Assembly: GCF_028737315.1 (NCBI RefSeq) | Contig: NZ_JAQZAO010000001.1 | Coordinates: forward strand, 124,001-188,000 | Direction: 5' to 3' | Length of the DNA stretch: 64,000 nt | Origin: Actinomycetospora lemnae | Lineage (GTDB): Bacteria > Actinomycetota > Actinomycetes > Mycobacteriales > Pseudonocardiaceae | The notes under the pieces: model-generated | Databases searched by the model: none | What the model saw: the letters and a program-made list of their open reading frames with translations, nothing else | What the model was told of the DNA's origin: nothing | In this document: positions 1 through 64,000 of the stretch, piece after piece | How the letters are laid out: each line of letters starts with the position of its first letter | How positions within the stretch are numbered: the first letter of the stretch is position 1 | Translations under genes and position numbers: made by a program

Positions 1-1073
1 ACCGAGTTGATGTGCTCGAGCAGGTAGTCGAGGTCCTGGCGTGTCGCCGCCGGGTGGGCGAGGTCGAGGTTCCACTCGGTGTCGGTGGTGCCGACGATCC
101 AGTGGTTGCGCCACGGGATGACGAACAGCACCGACTTCTCGGTGCGCAGGATCATCCCGGTGTCCGAGGGGATCTTGTCGCGCGCGACGAGGAAGTGGAC
201 GCCCTTGGAGGCCTTGACGCGGAACCGGCCGCGGGTGCCGGCGGCGTGCTGCATCTGGTCGGTCCAGACCCCGGTGCAGTTGACGACCACCGACGCGCGG
301 ACGTCGGTCTCCCGCCCCGACTCGACGTCGCGGACGCGGACGCCGGCGACGCGGTCGACCTCGTGCAGGAAGTCGACGACCTGGGTCGAGGTGCGGACCA
401 CCGCGCCGTACTGGGCGGCCGTGCGCCCGACCATCATCGTGTGCCGCGCGTCGTCGGCCTGGGCGTCGTAGTAGCGGATCGCGCCGACCAGGGCGCTGCG
501 CTTGAGGGCCGGCGCCATGCGCAGCGCGCCCGACCGCGTCAGCTGCTTCTGGTGGGGCAGCGAGCTCTTGCCGCCGATCGTGTCGTAGAGCGTGACGCCG
601 GCCGTCACGTACGGACGCTCCCAGTGCTTGGTCAGCGGGTAGAGGAAGCTGACCGGCTTGATCAGGTGCGGGGCGAGACGGGTCATGTTGAGCTCGCGCT
701 CGCGCAGGGCCTCGCGGACCAGCCCGAAGTCGAGCTGCTCGAGGTAGCGCAGGCCCCCGTGGAAGAGCTTCGACGACCGGCTCGACGTGCCGGACGCGAG
801 GTCGCGGGCCTCGACCAGCGCCACCTTCAGTCCCCGGGTGGCCGCGTCCAGCGCCGCGCCGGTGCCGACGACCCCGCCGCCGACCACGACGACGTCGAAC
901 TGCTCCGAGGCCAGCCGGTCCCAGGCGCGCTCCCGCGCCGCCGGTCCCAGGCGGGACGGCTCGGCCGCGGCGTCCAGCGCCTCCGCCTCGGCCGCGGCGC
1001 CCGCGTCGGGTGCCACCCCCGCGTCACCCGCTCCGCGGTCCGCGGCGCCCCCTGCACTCCGTCCAGCGCCCAC
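1..1073 (-). CDS. glpD: FAD-dependent glycerol-3-phosphate dehydrogenase, partial (C-terminus beyond window)
   Basis: Oxidises sn-glycerol-3-phosphate to dihydroxyacetone phosphate at the membrane, passing electrons to quinone. The reverse strand reads an N-terminal FAD Rossmann motif (VVVGGGVVGTG), then SSRSSKLFHGGLRYLEQ and TDTEWNLDLAHPA, all typical of GlpD. The frame is open to position 1, so roughly the last 200 residues are missing. I chose GTG at 1073 because GAGAGGGG lies a few bases upstream; GTG at 1016 is an alternative giving a shorter tail before the Rossmann fold. The N-terminus is Ala/Gly-rich and poorly conserved. It is divergent from glpF-glpK, forming the complete glycerol uptake and oxidation set. 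Family call is firm; the start is less so. Confidence 0.9.
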   Translation of the reverse strand, partial: MGAGRSAGGAADRGAGDAGVAPDAGAAAEAEALDAAAEPSRLGPAARERAWDRLASEQFDVVVVGGGVVGTGAALDAATRGLKVALVEARDLASGTSSRSSKLFHGGLRYLEQLDFGLVREALRERELNMTRLAPHLIKPVSFLYPLTKHWERPYVTAGVTLYDTIGGKSSLPHQKQLTRSGALRMAPALKRSALVGAIRYYDAQADDARHTMMVGRTAAQYGAVVRTSTQVVDFLHEVDRVAGVRVRDVESGRETDVRASVVVNCTGVWTDQMQHAAGTRGRFRVKASKGVHFLVARDKIPSDTGMILRTEKSVLFVIPWRNHWIVGTTDTEWNLDLAHPAATRQDLDYLLEHINS

Positions 1074-1388
1074 GTCCGATCCCCTCTCGTTCGTCCCTGT
1101 TCGTCGCGTCGTACCAGGGCTTGCCGTACGCGGGCGATCCCCAGGGCGCTCTCCACCACTCACGCTAACGCGGCAGCGCCACCCCGGGCACCGAGCACGC
1201 GGCGCGATCACCTGGGCCGTCCCGGTAGCCGGATGCCCGTGGACACGGCGCGCCACCCGCGAGATCCGCGCGGATCATGGACACACGGTGAACCACGCCA
1301 CTAGCGTCGCCGATCACGCGCGCCCTGGGCCGACCCAGGACCCCGGACGAGCGTCGCAGGGGCCGGGTCGCCGCAGACGGGAGTCCTC
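1074..1388. promoter_or_regulatory. Divergent glpD/glpF control region with 14-bp palindrome
   Basis: This 315-bp gene-free stretch separates the divergent glp genes. A perfect palindrome GATCCGCGCGGATC lies at 1263-1276. Just downstream is a plausible promoter for glpF: GGACAC (1279-1284), 17 bp, TAGCGT (1302-1307). The palindrome abuts the -35 and is a candidate operator. Glycerol genes in actinomycetes are commonly controlled by IclR-type regulators, but none is encoded in the window, so the binding protein is unknown. Confidence 0.4.
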
Positions 1389-2111
1389 GTGAGCGCAGGA
1401 AGCATCATCCTCTCGGAGTTCCTCGGCACCATGGTGCTGCTCCTCTTCGGTTGCGGGGTCGTGGCCAACGTGCTGCTGACCCGCACCAACGCCGACGGGG
1501 ACACCGCATCGTGGGTGCTGATCACCTTTGGCTGGGGGTTCGGCGTGTTCGCCGGTGCCAGCATCGCCGACGCCTCCGGCGGCGCGATCAACCCGGCCGT
1601 CACCCTGGCCAGCGCGATCGCCGGCGGCACGCCGTGGTCGCAGGTGCCGTGGTACTTCATCGGCCAGTTCCTGGGCGCGTTCGTCGGCGCGGTCCTGGCC
1701 TGGCTCGTCTACAAGCTGCAGTTCGACGCGAGCGCGGACAACTCCGGCACGCTGAACATCTTCTCGACCAACCCGCCGATCAAGAAGCCGGTGTGGAACA
1801 TGGTCACGGAGATCATCGCGACGTTCGCGCTGGTGCTGTTCCTCCTGGTCGCCCCCTACGGCAACAGCCCGGCGATCTACGCCGCCGCCGCCGCGGTCGT
1901 CATGGGTATCGGCCAGGCCCTCGGTGGTCCGACCGGCTACGCGATCAACCCGGCCCGTGACCTCGGGCCGCGCATCGCCTACGCGGTCCTGCCGATCCGC
2001 GGCAAGGGTCGTCCCGACTGGGGCTACTCGTGGGTGCCCGTCGTGGGCCCCCTGATCGGCGCCGCGCTCGCGGCGCTCGTCGCCGCCGTCGCGCCCGTCG
2101 CGGCGGGCTGA
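1389..2111 (+). CDS. glpF: Glycerol facilitator (MIP/aquaglyceroporin family)
   Basis: A membrane channel for passive glycerol entry. The 240-residue protein has the six hydrophobic segments of the MIP fold and both half-helix signature motifs: NPA at residues 68-70 (context GGAINPAVT) and NPARD at 187-191. Asp after the second NPAR is the usual mark of glycerol-conducting rather than water-only channels. Start GTG is preceded by GGGAG. It lies 91 bp upstream of glpK, with a hairpin between them that may tune relative expression. The channel feeds glycerol to GlpK, which traps it by phosphorylation. Confidence 0.95.
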
Positions 2112-2123
2112 CCGAACCCGGCC

Positions 2124-2156
2124 GGCGCCCGCTCCCGACCACCGGGGGCGGGCGCC
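2124..2156 (+). terminator. Hairpin between glpF and glpK
   Basis: A 13-bp stem (GGCGCCCGCTCCC pairing with GGGGGCGGGCGCC, one G-T wobble) with a 7-nt loop lies between glpF and glpK. There is no U-tract. It could be an attenuating terminator or an mRNA-stabilising stem within the operon. Confidence 0.5.
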
Positions 2157-2202
2157 CCACCCTGATCTCCACGTCTCCACGATCTCGCCAGGGAGCACCC
2201 GC

Positions 2203-3705
<1,503 letters not shown>

Positions 3706-3723
3706 TCACGAGAGGTCGACGGA

Positions 3724-3760
3724 GCCGGGACCGCGGGTCACCCGAGCGGCCGGTCCCGGC
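3724..3760 (+). terminator. Terminator after glpK
   Basis: Inverted repeat GCCGGGACCG (3724-3733) / CGGTCCCGGC (3751-3760) with a 17-nt loop starts 18 bp after the glpK stop codon. Confidence 0.55.
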
Positions 3761-3788
3761 ACGTCGGCGCCGACACGGGCACGCCGCG

Positions 3789-3890
3789 GAGCCGTTCGTC
3801 GCGACGAAGACCGTCGAGGACCACCTGCGCACCGTGTACGGGAAGCTCGCCCCGACCGGTCGCCGTGCGCCGCGGGACCGGCTGAAGAGC
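3789..3890 (+). pseudogene. Remnant of a LuxR-type helix-turn-helix domain
   Basis: This stretch between glpK and the convergent lpdA translates in one frame to FVATKTVEDHLRTVYGKL, the recognition-helix segment of LuxR/NarL-family regulators (compare the family pattern FVS..TVE.HL..VY.KLG). About 34 codons are recognisable, with AAEP just upstream resembling the preceding helix end. No receiver or ligand-binding domain, no start codon and no full HTH are present, so it is a decayed C-terminal fragment. It may be what is left of a regulator once linked to the glycerol genes. Confidence 0.6.
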
Positions 3891-3903
3891 CGCCGGCGCC
3901 CCC

Positions 3904-5301
3904 TCAGTCCAGGTCGTCGTGCTGCATCAGCCGGCGGCCCGCCTCGGTCACCGACCCCGACAGCGACGGGTAGATGGAGAACGTGTGGGCGAGGTCGTCG
4001 ACGGTGAGGTTGTTCTGCACCGCCATGGCCAGCGGGAGGATGAGCTCGCTGGCCACCGGGGCCACGATCACGCCGCCGATGACGACACCGGTCGCCGGCC
4101 GGCAGAAGATCTTGACGAAGCCCTCGCGGAGCCCAGACATCTTCGCCCGCGGGTTGGTGCCCAGCGGCATGATCACCTCGCGGGCGGAGAACTCGCCGTT
4201 CTCCACCTGGGCGTGGCTGATGCCGACCGTCGCCACCTCGGGGCGCGTGAACACGGCCGAGGCGACGGTCTTGAGCCGCAGCGGGGAGACGCCCTCGCCG
4301 AGCGCGTGCCACATCGCGATCCGGCCCTGCATCGCGGCCACCGAGGCCAGGGGCAGCAGGCCGGTGCAGTCACCCGCGGCGTAGACGCCCGGGACGTCGG
4401 TGCGCGAGACACGGTCCACGGTGATGTGGCCGCTGTCGGTGAGCGCGAGGCCGATGTTCTCGGCGCCGATGTCGCCGGTGTTGGGCACCGAGCCGACCGT
4501 CATCAGGGCGTGCGAGCCCTCGACCTCACGGCCGTCGTTCAGCGTCACGCGCACGCCGTCGGCGGTGGCGACGACCTTCTCCGCCCGGGACCGCGGCTCG
4601 ATGCGCACCCCGCGGGCGGTGAAGACCTCCTCCAGCGTCGCCGCGGCATCGGGGTCCTCGTGCGGGAGCACCCGGTCACGGCTGGAGATCAGGGTCACCG
4701 GCACGCCCAGCTCGGCGTACGCGGACACGAACTCGGCGCCGGTGACGCCGGACCCGACGACGACGAGGTGCTCGGGCAGCGCGTCGAGGTCGTAGAGCTG
4801 GCGCCAGGTCAGGACGCGCTTGCCGTCGGGCTGGGCGTCGGGCAGCACGCGCGGCGAGGCGCCCGTGGCGACGAGCGCGACGTCGGCGGTGACCGTCTCG
4901 GTGCTGCCGTCGGGGTGTGCGATGCAGATGTCGTGGGTGGCACTGCTGCGGTCGCTCTCCTCGAACCACGCGCGGCCCTGCACGACGCGGACCCCCGCGG
5001 TCTGCAGCGTCCCGCGCACGTCCGCCGACTGCGCGAGCGCGAGGCCGTGCACCCGGCCGTTGACCCGGGGCAGGTCGACGCGCGGGTCGTCGACGTCGAC
5101 ACCCATCTCGTGCGTGCTGCGGAAGCCGGCGCGCACGCCGGCCGAGGCGATGAACGTCTTGGACGGCACGCAGTCGTAGGCGACGCAGTTGCCCCCCAGG
5201 CTGTCCTGCTCGACGACGGTGACGTCGGCCTCGTGCTGGGCGGCGACCAGCGCCGCCTCGTACCCCGCGGGCCCTCCGCCGAGGATGACGATGCGGGTCA
5301 T
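3904..5301 (-). CDS. lpdA: LpdA-like NAD(P)H:quinone/disulfide oxidoreductase flavoprotein
   Basis: A 465-residue member of the class I pyridine nucleotide-disulfide oxidoreductase family. FAD-binding GGGPAG is near residues 8-13; a CxxxxC redox pair is present (Cys39, Cys44; context NCVAYDCVPSK); the NAD(P)-binding Rossmann motif VVVGSGVTGAEF is mid-protein. The C-terminal His-Glu catalytic dyad of true lipoamide dehydrogenases (HxTxxE) is not evident: the matching segment reads HTFSIYPSLSGS. That pattern recalls M. tuberculosis LpdA (Rv3303c), a quinone reductase that also lies beside glpD2. ATG at 5301 is chosen over upstream options because AGGAGGGA sits 8-9 nt before it. It is convergent with glpK and divergent from the Rv3304-like gene. 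Confidence 0.85.
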   Translation of the reverse strand: MTRIVILGGGPAGYEAALVAAQHEADVTVVEQDSLGGNCVAYDCVPSKTFIASAGVRAGFRSTHEMGVDVDDPRVDLPRVNGRVHGLALAQSADVRGTLQTAGVRVVQGRAWFEESDRSSATHDICIAHPDGSTETVTADVALVATGASPRVLPDAQPDGKRVLTWRQLYDLDALPEHLVVVGSGVTGAEFVSAYAELGVPVTLISSRDRVLPHEDPDAAATLEEVFTARGVRIEPRSRAEKVVATADGVRVTLNDGREVEGSHALMTVGSVPNTGDIGAENIGLALTDSGHITVDRVSRTDVPGVYAAGDCTGLLPLASVAAMQGRIAMWHALGEGVSPLRLKTVASAVFTRPEVATVGISHAQVENGEFSAREVIMPLGTNPRAKMSGLREGFVKIFCRPATGVVIGGVIVAPVASELILPLAMAVQNNLTVDDLAHTFSIYPSLSGSVTEAGRRLMQHDDLD

Positions 5302-5431
5302 GTGGTGGTTCCCTCCTGGTTCGTCACCCTCCATGGTCCACGACGAGTCGAGGACGCGGATGACGCGCGCGCACCGATCGTGTTCCGGCGACCGACGGGC
5401 CGGGTCGGGACCCGCGGGCGTCCCTCCTGGC

Positions 5432-5437
5432 TACCCT
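5432..5437 (+). promoter_or_regulatory. -10 box of a leaderless transcript
   Basis: TACCCT ends 7 nt before the GTG at 5445, and no Shine-Dalgarno sequence is present. This matches the leaderless arrangement common in actinobacteria. Confidence 0.55.
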
Positions 5438-5444
5438 GTCCGCC

Positions 5445-5915
5445 GTGCCGCTCTACGCCGCGTACGGATCCAACATGGACCCCGCGCAGATGATGCAACG
5501 GGCGCCCCACTCGCCCATGTCGGGTACGGGCTGGCTCGAGGGCTGGCGCCTGACCTTCGGGGGCGAGGACTACGGGTGGGAGGGCGCCCTGTCCACCGTC
5601 GTCGAGGACCCCGGGTCGCGGGTCTTCGTGGTGCTGTACGACGTCAGCCCCCTCGACGTCGACCAGCTCGACCGCTGGGAGGGCGGCGAGCTCGGCATGC
5701 ACAAGAAGCTCCGCCTGCGCATCCAGACGATGGACGGGCCACAGCTCGCGTGGGTCTACGTCCTCGACGCCTACGAGGGCGGCCTGCCCTCCGCGCGCTA
5801 CATCGGCGTGCTCTCCGACGCCGCCGAGAGCGCCGGCGCCCCGGACGACTACGTCCGCGCGCTGCGCGAGCGCCCCTGCCGCTCGGTCGGGCCGGGGCCC
5901 GGCTCGGAGCTGTAG
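5445..5915 (+). CDS. Gamma-glutamylcyclotransferase-like protein (Rv3304 family)
   Basis: A 156-residue cytoplasmic protein beginning with the YAAYGSN segment (residues 4-10), the glycine-rich binding loop of the gamma-glutamylcyclotransferase/AIG2 fold. Conserved blocks GTGWLEGWRLTFGGED and VFVVLYD follow, and it resembles the conserved mycobacterial Rv3304. The enzymatic substrate in actinobacteria is unproven. The gene order lpdA / this gene / amidohydrolase / deoD mirrors Rv3303c-Rv3307. The 3' end faces tex, with a long hairpin between them. Confidence 0.8.
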   Translation: MPLYAAYGSNMDPAQMMQRAPHSPMSGTGWLEGWRLTFGGEDYGWEGALSTVVEDPGSRVFVVLYDVSPLDVDQLDRWEGGELGMHKKLRLRIQTMDGPQLAWVYVLDAYEGGLPSARYIGVLSDAAESAGAPDDYVRALRERPCRSVGPGPGSEL

Positions 5916-5939
5916 GGGCGCGCCGGCCGCCGGGCGCGA

Positions 5940-5999
5940 GATCAGGAGCACCTCGTGCGCGCGGGGGGCCCGCCCGCGGTGCACGGAGTGCTCCTGATC
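5940..5999. terminator. Bidirectional terminator between convergent genes
   Basis: Perfect 12-bp arms GATCAGGAGCAC (5940-5951) and GTGCTCCTGATC (5988-5999) enclose a 36-nt GC-rich loop that can itself fold. It sits exactly between the stop codons of the cyclotransferase-like gene (+) and tex (-), touching the tex stop. Confidence 0.6.
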
Positions 6000-6000
6000 A

Positions 6001-8910
<2,910 letters not shown>

Positions 8911-8966
8911 GCCGCCATCGTGCCCGACGGGTCCGACGACCCGCGACGAGGATCCTGTCGGGCGGG

Positions 8967-10187
8967 TCAGCCGCCGAGCGACTCGAGCGCCGCGTGGACG
9001 AGCGTCCGCACGCCGACGGGCAGGGCACGCTCGTCGAGGTCGAAGGTGGGCTGGTGGATGTCGGACTTGTCGCCGACGCCCGACCACACGCCGAGCCGCC
9101 CCATCGCGCCGGGCACGTGCTCGAGGTACCAGCCGAAGTCCTCGCCGCCGCTGGACTGCTCGGTGCCGACCGACGCGTCGAGCCCGTTGGCGCGCTGCGC
9201 GGCGCGGGCGAGCAGGTCGGCCGAGACGGCGTCGTTGACCACCGGCGGCACCCCGCGACGGTGCTCGAGCACGTAGCCGACGCCGGTCGGCGCGAGCAGC
9301 GCGGTGATGAGCGAGCGCACCAGCGGCTCGAGCTCGTTCCACGTCGCGTGCTCGGCGGTGCGCAGGGTGCCGGCGAGCATCCCCTGCTGGGGCACCGCGT
9401 TCGCGGCGTGGCCGGCCTGCACCGCGCCCCACACGAGCACCGTGCCCGAGCGCGGGTCGACGCGACGGGACAGCAGGTCGGGCAGGCCGGTGATGACGGT
9501 GCCGAGCGCGTGCACGAGGTCCGCGGTGAGGTGCGGGCGCGAGGTGTGCCCGCCCGGGGAGGTCAGGCGCAGCTCGAGCATGTCGCACGCCGAGGTGATG
9601 GCGCCGGTGCGCGTGCCGACCTTGCCGACCTCGAGGCGCGGGTCGCAGTGCAGCGCGAAGACACGGTCGACGCCGTCGAGGCCGTCGTTGGCGATGACGT
9701 CGAGCGCGCCGCCGGGCTGGACCTCCTCGGCCGGCTGGAAGATCAGCCGCACGCGGCCGGGCAGCGCCGGTGCCGAGGCGAGCGCGAGGCCCGCCCCGAG
9801 CAGCATCGCCGTGTGGGCGTCGTGCCCGCACATGTGCGCGACGCCCGGGATGCGCGACGAGTAGGGCGCGTCGGTCTGCTCGGTGAGCGGGAGGGCGTCG
9901 AGGTCCGCCCGCAGCGCCACGGTGCGCGGGCCCTCGCCGATGTCGCAGATCAGGCCGGTGCCGGGCAGCAGCCGCGGACGCAGCCCGGCGTCGGTGAGGA
10001 TCTCGGCGCACAGCCGCGTCGTCTCGAACTCGCGGCGGGCGAGTTCGGGCCGAGCGTGGAGCGCGCGACGCCACCCGACGACGTGGTCGGCGTGCGCGGC
10101 GAGCCACCGGTCGATCCACTCCGGGCCGTTGCCGGCGCCGAGGTCGGCCACAGGGGCCGATGCGGCACGCGGCTCCGCCAGAGTCAT
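8967..10187 (-). CDS. M20-family amidohydrolase (AmiA/hippurate hydrolase-like)
   Basis: A 406-residue cytosolic metallo-amidohydrolase of the peptidase M20/M40 type. Visible metal-binding features are ALRADLDALPL (about 91-101), CGHDAH (Cys120, His122, His125) and a glutamate pair at 154-155. The dimerisation/lid domain is in the middle (SPGGHTSRPH), and SSGGEDFGWYL lies near the C-terminus. Family members cleave N-acyl or aminoacyl amides such as hippurate or indole-acetyl conjugates; the true substrate cannot be read from sequence. ATG at 10187 is chosen because AGGAGGTG precedes it. It corresponds to the amiA1/amiB1 position (Rv3305c/Rv3306c) next to deoD. Confidence 0.88.
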   Translation of the reverse strand: MTLAEPRAASAPVADLGAGNGPEWIDRWLAAHADHVVGWRRALHARPELARREFETTRLCAEILTDAGLRPRLLPGTGLICDIGEGPRTVALRADLDALPLTEQTDAPYSSRIPGVAHMCGHDAHTAMLLGAGLALASAPALPGRVRLIFQPAEEVQPGGALDVIANDGLDGVDRVFALHCDPRLEVGKVGTRTGAITSACDMLELRLTSPGGHTSRPHLTADLVHALGTVITGLPDLLSRRVDPRSGTVLVWGAVQAGHAANAVPQQGMLAGTLRTAEHATWNELEPLVRSLITALLAPTGVGYVLEHRRGVPPVVNDAVSADLLARAAQRANGLDASVGTEQSSGGEDFGWYLEHVPGAMGRLGVWSGVGDKSDIHQPTFDLDERALPVGVRTLVHAALESLGG

Positions 10188-10462
10188 CGAACACACCTCC
10201 TGGTGGGGACCCGTCGCGGGTCCGACTGTCCGGCCCAGCATGCCTGCGCCGGACGGCGGTTGTGGGCGATCGAGCCGGCCTCGCGCCGAGGGGTCGCGAT
10301 CGCGCTGTCGGCGGCGACCCACGTCACCGCCCCGACCGATGAGCGGCCGGTCCGTGCAGGTCACCGGCGTGCGGTGCCGCTACTCGGCAGTCGCCCCCCG
10401 TCCGTCGCACGTCATGGATCCGCGGGTACCCCGGGGGCGGCCCGCCCAATGGTCGACGTTGC

Positions 10463-10468
10463 CATGAT
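10463..10468 (+). promoter_or_regulatory. Possible -10 box for the protein kinase gene
   Basis: CATGAT ends 6 nt before the GTG at 10475, a spacing that fits leaderless transcription, although the first base departs from TANNNT. The rest of the divergent gap 10188-10462 shows no other clear element. Confidence 0.3.
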
Positions 10469-10474
10469 GGTCGG

Positions 10475-13400
10475 GTGAGCCCCGCACCCACCGACGCGCC
10501 CGGCCCCCGCCGGATCGTCGGGCGCTACCGCCTCGAGCACGAGCTCGGCCGCGGCGCCATGGGCACGGTGTGGTCGGCGTACGACGAGGTCCTGCACCGC
10601 CCCGTCGCGGTGAAGGAGGTGCGCCTGTCGTCGGTGCCCGTCAACGAGCGGGCCATCGTGCGCGAGCGCACCCTGCGCGAGGCGCGGGCGACGGCGATGC
10701 TGAGCCACCCCAACGTCGTCACCCTCTACGACGTCGTCGAGGTCGCCTCCGAGCCCTACGTCGTCATGGAGCTGCTGCCCTCGCGCAGCCTCGCGAGCTA
10801 CATCGGCGACCGGGGGCGGCTGACCCAGCCCGAGGCCGCGGAGATCGGGTCGGCGGTCGCCTCGGCGCTGATCACCGCCCACCGCGCGGGCATCACCCAC
10901 CGCGACGTCAAGCCCGGCAACGTCCTCATCGGCGAGAACGGGCAGATCAAGCTCACCGACTTCGGCATCGCGCGCAACGCCGCCGAGCAGTCGATGACGC
11001 AGACCGGCACGGTGCTCGGCTCGCCGCCCTACATCGCGCCCGAGGTGGCCATGGGCCGCGCCGTCGGCCCCGCCGCCGACCTCTGGGGCCTCGGCGCCAC
11101 CCTCTTCGCCTGTCTCGAGGGACGCCCGCCGTACGACGCGGGCGACCCGGTGGGCACGGTCACGGAGGTCGTGCACGGCGAGGTGCCGGTGCCGTCGGGA
11201 CGCGGTCCGGTGATCGACGTGATCCGCGGGCTCATGGTCAAGGACCCGGCGCTGCGCATGCCGCTCGCCGCCGTGCGCCGGCGGCTGCGCCCGCTGCTCT
11301 CGGATCCCGAGGGCCCGGTGCTCGCGACGTCCTCCGCCCCCCGCACCGCGGCGATCCGCGTGCCGCGCCCCGGCCCGGGCAGCGACCAGGCGGGCCTCAT
11401 CCCCGTCTCCACCACCCGCGGGCCGGCCGGGACGCTGGTCGAGGGCTCCCCCGACGCGCCCGAGCCGCCCCGCCCGCGCCCGTCGCCCGGTCCCCGGACC
11501 GGTCCCGAGACCCCGGCCGCCGTGAGCGGCGAGACGCCCGCGGCGAAGGCCGCTCCCCCGGCCCCCGCCTCGACCTCGACCTCGACCGAGGCGCCGTCCG
11601 GCGAGTCGCCGGCGGCGGACGGCGCGGAGGAGAAGGACCGGGTCGTCGCGGGCGAGGGTGCCGAGGGGAAGGTCACCGACGCTGCCGACGTGCCGGCGGC
11701 CGAACAGACCGCGGCCGAGGACGCGCCGGCCGCGTCGACCGATGGCGCCGACGGTGTCGCGGCCGCGGCGGGTGTGACGGCCGGCGCGGAGGAGGCCGAT
11801 GCCGAGGAGGCCGACGCCGAGGAGGCCGACGCCGAGGCTCCCGCCGCCGACGACGCCACCACGCCGGACCCGGCCTCCGCCGCTGCGGATCCGGGCGCGG
11901 CCCCGGGGAGCGCGGCGGAGCCCACCGTGCCGTCTGCCGAGCCGGAGGCGACGGCGCCCGAGGCCGGCTCCCCGGACGCGGCGTCCGGCACCCCGGCGGC
12001 CGACGCGGAGTCCGCCGACGAGAAGGACGTGGCCGCCGGCGAGGACCCCGTGGGCGAGGGCACGCCGGCGAAGGCCGCCGGTGGGGCTGCCGCTGGTGCC
12101 GCCGTGGCCGTCGGCGCGGCCGCCGCGGCGGGCACCGGCAAGGCCGACGGCGGAGCCGCTGAGGAGGCCTCAGGTGCGGCCGCGCCGCAGGCCGAGTCCG
12201 CGGCGACGCCGGGCGCCACGGCGGCGGCGAAGACTGGCGCGAAGCCCGCGGCGACATCCGGCGGGGAGCCCGACGCGGAGTCTGCGGCCGCCTCCGACGT
12301 CGAGTCGGAGGCGTCCACCAGCACGGACACCCCCGACACCGCGAAGCCCGACACCGCGAAACCCGCCACCACGAAACCCGCCACCACGAAACCCGCCACC
12401 ACGAAGCCCGCCACCGCGGAGCCTGACGCTGCCGAGCCCGAGGCCGCGAAGCCCGAGGAGGCGGCCGGAGGCGGGACGGGCGCGTCCGGCACGGAGGACG
12501 CCGACAGCGGCGCGCCCGCCGAGGACGCCCAGGCCGAGGACTCCCCCGCCGAGGACGCCCCCGCCGAGCCGGACGGGGGCGCCGCCGCCGAGGACGCCCC
12601 GGACAAGGACACCCCACCCGAGGACACCCCGACCGAGGACGCCCCCGACGAGGACGGGCCCGGCACCGGCTCGTCCGGCACCGCGTCGAACGGCAGCGGC
12701 GACACCGGCACCAGCACCGGCAGCAGCGGCGGCGGGAGCAACGGACGCAGCCCGCGACCGACGGCGTCGCGCCCGCCGTCACCGCCGGCGGACGCCGAGA
12801 CGACGATGGTGGGGCCGCGGGTGGCGGCGTCCGAGGACGTCACGCGCACCGTGCGACGCCCACCCCCGCCGCCGCGTGCCGCCGCGCCACCCGCCGGTCG
12901 GTGGACGCCCCCGGGCGGCGCCCCGGCGGCCGGCTGGCGACCCGCCCCGCCCCGCCCGGCGACGCCGGGACTGGGCACGTCGGGCCAGGTCGCGCAGCCG
13001 CTGGCGGCGGACCCCGGTCCCCTGCCGTTCGCGCCGACCCAACGGCCGGCGCCGCCGAAGCGCTCGCCGTGGGTCGTGGCCGCGGTGGTGGCGCTGCTGG
13101 TGCTGATGGCGGCGCTCGGCGCGGTCGGCGCCTACGCGCTCACCCGCTCGCTCGCGGGTCAGGGCCCGCTCACGGCGTCGCTCACCCCGGCGGGCCCGGA
13201 GGTGGCGGGCACGGTGCTCATCGCGCACGCCGACACCGACGAGCGCTACAGCGGTACCGGCCTGGGCTTCAGCGCGCTCGTCCCGGCCGGCTGGCAGCAG
13301 TTCCGGCTCGAGCAGGCAGGCGGGGACATCGCCGTGCGCTTCGTCTCGCCGGACGCGAGCCGGGAGCTGCGGGTCGACCGGGTCGCGGGCTTCTACCCGT

Positions 13401-13711
13401 CGCAGCGCGCCGCGGACTACCTCGCGCTGCTCGCCCGTCCGGCGAGCCTCGGCGTGGACGGCAGCTCGGTCGGCCCCGTGGAGACGGTCGGCGCGGGCGC
13501 GCCCGGTGCGGAGCCGCCGCAGCAGACCGTCTACCGCACCACCTCCGGCGCCGACGACCGCACGACCTGGACGCGGCTGGTGCCGTCCGGCACCGACCTG
13601 TGGGTGGTACGCCTGACCGCGCCGAGCACCGACCCCGTCGGCGCCCCGGAGCAGTTCCGCGCCATCGCCGACAGCTTCGCCGTCCCCCCACCCGAGGCGG
13701 CCCCCCGGTGA
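10475..13711 (+). CDS. Transmembrane serine/threonine protein kinase with long Ala/Glu/Asp/Pro-rich linker
   Basis: A 1078-residue eukaryotic-like kinase. The catalytic domain spans about 17-275: glycine loop GRGAMGTV, Lys47 in AVKE, catalytic HRD at 142-144, DFG at 162-164, APE at 188-190. A disordered linker of nearly 500 residues (about 290-860) is rich in A, E, D, P and T and contains AEEAD and KPATT repeats. One transmembrane helix (about 864-885, [23 protein letters not shown]) precedes a 190-residue extracytoplasmic domain with no PASTA repeats. So it is a membrane kinase sensing something outside the cell. It overlaps the PNP gene by GTGA, implying translational coupling. Confidence 0.93.
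12332..12451 (+). repeat. Tandem 15-bp repeats in kinase linker
   Basis: About eight units of a 15-mer (consensus CCCGCCACCACGAAA, variants with GAC and GCG) encode KPATT/KPDTA pentapeptides in the linker. The three central units are nearly identical, suggesting recent slippage. Confidence 0.85.
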
Positions 13712-14547
13712 CCGTCGTCGAACCGCCCTTCTCCCCGCCGCCGACCCCCGAGGCCGCGGCCGCGGAGCTCGCCAAGCGCACCGGGGCCCTCACCCACGAC
13801 GTCGCCGTCGTGCTGGGCTCGGGTTGGCGTCCCGCGGCCGACGCGTTCGGGGAGCCGGCGGCCGAGGTGCCCGTCGCCGATCTGCCCGGCTTCACCCCGC
13901 CCGGCGCCCCCGACCACGCGGGGGTGGCGCGGTCGGTGGAGGTCGCGGGCCACCGTGTCCTCGTCCTGCTCGGGCGCATCCACCTCTACGAGGGGTACGG
14001 GCCGGCGCAGGTCGTGCACCCCGTGCGCACGGCCCGCGCGGCGGGCGCCCGCACGATCGTGCTGACGAACGCGGCGGGCGGGATCGACCCGTCGTACGGG
14101 GTCGGTCAGGCGGTGCTGGTCAGCGACCACCTCAACCTGACCGCCACCTCGCCGCTGGCCGGCCCCGACTTCGTCGACCTCACCGACGCCTACGACCCCG
14201 GCCTGCGGGCCCTCGCCCGCACGATCGACCCCGACCTGCCCGAGGGCGTCTACGCCGGTCTGCGCGGCCCCCACTTCGAGACCCCCGCCGAGATCCGCAT
14301 GCTGCGCACGATGGGCGCCGACCTCGTGGGCATGTCGACCGTGCTCGAGACGATCGCCGCGCGGGCGCTGGGGGCGCGGGTGGCGGGGGTGGCGCTGGTC
14401 AGCAACCCGGCCGCGGGCACCACCGACGCGCCGATCGACCACCTGTCGGTCATCGAGGCCGTGCACGCCTCCGCGGCGCGCACCGGCGCGCTGCTGCGAC
14501 GTCTCGTCGAGGCCGCGCTGGAGACCCAGGAGACGCCGGGGTCGTGA
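13708..14547 (+). CDS. deoD: Purine nucleoside phosphorylase, trimeric type
   Basis: Phosphorolysis of purine nucleosides to base plus (deoxy)ribose-1-phosphate in purine salvage. The 279-residue protein has class II PNP hallmarks: VVLGSGW near 30-37, [31 protein letters not shown] and SNPAAG. These define the trimeric PNP family despite the mycobacterial symbol deoD. GTG at 13708 overlaps the kinase stop (GTGA), and its own stop overlaps the next gene in the same way, so three genes form a coupled operon. Confidence 0.93.
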
Positions 14548-15020
14548 CGCGCCTGCTGGTGGTGCACCACACCCCGTCGCCGGCCCTGCACGAGCTGCTG
14601 GCGGCCGTGCTCGACGGGGCGGGCACCGACGAGATCGAGGGCGACGTCGAGGTGCTCAGCCGGCCGGCGCTCACCGCGGGTGCGGCCGACGCGCTGGCCT
14701 GCGACGGGATCGTGCTCGGCACGCCGGCCAACATCGGCACGATGTCGGGCGCGCTCAAGCACTTCTTCGACCAGGTGTACTACCCCTGCCTCGACCAGAC
14801 CGCCGGCCGCCCGTTCGGGCTGTACGTGCACGGCGGGTCGGACACCGCGGGCGCCGTGCGCGACGTCCTGAAGATCACGGGCGCGCTCGGGTGGGAGCAG
14901 GCGGCGGAGGTCGTCACCTCGACGGGGGAGATCGGCGCCGCCGAGCGCGAGGCCGCGTGGGAGCTCGGGGCGACGGTCGCGCTGCAGGCGGTGGAGCGGA
15001 CGGGGAGCTCGTCCCCCTAG
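14544..15020 (+). CDS. Flavodoxin-like / NAD(P)H-dependent FMN reductase family protein
   Basis: A 158-residue flavodoxin-fold protein. The N-terminus [15 protein letters not shown] forms the FMN phosphate-binding loop, and the segment [18 protein letters not shown] matches the second FMN-contact loop of the NADPH-dependent FMN reductase/WrbA-like families. Partner and substrate are unknown. It starts at GTG overlapping the PNP stop by GTGA, making it the third gene of the kinase-PNP operon. Confidence 0.8.
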
Positions 15021-15102
15021 GAGCGACGATTCCAGGGGAGCACGCCGATAGGCCGTTCGCTGTGGGAGGAAGCCCCGCGGGGTCCGGCGCGTTGGGCGGG
15101 GC

Positions 15103-16038
15103 ATGACATCGCGAGTGGTGCAGTACCGCCGCTTCGGCGGACCCGAGGTCCTCGAGGTCACCGAGCGCGAGGACCCGGAGCCCGGCGAGGGCCAGGTCCG
15201 CCTGCGGGTCCGCGCTGCGGCGGTGAACCCGCTGGACTGGAAGCTGCGGTCGGGGGCCATGGCGCGCGGGGACGCGCCCGCCGAGCCCAAGGTGCCCGGG
15301 TTCGACGTGGCCGGGGTCGTGGACGCGGTCGGTGACGGCGTGGTCGACCTGGCCGTCGGCGACGAGGTGGTCGGCAAGGCGACCGGCGGCGCCTACGGCG
15401 AGACGGCGCTGGCCGCGGCCAAGGCGCTCACCCGCAAGCCCGCCGAGGTGTCCTGGGAGGTCGCGGCGTCGGTGCCCACGGGGGCCACGACCGCGGCCCG
15501 CGCGCTCGCCCTGCTCGGGCTGGGCGAGGGCGACCACACCGGCACGACGCTGGTCGTCGACGGCGCGTCGGGCGGGGTCGGCGTCTACGCGGTGCAGTTC
15601 GCCGTCGCGCGCGGCGTGACCGTCATCGGCACCGCGAGCGAGACCCACCAGGACGACGTCCGTGCGCTCGGCGCGACCCCGGTCGTCTACGGCGAGGGCG
15701 TCGCCGACCGCATCCGGGAGGTCGCGCCGCAGGGCGTCGACCGCGCCTTCGACACGTCGGGCAAGGGCGCGCTGCGCGACCTCGTCGCCCTCACCGGCTC
15801 CCCCGACAAGGCCGTGACGATCGCCGACTACGCGGGCGCGCAGGAGCTCGGGGTGACCTTCACCTCCGGCGGCGACGCCGACACCGAGCGCGCCGTGCTC
15901 GCCGACGCGCTCGCCCGCGTCGCCGACGGGCGGCTGCGCACCCCCGCCGTCGTCACCTACCCGCTCGACCAGGCCGGGAAGGCGCAGGACGACAACCAGT
16001 ACGGGCGCGTGTCGGGGAAGCTCGTCCTGCTGCCGTGA
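15103..16038 (+). CDS. NADP-dependent quinone oxidoreductase-type MDR protein
   Basis: A 311-residue medium-chain dehydrogenase/reductase of the zinc-free quinone oxidoreductase branch. The N-terminal GroES-like part includes AAAVNPLDWKLRSG, and the coenzyme domain has GASGGVGVYAVQFA. Catalytic zinc cysteines are absent. The likely activity is NADPH-dependent reduction of quinones or activated alkenes. It lies 82 bp after the flavodoxin-like gene and faces rsmI with a 13-bp gap. Confidence 0.85.
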   Translation: MTSRVVQYRRFGGPEVLEVTEREDPEPGEGQVRLRVRAAAVNPLDWKLRSGAMARGDAPAEPKVPGFDVAGVVDAVGDGVVDLAVGDEVVGKATGGAYGETALAAAKALTRKPAEVSWEVAASVPTGATTAARALALLGLGEGDHTGTTLVVDGASGGVGVYAVQFAVARGVTVIGTASETHQDDVRALGATPVVYGEGVADRIREVAPQGVDRAFDTSGKGALRDLVALTGSPDKAVTIADYAGAQELGVTFTSGGDADTERAVLADALARVADGRLRTPAVVTYPLDQAGKAQDDNQYGRVSGKLVLLP

Positions 16039-16051
16039 CGCCCGTGGGCGG

Positions 16052-16897
16052 CTACCCGCGGGCCCGCAGCGCCGCCTCGTAGAGCGCGTTCGCCGAGACG
16101 CCGTGGGCCGCGGCCACCTCGCGCGCGGCGTCCTTGAGACGACGCCCGTCGGCCGCGAGCCCGAGGACCTCCGCGGCGAGATCCTCGGGCTCCGGCGTCA
16201 CGGGCGCCGCCGGGCCCAGCACCACGGTGATCTCGCCCAGGATGTCGCGCTCCCCCGCCCACGCCGCGAGCTCGGCGAGGGTGCCGCGCACGACCTCCTC
16301 GTGGGTCTTGGTCAGCTCGCGGCAGACCGCGCCGCGCCGCTCGCCCCCGAGCTCGGCCACCGCCACCGCGAGCAGGCCGGCCAGCCGCCGCGGCGACTCG
16401 AAGAAGACGACGGTGCGGGGCTCGGTCGCGAGCTCGCGGAACCACGTCCGGCGCTTGCCGTCGGCCCGGGGGGCGAAGCCCTCGAAGCAGAACCGGTCGG
16501 TGGGCAGCCCGGACACCGCCAGCGCCGCCAGCACCGCGGACGGGCCCGGCAGGCAGCGCACCGCGAGGTCCTCGGCGAGGCACGCGGCGACGGCGCGGTA
16601 GCCGGGGTCGGACACGCTCGGCATGCCGCCGTCGGTGACGAGCAGCACGGTCTCGCCGCGCCGGACCGCGTCCACCAGCCCTGGGGTCCGCGCCACCTCG
16701 TTGTCCTCGCGGAACGTCACGACCCGCCCCGCGACCTCGACGCCCAGGTCGGCGGCCAGGCGCGCCAGCCGTCGGGTGTCCTCGGCGGCCACGACGTCGG
16801 CCGTCGCCAGGGCGTCGCGCAGGCGGGCGGAGGCGTCGGCCGGGTCGCCGAGCGGGACACCACCCAGCAGGAGCACCCCGTCCGACCCCGTCGCCAT
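16052..16897 (-). CDS. rsmI: 16S rRNA (cytidine1402-2'-O)-methyltransferase
   Basis: SAM-dependent ribose methyltransferase acting on C1402 of 16S rRNA in the ribosomal decoding centre. The 281-residue protein carries family segments AAEDTRRLARL, VLLVTDGGMPSVSDPGYR, CLPGPSAVLAALAVSGLPTDRFCFEGF, VVFFESPRRL and CRELTKTHEE. It starts with ATG directly after a -10 box (TAGGGT, 7 nt), so the mRNA is probably leaderless. The usual N-terminal HPIGN-type loop reads LLLGGVPLGD here. It is divergent from pmt by only 25 bp, as in mycobacteria (Rv1003/Rv1002c). Confidence 0.95.
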   Translation of the reverse strand: MATGSDGVLLLGGVPLGDPADASARLRDALATADVVAAEDTRRLARLAADLGVEVAGRVVTFREDNEVARTPGLVDAVRRGETVLLVTDGGMPSVSDPGYRAVAACLAEDLAVRCLPGPSAVLAALAVSGLPTDRFCFEGFAPRADGKRRTWFRELATEPRTVVFFESPRRLAGLLAVAVAELGGERRGAVCRELTKTHEEVVRGTLAELAAWAGERDILGEITVVLGPAAPVTPEPEDLAAEVLGLAADGRRLKDAAREVAAAHGVSANALYEAALRARG

Positions 16898-16904
16898 CGC
16901 CGCA

Positions 16905-16914
16905 ACCCTACGAT
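16905..16914. promoter_or_regulatory. Two overlapping divergent -10 boxes (rsmI and pmt)
   Basis: On the minus strand TAGGGT (16910-16905) ends 7 nt before the rsmI ATG. On the plus strand TACGAT (16909-16914) ends 8 nt before the pmt GTG. The two hexamers share the TA at 16909-16910. Neither gene has a Shine-Dalgarno sequence, so both look leaderless and share one symmetric promoter core. Confidence 0.65.
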
Positions 16915-16922
16915 CGGTCCCC

Positions 16923-18488
16923 GTGACGGCCCCGAGCACCATCGCGCGCCCGGCCCCGCCGGCCCCGCGCCCGGCGCCGCAGGACGCCCCGGCCGTCGCG
17001 CAGCTCCTCGGGCGTCCCATGCCCACCGACCGCGTGCGTGGCTGGGTCGTCGCGCTGGTCCTCACGGTGATCGGCGGTGTCGTCCGGTTCTGGGACCTCG
17101 GGTGGCCCACCGACCAGGGCACACCGATCTTCGACGAGAAGCACTACGTGCCCCAGGCGTGGCAGGTGCTGCGCAACGGCGGCTACGAGGACAACCCGGG
17201 CTACGAGCTCGTCGTCCACCCGCCGCTGTCGAAGCAGCTCATGGCCGTCGGACAGTGGATCTTCGGGTACGACCCGGTCGGCTGGCGGGCGGCGTCCGCG
17301 CTCGCCGGGACGCTGTGCATCCTCGTCATCGTCCGGGTCGCGCGGCGGATGACACGGTCGACCCTGCTCGGCGGGCTCGCCGGCGTGCTGCTCATCGCCG
17401 ACGGCGTCAGCCACGTCTCCGCGCGCGTCGGGATGATCGACGTCTTCCCGGCCTTGTTCGTGCTGCTCGCGTTCGCCGCGCTGCTGGTCGACCGCGACGA
17501 CGTGCGCGCCCGCCTCGCCGTCGTCGTCGCCGAGGGGCGGATCGCGGACACGCTGTACGGGCCGCGGCTGGGCGTGCGCTGGTGGCGGCTCGCCGCCGGC
17601 GCCTGCCTCGGGCTGTCGCTCGCGGCGAAGTGGTCGGGGCTCTACTACATCGTCTTCTTCGGCGCCCTGCTGCTCGGGTTCGACGCCGCCGCCCGTCGCG
17701 CCGCCGGCGTCGCGCGGCCGTTCCTCGGGACGCTCGTGCGCGACGTCGCGCCCGCGGCGTGGGCGTTCCTCGCCGTGCCGGTGCTCTGTTACCTCGCGAG
17801 CTGGCTGCCCTGGATCGCCAGCGAGACGGGCACCGACCGCCACGCCGTCGGCCAGCAGATCCCCGTCGGCGGGCCGCTGGGCTTCCTGCCCGACTGGCTG
17901 CAGGGCCTGGCGTACTACAGCACCAAGGTCCTCGAGTTCCACGCCACGCTCGACACGCCGCGGGGGTCGCCGCACCCGTGGGAGTCGAAGCCGTGGAGCT
18001 GGCCGATGGGCCTGCGCCCGATGCTCTACTACTACGAGTCGGGCACCGGCGACCTCGGCTGCGGGTCGCCGTCGTGCGTGTCCGCGGTGATGCTCATCGG
18101 CACCCCGGCGCTGTGGTGGATCTCCCTGCCCGTCCTCGGGTGGTCGATCTGGCGGGTCGCGACGGCCTTCGACTGGCGTCACGCCGCCGTGCTCGTCGGC
18201 TACGGGGCGGGTTTCCTGCCCTGGTTCACCAACCTCGACCGGCAGATGTACTTCTTCTACATGACGCCGGTCGCGCCGTTCCTCGTGCTGGCGGTCGTGC
18301 TGGCGCTCGGCGAGTTCCTCGGCCGCCGCGAGCAGGGCCTGGAACGCCGGCGCACCGGCACCCTCGTCGTCGGTGTCTACACCGGCTTCGTCGTCGCGAA
18401 CTTCGCGTGGCTCTGGCCGATCCTGGTGGGGACGTGGATCACCGCCGACCGTTGGAACGCGGAGCTCTGGCTGCCGTCCTGGCGCTGA
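16923..18488 (+). CDS. pmt: Polyprenol-phosphate-mannose--protein O-mannosyltransferase
   Basis: Transfers mannose from polyprenyl-phosphate-mannose to Ser/Thr of exported proteins at the membrane (GT39 family). The 521-residue polytopic protein has the essential acidic pair in IFDEKHYVPQAW (about residues 67-78), WPTDQGTPIFDE context, repeated hydrophobic helices, and the C-terminal PMT_4TMC region (QMYFFYMTPVAPF). GTG at 16923 sits 8 nt after a -10 box; a later ATG near 17020 would lose part of the N-terminus preceding the first helix. It corresponds to mycobacterial Rv1002c. Confidence 0.93.
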   Translation: MTAPSTIARPAPPAPRPAPQDAPAVAQLLGRPMPTDRVRGWVVALVLTVIGGVVRFWDLGWPTDQGTPIFDEKHYVPQAWQVLRNGGYEDNPGYELVVHPPLSKQLMAVGQWIFGYDPVGWRAASALAGTLCILVIVRVARRMTRSTLLGGLAGVLLIADGVSHVSARVGMIDVFPALFVLLAFAALLVDRDDVRARLAVVVAEGRIADTLYGPRLGVRWWRLAAGACLGLSLAAKWSGLYYIVFFGALLLGFDAAARRAAGVARPFLGTLVRDVAPAAWAFLAVPVLCYLASWLPWIASETGTDRHAVGQQIPVGGPLGFLPDWLQGLAYYSTKVLEFHATLDTPRGSPHPWESKPWSWPMGLRPMLYYYESGTGDLGCGSPSCVSAVMLIGTPALWWISLPVLGWSIWRVATAFDWRHAAVLVGYGAGFLPWFTNLDRQMYFFYMTPVAPFLVLAVVLALGEFLGRREQGLERRRTGTLVVGVYTGFVVANFAWLWPILVGTWITADRWNAELWLPSWR

Positions 18489-18491
18489 CGC

Positions 18492-18523
18492 CGCCGGTTC
18501 CACGCACAGCCTCGACACCGGCG
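18492..18523 (+). terminator. Weak hairpin after pmt
   Basis: CGCCGGT (18492-18498) and ACCGGCG (18517-18523) can pair across an 18-nt loop just downstream of the pmt stop codon. Short stem, low confidence. Confidence 0.3.
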
Positions 18524-18540
18524 CGGCAAGACATCCCGTG

Positions 18541-18604
18541 CCACGGCCGTGGCTGAGACCGTCTCAGCAACCTGGGCGGGAGTGTCGGGGGTCGGGGCTA
18601 GGTT
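18541..18604 (+). promoter_or_regulatory. Dyad elements and -10 box before the DUF222/HNH gene
   Basis: Two dyads lie in tandem: CCACGGCCGTGG (18541-18552) and GCTGAGAC-C-GTCTCAGC (18552-18568). Then TAGGTT (18599-18604) ends 7 nt before the GTG at 18612, a leaderless layout. The second dyad lies about 30 bp upstream of the -10, where a repressor or activator could contact the promoter. Confidence 0.45.
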
Positions 18605-18611
18605 CGAACAC

Positions 18612-20031
<1,420 letters not shown>

Positions 20032-20130
20032 GGCAGTTCCGAGCGCCGGGGGTGGGGAGTCGACCGAGGTGGCGCGACCTTCGCGGACGTGCCGTGAGCG
20101 GCACCGCTCTCCAACCCCGGAGACGACGAA

Positions 20131-20154
20131 CGCCCGGGCCGATCGGCCCGGGCG
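20131..20154 (-). terminator. Terminator of tRNA-Ala
   Basis: A perfect 24-bp palindrome (12-bp half CGCCCGGGCCGA) followed on the minus strand by TTCGTCGTCT lies 13 bp beyond the 3' end of tRNA-Ala. A GC-rich stem followed by a T-rich tract makes a credible intrinsic terminator for the tRNA transcript. Confidence 0.75.
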
Positions 20155-20167
20155 TCGCGGTGAGGAG

Positions 20168-20240
20168 TGGAGCTGAGGGGAATCGAACCCCTGACCTACT
20201 CGATGCGAACGAGTCGCGCTACCAACTGCGCCACAGCCCC
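20168..20240 (-). tRNA. tRNA-Ala (anticodon CGC)
   Basis: 73 nt on the minus strand folding as a standard cloverleaf: acceptor GGGGCTG/CAGCTCC, D-arm GCGC AGTTGGTAG CGC, anticodon stem ACTCG/CGAGT with loop TTCGCAT (anticodon CGC), T-arm AGGGG TTCGATT CCCCT. The acceptor has the G3-U70 wobble that defines alanine identity, and the discriminator is A. The CCA end is not encoded. Confidence 0.97.
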
Positions 20241-20290
20241 TGGTGCGACGCCAACTCTAGCAACGCCGCGGATCAGTTCCGGACAGCGGG

Positions 20291-21523
20291 TCAGGCCCCG
20301 GCCGCCCGGCGGTAGCCGTAGGTCCGCTCGCCGTCGAGGTCGTGGAAGGCCGGGTCGTCCTCGGTGTCGTCGACCAGCTCCATGTCGGCCGGCACCGGCG
20401 GCGGCGGCGTGCGCGGGGCCGCCCAGCGGGGGGCCTCGTCGCGGTCCCGGTGGTCGTCGCGGAGGTCCTCCGGGCGCGCCTCGTCCTCGAGGTCGTCGTC
20501 GTGCGCGTCGTACTCGGCGTCGATCCAGTCGGCGTCGCGGTACGCGGCCATGCGGGCCTCGTGCTCGGCCTGGCGGGCACGGCGCGCCTCCAGGGCCCGG
20601 CGCTCCCCGGACTGGCGCGCGGCACGGCGGGCGCGCACCTCCTCCTCGATGCGCGTCTGGCGCCGCAGGAAGACGAGGTAGCCGACCAGGACGACGTCGG
20701 CGGCGATGTGCAGCCACCACATCGCACTCGAGACCACGAGTGCCGCGAGCGCGGAGAGCACCGCGACCGCGATCAGGCCGATGGCGACCCGCTGCCGGAA
20801 CGCGTAGCGCGCGTGCGCCGCGGCCTCGGCGGCCTCGGCGTCGAACCCGCCGCGTCCCGGCCGGTACGGACGCAGCGCGCGGGCGGGCTCGGGGTCGTCG
20901 TCCTCGTCGAGGTCGTCGTCGCGGTCGTCGAGGTCGTCGTCGCGCAGGTCGTCGTCGCGATCATCCCGCTCGTCGAGGTCCTCGTCGAGGTCCTCGTCGC
21001 GCAGGTCCTCGTCGCGCAGGTCGTCGTCGCGCAGGTCGTCGTCGTAGCGGTCGTCGAGCTCGTCCACGTCGACCTCGTCCACCACCGGCCGGCGCGGCAG
21101 CACGCGCTCGCGGCCTGCGGGGCGGGGGTCCTCGTCCAGGTCGTCCAGGTCGTCCAGGTCGTCCAGGTCGTCCAGGTCGTCGCGCTCGGCGTCGAGGTCG
21201 AGCTCGGCGTCGACGGCCTCGGGGGTCTCGTCGTCGCGCTCGGCGACCGCCGTCGCGGCGCCCCGTCCCCCGGCGGCGCCGGACCCCGATCCGGCTCCCG
21301 ATCCGGCCACCACCGTGCGCTCGCCGCCGGCACGTCCGTCCGTCTGCGCTGTGGTCACGGCGACCTCCTCGATCAGGGGCGCGCCGGCCGACCGCGGCAG
21401 CACCCGGGCACTCAGGTCGGCCTCGGCGGGACGCGGGACCATCTGGCGGCGGCGTGCGACGACCGGCACGAGCACGACCAGCCACGCCAGGACCAGGGCC
21501 GCGAACACGACCGAGCTCGGCAC
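20291..21523 (-). CDS. SepX/GlpR-like membrane protein of cell division (Rv0996 family)
   Basis: A 410-residue protein with an N-terminal transmembrane helix (about 4-24, VVFAALVLAWLVVLVPVVA), a long acidic cytoplasmic region with DDLRDDDL-type repeats (about 90-215), and two further helices (about 245-290), then a charged tail. Topology and position (next to rimJ and a moeA paralogue) match the actinobacterial proteins described as SepX in Streptomyces and GlpR in Corynebacterium, which link to divisome/polar-growth machinery. GTG at 21523 is preceded by GGAGGT. It is the last gene of a minus-strand row Glp-RimJ-this gene. The family link rests on context and topology rather than alignment. 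Confidence 0.72.
   Translation of the reverse strand: MPSSVVFAALVLAWLVVLVPVVARRRQMVPRPAEADLSARVLPRSAGAPLIEEVAVTTAQTDGRAGGERTVVAGSGAGSGSGAAGGRGAATAVAERDDETPEAVDAELDLDAERDDLDDLDDLDDLDDLDEDPRPAGRERVLPRRPVVDEVDVDELDDRYDDDLRDDDLRDEDLRDEDLDEDLDERDDRDDDLRDDDLDDRDDDLDEDDDPEPARALRPYRPGRGGFDAEAAEAAAHARYAFRQRVAIGLIAVAVLSALAALVVSSAMWWLHIAADVVLVGYLVFLRRQTRIEEEVRARRAARQSGERRALEARRARQAEHEARMAAYRDADWIDAEYDAHDDDLEDEARPEDLRDDHRDRDEAPRWAAPRTPPPPVPADMELVDDTEDDPAFHDLDGERTYGYRRAAGA
20900..21185 (-). repeat. Tandem acidic repeats in the SepX-like gene
   Basis: Five near-perfect 9-bp units (TCGTCCAGG on the plus strand, 21132-21180) encode DDL triplets. Imperfect 15-bp units between about 20900 and 21055 encode DDLRD/DEDLR. 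The repeats are in frame and give a highly negative segment. Confidence 0.85.
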
Positions 21524-21773
21524 CGCAGACCTCCCACCCCGACCGACCGCGACGCCCGGATCCGGGCCGTCGCACGCGCCACGCTAGTCACACGAGCCCC
21601 GCGCGCCCCGGAGTTCGCGCGGCGTGTCGTGCGCGGGCGGTGACGACATCGCTCCAGTAGGGGAAGCGACGCGTCGAGGGTTTCGGCTCATTACCACTCG
21701 ACCGGATGGTGCGCCAGCCTCGACCTCTGGGCCGTGTGGGTGTGGTTGCGCGAATCGCCCGGGGGCGCCCACG

Positions 21774-22445
21774 TCACGCCCGCTCAGCCCGACCGGCGCG
21801 CAGCAGCCGCGCGACCAGGCCGTCGGGCAGCACGTCCTCCTCGGTGACGGCGAGGACGAGGTGATCGCGCCAGTCGCCGTCGACCTCGAGGTAGCGGCGC
21901 AGCAGGCCCTCCTCGCGGAACCCGAGCTTGGCGAGCACCCGCAGGCTGCGGGCGTTCTCGGGGCGCACGGTCGCCTCGACGCGGTGCAGGCCGACGCGGC
22001 TGAAGCAGTGGTCGACGGCGAGCGCCACCCCCGCGGTCGCCGCGCCCCCGCCCGCGACGTGCGCGCCGACCCAGTAGCCCACGTAGGCCGAGAGCAGCGG
22101 CTCGCGCACCACGTTGCCGATGACGACCTGCCCGGCGAACTGCCCGTCGACGAGCAGCGTGAACGGCAGCGCCTGCCCGGCGCGGCCCATCGAGCGCAGC
22201 GCGGCCCAGCGCGCGGGCCACTCGGCGAGCGCGTTGCGGTCGGCCCAGGGCCCGGGCAGCGTCGGCTCCCAGGGCGCGAGGTGCTCCTCGTCGCGCAGCC
22301 GGGTCCGCGACCACGCGGCGCCGTCGCGCAGGCGGACCGGCCGCAGCTCGACGACCCCCGCCGGCACCCGCAGCGCGCGGGTGCGCGCCGGCCAGCCCGG
22401 GTGGCGACCGGTCGGCCGGGCACCGCCCCAGGGAGATCGGGACAC
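21774..22445 (-). CDS. rimJ: GNAT acetyltransferase, RimJ/RimL type
   Basis: A 223-residue GNAT protein likely to acetylate protein N-termini. Acetyl-CoA fold features: GYWVGAHVAGGGAATAGVALAVDHCF (motif A with the Gly-rich loop) and VEATVRPENARSLRVLAKLGFREEGLLRRYLEVDGDWRDH (motif B), as in RimJ. GTG at 22445 is 5 nt after the Glp stop codon, indicating co-transcription. Order Glp-RimJ-membrane protein is conserved with Rv0994-Rv0996. The substrate is not determinable from sequence. Confidence 0.88.
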   Translation of the reverse strand: MSRSPWGGARPTGRHPGWPARTRALRVPAGVVELRPVRLRDGAAWSRTRLRDEEHLAPWEPTLPGPWADRNALAEWPARWAALRSMGRAGQALPFTLLVDGQFAGQVVIGNVVREPLLSAYVGYWVGAHVAGGGAATAGVALAVDHCFSRVGLHRVEATVRPENARSLRVLAKLGFREEGLLRRYLEVDGDWRDHLVLAVTEEDVLPDGLVARLLRAGRAERA

Positions 22446-22450
22446 GCGCG

Positions 22451-23704
22451 TCAGCTGCGCGGCGCGAGGAACGACACCCGCACCGGGGCGTCCATGCCGA
22501 GCTCGGTGGTGTCCTCGTCGACGAGGATCAGCGCGTTGGCCTCGGCGAGCGACGAGAGCAGGTGCGAGCCGGAGCTGCCCAGCGGCTGGGCGAGGTACTC
22601 CCCGCTCGCGCGGTCGCGCAGCAGCCGCCCGCGCACGTAGCTGCGCCGCCCGGGCGGCGAGGCGACCGGGGAGAGCAGGGCGGCGGTGACCTCGCGGCGG
22701 TGCAGCTCCTGCTTGCCGAGGGTCAGGCGGATGAGCGGGCGCACGAGCACCTCGAACACCACCAGCGCCGACACCGGGTTCGCGGGCAGCAGGAACGTCG
22801 GGATCTCCTCGCTGCCCAGGCGCCCGAAGCCCTGCACGGAGCCGGGGTGCATGGCGACGCGCGAGACGTCGACGGGCCCGAGCTCGGACAGCGTGTCCTG
22901 GACGTCCTCGCCGAGCCGCCCGCCGACGCCGCCCGCGATGACGACGATCTCCGAGCGCGCCATCGCCGATTCCACGGCCTCGCGCAGCGCCGCCGGCTCG
23001 GTCGACGCGATGCCCAGGCGCGTCACCTCGGCGCCGGCATCGGCGGCCGCGGCGGCCAGGGCGTAGGAGTTGACGTCGACGACCTGCCCGGTGCCGGGCG
23101 TGCGGTCGAGGTCGACGAGCTCGTCACCGACGGCGAGCACCGACACCCGGGGCCGCGGGTGCACCAGCACCTTCGTGCGCCCGACCGCGGCGAGCAGTCC
23201 CACCTGGGCCGGGCCCACCGCGGCGCCGCGGCGCACGGCGACGTCGCCCGGCGCCACGTCCTCGCCGACCCGGCGCACCCACCCGGCCGAGGGCACGGGC
23301 GTCTTGACGGTGAGGCGGGCGCGGTGGCCGGTGCCGCGGTGGCCGGGGTCGTCGGCGGCGTCGGTGTGGTCGTAGGGGGCGACGGCGTCGGCGAGGGTCG
23401 GCAGCGGCGCGCCGGTGGCCACGCGGACGGCCTGGCCGGGCTGCAGCCGGTGCGCCTGCCGGGAGCCGACCGCGACCTCGCCGACGACGGGCAGCTCGAC
23501 CGGCTCCTCGGCCGCGGCGCGCACGTCGACGCTGCGCACGGCGAAGCCGTCGACGGCGGCCTGGTCGAAGCCGGGCAGCGCCCGGTCGGCGACGACCTCC
23601 TCGGCGCAGAGGAGACCCTGGGCGGAGGAGATGTCCACCCGGATGGGGGCCGGCCGGACCGCGGCGTCGAGCACGCGGCGCAGCTGGGCCTCGACCGTCC
23701 TCAC
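22451..23704 (-). CDS. glp: Gephyrin/MoeA-like protein Glp (probably non-catalytic cell-division scaffold)
   Basis: A 417-residue protein with the four-domain MoeA fold. Canonical catalytic motifs are altered: DxSAMDG reads FDQAAVDGFA, the GTPLPxGADAVV loop reads TGAPLPTLADAVAPYDHTD, GGVSxGxxD reads GGVGGRLGEDVQ (Ser lost), and the KPG motif reads AMHPGSVQGFG (Lys lost). Molybdate insertion is therefore unlikely. Corynebacterial Glp, a gephyrin-like partner of FtsZ and the membrane receptor GlpR, is encoded in the same neighbourhood with rimJ. I therefore prefer a divisome role over MoCo synthesis. GTG start with a GGAAAGG upstream; divergent from the UDP-glucose pyrophosphorylase. Confidence 0.78.
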   Translation of the reverse strand: MRTVEAQLRRVLDAAVRPAPIRVDISSAQGLLCAEEVVADRALPGFDQAAVDGFAVRSVDVRAAAEEPVELPVVGEVAVGSRQAHRLQPGQAVRVATGAPLPTLADAVAPYDHTDAADDPGHRGTGHRARLTVKTPVPSAGWVRRVGEDVAPGDVAVRRGAAVGPAQVGLLAAVGRTKVLVHPRPRVSVLAVGDELVDLDRTPGTGQVVDVNSYALAAAAADAGAEVTRLGIASTEPAALREAVESAMARSEIVVIAGGVGGRLGEDVQDTLSELGPVDVSRVAMHPGSVQGFGRLGSEEIPTFLLPANPVSALVVFEVLVRPLIRLTLGKQELHRREVTAALLSPVASPPGRRSYVRGRLLRDRASGEYLAQPLGSSGSHLLSSLAEANALILVDEDTTELGMDAPVRVSFLAPRS

Positions 23705-23830
23705 CGCTGCGGCCTTTCCCCTGGCTGGCTCCGCATGGCCCCCATCGTCCTACGCCGGGCGCGCCCCGGGGGGTTCCGACGCGCCCGACGCCGGGGTTCC
23801 GGCGTGGCCGGTCACCGGGAAGATGTGGCC

Positions 23831-25192
23831 ATGTCCTACGTCGACGACGCCCTGGCCGCCCTCACCGCGCGGGACGCCCACCCCGCCGAGGTCGAGGCCT
23901 TCCGCCGCCGCCTCGAGCAGCTCGCCAAGCCGGAGAGCGCGGTGATGCCCGGGGAGGAGCTCGAGCCCGTCGACGACCTGCCGACGCTCGACAGCCTGCC
24001 CGAGCCCGACGACGCGGCCGCCCGGGACGCGCTCGACCGCCTCGCGGTGATCAAGCTCAACGGCGGCCTGGGCACCAGCATGGGGCTCGACGGACCGAAG
24101 TCGCTGCTGGAGATCAAGCCCGGCACCAGCTTCCTCGACGCCGTCGCGCGCCAGACCCTCGCGCTGCGCGAGGCCCACGGCGCCCGGCTGCCGCTGCTGC
24201 TCATGAACTCCGAGGGCACCCGCGGGCCCTCGCTCGGGGCGCTGCGCCGGCACCCGGGCCTCGAGGACGACGAGCTGCCCCTGGACTTCCTCCAGGGCGC
24301 CGAGCCGAAGCTGCGCACCGACGACTGGCGCCCCGTGTCGTGGCCCGCCGACCCGCGCCTGGAGTGGTGCCCGCCCGGCCACGGCGACCTCTACACCGCG
24401 CTGGCGGCGTCGGGGGCGCTCGACGCGCTCCTCGCGGCCGGCGTGCGGTGGTGCTTCGTGTCGAACTCCGACAACCTCGGCGCGGTCCCGGACGTGCGGA
24501 TCGCGGCGTGGATGGCGGCCGAGGAGGTGCCGTTCGCGCTCGAGGTGGCGCGCCGTACGGCGATGGACCGCAAGGGCGGCCACCTCGCCTCCCACCGGGG
24601 CTCGCTCGTGCTGCGCGAGACCGCCCAGGTCCCCGAGGGCGACGACTCCTTCCAGGACATCGACCGCTTCAGCTACTTCAACACGAACAACCTGTGGTTC
24701 GACCTCGAGCACCTGCGGGCCCTGCAGGAGGCCGACCCCGCGGCCCCGTACCTGCCACTGATCGTCAACAAGAAGACGGTCGACCCCACCGACAAGTCCT
24801 CGACGCCGGTGCTGCAGCTCGAGACGGCGATGGGCGCGGCGATCGGGTCGGTCGAGGGGGCGCGGGCCCTCGAGGTGCCGCGGACGCGGTTCGCGCCGGT
24901 CAAGACCACCGACGACCTGCTCGTCGCCCGCTCCGACCTGTACGACCTCACCGACGACGGGCGCATGGTGCCGACGTGGTCGGGCGAGGCTCCGGTGGTC
25001 GAGCTCGGTCAGGAGTTCAAGATGCTCGGCGACTTCGAGCGCCGGTTCGCCGGCGGTGCGCCGTCGCTGGCGCGCGCCACCGCGCTGACCGTCGAGGGCG
25101 ACGTCACGTTCGGGGCGGACGTGACCGTCGAGGGCGACGTGACGGTCGCGGGCCCGCGCCACGTCGACGACGGCGAGACGCTGCGCGGGTGA
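23831..25192 (+). CDS. UTP--glucose-1-phosphate uridylyltransferase, eukaryotic UDPGP type
   Basis: Makes UDP-glucose from UTP and glucose-1-phosphate for cell-envelope and storage sugars. The 453-residue protein belongs to the UDPGP/UGP1 family usual in eukaryotes: KLNGGLGTSMGLDGPKS (about 76-92), LLLMNSEGTRGPS, PPGHGDLYTAL, FVSNSDNLGA, FNTNNLWFDL and VNKKTVDP, ending in a beta-helix-like stretch (GDVTFGADVTVEGDV). Bacterial GalU has a different core (GLGTRFLPATK). It occupies the position of mycobacterial galU (Rv0993) but on the strand opposite Glp. ATG at 23831; the downstream cyclo-ligase overlaps by GTGA. Confidence 0.9.
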   Translation: MSYVDDALAALTARDAHPAEVEAFRRRLEQLAKPESAVMPGEELEPVDDLPTLDSLPEPDDAAARDALDRLAVIKLNGGLGTSMGLDGPKSLLEIKPGTSFLDAVARQTLALREAHGARLPLLLMNSEGTRGPSLGALRRHPGLEDDELPLDFLQGAEPKLRTDDWRPVSWPADPRLEWCPPGHGDLYTALAASGALDALLAAGVRWCFVSNSDNLGAVPDVRIAAWMAAEEVPFALEVARRTAMDRKGGHLASHRGSLVLRETAQVPEGDDSFQDIDRFSYFNTNNLWFDLEHLRALQEADPAAPYLPLIVNKKTVDPTDKSSTPVLQLETAMGAAIGSVEGARALEVPRTRFAPVKTTDDLLVARSDLYDLTDDGRMVPTWSGEAPVVELGQEFKMLGDFERRFAGGAPSLARATALTVEGDVTFGADVTVEGDVTVAGPRHVDDGETLRG

Positions 25193-25794
25193 CGCGCACC
25201 AAGGCCGAGCTGCGCCGCGAGCTGCTGGCCGCCCGCCGGGCGCGCACGGGCGAGCAGCGCCGCGCCGACGCCGCCCGGCTCGCCGCGGGGCTGCCGGCGG
25301 TGCTCGAGGGCGTCGCGAACCCCGTCTGCCTGTTCGTCGCCGTCGGCGGGGAGCCGGGCGCGACGCCCGAGGGCGGGCTGCCCGTGCTCGACGCGGCCCG
25401 CGCGCTCGGGCGCCGGGTCCTGCTGCCCGTCACGGTCGGCGCGGCGCCGCTGGACTGGGCGGAGTTCACCGGCGCCGAGTCGCTCGGACCCGGCCCGCAC
25501 GGCCTGCTCGAGCCGACCGGCCCGCGGCTGGGCCCCGGCGCGGTCACCGGCGCCGGGCTCGTCGTCGTCCCGGCCCTGGCCGTCGACCGGCGCGGCGTGC
25601 GCCTCGGCCGCGGCGGCGGGCACTACGACCGCACCCTCCCCCACGCGGGCCCGGCGACGCGGCTCGTCGCCCTCGTGGCCGACGACGGCCTCCTCGACGA
25701 GGACCTGCCCGCCGAGCCCCACGACGTCCCCGTCCACGCCGTTTGGCGCCCGTCGTCCGGGCTGACGGGTTTGTCAGCCTGGCGTCCACGCTGA
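25189..25794 (+). CDS. 5-formyltetrahydrofolate cyclo-ligase
   Basis: ATP-dependent conversion of 5-formyl-THF to 5,10-methenyl-THF, returning a stored folate to one-carbon metabolism. The 201-residue protein has the N-terminal basic KAELRRELLAARRAR segment and the C-terminal ATP-binding motif RLGRGGGHYDRTL. GTG overlaps the previous stop by GTGA. The last codons (LSAWRPR) run into a copy of the interspersed palindromic repeat, which may have altered the C-terminus. Equivalent to Rv0992c by position. Confidence 0.9.
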   Translation: MTRTKAELRRELLAARRARTGEQRRADAARLAAGLPAVLEGVANPVCLFVAVGGEPGATPEGGLPVLDAARALGRRVLLPVTVGAAPLDWAEFTGAESLGPGPHGLLEPTGPRLGPGAVTGAGLVVVPALAVDRRGVRLGRGGGHYDRTLPHAGPATRLVALVADDGLLDEDLPAEPHDVPVHAVWRPSSGLTGLSAWRPR

Positions 25795-25823
25795 CGTTGA
25801 GCGTCAGGAAATCCCCCACCTCG
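25773..25823 (+). repeat. Interspersed palindromic repeat, copy A
   Basis: One of three related ~50-bp elements (others at 47687-47738 and, inverted, 55990-56035). The shared core is AGCCTGGCGTCC, about 12-14 variable bases, then a right arm ending in CAGGAAATC. In this copy the right arm has changed, but a compensating hairpin CTGACG-TTGAG-CGTCAG (25791-25807) is present. It overlaps the end of the cyclo-ligase gene. Confidence 0.7.
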
Positions 25824-25870
25824 CGTCGTGCGCCGCCCCGCCGCACGGAACAGCCGTGACGCTCACGGCG

Positions 25871-25904
25871 TTGGCACTCTCATGGCGCGAGTGCCATCTA
25901 CACT
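25871..25904 (+). promoter_or_regulatory. CIRCE-type HrcA operator and -10 box before ruc
   Basis: TTGGCACTC (25871-25879), exactly 9 bp, GAGTGCCAT (25889-25897) matches the CIRCE consensus (TTAGCACTC-N9-GAGTGCTAA), the site of the heat-shock repressor HrcA. TACACT (25899-25904) immediately downstream is a plausible -10. This predicts heat-inducible, HrcA-repressed expression of the next gene. Confidence 0.85.
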
Positions 25905-25958
25905 GCGCGCGGACATCACCACCCCCGTCGCGGGGGGCGGACGACTTCAGGAGTGCAC

Positions 25959-26327
25959 GTGCCGACCTATCCCTACGCCTGCACCGCCTGCGACCACCGC
26001 TTCGAGCAGGTGCAGGCGTTCTCCGACCCGTCGCTGACCGAGTGCCCGGTGTGCGGCGGGCGGCTGCGCAAGGTGTTCTCGTCGGTGGGGATCGTGTTCA
26101 AGGGCAGCGGCTTCTACCGCAACGACGCGCGCGCGGGGTCCGGCTCGTCGTCGGAGAAGTCCTCGTCGTCGGAGTCGTCGGAGAAGACGACGGCGGACGC
26201 GTCGTCGGGCTCGAACGGGTCGAAGAGCTCGGGCGACACGGCCACCTCGAGCTCGTCGACCTCGGGCTCCTCGAGCAGCTCGTCGGGGTCAGCGACGACG
26301 TCGTCCAGCTCGGCGAAGTCGGCCTGA
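25959..26327 (+). CDS. ruc: FmdB-type zinc-ribbon protein, Ruc-like redox-regulated chaperone
   Basis: A 122-residue protein with an N-terminal zinc ribbon of two CxxC pairs (YPYACTACDH and ECPVCGGRL, about residues 8-34) followed by a long Ser/Gly/Thr-rich disordered tail (about 55-122). This is the architecture of mycobacterial Ruc (Rv0991c), an oxidation-activated chaperone controlled by HrcA. The CIRCE element upstream and the position beside the cyclo-ligase gene support orthology. GTG at 25959 is chosen because AGGAG lies 5 nt upstream and FmdB proteins start MPTYxYxC. A strong hairpin follows the gene. Confidence 0.88.
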   Translation: MPTYPYACTACDHRFEQVQAFSDPSLTECPVCGGRLRKVFSSVGIVFKGSGFYRNDARAGSGSSSEKSSSSESSEKTTADASSGSNGSKSSGDTATSSSSTSGSSSSSSGSATTSSSSAKSA

Positions 26328-26348
26328 GGCGGACACGGGCGGAGGGGT

Positions 26349-26385
26349 GGTCCGGGACGCCGACCCCGAGTCGGCGTCCCGGACC
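26349..26385 (+). terminator. Terminator after ruc
   Basis: Perfect 16-bp arms (GGTCCGGGACGCCGAC and its complement) with a 5-nt loop lie 21 bp after the ruc stop. Confidence 0.8.
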
Positions 26386-26522
26386 CTGCCCGACACCCAC
26401 CCGCTCCCCAGCGGCCGGCGTCGAGTGCCTCGCACCCTGGATGACGGCTCAGTGGCCCCAAAGGTTGCGACGTCCGGCGTAGATCACCCTGACGAGTGAC
26501 ACGCGGCGGGTTTCGAGACCCG

Positions 26523-27434
26523 TCAGAGGGGTCGGCGCCGCGTGCCCGTGCCGTTGCGGGCAGCGCCGGAGGTGTCCCGCGGGCCGCCCTCCTGGGCCGC
26601 GAGCAGCGGCGAGCGCGACAGCAGGAACACCCCGACGACCATGAGCACGGCGCCGGCCAGCCCGCCCAGCAGCGCCGCGCCGCCGTTGATCTCCTCCCCC
26701 AGCAGCCCGATGCCCCAGATCGACGAGAGCAGCGGGTTGCCGAGGATCAGACCCGGCTGCGACGCGAGCAGCCGCCCGGCCCGCAGCGCATGCTGCAGCG
26801 TCAGGAACGCCGCCGGCGCGACGGGGATGAGCAGGTAGCTCTGCCAGGTCGTCAGGACGCCGACGCCGCCGTCGCGGATGAGCGCCTCGGACATCGCCTT
26901 GACGATCACGGCGACGAACCCGGACCCGATGCCCGCCGCGATCCCGTACCAGGCGGCCCGCCCCACCGGCCGGGAGCGCTTGGCGATCGAGCTGGTCAGC
27001 CCGAGCAGGCCGAGCGTCACGATCGTGCCGAGGATCCAGACGAGCGTGCCCGCGCCGAGCGCGTCACCACCGCTGGGCTGCAGCGTGACGAGCAGGACGA
27101 CGAGGCCGATGGACATGATCGCGACCGCGATCCACTCCCGCCGCCGCAGCGCACCGCCCAGCACCAGCCAGCCGAGCAGCAGGGTGAACGGCAGCTCCAT
27201 CACCAGGACCGGCTGCACCAGCGCGATCGACCCGATGCTCAGGGCCGTGGCCTGCAGCGCGACGGCGACCGCGAAGATCGCGGTGCCGACCAGCCACGCC
27301 GGGCGCTGGACCATGTCGCGGAGCGTCCCGGCGCTGACGCCCCGGGCCCGGGCGCTGTCCTGCGCGGCCTTGCGCTGCAGGACCAGGGCCGTCGCGTTCG
27401 CGATGGTGGCGAGCAGCACGAGCACGACGGCCAT
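26523..27434 (-). CDS. DMT-superfamily multi-pass membrane transporter
   Basis: A 303-residue hydrophobic protein with about nine to ten transmembrane helices arranged as two halves, as in drug/metabolite transporters (EamA-like, with NIPA-like features such as ATALVLQRKAAQ at the N-terminus and IALVQPVLVMELPFTLLLGWL). The C-terminus is a short basic tail. Substrate cannot be predicted. ATG start; divergent from the SAF-domain gene. The divergent gap contains a tandem 11-mer, GCGGTGACCCC twice at 27485-27506. Confidence 0.8.
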   Translation of the reverse strand: MAVVLVLLATIANATALVLQRKAAQDSARARGVSAGTLRDMVQRPAWLVGTAIFAVAVALQATALSIGSIALVQPVLVMELPFTLLLGWLVLGGALRRREWIAVAIMSIGLVVLLVTLQPSGGDALGAGTLVWILGTIVTLGLLGLTSSIAKRSRPVGRAAWYGIAAGIGSGFVAVIVKAMSEALIRDGGVGVLTTWQSYLLIPVAPAAFLTLQHALRAGRLLASQPGLILGNPLLSSIWGIGLLGEEINGGAALLGGLAGAVLMVVGVFLLSRSPLLAAQEGGPRDTSGAARNGTGTRRRPL

Positions 27435-27484
27435 GCCTGCGCCCGCCTCTTCCCGCTGTCGGTTCCCGCTGTCGATGACGTCTC

Positions 27485-27506
27485 GCGGTGACCCCGCGGT
27501 GACCCC
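27485..27506 (+). repeat. Tandem 11-bp direct repeat in the divergent promoter region
   Basis: GCGGTGACCCC occurs twice head to tail in the gap between the DMT transporter and the SAF-domain gene. An 11-bp period places both units on the same DNA face, as for tandem regulator sites, but no regulator can be named. Confidence 0.4.
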
Positions 27507-27655
27507 GTCGGCCGCAAACTACCGGGCCGGCCGGCGGGGTCGCCGCGCCGGGCCGGGCGTACGACCCGAGCGCGCTGCGCCGGATGCCGTCCCCATCGTC
27601 CGTCCGCGTCCACAGCCGCACGGGTGATCACTGGGGCGCGGGGCAGGGGCCCACC

Positions 27656-27661
27656 TAGCGT
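27656..27661 (+). promoter_or_regulatory. -10 box of a leaderless transcript (SAF gene)
   Basis: TAGCGT ends 7 nt before the GTG at 27669; no Shine-Dalgarno sequence is present. Confidence 0.55.
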
Positions 27662-27668
27662 CGGCGAC

Positions 27669-28460
27669 GTGCGAGAACGCGACGAGCCGCCCTCCGAGGG
27701 ACGGCGCCGGCGGGTCCACCGGGGCCGGCGGTGGCGGGTGCCGCCGCCCGGATGGCGACGGACGGTGGCGCTGCGCCGCGCCGCCGCGGGGCTGCTCGCC
27801 GTGCTGGCCCTCGGTCTGCTCGCCGCGCCCGGGGTCGCGCCGGCGGGGACGCCCGTGCTCGTCGCCGCGCGCGACCTCGCGCCCGGGGTCGCGCTCGGTC
27901 CCGCGGACGTGGCGGTGCGGACGGTGCCGCTCGAGCTCGTGCCGGTCGGGGCGCTCGCGGAGCCGGGGGTGGTCGCGGGCCGTCAGGTCGTGGGCGGGGT
28001 GCGCGCCGGGGAGGCGCTGACCGACGTGCGGCTCCTGGGTCCGGTCGCCGCCGTCGCCGCCGCCGGGATGCCGGACGCCGCGGGCGTGCCGGTCCGACTC
28101 GCCGACGCGGGCGTGGCCGCCCTGCTGACGCCGGGGACGCGGGTCGACCTCGTGGCGGCCGGGGCGGCGGACGGGGCGGCGGACGGGGCCGTCTCCGGGT
28201 CCGCGGGTGGTGGCGGGACCGGCGAGAGCGCCCTGGACGGGGACCGGTCGGCGGCGAGGGTGCCGGGCGGCCCGGAGCCGCGCGACGCCGCCGCCGAGCC
28301 GGCCGTGCTCGCGCCGGGGGCCGTGGTGCTCGCGGTGCTGCCCGCCCCCGAGCGGACGGCAGGCGCGGCGCCGGTGGTGGTCGTGGCGCTGCCGGGCGAG
28401 CTCGCGGCGCGGGTGGCCACCGTGTCCCTGCGCGAGGAGGTCACGGTGACGCTGCGATGA
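27669..28460 (+). CDS. SAF-domain protein (CpaB/FlgA-like), membrane-anchored
   Basis: A 263-residue protein with a basic N-terminus (many Arg), one transmembrane helix (about 36-55, AAAGLLAVLALGLLAAPGV), then a SAF domain (PVLVAARDLAPGVALGPADV, about 60-130) and a second beta-rich part with a Gly/Ala-rich insertion. SAF/RcpC-like proteins assist Flp pilus assembly or bind glycans, but no pilus genes are near, so the function is open. It faces the moaB row. Confidence 0.75.
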   Translation: MRERDEPPSEGRRRRVHRGRRWRVPPPGWRRTVALRRAAAGLLAVLALGLLAAPGVAPAGTPVLVAARDLAPGVALGPADVAVRTVPLELVPVGALAEPGVVAGRQVVGGVRAGEALTDVRLLGPVAAVAAAGMPDAAGVPVRLADAGVAALLTPGTRVDLVAAGAADGAADGAVSGSAGGGGTGESALDGDRSAARVPGGPEPRDAAAEPAVLAPGAVVLAVLPAPERTAGAAPVVVVALPGELAARVATVSLREEVTVTLR

Positions 28461-28481
28461 GCGCGCCGACCGGCGGATACG

Positions 28482-28682
28482 TCAGGGACGGTCGTGGTGC
28501 GGGGGGCGCTCGGCCTCGTACCGGCGGCGGTCCTCGTCGTCGCGGCCGGTGGGAGCGCCCAGGTCCCGCTCGTCGGACGACGCCACCGGGTCCTCCCCGA
28601 AGATCGCCGCACGCCGGGCCGCCCGGCGCCGCGCCTCGTCCCGTGCCGCGGCGTCGTCCGAGGGGCCTGGCGCGGGGCTCAG
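28482..28682 (-). CDS. Small acidic/basic protein coupled to moaB, CTG start
   Basis: A 66-residue frame (after an assumed CTG start) reading SPAPGPSDDAAARDEARRRAARRAAIF, then SDERD and ending RRRYEAERPPHHDRP. The AIFGE, SDERD and terminal PPHH pattern resembles short conserved proteins that follow MoaB/MogA in other actinomycetes (from memory, not a search). The only start near the right length is CTG at 28682, overlapping the moaB stop as CTGA, analogous to the GTGA overlaps elsewhere here. Function unknown. Confidence 0.6.
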   Translation of the reverse strand: MSPAPGPSDDAAARDEARRRAARRAAIFGEDPVASSDERDLGAPTGRDDEDRRRYEAERPPHHDRP

Positions 28683-29197
28683 TGCTCCTCCAGCCCCGAG
28701 AGCTCGGCGATCACGTGGGAGATCATCGGGGTGAGGGTGGCCATGCCGTCGCGGACGGCCGCGCGGGACGACGCGAGGTTCACCACCAGCGTGCTGCCCG
28801 AGACGCCGACGAGCCCGCGGGAGAGGCCGGCGTCGACGGCGCCGGCGGCGAGGCCCGAGGCGCGGATCGCCTCGGCGATGCCGGGGATCGGCCGGTCGAG
28901 CACGCCGGCGGTGGCGTCGGCGGTGACCGCGCGGGGGGACACGCCGGTGCCGCCGACGGTCACGACGAGGTCGACGCCGCCGATGACGGCGGTGTTGAGC
29001 GCGTTGCGGATCGCGACCGACTCGCCGGGCACGACGATCGTGCCGTCCACCACGAGGTTCGCCTCACCGAGCAGCTCGGTCACCAGCGGCCCGATGGTGT
29101 CCGAGGTCTCGCCGCGGCTGACCCGGTCGTCGACCACGACGACGAGGGCCCGTCCCAGCATCTCCTCCGTGCCGCCGACCAGCGGCTGGTTCTCCAT
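28679..29197 (-). CDS. moaB: MoaB/MogA-family molybdopterin adenylyltransferase-like protein
   Basis: A 172-residue MoCF-fold protein with the family motifs ALVVVVDDRVSRGETSDTIGPLV near the N-terminus, VTVGGTGVSPRAVT (the GGTG loop binding molybdopterin) and LSRGLVGVSGSTLVVNL. It corresponds to mycobacterial moaB2 (Rv0984), downstream of pepD. Start ATG at 29197 is 7 nt after TACCTT (29210-29205), a leaderless layout, so it has its own promoter in the 65-bp gap behind pepD. Confidence 0.9.
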   Translation of the reverse strand: MENQPLVGGTEEMLGRALVVVVDDRVSRGETSDTIGPLVTELLGEANLVVDGTIVVPGESVAIRNALNTAVIGGVDLVVTVGGTGVSPRAVTADATAGVLDRPIPGIAEAIRASGLAAGAVDAGLSRGLVGVSGSTLVVNLASSRAAVRDGMATLTPMISHVIAELSGLEEH

Positions 29198-29204
29198 GGT
29201 CACC

Positions 29205-29210
29205 AAGGTA
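29205..29210 (-). promoter_or_regulatory. -10 box of a leaderless transcript (moaB)
   Basis: TACCTT on the minus strand ends 7 nt before the moaB ATG, within the 65-bp gap after pepD. Confidence 0.5.
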
Positions 29211-29262
29211 GTCGGGAGCGCCGGGACGCCACGCAGCGGAGGATCGCCGGACGCCACCCGGC

Positions 29263-31182
29263 TCAACGCCCGCCGATGACGCGGCTGCCCAGCGTCACCG
29301 TCACCTGCCGCGTGCCGCCCGGGGCCTGCAGCGCGAGCGTCACGGACTCGCCCGGCGCCCGCGACTGGATGGCCGCGACGAACGCGTTCGCGTCCTCGAT
29401 GACCCGGTTGTCGACGCCGACCACGACGTCGCCCGCGACGATGCCCGCGGTCGCGGCGGGCCCGCCCGGCTGCACGTCGGCCATCGCCGCGCCGCGCGGG
29501 GCCGCGTCGGCCACCCCGACGCCGATGACGGCCTGGGTCGCCCGGCCGGTGTCGACGAGCTCGGTGGCGAGGCGGCGGGCCTGGTTGATGGGGATCGCGA
29601 ACCCGAGCCCGATGGAGCCGGCCTCCTGGCCCGCGCTGCCGGTGACGCTGGCGATCGCGGTGTTCACGCCGATCACGCGGCCCTGGCCGTCGACGAGGGG
29701 CCCGCCGGAGTTGCCGGGGTTGATCGCGGCGTCGGTCTGGATCGCGTCGAGGACGCTGCTCTGCCCCGCGCCCGAGCCGCCCGCCTCGACCGGGCGCTGC
29801 AGGGCGCTGACGATGCCGGTGGTGACGGTGCCGGAGAGGCCGAGCGGCGAGCCGACGGCGACGACGGTCTGGCCCTGCACGAGATCGTCGGAGTTGCCGA
29901 GCGTCGCCGCGCGCAGCCCGTTGACCCCGGTCGCGCGCACGACGGCGATGTCGGCCGCCGGGGCCGTGCCCACGATCTGCACCGGGGCGGCGCGCCCGTC
30001 GGAGAAGACTGCCTCGAGCCCGCCGCCCTGACCCGCCTGCAGGACGTGGTTGTTGGTCATGATCAGTCCGTCGGCGGAGAGCACGATGCCCGAGCCCTCC
30101 CCTGCCGTGCCGCGGATCTGCACGGCGCTGGGCAGCACGTTCGCGGCGATCTCCTCGATCGACCCGGGCGCCGGCGCCCGCGCGCCGCCTCCGGGGGCCG
30201 GCTCGTCGAGGGCGGTGCCCTGCGAGGAGCTCGACGACCCGCCGCCGCCGATCCCGCCGACGACGACCGCCGCGAGCGCCCCGCCGATCAGGCCCGCGAC
30301 CAGCGCCAGGGCCACCAGCGCCGCCGTGCCGGGGCGTCGCGACGACCCCCCGCCGGCGCCGCCGCCGTACCCGCCCGGCCCCGGGGTGGGCGAACCTCCC
30401 CAGCCCCCGCCGGCGTCACGGGGCCAGCCGCCCGGCGGCGTCGCCGGACCCGCCCCGCTGCCGCCCCAGCCGTAGCCGCCGGACGCCCCGCCCGGCGGCG
30501 TCCCGGACGGCCCGACCGCCGGCGCCTCGCGGGTCTGGGGCGCCGTCGACGGGTACGACGGCGAGGTGCCGAAGGCCGCCGTCGGACCCGAGCCCGCGCC
30601 CGGACCCGAGCCCGCGCCCGGCGACGTCGGCCCGCCCCCGAGCCCCGGGCCCTGCCCGTAGCCCGCGGTCGGCCCGTGTCCCGACGCATGCCCCGCGCCC
30701 TGCCCGCGTCCCGACGCCTGCCCCGCGCCCTGCGCGAACTCGGCCGTCGGACCGCCCGGTCCCGTCCCGAATCCCTGGGTCGCCTGCCCGGAGCCCTGCC
30801 CCGAGCCCGGGGCGAACCCCTGCCCGTACCCCGGTGCCGCGGGCACGCCGGCGGCGGGGGTGGGCGCGCTGTAGGGCGTCGCGCCCTCGTTCGCGCCACC
30901 ACGGCCGGTCGACGCGGTGTCGTACTCGCGCGCCGTGCCCTCGGCCCAGCGCACGCCGCCGGGCCCGGACGGGGTCGACGACCCCGACCCCGACGACCCC
31001 GACGACCCGAACGCCCCGCCCGCACCACCGGCCCCGCCTGCCGAGGCCGGCGAGCCCGACGCGCCGGACGGACCCGCCCCGCCGGTCGAGCCCACCGAGC
31101 CCGACGCCGGGTCCGCCGGCGTGTCGGATCCCGCCCGGCCGGTGCCGTCCGGGGCGGAGGACGCGGCGTCGTTCTCGCTCAT
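29263..31182 (-). CDS. pepD: Membrane-anchored HtrA/DegP-type serine protease (PepD-like)
   Basis: A 639-residue protein: cytoplasmic Gly/Ser/Pro/Ala-rich disordered region (1-280), one transmembrane helix (about 284-306), a trypsin-like protease domain with triad His379 (TNNHV), Asp411 (ADIAVV) and Ser492 (GNSGGPL), and a C-terminal PDZ domain (about 545-635, VQPGGPAATAGIVAGDVVVGV). This is the layout of mycobacterial PepD/HtrA2, an envelope-stress protease/chaperone controlled by MprAB. ATG at 31182 follows GAGAGGG. It is divergent from mprB, unlike the collinear mprA-mprB-pepD-moaB2 order in mycobacteria. Confidence 0.92.
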   Translation of the reverse strand: MSENDAASSAPDGTGRAGSDTPADPASGSVGSTGGAGPSGASGSPASAGGAGGAGGAFGSSGSSGSGSSTPSGPGGVRWAEGTAREYDTASTGRGGANEGATPYSAPTPAAGVPAAPGYGQGFAPGSGQGSGQATQGFGTGPGGPTAEFAQGAGQASGRGQGAGHASGHGPTAGYGQGPGLGGGPTSPGAGSGPGAGSGPTAAFGTSPSYPSTAPQTREAPAVGPSGTPPGGASGGYGWGGSGAGPATPPGGWPRDAGGGWGGSPTPGPGGYGGGAGGGSSRRPGTAALVALALVAGLIGGALAAVVVGGIGGGGSSSSSQGTALDEPAPGGGARAPAPGSIEEIAANVLPSAVQIRGTAGEGSGIVLSADGLIMTNNHVLQAGQGGGLEAVFSDGRAAPVQIVGTAPAADIAVVRATGVNGLRAATLGNSDDLVQGQTVVAVGSPLGLSGTVTTGIVSALQRPVEAGGSGAGQSSVLDAIQTDAAINPGNSGGPLVDGQGRVIGVNTAIASVTGSAGQEAGSIGLGFAIPINQARRLATELVDTGRATQAVIGVGVADAAPRGAAMADVQPGGPAATAGIVAGDVVVGVDNRVIEDANAFVAAIQSRAPGESVTLALQAPGGTRQVTVTLGSRVIGGR

Positions 31183-31265
31183 GTCCCAACCCTCTCGCAT
31201 CGCCCGTGAGGACGCGTCGCCCGGCGCCCGTGCCCGCCGGGGCGCGAACAGGGGAAGCTGGAGGC

Positions 31266-32897
31266 GTGGAACGTCCCGTCACCGGCCCGTCGAGCGCCGG
31301 TCCGCCGGCCGTCGACGACGGCCTCCCGGCGGACCCGCACGACCGGGTGGAGGTCCCGCCCGGCCCCCCGCCCGGTACCCAGGCCGGCACCCAACCCAGT
31401 ACATCGAGCAGTACACCGAGCAGCACGACCAGCACGCCCACCCCGAGCACCGCCCCGGCCGGTCGGGACGACGACACCGACGACCCGCCCCCCGGGCTGG
31501 TGCGCCACATCCTCCAGGGCATCCCGCTGCGCCGGCGGGTCGGCATCCTGGTCTCGGTCGGCGGCGGGCTGCTCGTCGCGCTCATCGCCATCGCGGTGTT
31601 CTTCACCGCCCAGCGGGCGCTCTACGACCAGCTCGACGAGAGCCTCGTGCAGCGCGCCACGGTGGCCGCGTCCGGTGACCTCGCCGACCCCGCGATCCTG
31701 CTGCGCGTCTCGTCCGACGCCCTGGCCGCGGGCGAGGTGCGGGTGGCGATCGTGACCGCCGGCGGCGAGTTCGTCACCCTGCGCGGGAACTCCCCGCCGC
31801 TCGGCGCCGCCGAGGTGTCCGCCGCCCGCCAGGACCCGCCGACCTCGGTGCGTACGGGGGTCGCCGACGGCGAGGTCTACCGCGTGGTCGCGGTGTACGC
31901 GGGCGAGGGCCGGGCCCTGGTGCTCGCCCAGGAGCTCGAACCCACGCGGCGCACGCTCTCGAAGCTCGCCGTCGTCCTGCTCGTCGCGGGCGCCTCGGGC
32001 GTGCTGCTCGCCGCGCTGACCGGCGTCGCGATCGCGCGGGCGGGCCTGCGCCCGGTCGAGCGCCTCATCTCAGCCACCGAGCGGGTGGCGCGCACCGGCG
32101 ACCTGCGGCCGATCCCGGTCACCGGCGGCGACGAGATCGCGCGGCTGACCAGCAGCTTCAACGCCATGCTCGCGGCGCTGGCGTCGTCGATCGAACGCCA
32201 GCGACGGCTCGTCGCCGACGCCGGGCACGAGCTGCGCACGCCGCTGACCTCGCTGCGCACCAACCTCGAGCTGCTCATGGCCTCCGACCGCGCCTCCGAC
32301 CGACCCGGCGCGCCCACCCTGTCCGCGCAGGACCGCGAGGAGCTCCAGGCCGACCTGCGCGCGCAGGTCGACGAGCTGGCGAACCTCATCGGCGACGTCG
32401 TCGAGCTCGCGCGCGACGACCCGCCCGAGGTCGCCGCCGAGCCGCTGGACCTCGCCGACGTCGTCGAACGCGCGCTCGACCGGGCCCGGCGCCGCGCCAC
32501 CGCGGAGAACGTGACGTTCCAGGTCGACCTCGCCTCGTGCGAGGTCACCGGCGACGCGAACGCCCTCGAGCGGGCCGCGCTGAACCTGCTCGACAACGCC
32601 GCGAAGTGGAGCCCGCCGGGCGGGACGGTGCGGGTGACCCTCCGGGCCGGCGTCGCGCCGGAGCGGCCGGGCACGGCGGTGCTCGAGGTGGCCGACAGCG
32701 GCCCGGGCATCGCCGACGAGGAGCTCGACCTCGTCTTCGAGCGCTTCTACCGCTCGCTCGACGCGCGGACGATGAGCGGGTCGGGGCTCGGGCTCTCGAT
32801 CGTCGCCCAGGTCGCCGACCGGCACCACGGCGGCGTCTCGGCGCACCGGGCTCCCGAGGGCGGGGCGCTCCTGCGGTTCTGGATGCCCCGCCGCTGA
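31266..32897 (+). CDS. mprB: Envelope-stress sensor histidine kinase (MprB-like)
   Basis: A 543-residue two-transmembrane sensor kinase. Disordered N-terminus (1-75), first helix about 92-115, extracytoplasmic sensor about 116-233, second helix about 234-257, HAMP, DHp with phospho-acceptor His321 (DAGHELRTPLTSLRTN), and ATPase domain with NLLDNAAKW, DSGPGIAD and GLGLSIV. Context (pepD, moaB, mprA) supports MprB. It is not co-transcribed with its regulator mprA, which lies 1.4 kb away on the opposite strand. GTG at 31266 is a reasonable start, with GGGGAAG upstream. Confidence 0.88.
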   Translation: MERPVTGPSSAGPPAVDDGLPADPHDRVEVPPGPPPGTQAGTQPSTSSSTPSSTTSTPTPSTAPAGRDDDTDDPPPGLVRHILQGIPLRRRVGILVSVGGGLLVALIAIAVFFTAQRALYDQLDESLVQRATVAASGDLADPAILLRVSSDALAAGEVRVAIVTAGGEFVTLRGNSPPLGAAEVSAARQDPPTSVRTGVADGEVYRVVAVYAGEGRALVLAQELEPTRRTLSKLAVVLLVAGASGVLLAALTGVAIARAGLRPVERLISATERVARTGDLRPIPVTGGDEIARLTSSFNAMLAALASSIERQRRLVADAGHELRTPLTSLRTNLELLMASDRASDRPGAPTLSAQDREELQADLRAQVDELANLIGDVVELARDDPPEVAAEPLDLADVVERALDRARRRATAENVTFQVDLASCEVTGDANALERAALNLLDNAAKWSPPGGTVRVTLRAGVAPERPGTAVLEVADSGPGIADEELDLVFERFYRSLDARTMSGSGLGLSIVAQVADRHHGGVSAHRAPEGGALLRFWMPRR

Positions 32898-32965
32898 CGG
32901 TGCTCTGCACACGGCACCCCGCCGACGTTCCACAGGCCGCTCACGGAGCGTCACCCGGTCTGTAC

Positions 32966-33006
32966 GTATCCCTGTGACGCGGCTTACGGTCGGCTTGGAT
33001 ACAAGC
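32966..33006 (+). promoter_or_regulatory. Candidate operator before the luciferase-like monooxygenase
   Basis: A 14-bp dyad GCTTG-GATA-CAAGC (32993-33006) overlaps the right half of a wider inverted repeat GTATCC (32966-32971) / GGATAC (32997-33002). It lies 20 bp before the GTG of the flavin monooxygenase gene. GntR-like operators have similar form, but the regulator is unknown. Confidence 0.4.
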
Positions 33007-33025
33007 ACGCCGAGAGGGAGACCCC

Positions 33026-34216
33026 GTGAGCAGACTGCGCTTCGGCACGTTCCTGGCCCCGTTCCACCGGGCCGGTGAGAACCCGACCCTCGCCCTGCAG
33101 CGCGACCTCGAGCTGATGGAGCACCTCGACGCGCTGGGCGTCGACGAGGCCTGGATCGGCGAGCACCACTCGGCGGGCAGCGAGATCATCGCGTCGCCGG
33201 AGATCTTCATCGCGGCCGCGGCCGAGCGGACCCGGCGGATCAATCTCGGCACCGGCGTCACCTCGGCGAGCTACCACAACCCGCTGTGGGTGGCCGACCG
33301 CATGGTCCTGCTCGACCACCTCACCCGCGGCCGCTCGATGCTCGGCGTCGGCCCCGGCTCGCTGCCCAGCGACTCGTCGATGATCGGCCTGAACCCCACC
33401 GACACCCGCGAGCTGCTCGACGTCAACCTCGACATCATCATGCGGCTGCTGCGCGGCGAGGTCGTCACCGAGCAGACCAAGACCCACAACCTCGTCGAGG
33501 CCCAGCTGCAGCTGCGCCCCTACACCGAGCCGTGCTTCGACATCGCGGTCGCGGCCGTCGCGTCGCCCACCGGGCCGCGGATGGCGGGGCGCCACGGCGT
33601 GGGCCTGCTCTCGATCGGCGCGACGCTGACCCAGGACGGGTTCGACGCGCTCGCCCACCACTGGAGCGTCGTCGAGGAGCGCGCCCAGCACTACGGGCAG
33701 CCGACCCCGGACCGCGAGAAGTGGCGGCTGGTCGGGCTCATGCACATCGCGGAGACCAAGGAGCAGGCGTACCGGGACGTCGAGTACGGCATCGAGTCCT
33801 GGTTCCGCTACTTCCAGAAGACGGCGGCCTTCCCGCAGATGGCGGTCGAGGGCGGCGACGTCAAGGAGATGATCGACTTCATCAACGAGGCCGGCATCGG
33901 GGCGATCGGGACGCCGGAGGACGCGCGGGCGCAGGTCCAGCGCCTGGCCGACCAGTCCGGCGGCTTCGGCGCCATGCTGCTCCTCGGCCACGAGTGGGCC
34001 AACCCGCAGGCGACGAAGCGCTCGTGGGAGCTCCTCGCCCAGGAGGTCATGCCCCACTTCCAGGGCGCGACGTGGGGCGGGCGCACGCACGCCGAGTCGA
34101 CCCAGGCCGCCAAGGAGCGCGCGGGCCTGCGGCGTGACGAGTTCGCGGCCACGCAGCTCGAGGCCGTCGACCACATGACCAAGAAGTACGCCGACGAGGT
34201 GGCGGCGAAGGGCTGA
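33026..34216 (+). CDS. LLM-class flavin-dependent monooxygenase
   Basis: A 396-residue bacterial-luciferase-like TIM-barrel protein: RLRFGTFLAPFHRAGENPTLALQRDLELMEHLDALG at the N-terminus, then DEAWIGEHHSAG, INLGTGVTSASYHNPLWVADRMVLLDHLTRGR and MLGVGPGSLPSDSSMIGL, the FMN-binding surface of the family. It uses reduced FMN to oxygenate an organic substrate, possibly a terpene or alkane-like compound (limonene monooxygenase-type proteins look similar), but the substrate is not determinable. GAGAGGGAGA precedes the GTG. It sits between mprB and mprA. Confidence 0.85.
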   Translation: MSRLRFGTFLAPFHRAGENPTLALQRDLELMEHLDALGVDEAWIGEHHSAGSEIIASPEIFIAAAAERTRRINLGTGVTSASYHNPLWVADRMVLLDHLTRGRSMLGVGPGSLPSDSSMIGLNPTDTRELLDVNLDIIMRLLRGEVVTEQTKTHNLVEAQLQLRPYTEPCFDIAVAAVASPTGPRMAGRHGVGLLSIGATLTQDGFDALAHHWSVVEERAQHYGQPTPDREKWRLVGLMHIAETKEQAYRDVEYGIESWFRYFQKTAAFPQMAVEGGDVKEMIDFINEAGIGAIGTPEDARAQVQRLADQSGGFGAMLLLGHEWANPQATKRSWELLAQEVMPHFQGATWGGRTHAESTQAAKERAGLRRDEFAATQLEAVDHMTKKYADEVAAKG

Positions 34217-34225
34217 CCTCTCCGC

Positions 34226-34261
34226 GAGCGGACTTCGGGGCTGTGGCCCCGAAGTCCGCTC
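34226..34261. terminator. Bidirectional terminator between monooxygenase and mprA
   Basis: Perfect 15-bp arms GAGCGGACTTCGGGG / CCCCGAAGTCCGCTC with a 6-nt loop lie between the convergent stop codons. Confidence 0.85.
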
Positions 34262-34267
34262 ACGTCC

Positions 34268-34960
34268 TCACGGCGCCGTCTCCCGCAGCACGTAGCCGAC
34301 GCCGCGGACGGTGTGGATGAGGCGCGCCTCGCCCTCGGCCTCGGTCTTGCGCCGCAGGTAGCCGACGTAGACCTCGAGGGCGTTGCCCGTCGTGGGGAAG
34401 TCGTAGCCCCAGACGTCCTCGAGGATGCGGCTGCGGGTCAGCACGCGGCGCGGGTTGGCCATGAACAGCTCGAGCAGCGAGAACTCCGTGCGCGTGAGGC
34501 TGATCGGCCGCTCGCCGCGACGGACCTCGCGGGTCACGGGGTCGAGGGAGAGGTCGGCGAAGCGCAGCGGCTCGGGGTCGGGCGTGCCCGCCTCCTCCGG
34601 CGTCGTCCGGCGCAGCAGCGCGCGCAGCCGGGCCAGCAGCTCCTCGAGGGCGAAGGGCTTGGCGAGGTAGTCGTCGGCGCCCGCATCGAGGCCGGCGACA
34701 CGGTCGGACACCGCCTCGCGCGCGGTGAGCACGAGCACGGGGATGTCGTCGCCGGCGTTGCGCAGCCGCCGGCACACCTCGAGCCCGTCGACCCGCGGCA
34801 TCATCACGTCGAGGACGAGCGCGTCGGGACGCTGGCCGGCGATGGCGTCGAGCGCCTGCTGCCCGTCGGCGGCGAGCTCGACCTGGTAGCCGTTGAACGC
34901 CAGCGAGCGGCGCAGGGAGTCGCGCACCGCCCGGTCGTCGTCCGCGACGAGGATCCGCAT
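34268..34960 (-). CDS. mprA: OmpR-family response regulator (MprA-like)
   Basis: A 230-residue regulator: receiver domain with acidic pair DDD (7-9), phospho-acceptor Asp51 ([12 protein letters not shown]) and Lys101 (YLAKPF), followed by a winged-helix DNA-binding domain ([31 protein letters not shown]). It is the likely partner of MprB. ATG at 34960 lacks a clear Shine-Dalgarno. A tandem 11-bp-spaced repeat upstream (34982-34999) is a candidate autoregulatory site. Convergent with the monooxygenase, divergent from the L,D-transpeptidase gene. Confidence 0.92.
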
Positions 34961-34981
34961 GGGGACAGTGTGAGCCCGGGG

Positions 34982-34999
34982 CCTGAGATCGTCCTGAGA
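34982..34999 (-). promoter_or_regulatory. Direct repeat with 11-bp period: candidate MprA site
   Basis: On the minus strand TCTCAGG occurs twice with an 11-bp period (plus strand CCTGAGA at 34982-34988 and 34993-34999), about 20 bp upstream of the mprA ATG. OmpR-type regulators bind tandem half-sites about one helical turn apart, and loosely conserved direct repeats are reported for MprA. Confidence 0.55.
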
Positions 35000-35167
35000 C
35001 GTCGGACGACCTGACCACGTGCCGGGGGTATCCGATCCGCCCGACATGTCTGGGATGTCCGAGACCGGATCGACACCCGCGACACGCAACCGCGCCCGGT
35101 CCCCCGGCGTCTCGGTCGTGGAGGATGTCGGGGCAGGATCTCCCCGGATCGGGACAAGGGGGACGGT

Positions 35168-36382
35168 GTGGCGAGGACGCAGTGCAGCCGGGGCGGCCGC
35201 GCGGTGCGGGGTGGCGGGCTCGGACGGGCGACGATGGGCCCGCTCGTGGTGCTGCTCGCGGTGGTGGCCCTGGTGGCCGGGTGCGCGGGGACGGTCGCGC
35301 CCCCGCCCGTGCCGCCGGTCGCCCTGAGCGCCTCGGTCGCGCCGGGCGCGGTCGACGTCGCGCCCGCCGAGCCCCTCGTCGTGTCCGCCGCGGGCGGGCG
35401 GCTGACCGCGGTGACCGTGACGCCCACCGGCGCGGCCCCGCTCCAGGGCACCCTCGACCCGGCGGGTACGCGCTGGACGAGCCCGCAGCTCGCCTACGGC
35501 ACGGAGTACCGCGTGTCGGCCGCGGGCGTCGACGAGCAGGGCCGGCCGGGCGCCCCGCTGGAGCAGACGTTCCGCACGGTCGCGCCCGAGGAGATGCTCG
35601 AGATCAGGAGCATCCGGCCCACCGACGGGCAGACCGTCGGGATCGCCATGCCGATCTCGATCACCTTCGAGTCGCCGGTCACCGACCGGGCCGCGGTGGA
35701 GCGCCGCGTGTCGGTGCAGACCTCGGTGCCGACCGAGGGCTCGTTCCGCTGGATGTCCGACGAGCAGCTCAACTGGCGCCCGAAGGAGTACTGGCGGCCG
35801 GGGACGCAGGTCACGGTGGACGCACGGCTGCACGGCGTCGACAGCGGCGGGGGCGTCTGGGGCGAGGAGGACCGGTCGTTCTCGTTCACCATCGGCCGCG
35901 ACCAGCGCGCCCGCGGCGACGTCAACCAGCACACGCTCGTGCTCTACCAGGACGGCCAGGAGCTGCGCAGCCTCCCGGCGTCGTACGGCCGCGACATCTA
36001 CCCGACGCAGTACGGCATCCACGTCGCGTTCGAGAAGCACGAGATCAAGCGCATGCGCTCGGACACGTGGGGCGGGCCCGCCGAGGGCCAGCCCGGGTTC
36101 TACGACCAGAACCTGCCGCTCGCCGTGCGCATCTCCAACAACGGCGAGTTCGTGCACGTCAACCCGGACTCGGTCAGCGCGCAGGGCCGTCGCAACGTCT
36201 CGCACGGCTGCGTCAACCTGTCGCCGGCCAACGGCGAGTTCTTCTACAACTGGGTGCAGATGGGCGACCCGGTGGAGATCGTCGGCTCGAGCCGCCCGCT
36301 GACCACGCGCGACGGCGACATCGCGGACTGGACGATCCCCTGGGACGAGTACCGCCGGGGCTCGGCGCTCGCGTCAGCCTGA
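35168..36382 (+). CDS. L,D-transpeptidase lipoprotein (YkuD; LdtMt2-like)
   Basis: Forms 3-3 peptidoglycan cross-links outside the cell. The 404-residue protein starts with a basic region, hydrophobic helix and lipobox LVAGC (lipidated Cys39). Two Ig-like domains follow (about 50-250), and the YkuD catalytic domain ends with VSHGCVNLS, nucleophile Cys348 with an upstream His in FVHVNP. Length and order match mycobacterial Ldt enzymes. GTG at 35168 preceded by AGGGGGAC. Its divergent position from mprA suggests envelope-stress control. Its 3' end overlaps the convergent GH43 gene by 9 bp. Confidence 0.93.
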
Positions 36383-37279
36383 CGCGAGCGGTCCCTCGCT
36401 GGTCATCCGGACCCGCTCGAGGCGCCCGTCGGGGTCGTGGTGGAGGCGGTCGACGCACACCGAGCGGCGTCGGCTGCCCCCGCCCGGCAGCCCGCCGTTG
36501 TGGTAGAAGAACCACCACCGTCCCCCGAACGCCACAGGACACGGGCGGTTGGTCGCGCAGTTGCCCGCGAGCTCGTTGACGATCCCCTCGACCGTCCACG
36601 GCCCCTCGGGCCGGCGGCTGCGCGCCCAGGCGACGCGCTGCGGGTAGCCGTGGCCGTAGCAGAGGTAGAACCAACCGTCCCGCTCGTGGACGTGCACGCC
36701 CTCCTCGAAGCCGGGCAGCTCGATCTCGGTGACCGGCCCCGCGAGGGCGGTCATGGTGTCGTCGAGCGGCGCGGTGAAGCACCGGTGCTTGCCCCACCAC
36801 AGGCGCGCCTGCCCGTCGTGGACGTGCACCCACGGGTCGTTGGTGTGGTCCTGCCCGTCGCCGACACGACCGTCGGGCACGTCATCGGTGACGAGCGCGG
36901 CCCCGAGCGCGTCGCGGAACGGGCCGGTCGGGCTGTCGGCGACGGCCACCCCGATCGCCCCGCCCGGCACCGTGGCGTGGTTCGTCGCGACGTACCACCA
37001 GAACCGGCCGTGCCGCTCGACGACGCAGCCCGCCTTGGCCCCGTCGCGCGCCCAGGCGAAGTCCTCGACGCGCAGCAGCGGGCCGTGCGGGGTCCACGTC
37101 CGCAGGTCGGACGAGGAGAAGCACAGCCAGTCGCGCATGACGTAGCGCGACGCGTCGGGCGGGGCCTCGTCGTGGCCGGTGTAGAGGTAGGCGACCCCGT
37201 CGTGGACGAGGACGGCCGGGTCGGACGTGTAGACGTCCCGGATGATCGGGTTGCCGTCGGGGACCGGTACCTCGCCCAT
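36374..37279 (-). CDS. Glycoside hydrolase family 43-like protein
   Basis: A 301-residue five-bladed beta-propeller candidate with the GH43 opening NPIIRDVYTSDPAVLVHDGVAYLYTGHDE (Asp20 as putative general base), a mid-protein TNDPWVHVHDGQARLWWGK, and an acidic pair in FEEGVHVHERDGWFYLCY as candidate acid. There is no signal peptide, so it would act on imported oligosaccharides, perhaps arabinosides or xylosides. Carbohydrate specificity is not readable. It overlaps the L,D-transpeptidase gene tail to tail. Confidence 0.8.
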   Translation of the reverse strand: MGEVPVPDGNPIIRDVYTSDPAVLVHDGVAYLYTGHDEAPPDASRYVMRDWLCFSSSDLRTWTPHGPLLRVEDFAWARDGAKAGCVVERHGRFWWYVATNHATVPGGAIGVAVADSPTGPFRDALGAALVTDDVPDGRVGDGQDHTNDPWVHVHDGQARLWWGKHRCFTAPLDDTMTALAGPVTEIELPGFEEGVHVHERDGWFYLCYGHGYPQRVAWARSRRPEGPWTVEGIVNELAGNCATNRPCPVAFGGRWWFFYHNGGLPGGGSRRRSVCVDRLHHDPDGRLERVRMTSEGPLASG

Positions 37280-37319
37280 GCCGACGCACCGTACGGGCGG
37301 GGACCGACAGCCCCGGACC

Positions 37320-37895
37320 TCAGAACTCCGCGCGGACCAGGCCGAGCACCTCGGCGCGCCAGTCGGCGTAGGCCTTGCCGATCGCCTCGCGGTTGCCGGT
37401 CTGCTCGGGGGTCGACGAGCTCTCGGGGTCCGACGCGTCGATCTTGGCGGCGATGTCGGCGCCGCTCCAGTCCGGCCCGGCGGTGCGCACGCGCAGGTGG
37501 GCGGGCGCGCGCTCGGCGCGCAGGGCGTGGGCGAGCACCCGCATCAGCGCGGTGCGGGCCTGCTGGTCGTCGGGGGCGTCGATGTCGACGTTGGTCTGCC
37601 CGCCGACGAGGATCACCGTCGCCGACTCCGCGAGGTGGGGCAGCACGGTCTCGGCGGCGCGGAAGCGGGAGAGCAGGCCCTCGGAGAGGAACTGCTCGAC
37701 GCGGGAGACGAGGCTGCCGGAGCGCGGCGTCATGGCCACCGGCAGCTGCACGTACGCGTCGAACGTCGTCCCGCGCACCGCTTCCCCGAGCCGGTCGAGG
37801 GTGTCGACCACCGTCGTCTCCGCCCCCGTCGCACGGATGGCCTCGGCCACCTCCGCCAGTCGCTCGCCGCCACCGGTCACCAACACCGTCGTCAT
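37320..37895 (-). CDS. Short-chain dehydrogenase-like Rossmann protein
   Basis: A 191-residue NAD(P)-binding protein with VLVTGGGERLAEVAEAIRATGAE at the N-terminus. It is shorter than a normal SDR (about 250), and the Tyr-x-x-x-Lys active site is not evident: the region expected to hold it reads QQARTALMRVLAHAL. A binding or degenerate enzyme role is possible. ATG at 37895 follows TAGGGT (37909-37904) by 8 nt, so it is probably leaderless. Confidence 0.7.
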   Translation of the reverse strand: MTTVLVTGGGERLAEVAEAIRATGAETTVVDTLDRLGEAVRGTTFDAYVQLPVAMTPRSGSLVSRVEQFLSEGLLSRFRAAETVLPHLAESATVILVGGQTNVDIDAPDDQQARTALMRVLAHALRAERAPAHLRVRTAGPDWSGADIAAKIDASDPESSSTPEQTGNREAIGKAYADWRAEVLGLVRAEF

Positions 37896-37903
37896 GGCGC
37901 GAG

Positions 37904-37909
37904 ACCCTA
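37904..37909 (-). promoter_or_regulatory. -10 box of a leaderless transcript (SDR-like gene)
   Basis: TAGGGT on the minus strand ends 8 nt before the ATG at 37895. It overlaps the stop codon of the upstream WYL regulator gene, so the promoter lies at that gene's 3' end. Confidence 0.5.
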
Positions 37910-38905
37910 ATCTGCGCCCGGCGGTGACGGCAGGGATGATCGTGCCGCTCCCCCGCGGTAGAGAGCCACGACACGTGCCGCCGCCTCCGCCATGTCCGCC
38001 CGCAGGCTCTCCGGCTCGAGCACCTCGACCGCGTCGCCGTAGCCGAGCAGGCCCGCCCGCGCGGCCAGGACCGACCGGAACGGCGCGACGAGGACCTCCC
38101 GGCCGTCGGGGGCGGTGCCCTCCTGCCGCCACGGCCCGGCGAGCACGGCGAGCGCGACGCGGCGCAGGGTCGACGCCCACGCCGGGTCGACGAGCACGCG
38201 GACCTCGACCTCGGCGGTCGGCTCCTGCAGCCGGTCGCGCAGCTCGGCCCACACCTCGGCGAGATCGCGGTCGTCGGGGCGGCGGGCGGGCGTGCCCGTG
38301 CGCGCGACGTCGCGGACCCGGCTGACCCGGTACATCTTCGGACGCCCGCGGTGCGCCGCGACGAGATACCAGGTGCCGGCCTTGCTGACCAGGCCGTACG
38401 GGTCGACCGTGCGCCAGGTGGCCACGGCGGCGTCGCCCGTCGCGTAGTGCAGGCGGACGCGCTCGTCGGCGACCAGCGCGGCGTCGAGGGCGGGCAGGGC
38501 GGGCAGGTCCTCGGGCGCGCGCCGCCAGCCCTGGTGCTCGACGAGCAGGCGGCGCCGGGCCCGGTCGACGCCCTCGCGGCGGGCCGCGGGCAGCGCCGCC
38601 AGCAGCTTGCGCGACGCCGAGGCCAGGGCCGGGCCGAGCGCCCCGTCCGACGACCCGAGCGCGACGAGCGCGCGCAGCTCGTCGTCGGTCATCCCGGTGA
38701 CGTCGGTGCGGTAACCCTCGAGCAGCGCCACCCCGCCCCGCCGCCCGCGCTCGCAGTACACCGGCACGCCCGCCGACGACAGGGCGTCGACGTCGCGGCG
38801 CACGGTGCGCGTCGAGACCTCGAGGCGCCGCGCGATCTCCGGCGCGGGCAGCCGGCCGTGGGTCTGCAGGAGCAGCAACGTCGCGAGCAGACGGTCCGAA
38901 CGCAC
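37907..38905 (-). CDS. HTH-WYL transcriptional regulator
   Basis: A 332-residue DeoR-like regulator: N-terminal winged helix (RLLATLLLLQTHGRLPAPEIARRLEVSTRTVRRDVDALSSAGVPVY) and a WYL domain (YGLVSKAGTWYLVAAHRGRPKMYRVSRVRDV) that senses a ligand, often nucleotide-like. GTG at 38905 matches the usual start of the HTH. It is divergent from the TIGR03086 gene, a frequent pairing in actinomycetes, so it probably controls that gene. Confidence 0.88.
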   Translation of the reverse strand: MRSDRLLATLLLLQTHGRLPAPEIARRLEVSTRTVRRDVDALSSAGVPVYCERGRRGGVALLEGYRTDVTGMTDDELRALVALGSSDGALGPALASASRKLLAALPAARREGVDRARRRLLVEHQGWRRAPEDLPALPALDAALVADERVRLHYATGDAAVATWRTVDPYGLVSKAGTWYLVAAHRGRPKMYRVSRVRDVARTGTPARRPDDRDLAEVWAELRDRLQEPTAEVEVRVLVDPAWASTLRRVALAVLAGPWRQEGTAPDGREVLVAPFRSVLAARAGLLGYGDAVEVLEPESLRADMAEAAARVVALYRGGAARSSLPSPPGAD

Positions 38906-38994
38906 GCCGTCGAGGATGGCAGGAAAACAGGACGCCAGGTGTCCGGTATCGGGGCGCACGATCCTGCGCACACCCCGCACCCAGGAGGCTCCCG

Positions 38995-39621
38995 ATGACC
39001 GCTCCCGACCCCCGTCCCCTGCTCCGCGCCGCGCTCGACCAGGTCGGCGGGCTCGTCGCCGACACCCCCGCCGACGCGCTCGACCGCCCGACCCCGTGCA
39101 CCGACTGGGACGTCCGCGCCCTGCTCGGCCACCTCGTCGGCGTGCACCGCCGCGTCGCCCACGTCGGCGCCGGCGGGCACTTCGCCGACATCGACGCGGT
39201 GCCCGAGGTCGCGGCCGGCACCCACGCCGCGGCGATCGCCACCGCCCGCGCCGACATCGACCGCGTCTGGGGCCTGGACGGCGCCGACGACGCCGACGAC
39301 GCGGTGCTCGACCGCGTGCTCACCGTGCCGTGGGGCACGATGCCCGGCCGGTTCGTCGGCTTCGGCTACGTCCAGGAGCTCACCGTCCACGCGTGGGACC
39401 TCGCCGTGGCCACGGGCCGCGCGGACGGCCTCGACCCCGCGCTCGCCGAGGCCGTCGAGGAGAACGCGCACCGCGTGCTGCCCGCCGAGCCCCGCGGCGG
39501 CCCGATCCCCTTCGGCCCGCCCGTCCCCGCCGCTCCCGACGCCGACGCGTACACCCGCCTCGCCGCGTGGCTGGGCCGCGACCCCGCGTTCGCCGCGGAC
39601 GGGAGCCTCGCCGGACGGTGA
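38995..39621 (+). CDS. TIGR03086-family mycothiol-dependent (DinB-like) metalloprotein
   Basis: A 208-residue four-helix DinB-fold protein of the maleylpyruvate-isomerase-like group. Metal/thiol-site features are PTPCTDWDVRALLGHLVGVHRR, GFGYVQELTVHAWDLAVATGR and the C-terminal Pro-rich end. Members are thought to use mycothiol and a divalent metal; substrate unknown. AGGAGG lies before the ATG. Despite its maleylpyruvate-isomerase relatives, it lies upstream of the nic repressor and shares no motif with that regulon, so it is probably controlled by the WYL protein. Confidence 0.8.
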   Translation: MTAPDPRPLLRAALDQVGGLVADTPADALDRPTPCTDWDVRALLGHLVGVHRRVAHVGAGGHFADIDAVPEVAAGTHAAAIATARADIDRVWGLDGADDADDAVLDRVLTVPWGTMPGRFVGFGYVQELTVHAWDLAVATGRADGLDPALAEAVEENAHRVLPAEPRGGPIPFGPPVPAAPDADAYTRLAAWLGRDPAFAADGSLAGR

Positions 39622-39644
39622 CGTCGCCGACCCCCGCCCGCCGT

Positions 39645-39666
39645 TCCGGACACGTACTATCTGGGG
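39645..39666. promoter_or_regulatory. Nic regulon motif, diverged copy at the nicR promoter
   Basis: CACGTACTATC (39651-39661), flanked by TCCGGA and TGGGG, matches the central 11 bp and part of the flanks of the motif found exactly conserved at 40375-40397 and 51414-51436. TACTAT (39656-39661) could be the nicR -10, so occupancy would block nicR itself (autoregulation). Confidence 0.6.
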
Positions 39667-39745
39667 CGGGAGCGACGGGCGGGGCCCGGGGGACCGTCGA
39701 CCCGCAATCACGTGCCCGGGCCGGCGCCGAGGGCGAGGTGGGCCG

Positions 39746-40288
39746 GTGACGGCGAGGTCGGCATCCGTGGAGAGCGAGCACGACGACGGGCAGGCCGGTC
39801 GCGAGACCCGCGGCGCCGCCCGCCAGCGCGTCAGCCTCGCACCGCCGGCGGATCTCGTCGCCGCGCCGGGCTACGGGGCGCGCCGCCTCTACCAGGCCTA
39901 CCTCGCCGCCTGGAGCCGCCACGTCGACGGCGTGCTGACCGGCCCCCAGTTCGCCGTGCTCTCGGCGATCCGCGCCTACCCGGACGCCGACCAGACCGCG
40001 CTCGCCGGGGCGGTCGCGCTCGACACCTCGACGATGGCCGACGTCTGCCGGCGCATGGAGCGGCGCGGTCTCATCTCGCGGACGGCCTCGCCGCACGACG
40101 CGCGCGCCAAGGTCCTGACGCTCACCGACGAGGGCGACACCGCGCTCGCGGAGACGTTCCGCCGGGCCCGCGCGCTCGACGACGCCCTGCTCGCGGGCTG
40201 CCCGCCGGAGCAGCGTCCGCACCTCGCGTCGCTGTTCAACGACCTCGGTGCGCACTGGGAGCAGGTCGCGGAGCGCGACCAGCTCTGA
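39746..40288 (+). CDS. nicR: MarR-family repressor of nicotinate catabolism (NicR-like)
   Basis: A 180-residue MarR protein. N-terminal disordered tail (1-35), then winged helix: LTGPQFAVLSAIRAYPDADQTALAGAVALDTSTMADVCRRMERRGLISR and the wing SPHDARAKVLTLTDEG. In Pseudomonas putida the MarR-type NicR represses nicotinate genes with 6-hydroxynicotinate as inducer. Position next to nicC and a shared motif in three promoters support the same role. GTG start with GAGGTG upstream. Confidence 0.8.
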   Translation: MTARSASVESEHDDGQAGRETRGAARQRVSLAPPADLVAAPGYGARRLYQAYLAAWSRHVDGVLTGPQFAVLSAIRAYPDADQTALAGAVALDTSTMADVCRRMERRGLISRTASPHDARAKVLTLTDEGDTALAETFRRARALDDALLAGCPPEQRPHLASLFNDLGAHWEQVAERDQL

Positions 40289-40367
40289 CCTCGCCCACGG
40301 GCTCTCCGACGGGATCTCCACCGGTCCGACGATCTGTTACGGCCACATCTCGGGACCCGCCAAGGTA

Positions 40368-40397
40368 TTGCGTCCTCGGATAGTACGTGCTCGGATT
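40368..40397 (+). promoter_or_regulatory. Nic regulon promoter/operator before nicC
   Basis: TTGCGT (40368-40373) as -35, then the conserved motif CTCGGATAGTACGTG + CTCGGATT (40375-40397), which includes TCGGAT at -10 spacing (17 bp). The same 30-bp block recurs, with one mismatch, before nicX. CTCGGA is repeated directly 15 bp apart inside it. Placement between -35 and -10 fits repression. Confidence 0.75.
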
Positions 40398-40440
40398 TAA
40401 CGCAGCCGGACGCGAGCACCACATCGGAGGAACGGCACCA

Positions 40441-41708
40441 TGGCGAGCCAGTCGTTCGAGGTCACCATCGTCGGCGGGGGTCTGGGCGGCCTCTGCGCGG
40501 CGCTCTCGCTGCGCCAGCGCGGCCTGCGGGTCACCGTCGTCGAGGCCGCCCCGGAGCTGGGCGAGATCGGTGCCGGCATCCAGACCGCCCCGAACGCCAG
40601 CCGCATCCTCATCGGCCTGGGGCTGCGCGCGCAGCTCGAGGCGGTGCGCACCCAGCCCGAGGACCAGGTCCGGCGCCGCTGGGCCGACGGCAGCATCATC
40701 GCCCAGCTCCCGCTGGGCCGGCGCGTCATCGACCAGTACGGCGCCCCGTACTGGCACTACCACCGCGCCGACCTGCACCGCGTCCTGCTCGACGCCTGCG
40801 TCGACCCGGACCTCCCCGGCCCGCTGGTCTCGCTGCACACCGGCGCCAAGGTCGCCGAGCTCGACCGGAGCGACCCGCTGCGGCCGGTCGCCGTCGCCGA
40901 GGACGGGCGCCGCTTCGAAGGCGACGTGCTGATCGGCGCCGACGGCATCCGCTCGGCCGTGCGCGACCTCGCGGGCTTCGACGACACGCTCGTCTTCTCC
41001 GGCGAGATGGCCTACCGGGCGCTGATCCCCGGCGAGCTGATCGCCGCGGACCCGGCCACCCGCTTCCTCGTCGACCGCTACCACTCGACGATCTGGTACG
41101 GCCCCGACAAGCACCTCGTGCACTACGTGATCCGCAACGGGCAGTACCTCAACGTCGTCGCGATCGTGCCGTGCTCGGAGGGCATCGAGCGCGACTGGAG
41201 CGGCCCGGCCACCCCCGAGCAGCTCGCGGCCGACTTCGCCGACTGGGACGACCGCGTGCCCGCGATGCTGTCCAAGGCCAAGCCCGAGGACGTCTCGCTC
41301 TGGGCCATGTACCGCCGGCGCCGCGACCCGGTGTGGGTCGACGGCCGGGTCGCCCTGCTCGGCGACGCCTGCCACGCGATGCTGCCCTACCAGGCGCAGG
41401 GCGCCTCGCAGTCGATGGAGGACGCCGCGGTGCTCGCCGAGGAGCTGGGCCGGGTCACCCGCGACGACATCGACGGCGCCCTCGTGCGCTACGTCGACCG
41501 CCGGGCCAAGCACGCGGGCATGGTGCAGGACGCCTCGCTGCAGAACATGTCCTTCTACCACCTGCCCGACGGCCCCGAGCAGCGTGAGCGCGACGAGAAG
41601 CTGGCCCGCTTCGACGGCGAGTCGGACGTCTCCTACGACTGGCTCTGGAACGGCAGCCCGCTCCACGACCACGACACCGAGTCCATCCACTACCAGTTCG
41701 CCCGCTGA
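40441..41708 (+). CDS. nicC: FAD monooxygenase, 6-hydroxynicotinate 3-monooxygenase-like
   Basis: A 422-residue class A flavoprotein hydroxylase: GGGLGG (12-17) in the FAD Rossmann fold, EIGAGIQTAPNASRILIGLGL, a DG motif (DVLIGADGIRSAVRDLAG) and GD motif (LLGDACHAMLPYQAQGASQSMEDA). Related salicylate-type enzymes exist, but the surrounding dioxygenase, deformylase, amidase and isomerase point to NicC, decarboxylative hydroxylation of 6-hydroxynicotinate to 2,5-dihydroxypyridine. GGAGGA precedes ATG. First gene after the conserved operator. Confidence 0.82.
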
Positions 41709-41755
41709 CGCGCGGACCGAGCGACCCCACCCCTTCCGCGACGGGAGCGAACCGC

Positions 41756-43168
41756 ATGCGCACCGGAGACCAGATCGTCCAGGACCTGCCCTGGCGCTGG
41801 GGCGTCCAAGGCAAGATCTTCCTCATCGGCGGCCTCGGCTACATGTTCGACGCCTGGGACGTCGCCCTCAACGGCTTCCTCACCCCGCTGGTCGGCACCG
41901 AGTTCGGGCTGACGCCGGGACAGAAGGGCCTGGTCGCGACGGCCAACCTCATCGGCATGGCGGTCGGCGCCGTGGCCTGGGGCACCGTGGCCGACCGCAT
42001 CGGGCGCAAGAAGGCCTTCAGCATCACCCTGCTGATCTTCGCGCTGTTCTCGGTGCTCGGCGCGCTGTCGCCGAACATCGAGATGTTCCTGCTGCTGCGC
42101 TTCCTCGCCGGCGTCGGCCTCGGCGGCTGCATCCCGGTCGACTACGCGATCGTCAGCGAGTTCTCGCCGAAGAAGCAGCGCGGCCGGGTGCTCGCCGCGA
42201 TGGACGGGTGGTGGCCGATCGGCGCCACGCTCGCCGGCGTGTCCGCGACGCTGCTCGTCCCGGTCACGGGCAACTGGCGCTGGATGCTCGTGCTCATGAT
42301 CCTGCCGGCCCTGCTGCTGTTCTGGGTGCGCCGCGGGGTGCCCGAGTCGCCGCTCTACCTCTCCCGTATGGGCCGTGAGGCCGAGGCCCGCGCCGTCATC
42401 GACGACATGGTGACCCGCACCGGCGCCACCGCCGAGCCCTACGCCATCCCCGAGCCCGTCGCCGAGGACAAGAGGGGCGGCGCCTGGGCCGCGGCCGTCG
42501 ACCAGCTGCGTCGCGTCTGGGCGTTCAACCCGCGCATCACCGCCGTCGCGTGGTCGCTGTTCATCGCCGTCATGCTCGTCTACTACGCCGCCCTGAGCTG
42601 GATGCCCTCGATCCTGCGCGCCGAGGGCTTCGGCGAGATCGCCGCGTTCGCCTCGACGACCCTGATGAACGCGCTCGGCATCGTCGGTGTCGCGCTCTCG
42701 GTGCTGGTCGTCGACCGCTGGGGCCGCAAGAAGGTCATCGCGCTGGCCGGCCCGATCGCGGCCGCCACGCTCGTCGCCTTCTCGCTGCTGCTCGGCACCC
42801 CGACCCTCGCGGTGATCGCCATCGGCGCGTTCGGGCTGTTCGCGCTGGTGGTCATCCCGGTCATGTACGCCTACGTCTCCGAGCTCTATCCCACCGAGCT
42901 GCGCGCCTCGGGCTTCGGCTGGGCGTCGTCGTCGAGCCGCGCGATCACCGGGTTCGCCCCGCTGCTGTTCGGCAGCGTGCTCTGGCCCGTGCTCGGCCTG
43001 CCGCTGACGTTCACCCTGCTCGGGGTGCTCGTCCTCGCCGCGGTGGTGTTCATGTGGGTCGGCGCGCCGGAGACCGCGGGTCGCGAGCTCGACCGGATCA
43101 CCACCGACGTGCCGGACGCCCCGCTCGACGCCAGCACCCCGACCGACACCGAGCGCACCCGCGCCTGA
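41756..43168 (+). CDS. MFS transporter, aromatic-acid/nicotinate uptake candidate
   Basis: A 470-residue major-facilitator protein with 12 predicted helices. The signature loop GTVADRIGRKKA (about 76-87) follows helix 2, LLRFLAGVGLGGCIPVDYAIVSEF follows helix 4, and VDRWGRKKVIALAG is the second-half loop. It resembles the AAHS/sugar-porter branches that take up aromatic acids. It is 47 bp after nicC, so nicotinate or 6-hydroxynicotinate uptake is the likely job (inference). Confidence 0.85.
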   Translation: MRTGDQIVQDLPWRWGVQGKIFLIGGLGYMFDAWDVALNGFLTPLVGTEFGLTPGQKGLVATANLIGMAVGAVAWGTVADRIGRKKAFSITLLIFALFSVLGALSPNIEMFLLLRFLAGVGLGGCIPVDYAIVSEFSPKKQRGRVLAAMDGWWPIGATLAGVSATLLVPVTGNWRWMLVLMILPALLLFWVRRGVPESPLYLSRMGREAEARAVIDDMVTRTGATAEPYAIPEPVAEDKRGGAWAAAVDQLRRVWAFNPRITAVAWSLFIAVMLVYYAALSWMPSILRAEGFGEIAAFASTTLMNALGIVGVALSVLVVDRWGRKKVIALAGPIAAATLVAFSLLLGTPTLAVIAIGAFGLFALVVIPVMYAYVSELYPTELRASGFGWASSSSRAITGFAPLLFGSVLWPVLGLPLTFTLLGVLVLAAVVFMWVGAPETAGRELDRITTDVPDAPLDASTPTDTERTRA

Positions 43169-43187
43169 CCCGCTCCCCCGACCCGAG

Positions 43188-43232
43188 CGAAGGGCACCCT
43201 CGGTCGGTCTACCCGACCGGGGGCGCCCTTCG
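43188..43232 (+). terminator. Terminator between transporter and dehydrogenase genes
   Basis: A 20-bp stem (CGAAGGGCACCCTCGGTCGG pairing with two imperfect positions) and a 5-nt loop starts 20 bp after the transporter stop. It resembles the hairpin at 49465-49509. Partial read-through would set lower dehydrogenase expression unless a separate promoter exists. Confidence 0.75.
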
Positions 43233-43280
43233 CCGGATCCCGGACCGGAGCCCGCCCGAGTCCCGAGGAGGCCCGCGGCC

Positions 43281-44171
43281 GTGAAGCCCGCCGCGTTCAC
43301 CTACCACCGCGCGCACGACGTCGCGGACGCCGTCGGTCTGCTCACCGACCTGGCCGCGGCGGGCGAGGACCCCAAGATCATCGCCGGCGGGCAGAGCCTC
43401 ATGCCGATGATGACCTTCCGCCTCTCGCGGCCGTCGGCGCTGGTCGACCTCGGCCCGCTGCGGCGGGTGCCGTCGATGACGGCGATCGACCACGACGGGC
43501 ACACGCTGGCCCTCGGCGCCCTCGTCACCCACCGCGCCGTCGAGACCGCGAAGCTGCCCGAGGGCTTCGCGGTCCTCGCCCGCGCCATGCGCTGGGTCGG
43601 GCACCTGCCCATCCGCAGCCGCGGCACCGTCGCCGGGAGCCTCGTGCACGGCGACGCCACCGCCGAGTGGTGCCTGCTCGCGCTGCTGCTCGACGCCGTC
43701 GTCGTCGCCGAGGGCCCCGGCGGGCGCCGTGAGATCCCCGCCGACCAGCTCTTCCACGGCTTCTACGCCACCGCGGTCGATCCCGACGAGGTCGTCGTCG
43801 AGGTCCGCTTCACCCGGCCCGCCCCGCACGCGGCGCTGACGGAGTTCGCCCGCCGCCACGGCGACTTCGCGATCGTCGACGCCGCGGTCGCCCTGGACCT
43901 CGACGGCAGCGACGTCACCGGCGGGCGCGTCGTGCTCGGTGGCGTGGCGCCCGCCCCGATCCGGGTGCCGGAGGCCGAGGCGGTGCTCGCCGCCGGTGGC
44001 GACGCCCGGGACGACGCGCTGGTCGGCGCCGTCGCCGACGCGGCCGCCGCGGCGATCGACCCGCCCGACGATCCGCAGACCACCGCCACCTACCGCCGCC
44101 GGCTCACCCGCACCCTCGTGGCGGACGCGTGCCGGCAGGCGGCCGGGACCCTGCAGGAGCCGCAGCCGTGA
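43281..44171 (+). CDS. Molybdenum hydroxylase FAD-binding medium subunit (CoxM type)
   Basis: A 296-residue FAD subunit of a xanthine-oxidase-family hydroxylase. The two FAD-binding motifs are IIAGGQSLMPMMTFRL (about 34-49) and RSRGTVAGSLVHGDATAEW (about 113-131), with the C-terminal CO-dehydrogenase flavoprotein domain after about 185. With the next two genes it forms a three-subunit enzyme. Within this cluster the substrate is most likely nicotinate (6-hydroxylation). GAGGAGG upstream of GTG; stop overlaps the large-subunit start by GTGA. Confidence 0.87.
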   Translation: MKPAAFTYHRAHDVADAVGLLTDLAAAGEDPKIIAGGQSLMPMMTFRLSRPSALVDLGPLRRVPSMTAIDHDGHTLALGALVTHRAVETAKLPEGFAVLARAMRWVGHLPIRSRGTVAGSLVHGDATAEWCLLALLLDAVVVAEGPGGRREIPADQLFHGFYATAVDPDEVVVEVRFTRPAPHAALTEFARRHGDFAIVDAAVALDLDGSDVTGGRVVLGGVAPAPIRVPEAEAVLAAGGDARDDALVGAVADAAAAAIDPPDDPQTTATYRRRLTRTLVADACRQAAGTLQEPQP

Positions 44172-46708
44172 CGGACCTGACCACCACCGACCGGCCCGAC
44201 CAGACCGCGCCGCACGAGGCCGCCGACCCCGACCGGCCCGTCCACCCCCTGTCCGCCGGTCACGAGCACCGTCCCGACGAGCCGCGCTTCGACGGCCGCC
44301 GGGGCCGCTGGGTGGGCGCGTCGGTGCCCCGGCGCGAGGACCCGCGCCTGCTCACCGGCCGCGGCCGGTTCGTCGACGACATCGCGCTGCCCGGGATGCT
44401 GCACGCGGGCTTCGTGCGCGCGACCGTCGCGCACGCCCACGTCACCGACGTCGACCTGAGCGCGACCCGCGAGGTGCCCGGTGTCGTCGCCGCCTTCGAC
44501 GGCGCCGATCTCGCGCTCGGCGACATCGTCGCGATCCTCGACCGCCCGCCCGAGGAGTTCACGCCGACCGCGATGCCGGTGCTCGCGAAGGGCAAGGTCC
44601 GGTTCGTCGGCGAGCCGATCGCCCTGGTCGTCGCGTCCGACCCGTACGCGGTGGAGGACGGCATCGAGGCCGCGCGGGTGTCCTACGACGTGCTCGACGC
44701 CGTCGTCTCGTCCGCGTCGGCGCTGGCCCCGGGCGCGGCGGTGGTGCACGAGGAGGCCCCGGACAACGTCCTGCTCGACGTGTCGATGTTCGACACCCCC
44801 GGCGTGGACGAGGCGTTCGCGGAGGCTGCGGGAGACGACGCGGAGCGGAGCTCGACCCGTCGAGGCTGTGTCGTCGAGGTCACGACGCGCAGCGGCCGGC
44901 AGAACGCCCTGCCGCTCGAGACCCGCGGCGCGGTGGCGTCGTGGGACGCGCGCGACGACCAGCTGCTCGTGCAGACGTGCACCCAGGTCCCCCACCAGGT
45001 CCGCACGGTGCTGGCCCGCTCGCTCGGGATCCCCGAGCGCACCGTGCGCGTGACCGTCCCGGACATGGGCGGCGGCTTCGGGCAGAAGTGCGTCGTCGGC
45101 CGCGAGGAGATCGCGGTGGCCGCGGCGGCGCGGCGTCTCGACCGTCCCGTCAAGTGGATCGAGGACCGGCGCGAGGCCCTGACCGCGGGCTTCCTGGCCC
45201 GCGAGCAGGAGTACCGCACGCGTGCGGCGTTCGACGCCGACGGGCACATCACCGCGCTCGACGTCGACGTCGTCTGCGACATGGGCGCCTACTCCTGCTA
45301 CCCCTTCACCGCCGGCATCGAGCCGCTCATGGCCTCCGCGGAGATGCCCAGCGTGTACCGGGTGCCCGCCTACCGGGTGCGCGGCCGCGCGATCACCAGC
45401 ACCAAGGCCCCGACCGCGCCCTACCGCGGGGTGAGCCGCCCGCAGTACGTGATGGCGATCGAGCGCGTCATGGAGAAGGCGGCGCGGGCGCTCGGCATGG
45501 ACCCGGTCGAGGTGCGGCGGCGCAACGTCATCACCGCGTTCCCGTACACCGGGATCAACGGCGTCACCTACGACCCCGGCACCTACCGCGAGTCGCTCGA
45601 CCTCGCCGAGGCGACGATCCGCGAGGAGGGCTGGTTCGAGGCGCGGGAGCGGGGTGACCGGCACCTGGGCATCGGCTTCTGCTGCTTCTCCGAGCGCACC
45701 GGCTACGGGTCGGAGGCGTTCGCCAAGCGGAAGATGACCGTCGTCCCCGGGTTCGACATCTCCGAGATCCGCATGGACACCACCGGCTCGGTGGTGGTCA
45801 CCAGCGGCACGATGAACCACGGGCAGTCGCACGAGACGACGTTCGCGCAGATCGTCGCCGACCGGCTCGGCCTCGACCCCGAGCAGGTCAAGCTGCGCCA
45901 GGGCGACACCGAGCGCATCTCCTACGGGTGGGGCACGTTCGCGTCGCGGTCGGTGACGATCGGCGGCTCGGCGGTCGCGCTGGCCTCCGAGCGGCTCGGC
46001 GAGCTGCTCTGCCGCATCGCCGCGCACCTGCTCGAGACCCGCCCGGAGAACGTCGCGCTCGACGGCGACGGCGGGGTGGTGCAGCTCGACGACCCGTCGC
46101 GGACGCGCAGCGGAGCGGAGCCGGACCCGTCACCCAAACGGCTGTCGTTCGCCGACATCGCCGACGTCGCCCACCTGCGTGCCCACCTCCTGCCCAAGGA
46201 CGTCGACCCGACGCTGACGGCCACCGCGAGCTTCGACGTCCCCGGCGACGGCACGTTCTCGAACGCCACGCACGCCGCCGTCGTCGAGGCCGACCCGGGC
46301 ACGGGGCAGGTGCGCATCCTGCGCTACGTGTGCGTCGAGGACTGCGGGGTCGTCATCCACCCGCAGGTCGTCGACGGGCAGTGCCGCGGCGGGATCGCCC
46401 AGGGCATCGCGGGCGCGCTGTTCGAGGAGGTCACGTACGACGACCAGGGCGAGCCGTCGGCCGCGTCGTTCATCGACTACCTCGTCCCCACCGCCACCGA
46501 GATCCCCGACGTCTCGATCGCGCACCTGGAGACGCCGTGCGCGTTCACCGCCAATGGCGCGAAGGGCGCGGGCGAGGGCGGCACGATCGGCGCGCCGGCG
46601 GCCGTGCTGAACGCCGTCAACGACGCCCTGCGCCACACCGGCGTCGAGCTCGACACCACCCCGATCCACCCCGGGACGGTCCTGGACGCGCTGGAGGGCA
46701 CCTCGTGA
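44168..46708 (+). CDS. Molybdenum hydroxylase large catalytic subunit (nicotinate dehydrogenase candidate)
   Basis: An 846-residue molybdopterin-cytosine-dinucleotide subunit. It has an N-terminal acidic extension (1-45), RREDPRLLTGRGRFVDD, MoCo-contact GGGFGQK, and KGAGEGGTIGAPAAVLNAVNDAL with the catalytic Glu near the C-terminus. The active-site loop reads PYRGVSRPQY instead of the AYRCSFR of true CO dehydrogenases, so it is not CoxL. Two short segments (AGDDAERSSTRRGC, encoded near 44830-44868, and RTRSGAEPDPS near 46103-46131) interrupt otherwise conserved sequence and coincide with copies of a DNA repeat. Product: nicotinate to 6-hydroxynicotinate (inference from cluster). Confidence 0.83.
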   Translation: MTDLTTTDRPDQTAPHEAADPDRPVHPLSAGHEHRPDEPRFDGRRGRWVGASVPRREDPRLLTGRGRFVDDIALPGMLHAGFVRATVAHAHVTDVDLSATREVPGVVAAFDGADLALGDIVAILDRPPEEFTPTAMPVLAKGKVRFVGEPIALVVASDPYAVEDGIEAARVSYDVLDAVVSSASALAPGAAVVHEEAPDNVLLDVSMFDTPGVDEAFAEAAGDDAERSSTRRGCVVEVTTRSGRQNALPLETRGAVASWDARDDQLLVQTCTQVPHQVRTVLARSLGIPERTVRVTVPDMGGGFGQKCVVGREEIAVAAAARRLDRPVKWIEDRREALTAGFLAREQEYRTRAAFDADGHITALDVDVVCDMGAYSCYPFTAGIEPLMASAEMPSVYRVPAYRVRGRAITSTKAPTAPYRGVSRPQYVMAIERVMEKAARALGMDPVEVRRRNVITAFPYTGINGVTYDPGTYRESLDLAEATIREEGWFEARERGDRHLGIGFCCFSERTGYGSEAFAKRKMTVVPGFDISEIRMDTTGSVVVTSGTMNHGQSHETTFAQIVADRLGLDPEQVKLRQGDTERISYGWGTFASRSVTIGGSAVALASERLGELLCRIAAHLLETRPENVALDGDGGVVQLDDPSRTRSGAEPDPSPKRLSFADIADVAHLRAHLLPKDVDPTLTATASFDVPGDGTFSNATHAAVVEADPGTGQVRILRYVCVEDCGVVIHPQVVDGQCRGGIAQGIAGALFEEVTYDDQGEPSAASFIDYLVPTATEIPDVSIAHLETPCAFTANGAKGAGEGGTIGAPAAVLNAVNDALRHTGVELDTTPIHPGTVLDALEGTS
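44830..44868 (+). repeat. Nic-cluster short repeat, copy 1 (inside large subunit gene)
   Basis: Core GAGACGACGCGGAGCG + GAGCTCGACC. It is in frame within the dehydrogenase gene, replacing a short linker by about 14 codons. Related copies lie at 46103-46131, 47174-47210 and 50320-50357. Confidence 0.7.
46103..46131 (+). repeat. Nic-cluster short repeat, diverged copy 2
   Basis: GACGCGCAGCGGAGCGGAG followed by CCGGACCCGTC, a diverged but recognisable copy, in frame in the large subunit gene. Confidence 0.5.
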
Positions 46709-47226
46709 ACGACCCGCACCTGCTGTCGCTGACGGTCAACGGCGCCGAGCACGAGGTGGTCGTCGAACCGCGGCGCACGCTCGCCGACGTCCTGCGCCAC
46801 GACCTGCGCCTCACCGGCACCCACGTCGGGTGCGAGCACGGGGTGTGCGGGGCGTGCACCGTGCTGGTCGACGGCGCCCCGACGCGCGCGTGCCTGGTGT
46901 TCGCGGTGCAGGCCGAGGGCGCCGACGTACGCACGGTGGAGTCGCTCGCCCGGGACGGGGAGCTCTCCGACCTGCAGCGGGCGTTCGGCGACCACCACGC
47001 CCTGCAGTGCGGCTTCTGCACGCCCGGCTTCCTCATGCTCGCCGAGGGCGTGCTGGCCGAGCAGCCCGACGCTTCGCGCGAGGACATCCGCGAGGCGCTC
47101 TCGGCGAACCTGTGCCGCTGCACGGGCTACCAGACCATCGTCGACGCGGTGCACGCGACGGCCTGCTCACGACGGGAGACGGAGCGCAGCGGAGCTCGAC
47201 CCGTGGACTGGGAGAGCTGCTCGTGA
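46705..47226 (+). CDS. Molybdenum hydroxylase iron-sulfur small subunit (CoxS type)
   Basis: A 173-residue protein with two [2Fe-2S] sites: plant-ferredoxin cluster Cys43, Cys48, Cys51, Cys63 (GCEHGVCGAC) and the helical-domain cluster Cys102, Cys105, Cys137, Cys139 (QCGFCTPG, CRCTGY). It passes electrons from the Mo site to FAD. The last 20 residues (SRRETERSGARPVDWESCS) are unusual and are encoded by a repeat copy, so the original C-terminus has been replaced. Coupled at both ends by GTGA overlaps. Confidence 0.93.
   Translation: MNDPHLLSLTVNGAEHEVVVEPRRTLADVLRHDLRLTGTHVGCEHGVCGACTVLVDGAPTRACLVFAVQAEGADVRTVESLARDGELSDLQRAFGDHHALQCGFCTPGFLMLAEGVLAEQPDASREDIREALSANLCRCTGYQTIVDAVHATACSRRETERSGARPVDWESCS
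47174..47210 (+). repeat. Nic-cluster short repeat, copy 3 (3' end of small subunit gene)
   Basis: GAGACGGAGCGCAGCG + GAGCTCGACC, in frame at the end of the iron-sulfur subunit gene. Confidence 0.7.
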
Positions 47227-47948
47227 TCCTGGACAACCACCTCGACGTGCCGGCCGCGCCGGACGCGGTGTTCGCGCTGCTCAACGACGTCGAGCGGGTC
47301 GCCGGCTGCCTGCCGGGCGCGACGCTCGAGGGCCGCGACGGCGAGGCGTACCGGGGCCGGGTGAAGGTCAAGGTCGGGCCGATCAGCGCCGCGTACGCGG
47401 GCACGCTGCGGTTCACCGAGGTCGTGCCCGAGCAGCGCACGCTGCGCCTGTCGGCCCGGGCGTCGGACGCCCACGGCGCGGGCGACGCGGAGGCCGACGT
47501 CGTGCTGTCGGTGGCCGAGGCCGACGGCGGCTCGACCCTCGACCTGCACACCGACCTGCTCATCCGGGGCAAGATCGCGCAGTTCGGCAAGGGCGCCATC
47601 ACGACGGTCTCCAGCCGCCTGCTCGACCAGTTCGCCCGCAACCTCGCCGGCGAGCTCTCCTCCGACGCCGCGCCGGCACCCGGGGATGCCAGCCTGGCGT
47701 CCACGCTGGCATCAGACGCCAGGAAATCCCCCACCTCGACCACCTCGGCCACCTCGACCACCTCGGCCGCGCCCTCTACCCCCGCCGGCGGCGAGGCCCT
47801 CGACGGCCTGGCGATGTTCCTGCCCCCCAACGCCGGCCGCTGGGCCGCGCTGGCGGGCGTCGCGGCCGTCGGCGTGTTCCAGGGCTACCTGCTCGGGCGG
47901 CTGCGCGGGCAGAAGGACCTCATCCGGGAGCTGCGCCGTGGCCGCTGA
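47223..47948 (+). CDS. CoxG/SRPBCC-fold protein with C-terminal membrane anchor
   Basis: A 241-residue protein: SRPBCC domain (about 1-145; PAAPDAVFALLNDVERVAGCLPGATL, VKVKVGPISAAYAGTLRF), Ser/Thr/Ala-rich linker (about 148-190) and a C-terminal hydrophobic helix (about 206-223) with basic end. CoxG-like proteins help maturation or membrane recruitment of Cox-type molybdenum hydroxylases. The linker is partly made of palindromic repeat copy B (residues about 156-171, LASTLASDARKSPT). GTGA overlap with the previous gene. Confidence 0.85.
   Translation: MILDNHLDVPAAPDAVFALLNDVERVAGCLPGATLEGRDGEAYRGRVKVKVGPISAAYAGTLRFTEVVPEQRTLRLSARASDAHGAGDAEADVVLSVAEADGGSTLDLHTDLLIRGKIAQFGKGAITTVSSRLLDQFARNLAGELSSDAAPAPGDASLASTLASDARKSPTSTTSATSTTSAAPSTPAGGEALDGLAMFLPPNAGRWAALAGVAAVGVFQGYLLGRLRGQKDLIRELRRGR
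47687..47738 (+). repeat. Interspersed palindromic repeat, copy B
   Basis: CCTGGCGTC (47693-47701) and GACGCCAGG (47715-47723) form a 9-bp stem; an alternative stem GCCAGC/GCTGGC is also possible. It lies in frame in the linker of the CoxG-like gene. The following AAATCCCCCACCTCG is identical to copy A. Confidence 0.8.
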
Positions 47949-48597
47949 GCACACGCCCGTCGACGCCGTCTACGCCCGCGCCGGCTTCGGCGCCGCCGTG
48001 CCCCGCGGGTCGCGCCCGGCGCTGGTCGTCGTCGACCTCACCCGCGGCTTCACCGAGGCCGCCTTCCCCTCGGGCTCGGACCTGACCGCCGAGGTCGCCG
48101 CCACGAACCGCCTCGTCGACGCCGCCCGCCGCGGCGGCGCGCCGGTCGTCTGGACCGTCATCAGCTACACCCCCGCCGAGGCCGACGGCGACGCGATCGC
48201 CTGGCTGCGCAAGGCCCCCGGCATGCGCGCGCTGCGCGAGGGCAGCGAGGCCGTGGCGATCGACCCGCGCCTCGACCACCGCGGCGACGACCCGTTGATC
48301 GTCAAGAAGGGCGCCTCGGCGTTCCACGGCTCGGGGCTGGCGTCCCTCCTCACCGGCCTGCACGTCGACACGGCCGTGGTCTGCGGCGCCACCACCTCGG
48401 GCTGCGTGCGGGCGACCGCGGTGGACGCCGTCCAGTCCGGCTTCGACACCCTCGTCGTCGCCGACGCCTGCGGCGACCGTGCGCGGGCCCCGCACGACGC
48501 GGCACTGTTCGACCTGCAGGCCAAGTACGCCGACGTCGTCACGCTCGACGACGCCGTGTCCTACCTCGACGACCCCTTCCGGAAGGCCGACACGTGA
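47938..48597 (+). CDS. nicF: Isochorismatase-fold amidohydrolase, maleamate amidase (NicF-like)
   Basis: A 219-residue cysteine hydrolase with the triad Asp33 (VVVDLTRGF), a lysine at 123/124 (IVKKGASAF) and nucleophile Cys156 (GATTSGCVRAT), as in N-carbamoylsarcosine amidase and maleamate amidohydrolase. In the nic pathway it converts maleamate to maleate plus ammonia. GTG at 47938 overlaps the CoxG-like gene by 11 bp; the stop overlaps the next start by GTGA. Confidence 0.83.
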   Translation: MAAEHTPVDAVYARAGFGAAVPRGSRPALVVVDLTRGFTEAAFPSGSDLTAEVAATNRLVDAARRGGAPVVWTVISYTPAEADGDAIAWLRKAPGMRALREGSEAVAIDPRLDHRGDDPLIVKKGASAFHGSGLASLLTGLHVDTAVVCGATTSGCVRATAVDAVQSGFDTLVVADACGDRARAPHDAALFDLQAKYADVVTLDDAVSYLDDPFRKADT

Positions 48598-49463
48598 CAC
48601 AGCCCGAGCCCGCGGACCGCCGCGTCCTGTCCCAGCCGGCGCTCGCCGACCTCGGCGAGGTCCCGGCCGACAGCCGCTGGGTGCGCTCGCGCGGCCCGCT
48701 GCTGCACCTGCTCGACTACGGCCCCGAGGGGCGCCCGCCGCTCGTCGTCGTCCCGGGCATCACGAGCCCCGCGATCAGCATGGACTTCGTCGTGCGCGGG
48801 CTCACCGACCTCGTGCGCCCGGTCGTCCTCGACGTCCGCGGTCGCGGCCTGTCCGACAACGGCCCCGACCCCACGGCCTACGACCTCGACACCTACGCCC
48901 GCGACGTCGAGGCCGTCGTGCGCGGGCTGCGCCTCGAGCGCCCGATCCTGCTCGGCCACTCGATGGGCGCGCGCATCGTCGCGGCCACCGCCGCGGCCGG
49001 CCGGGTCGGGTCGCGCGGCTCCGTCCTCGTCGACCCGCCCATGAGCGGACCGGGTCGCGGGCCCTACCCGACCACGCTGGAGGCGTTCCTCGGCCAGCTC
49101 GACCAGGCCCGCCGGGGGACGACCGCCGACGAGGTCGCGCAGTCGTGGCCCCGCTGGCCCCGCCGCGAGCAGGAGCTGCGCGCCCGCTGGATGGGCTCGA
49201 TCTCGCGCGACGCGATCGTCGCCACGCACGCGGGCTTCGAGTCCGAGGACTTCTTCGCCATCTGGCCCTCGGTGCCCGCCCCGACCGTGCTCATCCACGG
49301 CGGCGACAGCCCGGTGGTCACCGCCGCCGGCGCGGAGGAGGCCGCGAAGGCCAACCCGGAGGCGGCGATCGTCGAGGTCCCGGGCACCGGCCACATGGTC
49401 TTCTGGGACGACCCCGCCGCGGCGCTCGAGGCCACGCGCCAGGCCCTGCGCGCCCTGATCTGA
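48594..49463 (+). CDS. nicD: Alpha/beta hydrolase, N-formylmaleamate deformylase (NicD-like)
   Basis: A 289-residue alpha/beta hydrolase: nucleophile elbow GHSMGA (Ser123), catalytic His267 in GTGHMVFWD, oxyanion-region VVPGITSPA. In the nic pathway NicD removes formate from N-formylmaleamate, the product of NicX ring cleavage. Generic fold, so the assignment relies on the cluster. Last gene of the plus-strand operon. Confidence 0.78.
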   Translation: MTQPEPADRRVLSQPALADLGEVPADSRWVRSRGPLLHLLDYGPEGRPPLVVVPGITSPAISMDFVVRGLTDLVRPVVLDVRGRGLSDNGPDPTAYDLDTYARDVEAVVRGLRLERPILLGHSMGARIVAATAAAGRVGSRGSVLVDPPMSGPGRGPYPTTLEAFLGQLDQARRGTTADEVAQSWPRWPRREQELRARWMGSISRDAIVATHAGFESEDFFAIWPSVPAPTVLIHGGDSPVVTAAGAEEAAKANPEAAIVEVPGTGHMVFWDDPAAALEATRQALRALI

Positions 49464-49464
49464 G

Positions 49465-49509
49465 CGAAGGGCACCTTCGCTCGACTAGATCGAGCGAAGG
49501 TGCCCTTCG
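49465..49509. terminator. Bidirectional terminator between nicD and nicE
   Basis: Perfect 20-bp arms CGAAGGGCACCTTCGCTCGA and complement with a 5-nt loop CTAGA lie 2 bp after nicD and 33 bp before the nicE stop on the other strand. Confidence 0.9.
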
Positions 49510-49542
49510 GTCACGAACACACACGCACAACAGGCGCCGGCG

Positions 49543-50364
49543 TCACGCCGCCCGCGTCACGTCCCCCGGGTCGGTGACCGAACCGCTCAGCAGCGCGCCC
49601 GCGTCGGGGACGCGCGTCTCGAGGCCCAGCTCGGACAGGATGCGGAAGGTCGTCGCGGTGGCCGCGGACAGCACCGGCAGGCCCACCTCGTCCTGCACCG
49701 CCTCGATCACCGGCAGCGAGGGCATCTGCACGCACGCCGAGAGCACGAGGGCGTCGGCGCCCGTCACGTCCACCTTCTTGTAGTGCTCCCGCAGGTCCTG
49801 CGGGTCGAGCCGGGCGACGGCCAGGTTGTCGGGCACCTGCAGCGACAGGGAGTCGACGACCTCGACGCCCGCGTCCTCCAGGTAGGCCACGACCGCCTGC
49901 GTCAGCGGCTCCATGTACGGCGTCACGATGGCCACCCGCTTCGCCCCGAGGGCCGCGATGCCCGACAGCAGGGCACCCGCGCTCGAGACGACCGGGGCCG
50001 AAGAACCCTCGGCGCGCAGCGCGGCGGTGATGTCGTCCTCGGCGGTGCAGTGGAAGCCCGGGCCCTGGGCCATGATCGCCACGAGGCACGCGGTGGCGAC
50101 GACGTCCGGGCGGGCGTCGGCGAGCTCGGTGGCCGCGCGGGCCGCCTGCTCGTTCATGGCCTTGAGCTGCTCGGGCGTCACGTGCTGCATGCGCGCCCGG
50201 GCGGCGTGGAAGACGAACCGGTCGTCGGGCAGCACCCGCTCCCGCGCGGCGAGCATGCGCGGGAGCTCGGTCTCCATCGTCAGGTTCGAGCTCGGGACGA
50301 TCATCCCGATGTGGTGGTCGCGAGACGAAGCGGAGCGGAGCTCGACTTCTGCTGGGTCGGTCAC
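49543..50364 (-). CDS. nicE: Maleate cis-trans isomerase (NicE-like; Asp/Glu racemase fold)
   Basis: A 273-residue protein of the maleate isomerase/arylmalonate decarboxylase group. Two catalytic cysteines are placed as expected: Cys93 (VATACLVAIM) and Cys211 (LVLSACVQMPS). The N-terminal GMIVPSSNLTMETELP matches the substrate-binding loop. It converts maleate to fumarate, which enters the TCA cycle. The first residues (DPAEVELRSASSRD) are encoded by a repeat copy. GTG at 50364 overlaps the nicX stop by GTGA. Confidence 0.85.
   Translation of the reverse strand: MTDPAEVELRSASSRDHHIGMIVPSSNLTMETELPRMLAARERVLPDDRFVFHAARARMQHVTPEQLKAMNEQAARAATELADARPDVVATACLVAIMAQGPGFHCTAEDDITAALRAEGSSAPVVSSAGALLSGIAALGAKRVAIVTPYMEPLTQAVVAYLEDAGVEVVDSLSLQVPDNLAVARLDPQDLREHYKKVDVTGADALVLSACVQMPSLPVIEAVQDEVGLPVLSAATATTFRILSELGLETRVPDAGALLSGSVTDPGDVTRAA
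50320..50357 (-). repeat. Nic-cluster short repeat, copy 4 (5' end of nicE)
   Basis: Plus-strand GAGACGAAGCGGAGCG + GAGCTCGACT, covering the first codons of nicE in antisense orientation relative to the other copies' genes. Confidence 0.7.
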
Positions 50365-51392
50365 CGCGTCGCCACCGGCTTCATCTCGGGGATGGTCAGT
50401 TCACCCTGGTCGACGACGAGCTCGTCGTCCAGGTAGAGCGAGTTGCCGCGCATCGGGATGTCGAAGTGGCACGGGGTGTCGTTCGGGCCGCCGAGCTCGT
50501 TGTTCGGACCGATCGAGAACATGACGTTGCCGTAGAAGCTGCGCAGCTCCATGCCCATGCCGCCGGGGAACTGGGTCAGGCCGTGCCAGTGGGCGCGCTC
50601 GTCGAGGCCCCAGCCGACGTGGGACATGCCGTAGCCGCGGGGGTCGTCGAAGCTCTTGATGTAGCTCGACAGGAGCTCCGCGTCGAGGCCACCACGGATG
50701 TCGCGGATGAAGCCCTGCTCGATCTGGAGCGTCACCGGCGTCTGCACGTAGGTGTTGAACGGCAGCAGCACGTCGCCCGGCGAGAGCACGATCTGCCCGT
50801 CGACGCCGTCGTCGGCGCCGCCGGTGAACACGAACGCGGCGGGCCAGTGGTCCCAGCGCCCGGGGGTGTCGGTGTAGCCGTACTCGCTCATCGTCGGGTA
50901 GACGCCGAGGCGGTAGGTGACGTCGGTGCCCGCGGGGCTGGTGATGCGCATCGTCTGCGCCTTGGCGAGCAGGTCGGCGCCGTACTCGACGCGCTCGCGC
51001 AGCTCCGTGGTGGGCATGAGGCGGGCGAGCAGCTCGGGCGGCTCGACGGCGGTGAGGATGCGGGTGCCGGCGTCCTGGATCGCGAACTGCTCCGGTGAGA
51101 ACAGCAGGAACGTGCAGTCGACGAGCATGTCGACCGACTTGAGCGCCTCGACGGCCAGCGGGATGTTCCCGAGGCCGGAGTCGCCCACGGCCCACGCGCC
51201 CGACGCGCTGGCGGGCGGGGGCAGGCGCAGGTGGAAGGTCGCCGCCCCGAGCTGCTGCGCCGCCCAGAGGAACGCGTCGGCGTACTCCCCGCGCTCGGCG
51301 CCGCGGGTCAGCACGGCGACCGTCTCGCCCTCGTGCACGCCGGAGAGCCGCAGCTGCTGCAGGCAGATGTCGTTGAACAGGTTCTGGTCCAT
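50361..51392 (-). CDS. nicX: 2,5-dihydroxypyridine 5,6-dioxygenase (NicX-like)
   Basis: A 343-residue protein matching the length of NicX (about 350). Candidate Fe(II) ligands His258 (GMSHVGWG), His309 and Asp311 (PCHFDIP) keep the spacing of the ligands reported for the P. putida enzyme. It opens the pyridine ring to N-formylmaleamate. ATG at 51392 is preceded by GGAGGT and follows the conserved operator, so it starts the minus-strand nicX-nicE operon. Distantly related to M29 aminopeptidases, which is how automated annotation might label it. Confidence 0.83.
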   Translation of the reverse strand: MDQNLFNDICLQQLRLSGVHEGETVAVLTRGAERGEYADAFLWAAQQLGAATFHLRLPPPASASGAWAVGDSGLGNIPLAVEALKSVDMLVDCTFLLFSPEQFAIQDAGTRILTAVEPPELLARLMPTTELRERVEYGADLLAKAQTMRITSPAGTDVTYRLGVYPTMSEYGYTDTPGRWDHWPAAFVFTGGADDGVDGQIVLSPGDVLLPFNTYVQTPVTLQIEQGFIRDIRGGLDAELLSSYIKSFDDPRGYGMSHVGWGLDERAHWHGLTQFPGGMGMELRSFYGNVMFSIGPNNELGGPNDTPCHFDIPMRGNSLYLDDELVVDQGELTIPEMKPVATR

Positions 51393-51413
51393 CGGTCGAC
51401 CACCTCCGGCTTC

Positions 51414-51443
51414 AATCCGAGCACGTACTATCCGAGCACGCAA
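51414..51443 (-). promoter_or_regulatory. Nic regulon promoter/operator before nicX
   Basis: On the minus strand TTGCGT (51443-51438), one base, then CTCGGATAGTACGTG + CTCGGATT (51436-51414). The 23-bp part is identical to that before nicC. It ends 21 bp from the nicX ATG. Confidence 0.75.
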
Positions 51444-51492
51444 GGTCTGCAACCCAATCGTCATGCCCGGACGGCCGGACGGCGCAGGGGCC

Positions 51493-51498
51493 TAGGCT
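51493..51498 (+). promoter_or_regulatory. -10 box of a leaderless transcript (NYN gene)
   Basis: TAGGCT ends 6 nt before the ATG at 51505, with no Shine-Dalgarno sequence. Confidence 0.55.
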
Positions 51499-51504
51499 GC
51501 CCCG

Positions 51505-52602
51505 ATGGCACCCGAGGACGAACGCATCGCCCTGTTCCTCGACTACGAGAACCTCGCGATCGGGGCGCGGGACGGGCTGGGCGTGTCCCCGTTCGACTTC
51601 GGGCCGGTCGCCGACGCGCTCGCCGAGCGGGGCCGGGTCGTGACGCGCCGCGCGTACGGCGACTGGTCGGCGTTCGACGAGGACCGCCGCCTGCTCGCGC
51701 GCGCCCAGGTCGAGCTGATCGAGATCCCGCAGCGGATCGGCGGCTCCCGCAAGAACGCGGCGGACATCAAGATGGCCGTCGACGCCATCGAGCTCGCCTA
51801 CGAGCGCGGGTTCGTCACCACCTTCGCGATCGGCACCGGCGACTCCGACTTCACCCCGCTCATGCACAAGCTCCGCGAGATGGACAAGCGCGTCATCGGC
51901 ATCGGCGTGCAGTCGTCCACCTCGAAGCTGCTGCCCGCGGCGTGCGACGAGTTCCTCTTCTACGACCGGCTGCCCGGTGTGGAGGCCCGCCCGCTCCTGG
52001 CGCGCCCGTCCCGGCGCCGCCCGGCCACACCGGCCGCCGCTCCGGGGCCCGTCGAGCCGGAGCCCGTCGAGCCGGAGGCCCCCGAGCCGGTCGAGGAGAC
52101 CGCCCCCGCGGCGTCCGACCCCGACCTCGCCGCCGTCGTCACCAGCACCCTCGCGGGACTGGCGCGTGCCACCGACGGACCGGTCCGGGCGTCGACACTC
52201 AAGCGCGCGATCCTGCGCAAGGACCCCACGTTCGACGAGGGCGACCACGGCTTCCGCGGTTTCGGTGAGCTCCTGCGTCACCTCGAGCACCGCGGTGTCC
52301 TCGCCCTCGCCCCGGGCACGGCCGCCGGCGACCCCGAGGTCGCGTTCCCCGAGGACGCCTCGGCCGAGGACGAGGCCTTCGCCCTCTTCGCCACCACGGT
52401 GCGCGACCTGGAGGAGGCCGCGGGCGCACCGCCCCAGCTCTCGGGCCTCAAGGACCAGATGCGCAAGCGGGAGCCGGGGTTCTCGGAGAAGCGCTACGGG
52501 TTCTCCAACTTCCTGGCCTTCGCCCGCGCCGCCCGCGCCCGTGACCTCGTGACGATGGACTGGGACGACGGCCGCGGGGACTACCAGCTCTCGGTGTACT
52601 GA
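51505..52602 (+). CDS. NYN-domain ribonuclease-like protein with two OST-HTH/LOTUS domains
   Basis: A 365-residue protein. The N-terminal NYN/PIN-like domain (about 5-155) shows the acidic active-site residues of the family: LFLDYENLAIG (Asp13), NAADIKMAVD and GTGDSDFTPLM. A Pro/Glu-rich linker (about 165-205) leads to two OST-HTH (LOTUS) modules (about 208-275 and 290-362; TFDEGDHGFRGFGELLRHL and GFSEKRYGFSNFLAFARAA). Probably an RNA-binding nuclease or RNA-turnover factor (LabA-like). Ends 6 bp from the convergent gene. Confidence 0.85.
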   Translation: MAPEDERIALFLDYENLAIGARDGLGVSPFDFGPVADALAERGRVVTRRAYGDWSAFDEDRRLLARAQVELIEIPQRIGGSRKNAADIKMAVDAIELAYERGFVTTFAIGTGDSDFTPLMHKLREMDKRVIGIGVQSSTSKLLPAACDEFLFYDRLPGVEARPLLARPSRRRPATPAAAPGPVEPEPVEPEAPEPVEETAPAASDPDLAAVVTSTLAGLARATDGPVRASTLKRAILRKDPTFDEGDHGFRGFGELLRHLEHRGVLALAPGTAAGDPEVAFPEDASAEDEAFALFATTVRDLEEAAGAPPQLSGLKDQMRKREPGFSEKRYGFSNFLAFARAARARDLVTMDWDDGRGDYQLSVY

Positions 52603-52608
52603 GCCCGC

Positions 52609-53328
52609 TCAACGGTGCTGGCGACGGCTCCCGCCGTGCCAGTCCTCCATGACGCCGACCTCGTCGGTGGACACCCCGAACGACGGGAGCTGCGGCTGCT
52701 CGCGCAGCGAGCGCTTGAGCTCGGCGAAGCCGGGGAAGCGCGCGAGCCCGACCGCGTGGTCCCACAGCTCGCCCGCCTGCTCGGCGGTCGGCATGCGGCT
52801 GATCACGGGGCCGAAGAACGCGAGCCCGTCCGGCGGGTCGACCTGGATGATCGGGGTGCCGACGTCCCGTCCGGTCAGGGCGAGCGCCTCATCGGTCTCG
52901 GCCTGCACGACCTCGTCCCACGCGGTGTCGTCGGCGGCCTCCACGAGCGTCGTCGGCAGCTCCGCGGTGGTCAGCACGCCGGCGAGGAACGTGTCGCTGC
53001 CCTGCGCCTCGCGCGCCACGGAGGTGTCGGGCACCGGCTCCTGCTCGAAGACGTGGCGGCCGAACGCCTCCTGGAGGCGGTCGAGGGCGTCGGTACCGTG
53101 CTCCTTGCGCGCCCGGGCCGCGACCCGCAGCCCGCGCAGGCCTGCGGTGTGGCCCGCCTCGTACTCGGGCGGGAACTGCGCGGCGTAGTCCACCCCGGCG
53201 TTGACCAGGCGCAGCGAGATGAAGCGCCACTCGATGTCGAGGTCGCGCTGGCCTGCGACCAGGCGCAGCCACTTGCTCGTCATCCAGCAGAAGGGGCAGA
53301 TCGGGTCGAACCAGAAGCGGACGTCCAC
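52609..53328 (-). CDS. DsbA-fold mycothiol-dependent oxidoreductase (Rv2466c-like)
   Basis: A 239-residue thioredoxin-fold protein with an N-terminal CPFC motif (Cys11-Cys14, FWFDPICPFCWMTSKW), an alpha-helical insertion, and VGTPIIQVDPPDGLAFFGPVISRMP with the cis-Pro loop. It resembles mycobacterial Rv2466c, a mycothiol-dependent reductase that also reduces nitro prodrugs. GTG start follows TAGGGT (53340-53335) by 6 nt: leaderless. Convergent with the NYN gene. Confidence 0.85.
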   Translation of the reverse strand: MDVRFWFDPICPFCWMTSKWLRLVAGQRDLDIEWRFISLRLVNAGVDYAAQFPPEYEAGHTAGLRGLRVAARARKEHGTDALDRLQEAFGRHVFEQEPVPDTSVAREAQGSDTFLAGVLTTAELPTTLVEAADDTAWDEVVQAETDEALALTGRDVGTPIIQVDPPDGLAFFGPVISRMPTAEQAGELWDHAVGLARFPGFAELKRSLREQPQLPSFGVSTDEVGVMEDWHGGSRRQHR

Positions 53329-53334
53329 CCCGCG

Positions 53335-53340
53335 ACCCTA
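53335..53340 (-). promoter_or_regulatory. -10 box of a leaderless transcript (DsbA-like gene)
   Basis: TAGGGT on the minus strand ends 6 nt before the GTG at 53328. Confidence 0.55.
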
Positions 53341-53351
53341 GGTCGGGCTGA

Positions 53352-53987
53352 TCACGCCCGCACGCGGTCGGCGAGGGTGCCCGCGCCCGGGCCGTCGAGC
53401 TCGTCGAGGGCGTCGGCCCGCCCGGCCGCCGCCATGAGCACCGCCTCGCCCGGGCCGGTCACCTCCCGACCCTTCCCCCAGGTCCAGTCGACGTCGGTGG
53501 CCACGAGGCGCAGCCCGCGGATGCGGGGGGCCGCGTGGATCGGCGGGGCGACCACGGCGAAGGCGAGGACCGCCCGCAGGCGCTCCGGCGGGATCGTGCG
53601 CGGCAGCCCGAGGGGACGGCGGATGTCCTGGTGGTGGATCGTGCCGTCGGTCAGCGCGATCCGGTACCCGAACCGCGCCGCGAGCCCCTCCGGGGTGCGG
53701 TAGCGGCGCACGAGGTCGACGAGGTTCCAGGGGTCGAGCTCGTGCAGGGCGTCGACGGCGCGCCGGTTGGCGCGGTCCGGGGAGAAGCCCGACTGCGCGA
53801 GGATGCGCACGAACCCGGTCATGCCCTGCACGTCGTAGCTGATGACGTGGGCGACGACGTCGCGCACCGACCATCCGGGACACAGCGTCGGCGCGTCCCA
53901 CTGCTCGGGGGTGAGCGTCGCGAGGAAGTCGGCGAGGTCACCGCGCTCCTCGCGCGCGAGGGCGAGCACGTCGGCCATGCGCGGCAT
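53352..53987 (-). CDS. TIGR03083/maleylpyruvate-isomerase-like DinB protein
   Basis: A 211-residue actinobacterial DinB-fold protein: ALAREERGDLADFLATLTPEQWDAPTLCPGWSVRDVVAHVISYD (thiol/metal site residues in CPGW and AHV) and TDGTIHHQDIRRPLGLP (second metal-binding His pair). Probably mycothiol- and metal-dependent; substrate unknown. Starts at ATG 53987 or 53978; neither has a clear Shine-Dalgarno. Confidence 0.8.
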   Translation of the reverse strand: MPRMADVLALAREERGDLADFLATLTPEQWDAPTLCPGWSVRDVVAHVISYDVQGMTGFVRILAQSGFSPDRANRRAVDALHELDPWNLVDLVRRYRTPEGLAARFGYRIALTDGTIHHQDIRRPLGLPRTIPPERLRAVLAFAVVAPPIHAAPRIRGLRLVATDVDWTWGKGREVTGPGEAVLMAAAGRADALDELDGPGAGTLADRVRA

Positions 53988-54023
53988 CGTGGCAGCCCGC
54001 ACCGGCCGGGCACGAGTCGCCGG

Positions 54024-54809
54024 TCAGTCCAGCGTGTCCTGCAGGCGGCGCATGCCCGCGAGCCACCGCTCGTAGTCGCCGGCCTTGCGCCGGAAGAAGG
54101 TCAGCACCTCGGGGTGGGGCAGGACGAGGAACTCCTCGCGCCGCACGCCCTCGACGACGGCGTCCGCCACCGCCTCGGGGGTGAGCACCTCGCCGGCCGC
54201 ACGGACCGCACCGGTGGCCCGCGAGCCCATGCCGCCCGGATCGATCTCGAGCATCGGCGTCGCCACGCCCATCGGGCAGACGGTGCTGACCCGGACCCCC
54301 CGCGCGCCGTAGGTCACCGAGAGCCACTCGGCGAACGCCACCGCCGCGTGCTTGCTGACCGCGTAGGGCGCCGACCCGATCTGCGTCAGCAGCCCCGCCG
54401 CCGACGCGGTCGCGACGAAGTAGCCCTCGCCGCGCTCGAGCCAGCCGGGCAGCAGCAGGCGCGCGGCGGTGATGTGCGCGCGCACGTTGACGTCGAGGAC
54501 GGTGTCCCAGACGTCGTCGGTGGTCTCGACGGGGTCGGTGCCCGCGGCGACACCCGCGTTGGCGAAGAACAGCTCGACGGGCCCGAGCGCGCCCTCGACC
54601 TCGGCGAGCATCGCGGCGGTGGCGTCGGCGTCGGTGACGTCGAGGGGGCGGACGAGGTCGGCGTCCGTCCCGTCGCGCACGGCGTCGAGGGCACCGTCCC
54701 GGTCGGTGGCCGCGACCCGCGCCCCCGCCCCGCGCAGCGCGGCCACCAGCGCCCGCCCGATGCCGCCGCCGGCCCCGGTGACGACGGCGACCCGATCAGT
54801 CAGCTCCAT
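54024..54809 (-). CDS. Short-chain dehydrogenase/reductase
   Basis: A 261-residue classical SDR: cofactor motif TGAGGGIG (12-19), NAGVAAG, and active-site Tyr-x-x-x-Lys in YAVSKHA. The C-terminus carries RREEFLVLPHPEVLTFFRRKAGDYERWLAGMRRLQ, seen in SDRs acting on hydrophobic acyl or steroid-like substrates. 12 bp after the thiolase stop, so the two are one operon, suggesting beta-oxidation-type chemistry. Confidence 0.88.
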   Translation of the reverse strand: MELTDRVAVVTGAGGGIGRALVAALRGAGARVAATDRDGALDAVRDGTDADLVRPLDVTDADATAAMLAEVEGALGPVELFFANAGVAAGTDPVETTDDVWDTVLDVNVRAHITAARLLLPGWLERGEGYFVATASAAGLLTQIGSAPYAVSKHAAVAFAEWLSVTYGARGVRVSTVCPMGVATPMLEIDPGGMGSRATGAVRAAGEVLTPEAVADAVVEGVRREEFLVLPHPEVLTFFRRKAGDYERWLAGMRRLQDTLD

Positions 54810-54821
54810 GCGGTGACGGTG

Positions 54822-55970
<1,149 letters not shown>

Positions 55971-55989
55971 GGTGCCTCCGGTGATCCAG

Positions 55990-56035
55990 GGTGATTTCCT
56001 GGCGTCCAGTGTCAGCGGGGACGCCAGGCTGGCAC
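55990..56035 (-). repeat. Interspersed palindromic repeat, copy C (inverted)
   Basis: Perfect 10-bp arms CCTGGCGTCC (55998-56007) and GGACGCCAGG (56019-56028) with an 11-nt loop. Read on the minus strand it matches copies A and B, including the AGGAAATC flank. It lies between the thiolase start and the DUF2236 gene, where it can act as a hairpin in the mRNA leader. Confidence 0.8.
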
Positions 56036-56079
56036 CAGGGGTGACCTCGTCACCCCGGTCCGTCACCCAGGCGATCGGA

Positions 56080-56988
56080 TCATCCGGCGGCGCGGGCCTC
56101 GCGGACCAGCCGGCGGGCGCGGTCGACGTCCGGCGGTGCGGGGAGGTCGGGCAGCAGGGTCGTCGCCCGGTAGAGCGCGCGCAGGGCGAGGGTGACGCCG
56201 AGGTCGGTGGTCGGCAGGCCCGGCAGCCCGTACATGCGCCGTGCCCAGCGGGGCAGCGTCGAGAACGAGATCGCCGCGATCGACGACAGCGTCAGCGCGA
56301 TCCCCGTCGGCGCGCTGGGCTGCGGGGTGAGCAGGCCCCCGACGCCGCGCCGCGCCTCGTCGGTGAGCCGCAGCCGCGGACGCACGCGGTCGAAGTAGGC
56401 GGCGAGCTCGGCCCGCGACGCCGGGACGATCGCCGGGTCGAGGCCCACGACCTCGGCGGCCCGCACGCTCTCGGCGACGTAGGCGTCGGCCTCGGCGTCG
56501 TCGACCACGCCCGCGCGGCGGGCGACGTCGACGTACGAGTCGATCTCGGCGTTGTGCACCCAGAGCAGGTTCTCCGGGTCGTCGAGGGCGATCTCGGTGC
56601 CGTCGGGGTCGCGACCGCGCAGGGTGGCGTGCAGGCGCCGGACCCGCGAGCCCGCAGCCTCCACGTCGGCCCGCGTCCCGAAGGTCCGGGTGCCGACGAA
56701 GCCGACCGTGCGCTGGAAGCGCGGCCACGCCTTCTTCGGGTCGAAGAGCGCGGAGTTCTGGAAGGTCGCGCGCATGACCTGCGGGTGCAGCGACTGCAGC
56801 AGCAGCGCCCGCATCCCGGCCACCCACAGCACCGGCTCCAGCTGCACCCGCCACGTCACCGACGTCGGGCCGAAGAGGCCGAGGTCGCCGAGCTCGCCGG
56901 GCTCGCCGAGGTCGCCGGCCCCGTCCGTCACGCCCGCCACGTCCGTCCCCATGAGGACGGGGTCACCGATCGGCGGCGCGTCAACCAC
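56080..56988 (-). CDS. DUF2236/MpaB-family oxygenase-like protein
   Basis: A 302-residue protein with DUF2236 signatures: LEPVLWVAGMRALLLQSLHPQVMRATFQNSA, FQRTVGFVGTRTFG and ENLLWVHNAEIDSYV. The family includes latex-clearing-protein-like and mycophenolate-pathway oxygenases and may bind heme. GTG at 56988 overlaps the upstream DoxX-like stop by 8 nt; ATG at 56952 is an alternative. Substrate unknown. Confidence 0.8.
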   Translation of the reverse strand: MVDAPPIGDPVLMGTDVAGVTDGAGDLGEPGELGDLGLFGPTSVTWRVQLEPVLWVAGMRALLLQSLHPQVMRATFQNSALFDPKKAWPRFQRTVGFVGTRTFGTRADVEAAGSRVRRLHATLRGRDPDGTEIALDDPENLLWVHNAEIDSYVDVARRAGVVDDAEADAYVAESVRAAEVVGLDPAIVPASRAELAAYFDRVRPRLRLTDEARRGVGGLLTPQPSAPTGIALTLSSIAAISFSTLPRWARRMYGLPGLPTTDLGVTLALRALYRATTLLPDLPAPPDVDRARRLVREARAAG

Positions 56989-57508
56989 GCTCGCTCGCGA
57001 GCTCCGCCGCGGTCTGCGACACCTTCGCCTCGGCCAGGGCCGCCCGCCGTTCGGCCTTCCACACCCGCTTCTCGGCCTTCTTCTCCGCGCGACGGCGCCC
57101 GGACCCGAGCAGCAGCGCCGCACCGATGCCGAGCATCCAGATGTCCTTGGCGATCGGTGTGCCCTGCTGCGTCGGGCGCAGCTTGCCGTCGTGCATCCCC
57201 GGCGTGCGCAGGTAGAGCCCGAGCATCCCCGCCGAGAACCCGGTCAGCGCGGCACCGGCGACGCGGCCGGAGACGAACGGCGCGAGCAGCGTGGCGCCGA
57301 CGGCCATCTCCCCGATGGACAGCGCCTTGAGGAAGGTCGGCGGGTCCATGTCCTTGAGGAACGGGTACGCGCCCGACGCGAAGCCGTGCAGCCCGGACGC
57401 GGTCTCCTCGTCGCCGGTCCACTTCTGGAGGCCGGAGTTGAGGATGAAGGCGCCGGTCGCGAGACGCTGCGGCACCTGGGCGAGGTCGACGGAGGTCATG
57501 AGGCGCAT
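56981..57508 (-). CDS. DoxX-like integral membrane protein
   Basis: A 175-residue protein with about four hydrophobic segments (ATGAFILNSGLQKW, ALSIGEMAVGATLLAPFV, AALTGFSAGMLGLYL, IWMLGIGAALLLG) of the DoxX/DoxD-like fold and a coiled, charged C-terminus (RRRAEKKAEKRVWKAERR). ATG at 57508 preceded by GGGAG. Overlapped by the DUF2236 gene; the pair may form a membrane redox unit (inference). Confidence 0.8.
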   Translation of the reverse strand: MRLMTSVDLAQVPQRLATGAFILNSGLQKWTGDEETASGLHGFASGAYPFLKDMDPPTFLKALSIGEMAVGATLLAPFVSGRVAGAALTGFSAGMLGLYLRTPGMHDGKLRPTQQGTPIAKDIWMLGIGAALLLGSGRRRAEKKAEKRVWKAERRAALAEAKVSQTAAELASERG

Positions 57509-57568
57509 GGTGCTCCCGTCGCCGCCCGCTCGCACAGCGTGGCCGGTCGGTCCATCCCGCTGAGCCGT

Positions 57569-57610
57569 TAGGCTCGCCTCGTGTCCGCCGCGGACCCGGG
57601 CCCCCGATGA
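57569..57610 (+). promoter_or_regulatory. -10 box and leaderless 9-codon upstream ORF
   Basis: TAGGCT (57569-57574) is followed 6 nt later by GTG at 57581. That frame encodes MSAADPGPR and stops at 57608-57610, overlapping the ATG of the DUF4239 gene as ATGA. There is no other good Shine-Dalgarno for that gene, so translation is likely coupled to this leaderless mini-ORF. Confidence 0.6.
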
Positions 57611-58377
57611 CCATGCTGCCGGTCTGGGCGCTGTTCGTGCTGCTCGTCGTCGTCGCGCCGGCCCTGGTCGTCGGGCTGCAGCTGCTCGTGCGCCGCCGGT
57701 GGCCCCACCTCGCCGAGGGCGAGCACAACGACGTCGCCGGCTACCTCATCGCCATCGTCGGCGTGATCTACGCGGTGCTCCTGGCGTTCGTCGTGGTCGT
57801 GACGTGGCAGCAGTTCAGCGCGGCGCAGAACGTCGTCGGGCAGGAGGCGAGCGCCCTGCGCGGACTCGAGCGCGAGAGCGCGGCGTTCCCGCCGGAGGTC
57901 CGCGAGCAGCTCGCGGCGGACGTCCGCGACTACGCCACGGCCGTGGTGACCCACGAGTGGCCGGCGATGAGCCGCGGCGAGGCCGGCCACCCGGCGGTCG
58001 TCGCCGTGCTCGACCGGATCGCCGACCACCTCGCCGCCCTGCCGGTGGACACGCCCGCCCGGCAGGAGTACCTCGGCGTCGAGGCCGACCGGTTCGCGGA
58101 GGTCGTGTCCTTCCGCTCGCAGCGCCTCGACTTCGTCGGCCAGGGGCTGCCCGGCGTGCTGTGGATCGCGCTCGTGCTCGGCGCGGCGGTCACCATTGGC
58201 TTCGGCCTGGTCTTCGGGCTGCGCAGCACGGCGCTGCACCTGCTCATGACCGGCAGCCTCGCCGCGACCATCGGCGTGCTGCTCTTCGTCGCCATCGCGA
58301 TCGACCAGCCGTTCCGCGGCGACGTCGCGGTGACGCCGGCGCCGTTGCAGCGGGTGCTCACCGACTTCGCCCGTTAA
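57607..58377 (+). CDS. DUF4239 integral membrane protein
   Basis: A 256-residue protein with four transmembrane segments: N-terminal pair (about 4-25 and 45-66), then a soluble helical part with ERESAAFPPEVREQLAADVRDYATAVVTHEWPAM, then two C-terminal helices (about 193-212 and 218-240). The DUF4239 family is distantly like bestrophin-type channels; function unproven. Start overlaps a 9-codon leaderless ORF. Stop overlaps the convergent sir2 stop. Confidence 0.85.
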   Translation: MTMLPVWALFVLLVVVAPALVVGLQLLVRRRWPHLAEGEHNDVAGYLIAIVGVIYAVLLAFVVVVTWQQFSAAQNVVGQEASALRGLERESAAFPPEVREQLAADVRDYATAVVTHEWPAMSRGEAGHPAVVAVLDRIADHLAALPVDTPARQEYLGVEADRFAEVVSFRSQRLDFVGQGLPGVLWIALVLGAAVTIGFGLVFGLRSTALHLLMTGSLAATIGVLLFVAIAIDQPFRGDVAVTPAPLQRVLTDFAR

Positions 58378-59162
58378 CCGTCCACGCCCGCCACGAGACG
58401 CGGGAGCAGCTCGCCCGTCCCGCCGCGCAGCACGACCGTCGCGACGTCGTCGTACGGCGTCGGCTCGGCGTTGACGATGACGACCGCCGCCCCCGCGGCC
58501 GCCGCCAGGTCGACGACGCCGGCCGCCGGGTGCACGCCCAGCGACGTGCCGGCCGCGAGCAGGACATCGGCCTCGACCGCGGCCCGGCGCGCGCGCATGA
58601 TCACGCCGGCGTCGAGCTCCTGGCCGAACGAGATCGTCGCCGACTTGAGGATGCCGCCGCACAGGGCGCACGGCGGGTCCTCCTCGCCGGCCGCGACGCG
58701 CGCGAGCGTCTCGGCCATCGGCGCGCGGGCGCCGCACGACAGGCACTGCGTGTGGTGCACCGTCCCGTGCAGCTCGACGACGAGGTCCGGTGACGACCCG
58801 GCCGCCTGGTGCAGCTCGTCGATGTTCTGGGTCAGCAGCGCGAGCAGGCGCCCGGAGCGCTCGAGGTCGACGAGCGCTTTGTGCGCGGGACCGGGGCGGG
58901 CCTCCCAGACCGGGTGCACGGCACGCTGGCGCCACGACTCCCGGCGGACCTCCGGGTCGGCGACGTAGGCCTGCAGCGTCGAGAGCCGCTCGGCCGCGGG
59001 GTTGCGGGTCCAGACGCCCTGCGGCCCGCGGAAGTCGGGGATGCCGGAGTCGGTGGAGACGCCCGCGCCGGTGAGCACGGTGACCCGCTGCGCCCGCGCG
59101 AGGAGGTCCGCGGCCCGGGCCACGTCCGCGTCGTCGGGGCCGTCGTCCAGGTCCTCTCCCAT
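58374..59162 (-). CDS. Sir2-family NAD-dependent protein deacylase
   Basis: A 262-residue sirtuin: GAGVSTDSGIPDFRG near the N-terminus, TQNIDELH, catalytic His in ELHGTVHH, and a zinc site of two CxxC pairs (CLSCG and CALCG), then GTSLGVHPA and IVNAEPT. It removes acyl groups from lysines using NAD+. ATG at 59162 preceded by a G-rich stretch. Convergent with the DUF4239 gene, stops overlapping within GTTAAC. Confidence 0.93.
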   Translation of the reverse strand: MGEDLDDGPDDADVARAADLLARAQRVTVLTGAGVSTDSGIPDFRGPQGVWTRNPAAERLSTLQAYVADPEVRRESWRQRAVHPVWEARPGPAHKALVDLERSGRLLALLTQNIDELHQAAGSSPDLVVELHGTVHHTQCLSCGARAPMAETLARVAAGEEDPPCALCGGILKSATISFGQELDAGVIMRARRAAVEADVLLAAGTSLGVHPAAGVVDLAAAAGAAVVIVNAEPTPYDDVATVVLRGGTGELLPRLVAGVDG

Positions 59163-59292
59163 GCCCCCACGGTCCCCCACTCGGGGGGCGGGTGTAACAC
59201 GCCCTTGATTCACCCCGACCTCACCCGTGCGGCGTCGCGAGCACCTCCGGGTGATGGATCCCCGGCTCGGGCGCCCACCGGGGAGGGGTGTC

Positions 59293-59823
59293 GTGGGGAC
59301 CCACCGTCAGCCGTCATCGCGTGTCATCGGCGTGCACAGCCTGCCGACCGCCGTCATCTCGCTCATCCAGGAGCAGGCCGAGGTCCGCGGGCTGGCCCGC
59401 GACCCGCTGCCCGAGGTCACGCACGCCGTGCGCACCGACGTCGTCGTCGGGACCTCGGGCTGGTTCGGGCGGGGCCGTCCGCGCCGCCGGACCACGGAGC
59501 TCCTGCTCACGCCCGATCTCCTCGTGGTCACCGACCGCGACCCCGACCGCGACGGGTCCGACCCGGACGCGCAGGTCGCGTTCCACCGTCTCCACCAGCT
59601 CGAGGTCACCCGCGTCGAGGGGCCCGAGCCCGGCATCGGCCTGCTGTCCACGCCCGTCGGCGCCACGGAGCGCGGCTCGCGGGTGGTCGTCACCGACGGC
59701 GGCCCCGAGACCGACCGCTTCCACCGCGCGCTCGCCGAGGCCGCGGAGCGCTCGCGGCGGGTCGACGTCCCGTCCTCGCGGATGCCGGCCGAAGCGGTGC
59801 ACGCCCCGTCCGAGGTGTCCTAG
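59293..59823 (+). CDS. Hypothetical protein, PH-like fold possible
   Basis: A 176-residue soluble protein of unknown function. Segments RTTELLLTPDLLVVTDRDPDRDG and FHRLHQLEVTRVEG alternate beta-strand-like patterns reminiscent of PH-like domains in actinobacterial hypothetical proteins. GTG at 59293 is favoured by GGGAGGGG just upstream; an earlier GTG (59227) or ATG (59254) in the same frame would add 13-22 residues. A strong hairpin follows. Confidence 0.65.
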   Translation: MGTHRQPSSRVIGVHSLPTAVISLIQEQAEVRGLARDPLPEVTHAVRTDVVVGTSGWFGRGRPRRRTTELLLTPDLLVVTDRDPDRDGSDPDAQVAFHRLHQLEVTRVEGPEPGIGLLSTPVGATERGSRVVVTDGGPETDRFHRALAEAAERSRRVDVPSSRMPAEAVHAPSEVS

Positions 59824-59889
59824 CGCGAGCGCGCACGCGGCAACGACTCCGCCGGTGCTGGTGGCTCAACGGCCGGCGGAGCCGTCCCG

Positions 59890-59912
59890 ACCGCCGGCCT
59901 TCGGCCGGCGGT
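59890..59912 (+). terminator. Hairpin after the hypothetical gene
   Basis: CCGCCGGCC-TTC-GGCCGGCGG: a 9-bp perfect stem with a 3-nt loop about 70 bp past the stop codon. Confidence 0.65.
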
Positions 59913-59990
59913 GATGAGTCGTTTCCCGAACAGACGCCGGCGCGAAACGGCGCGAGGGCATGAGCGCGGCGACCGCTACGCTGGCGCCGG

Positions 59991-60063
59991 GCCCCCGTAG
60001 CTCAGGGGATAGAGCACGGCTCTCCTAAAGCCGGTGTCGCAGGTTCGAATCCTGCCGGGGGCG
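59991..60063 (+). tRNA. tRNA-Arg (anticodon CCT)
   Basis: 73 nt cloverleaf: acceptor GCCCCCG/CGGGGGC, D-arm GCTC AGGGGATA GAGC, anticodon stem CGGCT/AGCCG with loop CTCCTAA (anticodon CCT, reads AGG), T-arm GCAGG TTCGAAT CCTGC, discriminator G. CCA is not encoded. TACGCT about 10 bp upstream is a possible -10. Confidence 0.97.
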
Positions 60064-60141
60064 CCCGCAGCCTGACCCGTGTGCCGGCGCCGTCGGCGTC
60101 GAGCAGGGCCACGACCTCGCCGGGCACGACCCGCAGGTCAC
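60064..60141 (-). pseudogene. Possible fragment of an ABC ATPase N-terminus next to tRNA-Arg
   Basis: The minus strand reads DLRVVPGEVVALLDADGAG, close to the beta-strand plus Walker A region of ABC ATPases (GEVVALLGxNGAGKST), but the Lys and following residues are lost (TRVRL). No start, no Walker B or signature motif nearby. A decayed fragment at a tRNA 3' end is plausible but could be coincidence. Confidence 0.35.
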
Positions 60142-60149
60142 GACATCCG

Positions 60150-60839
60150 TCATCGTCCGGTCGCCGGGCGCTGGTCCGGGCTCCCCACGCAGGACACCGC
60201 CGAGTACCGGGCGGACGACGTCTGCGCGGCGATCACCTCTCCGTCCACCCGGATCCGGCACGTGATCAGCCCGGCGACGGCGGTCGACGACTGCACCGTG
60301 AGGGTGTAGGTGTCGTGACCGTCGCCCGAGGTCGACCTCGTGCTCCACGGGAGACCGACGCCGTTCTCCCGCGACGCGGCCCCGTTGCGGCCGTAGGTCA
60401 CCAGGGCTCGAACGGCGTCGCCGGTGGCCTCGTAGACCACACCCGACCCGGTCGACAGCGGTGGCGCCGTGCGACCGGACGGGGTGGGCACCGCCGCTCG
60501 GACCGCGGCGAGGAGCGCGATGACGAGCACCGCGCCGATCGCGACGGCGAGGACCACCCCGCGCCACCGGGCTCGCCGATCGGTCGGCCGGGGGCGGGAC
60601 GGCTTCCGGGCCGGTGAGACGAGCCGCACGTCGCGCGGGACCGGCGGGACACCCGGGTGGCCGGGGGCGAGGGCAGGACGCAGAGGAGTGGTCGGGGCGT
60701 CCGCACCGGGTGGGCCCGGGATCGCGGGATCGGAGCGTCTCGCGGGAGCGCCCGTCCGTCGCGGTCGACGCCGACCGGGACCCGGTGGAGCCTGCCCCTG
60801 AGAGCCCGGCTGTCCGTGCGGGTCTCGTGGCTGATCCAC
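60150..60839 (-). CDS. Membrane-anchored secreted protein, MmpS-like C-terminal domain
   Basis: A 229-residue protein: Pro/Arg-rich cytoplasmic part (1-88), one helix (about 94-113, VVLAVAIGAVLVIALLAAV), and an extracytoplasmic beta-rich domain (about 128-215) with VVYEATGDAVRALVTYGRNG, LPWSTRS and LITCRIRVDGEVIAAQTSS, similar in form to MmpS accessory proteins. Two Cys (in ITCRI and AVSCVG) could form a disulfide. GTG preceded by GAGAGG. No MmpL partner is present here. Confidence 0.72.
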   Translation of the reverse strand: MDQPRDPHGQPGSQGQAPPGPGRRRPRRTGAPARRSDPAIPGPPGADAPTTPLRPALAPGHPGVPPVPRDVRLVSPARKPSRPRPTDRRARWRGVVLAVAIGAVLVIALLAAVRAAVPTPSGRTAPPLSTGSGVVYEATGDAVRALVTYGRNGAASRENGVGLPWSTRSTSGDGHDTYTLTVQSSTAVAGLITCRIRVDGEVIAAQTSSARYSAVSCVGSPDQRPATGR

Positions 60840-61179
60840 GCGAACCTCTCGATGTCGGACCAGAGCTGGTCGAGGACGGGTGCCGCAGCCCGCGGACCGC
60901 CCTCACGGCGACGACGCCGGGCCGGACGGGGCAGGGGGATGGCCTCGTCCGGACCCGACGCGGCGCGCGGCAGCCGGTGCCGGCGCCGCCCGCACTCTCC
61001 CAGCGGACCCGCCCCGCAGGCCCCGGTCCGACCTTGCGACTCCCTGACGACTCGGCCGACGACTCGCCGACGACTCGCCCAGGCGGCCGTCGACGCACCT
61101 CTGCCGAGTGAACGCCACAGTCCGTCGCGCGCGGCCCGCGCCTCCTGCGGCGCTGCTCGGCGTCCGCCGCGGCGACGTC
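60840..61179. other. Gene-free stretch with tandem CGACGACTCGC repeat
   Basis: This 340-bp stretch separates two minus-strand genes. I see no convincing gene. Around 61046-61080 an 11-bp unit (CGACGACTCGC) repeats about three times. The repeat lies upstream of the MmpS-like gene and might be regulatory, but nothing supports a specific factor. Confidence 0.35.
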
Positions 61180-61947
61180 TCACACCCCGGACGCGGTCTC
61201 GACCTCGTCGACGAGCCGCGCGGCCACGACCGCGAGGCGGGTGTTGCTCTCCTGCGAGAGCCGCACGAGGTGCTCGAACGCGGAGGTGGCGTCGATGCCC
61301 CGGCGTGCCATGAGCACGCCCTTGGCCTGCCCGATCAGGTCGCGCGAGGCCAGACCGCGCTCCAGCGCGGCGACGCGGTGGGCCGCCGGGAGGGCGACGG
61401 CGAGCGGGGCGGCGAAGGCCTGCGCGGTCGCGGCACTCGAGGCACCGAAGGTCCCGGGGAGCGGCCCGTAGAGGCTGAGCAGCCGGGTCCGTCGACGCGC
61501 GCCGCACGGCAGGACCACCGTCAGCACCGCGCCGACACCGGCCGTGCGGGCTCGTCTCGCCCAGCGCGGCCACCGTCGCATCGAGGTGTCGTCCAGGTCC
61601 GTGACCATCGCCGACCCCGGCCGCGCCCCCGTCGCCTCCACCAGGGGGCCCTCGTTCGTCGCGACGGCGAGGTGAGCGAGCTCCTCCACCACGGGCAGGC
61701 TGGCGGCGCGCGACCGCGCGTCGTCGTCGCCCAGCTCATCGACGCCGCTGGCGTCGGCGGCCGGGACGGCCTGCACGGCGCCCGCGACGAGCCGGTGCAC
61801 GAGCCCCTCCGCGTCGTGACGGCCCGGCGTCCTGAGCCCGCCCAGGCACGCCAGTGGAGGGGTCACCCCGGCCGCCTCCCCACGCATCTCGGGGTCCCCG
61901 CCGATGTCGGCCGGGACGTCGTGCGCCGCGTCTCCGTCACGTGCCAT
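61180..61947 (-). CDS. GAF-ANTAR RNA-binding antiterminator
   Basis: A 255-residue regulator with a GAF-like sensor (about 40-165) and a C-terminal ANTAR domain (about 185-250: HRVAALERGLASRDLIGQAKGVLMARRGIDATSAFEHLVRLSQESN). ANTAR proteins bind paired stem-loops in mRNA to prevent termination. The ligand is unknown. GAGAGGGAGG precedes ATG. Divergent from the marR-clc pair. Confidence 0.88.
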   Translation of the reverse strand: MARDGDAAHDVPADIGGDPEMRGEAAGVTPPLACLGGLRTPGRHDAEGLVHRLVAGAVQAVPAADASGVDELGDDDARSRAASLPVVEELAHLAVATNEGPLVEATGARPGSAMVTDLDDTSMRRWPRWARRARTAGVGAVLTVVLPCGARRRTRLLSLYGPLPGTFGASSAATAQAFAAPLAVALPAAHRVAALERGLASRDLIGQAKGVLMARRGIDATSAFEHLVRLSQESNTRLAVVAARLVDEVETASGV

Positions 61948-62134
61948 GGCCTCCCTCTCCGTCGTCGTCGGGACGGGGCCACCGAACCGGTCCCGTCCCG
62001 CGTCCCACCAGCGTCGCCACCCGGGGGCCGGTCAGGCCCGCCCGGCACCTGTCGCTCGTCTGACGTTCGTCGAGCGGGGCCGGGACGGCAGACGTCGCTG
62101 GAACAGCCGCCCTCGGCGGAGCAGACTTGCCGAG

Positions 62135-62152
62135 TAGCGTTGCCCAGGGCAA
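62135..62152 (+). promoter_or_regulatory. -10 box and palindromic MarR-type operator
   Basis: TAGCGT (62135-62140) overlaps the perfect palindrome TTGCCC-A-GGGCAA (62140-62152), just before the marR start. TTGC...GCAA dyads are typical MarR-family sites, suggesting autorepression and control of the coupled ClC gene. Confidence 0.6.
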
Positions 62153-62162
62153 TGATGTGCTG

Positions 62163-62642
62163 ATGCAACGTTTCGACGAGCCGGGCGAGGAACTCGTCGA
62201 TGCGGTCATGACGGCCAGCCGGGCCCTGCTGGCGGTGGTCGTGCGCTCCCTCGCAGCGGTCGACGAGGACGTGACGCTGCCGCAGTACCGGGCCCTGGTC
62301 GTCCTGGGCCAGCGGGGCACGGTGCGTCCGGCCGAGCTCGCGGTCGCGCTGGCCGTGACACCCCCGACGTGCACCCGGATGTGCCGTCGACTCGAGGGCA
62401 AGGGACTGGTGATCCGGGAGCGTCCCGACGACGACCGTCGGGCTGTGACCGTCGCGCTGTCGTCCGCCGGCCGCGACCTCGTCGACGAGGTGAGCCGCCG
62501 ACGGCGCGGCGAGCTGCGCACGCTGCTCGCCGGGGTGCCCGCCGGACGACGTGCGGGCGTGGTCGAGGGGCTGCGGTCGCTCGCCGAGGCCGCCGGCGAG
62601 GTCCCCGAGCCCGACTGGGCCGTCCGCGGGGCGGCGCGGTGA
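62163..62642 (+). CDS. MarR-family transcriptional regulator
   Basis: A 159-residue MarR protein: VTLPQYRALVVLGQRGTVRPAELAVALAVTPPTCTRMCRRLEGKGLVIRERPDDDRRAVTVALSSAG is the winged helix. ATG at 62163 is used; GTG at 62157 in frame is an alternative. It probably binds the palindrome in its own promoter. Its stop overlaps the ClC channel start (GTGA). Confidence 0.88.
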   Translation: MQRFDEPGEELVDAVMTASRALLAVVVRSLAAVDEDVTLPQYRALVVLGQRGTVRPAELAVALAVTPPTCTRMCRRLEGKGLVIRERPDDDRRAVTVALSSAGRDLVDEVSRRRRGELRTLLAGVPAGRRAGVVEGLRSLAEAAGEVPEPDWAVRGAAR

Positions 62643-64000
62643 GCGAGCCCCACCCTGTGGAGGAGACGACCGACCCGGTCGACGGGGAGCCGCGGCGGTC
62701 GTGGCGGAGCCGACTCGTGCGCGCCGGGGAGGTCCTGCACCGGTGGCTGACCGACTCCCGCCCCGGGCTCGTCGGGCTCGCGCTGATCATCGGCGCCGGC
62801 GCCGGCCTCGGCGCCGTGGTGTTCCGTTCCCTGATCTCCAGCATCACCTGGCTGGTCACCGGCCGGGACGACTTCTCCGATGCCGGGCGGGTCGCGAGCA
62901 CCCACCTCGCCGCCCTGGGCCCGTGGTTCCTCCTGCTGGCGCCCGTCGTCGGCGGGCTCGTCCACGGACCGCTGGTGACGCGGTTCGCCCCGGAGGCGCG
63001 GGGGCACGGCGTGCCCGAGGTGATGGTCGCCGTCGCGCGGAACGGTGGCCGCATCCCTGCGAAGGTGGCCGGGGTCAAGGCCCTGGCCTCGGCGCTGTGC
63101 ATCGGCACCGGCGGATCGGTCGGGCGCGAGGGCCCGATCGTGCAGATCGGCTCGGCCTTGGGCTCCTCGATCGGCCAGGCCCTGCGCGTCCCGTCGGGCC
63201 GGCTCACCCTCATGGTGGCGTGCGGCGCCGCGGGCGGGATCTCGGCCACCTTCAACGCGCCGATGGCCGGCGTCGTCTTCGCCCTCGAGCTCATCCTGCG
63301 CGCCTTCGCCGCGCAGTCCTTCGGCGTCCTGGTGATCTCCTCGGTCACCGCGAACGTCGTGGCCCGCCTCATCGTCGGCGACGACATCATCCTGCACCTG
63401 CCGCACTACACCCTCGGCTCGTCGACCGAGCTGCTGCTCTACGCACTGCTCGGTCTGTTCGCCGGCCTCGTGGGCTGGGGCTTCGCCCGCACGCTCTACG
63501 CCGTCGAGGACGCCTGCGACGCGGTGTGGCGCGGGCCCGAGTGGCTGCGCCCCGCCGTCGGCGGTGTGGTGCTCGGAGGGGTGCTGCTCGCGCTACCGCA
63601 GCTCTACGGCGTCGGCTATCCGGTGCTCGAGGACGGTCTGGTCGGGCAGTACGCGGTGGGCCTGCTGCTCGTACTGATGGTCGGCAAGGTGGTCGCGACC
63701 AGCCTCACCATCGGGATCGGCGGCTCGGGCGGGGTGTTCGCGCCGTCCCTGTTCATCGGCGCGATGGCCGGGACGACCTTCGGCACGCTCGCCGCGGCCC
63801 TCTTCCCGGGCCTGCACCTCGCCCCCGGCGCCTTCGGGCTGGTCGGCATGGCGGCGGTGTTCGCCGGCGCCGCACACGCGCCGATCACCTCGGTGCTGAT
63901 CGTGTTCGAGCTCACGGGGAACGACGACGTCATCCTCCCCCTCATGATCGCCGTCGTGCTCGCCACGGGCCTGAGCCACCTCGTCTCGCACCGGAACATC
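62639..64000 (+). CDS. ClC-type chloride channel/transporter, partial (C-terminus beyond window)
   Basis: At least 454 residues of a ClC protein with repeated transmembrane helices. Selectivity-filter motifs are GTGGSVGREGPIVQIGSALG and FNAPMAGVVFALE, then GGSGGVFAPSLFIGA. The Gly-Arg-Glu-Gly-Pro motif keeps the gating glutamate. GTG overlaps the MarR stop by GTGA, so the regulator and channel are translated together, pointing to control by an anion, acid or aromatic stress signal (inference). Open to the right window edge. Confidence 0.92.
   Translation, partial: MSEPHPVEETTDPVDGEPRRSWRSRLVRAGEVLHRWLTDSRPGLVGLALIIGAGAGLGAVVFRSLISSITWLVTGRDDFSDAGRVASTHLAALGPWFLLLAPVVGGLVHGPLVTRFAPEARGHGVPEVMVAVARNGGRIPAKVAGVKALASALCIGTGGSVGREGPIVQIGSALGSSIGQALRVPSGRLTLMVACGAAGGISATFNAPMAGVVFALELILRAFAAQSFGVLVISSVTANVVARLIVGDDIILHLPHYTLGSSTELLLYALLGLFAGLVGWGFARTLYAVEDACDAVWRGPEWLRPAVGGVVLGGVLLALPQLYGVGYPVLEDGLVGQYAVGLLLVLMVGKVVATSLTIGIGGSGGVFAPSLFIGAMAGTTFGTLAAALFPGLHLAPGAFGLVGMAAVFAGAAHAPITSVLIVFELTGNDDVILPLMIAVVLATGLSHLVSHRNI

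Follow-up and report, generated by a model that had tools for sequence, protein, structure and literature searches.

Nicotinate genes are repressed by MarR-type regulators in Bordetella, where BpsR acts on nicC and nicE, and in Pseudomonas putida, where NicR acts on nicC and nicX, according to the accessible text of PMC6837509 and PMC10269826. In P. putida, the nicAB genes are under a second repressor, NicS (accessible text of PMC10269826), and the exact DNA sequence recognized by BpsR is described as unclear in the available part of PMC6837509. A literature text search, with most subscription papers outside its scope, listed no title dealing with a MarR operator of nicotinate genes in actinobacteria, and the exact 11-mer GATAGTACGTG, the core of the site analyzed below, was absent from the papers searched.

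The window analyzed here, a stretch of 64,000 nucleotides of the Actinomycetospora lemnae genome (contig NZ_JAQZAO010000001.1), contains a gene cluster with a probable role in the breakdown of nicotinate (vitamin B3); its nearest named relatives are found in Actinomycetospora. The regulator gene (39746..40288, + strand; its start is possibly GTG 39767, by reading of the sequence) encodes a protein that clears the Pfam cut-off for the MarR family (PF01047) and contains the winged helix-turn-helix MarR domain. It lies beside the nicC and nicX genes, the promoters of which share one site, and we call its product NicR, a name assigned by context. The gene for a nicC-like FAD monooxygenase (40440..41708, + strand) is the first of the nicC operon; the remainder of this run (41756..49463, + strand) encodes an MFS transporter, a three-subunit molybdenum hydroxylase, a CoxG-like protein, an isochorismatase-fold (nicF-like) protein and an alpha/beta hydrolase (nicD-like). 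Encoded on the - strand are a nicE-like protein of the arylmalonate decarboxylase/Asp-Glu racemase family (49543..50364) and NicX, a homolog of 2,5-dihydroxypyridine 5,6-dioxygenase (50361..51392; match to 7cn3, E 6.3e-92). The monooxygenase matches 6-hydroxynicotinate 3-monooxygenase (5.5e-49), but the match to decarboxylating vanillate 1-hydroxylase is better (4.2e-77), so that context is the basis for both the gene name nicC and nicotinate as the substrate. In contrast to the separate control of nicAB by NicS in P. putida, putative dehydrogenase genes follow nicC in this locus. The same genome encodes a NicR paralog (G000:C9:76270, 55% identity), and no other nic gene was matched in the 20-kb region around it.

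The best sequence match of NicR is PcaV, the protocatechuate-responsive repressor of the MarR family from Streptomyces coelicolor. The predicted structure of NicR matches PcaV, DNA-bound CouR and BpsR, with PcaV at the top, tied with CouR within 1 Z. PcaV represses an aromatic-acid catabolic gene, as NicR is proposed to do, although the pathway differs, and its published palindromic probe, as given in the accessible text of PMC6882365, can be read as two 8-bp half-sites around 4 bp, the layout proposed here. The half-sites are distinct (TACG/TCCG here versus TCAG in that probe), as is recognition-helix position 94, which is T in NicR and R in PcaV. Two ligand residues of PcaV, R15 and W25, are kept in NicR as R46 and W56, whereas the histidines of the protocatechuate pocket, H9, H12 and H21, are not kept and align with A40, Y43 and Y52. 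CouR, a MarR-family regulator of p-hydroxycinnamate catabolism, differs, as far as the accessible text describes it, in its CoA-thioester ligand and in its ATTGA/TCAAT boxes, which have a 5-bp spacer and are located over the -35. NicR may work like a BpsR-type 6-hydroxynicotinate sensor; counting against this, the 6-hydroxynicotinate contacts H23 and H32 of BpsR, as reported in the available text, correspond to Y43 and Y52. The contact R26 alone is kept (R46 in NicR), with Y15 of BpsR just outside the aligned block, and NicR was therefore not filed as a sensor of the BpsR type.

A shared site and its distribution across genomes

The 23-bp sequence CTCGGATAGTACGTGCTCGGATT is present at 40375-40397 (+ strand), before nicC, and at 51414-51436 (- strand), before nicX, as claimed in the preliminary description of this DNA. 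Two further parts of that description were reproduced, namely, that the pair extends to 30 bp with one mismatch, TTGCGT included, and that a diverged copy with the core lies over the predicted -10 of nicR. The alignment of the nicC and nicX copies stretches to 33 nt at 94% identity (two mismatches; 40368-40400 versus 51411-51443), and the third copy, CACGTACTATC at 39651-39661 (+ strand) upstream of nicR, is exact over 11 bp. Scanning of the window for the 23-bp sequence with up to 3 mismatches recovered the nicC and nicX copies only, and no match was obtained in 100 dinucleotide shuffles. The window also has 66 exact repeats of at least 20 bp; among the 30 listed, nearly all are tandem.

The 11-bp core GATAGTACGTG occurs in exactly three copies in the 6,064,868-base Actinomycetospora genome, and these are the sites upstream of nicC, nicX and the MarR gene; the reversed-pattern control had no matches in this genome. 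When a looser 17-bp pattern was allowed up to 3 mismatches, 18 matches were detected in the same genome versus 5 for the reversed control. The only full matches were the three nic sites, and one more, at 1 mismatch, sits before sucC (G000:C27:87241), which counts against the operator reading. Among 18 genomes of the genus, the match upstream of sucC was confirmed in the window genome and in G189 only, so it was treated as a chance occurrence and sucC was dropped as a candidate fourth target of NicR.

Relatives of NicR at E 1e-20 or better were identified in 39 of the 200 genomes of the family, 25 of which encode close relatives (E 4.6e-59 or better, 64-99% identity). The exact sequence GATARTACGTGYTCGGAT was present in all 25 genomes with a close NicR and absent from the remaining 175. 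Counted against specificity, matches with 2 mismatches only were found in 18 further family genomes, versus 4 genomes matching the reversed control; four of these 18 (G004, G067, G095 and G133) represent nic loci with a variant regulator. In a class-wide search of 394 genomes, a longer pattern with up to 2 mismatches was confined to the window genome and G489; in the latter, it is located between divergent nicR-like and nicX genes. The control matched in two genomes.

For Streptomyces and Yinghuangia, 33 searchable genomes were reached via 34 of the 35 NicR loci. The site was found in 30 of these genomes, with 32 matches in total and no match of the control in any of the 33. All 32 matches are in nic promoter regions: 30 precede a nic gene encoded on the same strand, and the other two diverge, 178-198 bp from a nic-upstream match. 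In the three genomes where the site was not found, two loci show the regulator only, and at the third the nic genes begin right at the edge of the locus. Thus, the own-genome, family, class-wide and Streptomyces/Yinghuangia searches did not find the motif scattered away from nic genes, and the search of nic loci in relatives, which the preliminary description had suggested, located the sites at nic promoters, co-occurring with NicR. These results favor its central claim, that one operator cognate to the adjacent MarR protein is present at three promoters. Genomes encoding NicX without NicR were considered as negative controls and decide little: in G149, nicX directly follows another gene, and in the fragmented G037 assembly (730 contigs), the 260 bp upstream contain no recognizable site.

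Operator geometry and promoter elements

The comparison covered 62 unique sites of the promoter class and 40 of the nicR class; since they were gathered according to their mismatches with a pattern, conserved columns are favored. The class counts exclude nine matches without nic context, and two overlapping, off-register matches (L142 9801; L118, 3 mismatches) had been removed beforehand. For divergent nicR and nicX, the class was assigned by mismatch number, a rule that can err, as with L158 9872, which lies 10 bp from nicR and was placed in the promoter class. The strongest columns in both classes are AT..TACGT...CGGA.

The preliminary description considered the site to be organized by a direct repeat of CTCGGA rather than a palindrome. 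The hexamer does occur twice before nicC, with starts at 40375 and 40390, 15 bp apart, but the left copy is found in only 15 of the 62 unique promoter sites, and a single dyad centre, at +10.5 (between TG and YT), is the best in all three site sets; the direct-repeat model was rejected. These sets comprise the promoters of loci L114-L158 (52 sites, Pseudonocardiaceae and one Actinomadura), the nicR sites (40) and the Streptomyces-type promoters (29). The observed dyad score was reached by 100, 44 and 299 of 3000 column shuffles in the three sets, and by 58 and 68 of 2000 in another test; because the sets are mutually related, the common centre is support, not proof. A wider inverted repeat, ATCCG...CGGAT, which was first read in Pseudonocardiaceae sites, was dropped because the column scan ranks +10.5 best, +3.0 second and +6.0 third, and because the +10.5 dyad reaches further in the Streptomyces sites. 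The number of matching arm pairs is 9 of 11 in Yinghuangia (arms GAGATAGTACG and CGGATTATCTC), 10 of 11 in L128 and 6 of 11 in L114; the nicC site of the window also has 6 of 11, counted on letters, which counts against the dyad. Overall, the operator is likely an inverted repeat, imperfect and with its centre in TGYT, a better model than the direct repeat, with modest statistical support.

With this geometry, the predicted operator before nicC spans 40379..40400 (+ strand; GATAGTACG-TGCT-CGGATTTAA, dyad centre 40389|40390), and the one before nicX spans 51411..51432 (- strand; GATAGTACG-TGCT-CGGATTGAA, dyad centre 51421|51422); both are conserved in relatives. The operator-like site upstream of nicR is at 39640..39661 (- strand; GATAGTACG-TGTC-CGGAACGGC, dyad centre 39650|39651). 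The predicted -35 of nicC is TTGCGT (40368..40373, + strand) and its predicted -10, TCGGAT (40391..40396, + strand), overlaps the right half-site. On the same basis, the nicX promoter is predicted to consist of TTGCGT at 51438..51443 and TCGGAT at 51415..51420 (both - strand). Conservation of TTGCGT, the 17-bp spacing and TCGGAT at these promoters agrees with the earlier placement of the nicC and nicX sites between -35 and -10. The -10 consensus is TANNNT, and TCGGAT is without its A, which counts against the prediction.

The two classes of sites differ in exactly these elements. TTG at positions -11 to -9 is present in 47/52 promoter sites versus 2/40 nicR sites, T12 in 51/52 versus 11/40, and T17 in 50/52 versus 12/40. 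A subset with nicR and nicC in the same direction, made up of related rows, allowed classes to be assigned by place, which avoids errors of the class rule; here, TTG, T12 and T17 are each found in 20/20 promoter sites, versus 1/24, 10/24 and 5/24 nicR sites, respectively, whereas CGGA is common to both (20/20 and 24/24). The class differences, with CGGA shared, separate the promoter constraint (TTGCGT, 17 bp, TCGGAT) from the operator constraint.

At nicR, the predicted -10, TACTAT (39656..39661, + strand), lies inside the operator core, and TANNRT occurs on the nicR strand in 40/40 unique nicR sites. A looser test of the TANNRT type is passed by 43/52 promoter sites as well, so part of this signal is operator constraint. 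The nicR sites are mostly without the TTGCGT promoter and instead have TANNRT, a predicted -10, on the opposite strand, which implies autorepression. Placement of the operator over the predicted -10 of nicR is well supported.

The conservation of TTGCGT-17 bp-TCGGAT at nicC and nicX, which is not a textbook vegetative promoter, would also be compatible with a promoter motif for a particular sigma factor, with NicR acting elsewhere or not at all. We consider this very unlikely, given that the nicR copies keep AT..TACGT...CGGA mostly without the -35 and the two -10 thymines, that the spacer is the most strongly conserved part, and that the site tracks NicR (25/25 versus 0/175 genomes).

Operon rearrangement, proposed circuit and regulator variation

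The candidate NicR operator follows the rearrangement of the operons. Ten regions of 17-20 kb each were compared, one of them the paralog region. In L107, L108, L109 and L113, nicC and nicX head separate runs and a site precedes each, whereas in L111 and L112, with a single run nicX-nicE-nicC, the site precedes nicX alone. In L106, nicC has its own leader and an extra nicC site is present; L110 has tandem sites before nicX, and L105 combines a variant regulator with a variant site. Among loci L114-L158, a promoter-class site was detected in 41/45 and a nicR-class site in 42/45; for the four loci without a promoter-class site, the locus DNA examined yielded no match to a nic enzyme gene. Among L159-L193, the script identified a promoter-class site in 9/35, many of these loci stopping just before the operon start and the L176 site being too close to the locus edge for the script. 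The loci ending before the operon start were resolved by the whole-genome search of Streptomyces and Yinghuangia. At the 35 Streptomyces-type loci, no site of the nicR class was detected, which counts against the operator reading, as do the three of 33 genomes in which the site was not found.

A different transcription factor could be the cognate regulator of these sites, for example, the one encoded at 37907-38980 (WYL-type by reading of the sequence), one gene away from nicR. The chance of this is slim: close homologs of that gene (over 80% identity) are present in 9 of the 80 NicR loci, all from Actinomycetospora, six Streptomyces loci have a homolog at 34-40%, the operator occurs in other genera at loci without any homolog, and the regulator matching the presence of the site is NicR. 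Least probable of all is that a promoter segment was recently duplicated or copied by gene conversion, which would make a shared regulator unnecessary. The near-identity over 33 bp and the tandem promoter-operators of an Amycolatopsis group, showing that such segments duplicate, could be cited for it; against it, several genera retain the block independently at nicC and at nicX, with differing flanks.

The operator reading is based on the sequence and how it is conserved, on its specificity across whole genomes, on its joint occurrence with NicR, and on operon tracking and class-specific promoter elements; DNA binding by NicR, repression, promoter function and the inducer are what we infer. 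The repeat is very probably the operator of the adjacent MarR-family repressor NicR, a dimer of which would repress nicC, nicX and nicR, with a pathway compound as the inducer. The dimer would bind the imperfect inverted repeat composed of the half-site GATARTMCG, the 4-bp centre TGYT and the half-site CGGATTATC. In front of nicC and nicX, the operator would fill the spacer between the predicted -35 TTGCGT and -10 TCGGAT and overlap the latter, so that bound NicR is proposed to exclude RNA polymerase; at nicR, the same core over its own -10 would result in autorepression. Release of the dimer by 6-hydroxynicotinate or nicotinate would then induce the nicC run, nicX-nicE and nicR together. As judged from comparison of sequences, the circuit is ordinary MarR repressor control, with an operator defined with good comparative precision.

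Regulators of nic loci with LDRSTMA instead of LDTSTMA, that is, R94 instead of T94, are found in four lineages (G004, g34, G489 and g86); by locus, the nic-linked R94 regulators are L249; L105 with L031/L032; L235; and L236-L238. At the sites of the R94 lineages, operator position 6 is C, the g86 site having been assigned by eye because the pattern script found none there. PcaV, with R at the same helix position, likewise goes with C6. T94 regulators go with A6 in 72/81 unique promoter sites (43/52 and 29/29 of the Streptomyces type), and nine T94 sites have C6, so the T94/A6 link is not strict. The helix string was matched in 79/80 loci, but the named loci were collected with the peptides QAYLAAW[NS] and ALDTSTMA, and T94 is therefore over-sampled. 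A tree separates R94 from T94 rows weakly (65/72). It is a tentative idea, and one we rate as rather unlikely, that a single recognition-helix residue tunes the operator family; because A6 turns the operator core into an opposite-strand TANNRT -10, the T94/A6 change may have created an autorepressed nicR promoter inside the operator.

These results provide a precise, testable operator for a probable actinobacterial nicotinate-catabolic regulon that encompasses three promoters, with putative dehydrogenase genes in the nicC run, and the regulator/operator pairs identified here form a natural series in which MarR specificity can be studied. Should 6-hydroxynicotinate be the inducer, the enzyme making it would be under the control of its own product, a positive-feedback layout that, if true, would be unlike the two-repressor arrangement of P. 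putida described in the accessible text of PMC10269826.

Variant and paired predicted operators at nic loci of relatives

In nic loci encoding a MarR-family regulator of the R94 type (named for the residue at recognition-helix position 94), the predicted operators are variants with C at position 6, as found at L249:1003-1020, L105:5189-5206 and L235:2333-2352 and in the intergenic stretches of L236-L238. Symmetry is higher in part of these variants, with 8/9 pairs matching in L235. The R94-type regulators at nic loci are 49-58% identical to NicR.

Predicted promoter-operators are arranged in tandem upstream of nicX in an Amycolatopsis group, spaced about 40-75 bp apart (L110:5637-5729 and L143:9778-9835). 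Two Streptomyces loci carry a second predicted operator in divergent orientation, 178-198 bp from the nic promoter (L203:1501-1699 and L207:1501-1719).

The nicR start and putative dehydrogenase genes

Two candidate GTG starts of nicR lie within window positions 39746-39767. Alignments with relatives begin at about residue 15-30, so the true start may lie downstream of the annotated one. The predicted operon headed by nicC encodes a putative nicotinate dehydrogenase, which is a molybdenum hydroxylase of three subunits and has a CoxG-like partner (window 43281-47948).

Operator-like sites near other genes

An operator-like site with 1 mismatch is located about 240 bp 5' of sucC (G000:C27:87241-87259; L097, L230); among the 18 genus genomes searched, a match 5' of this gene was confirmed only in the window genome and G189. 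Another, with 2 mismatches (L250:3514-3531), lies inside a divergent promoter that, judging from sequence, appears to serve aldehyde-dehydrogenase and monooxygenase genes. About 2.3 kb from this site is a NicR-like gene (43%), and the two possibly represent a sister regulon.
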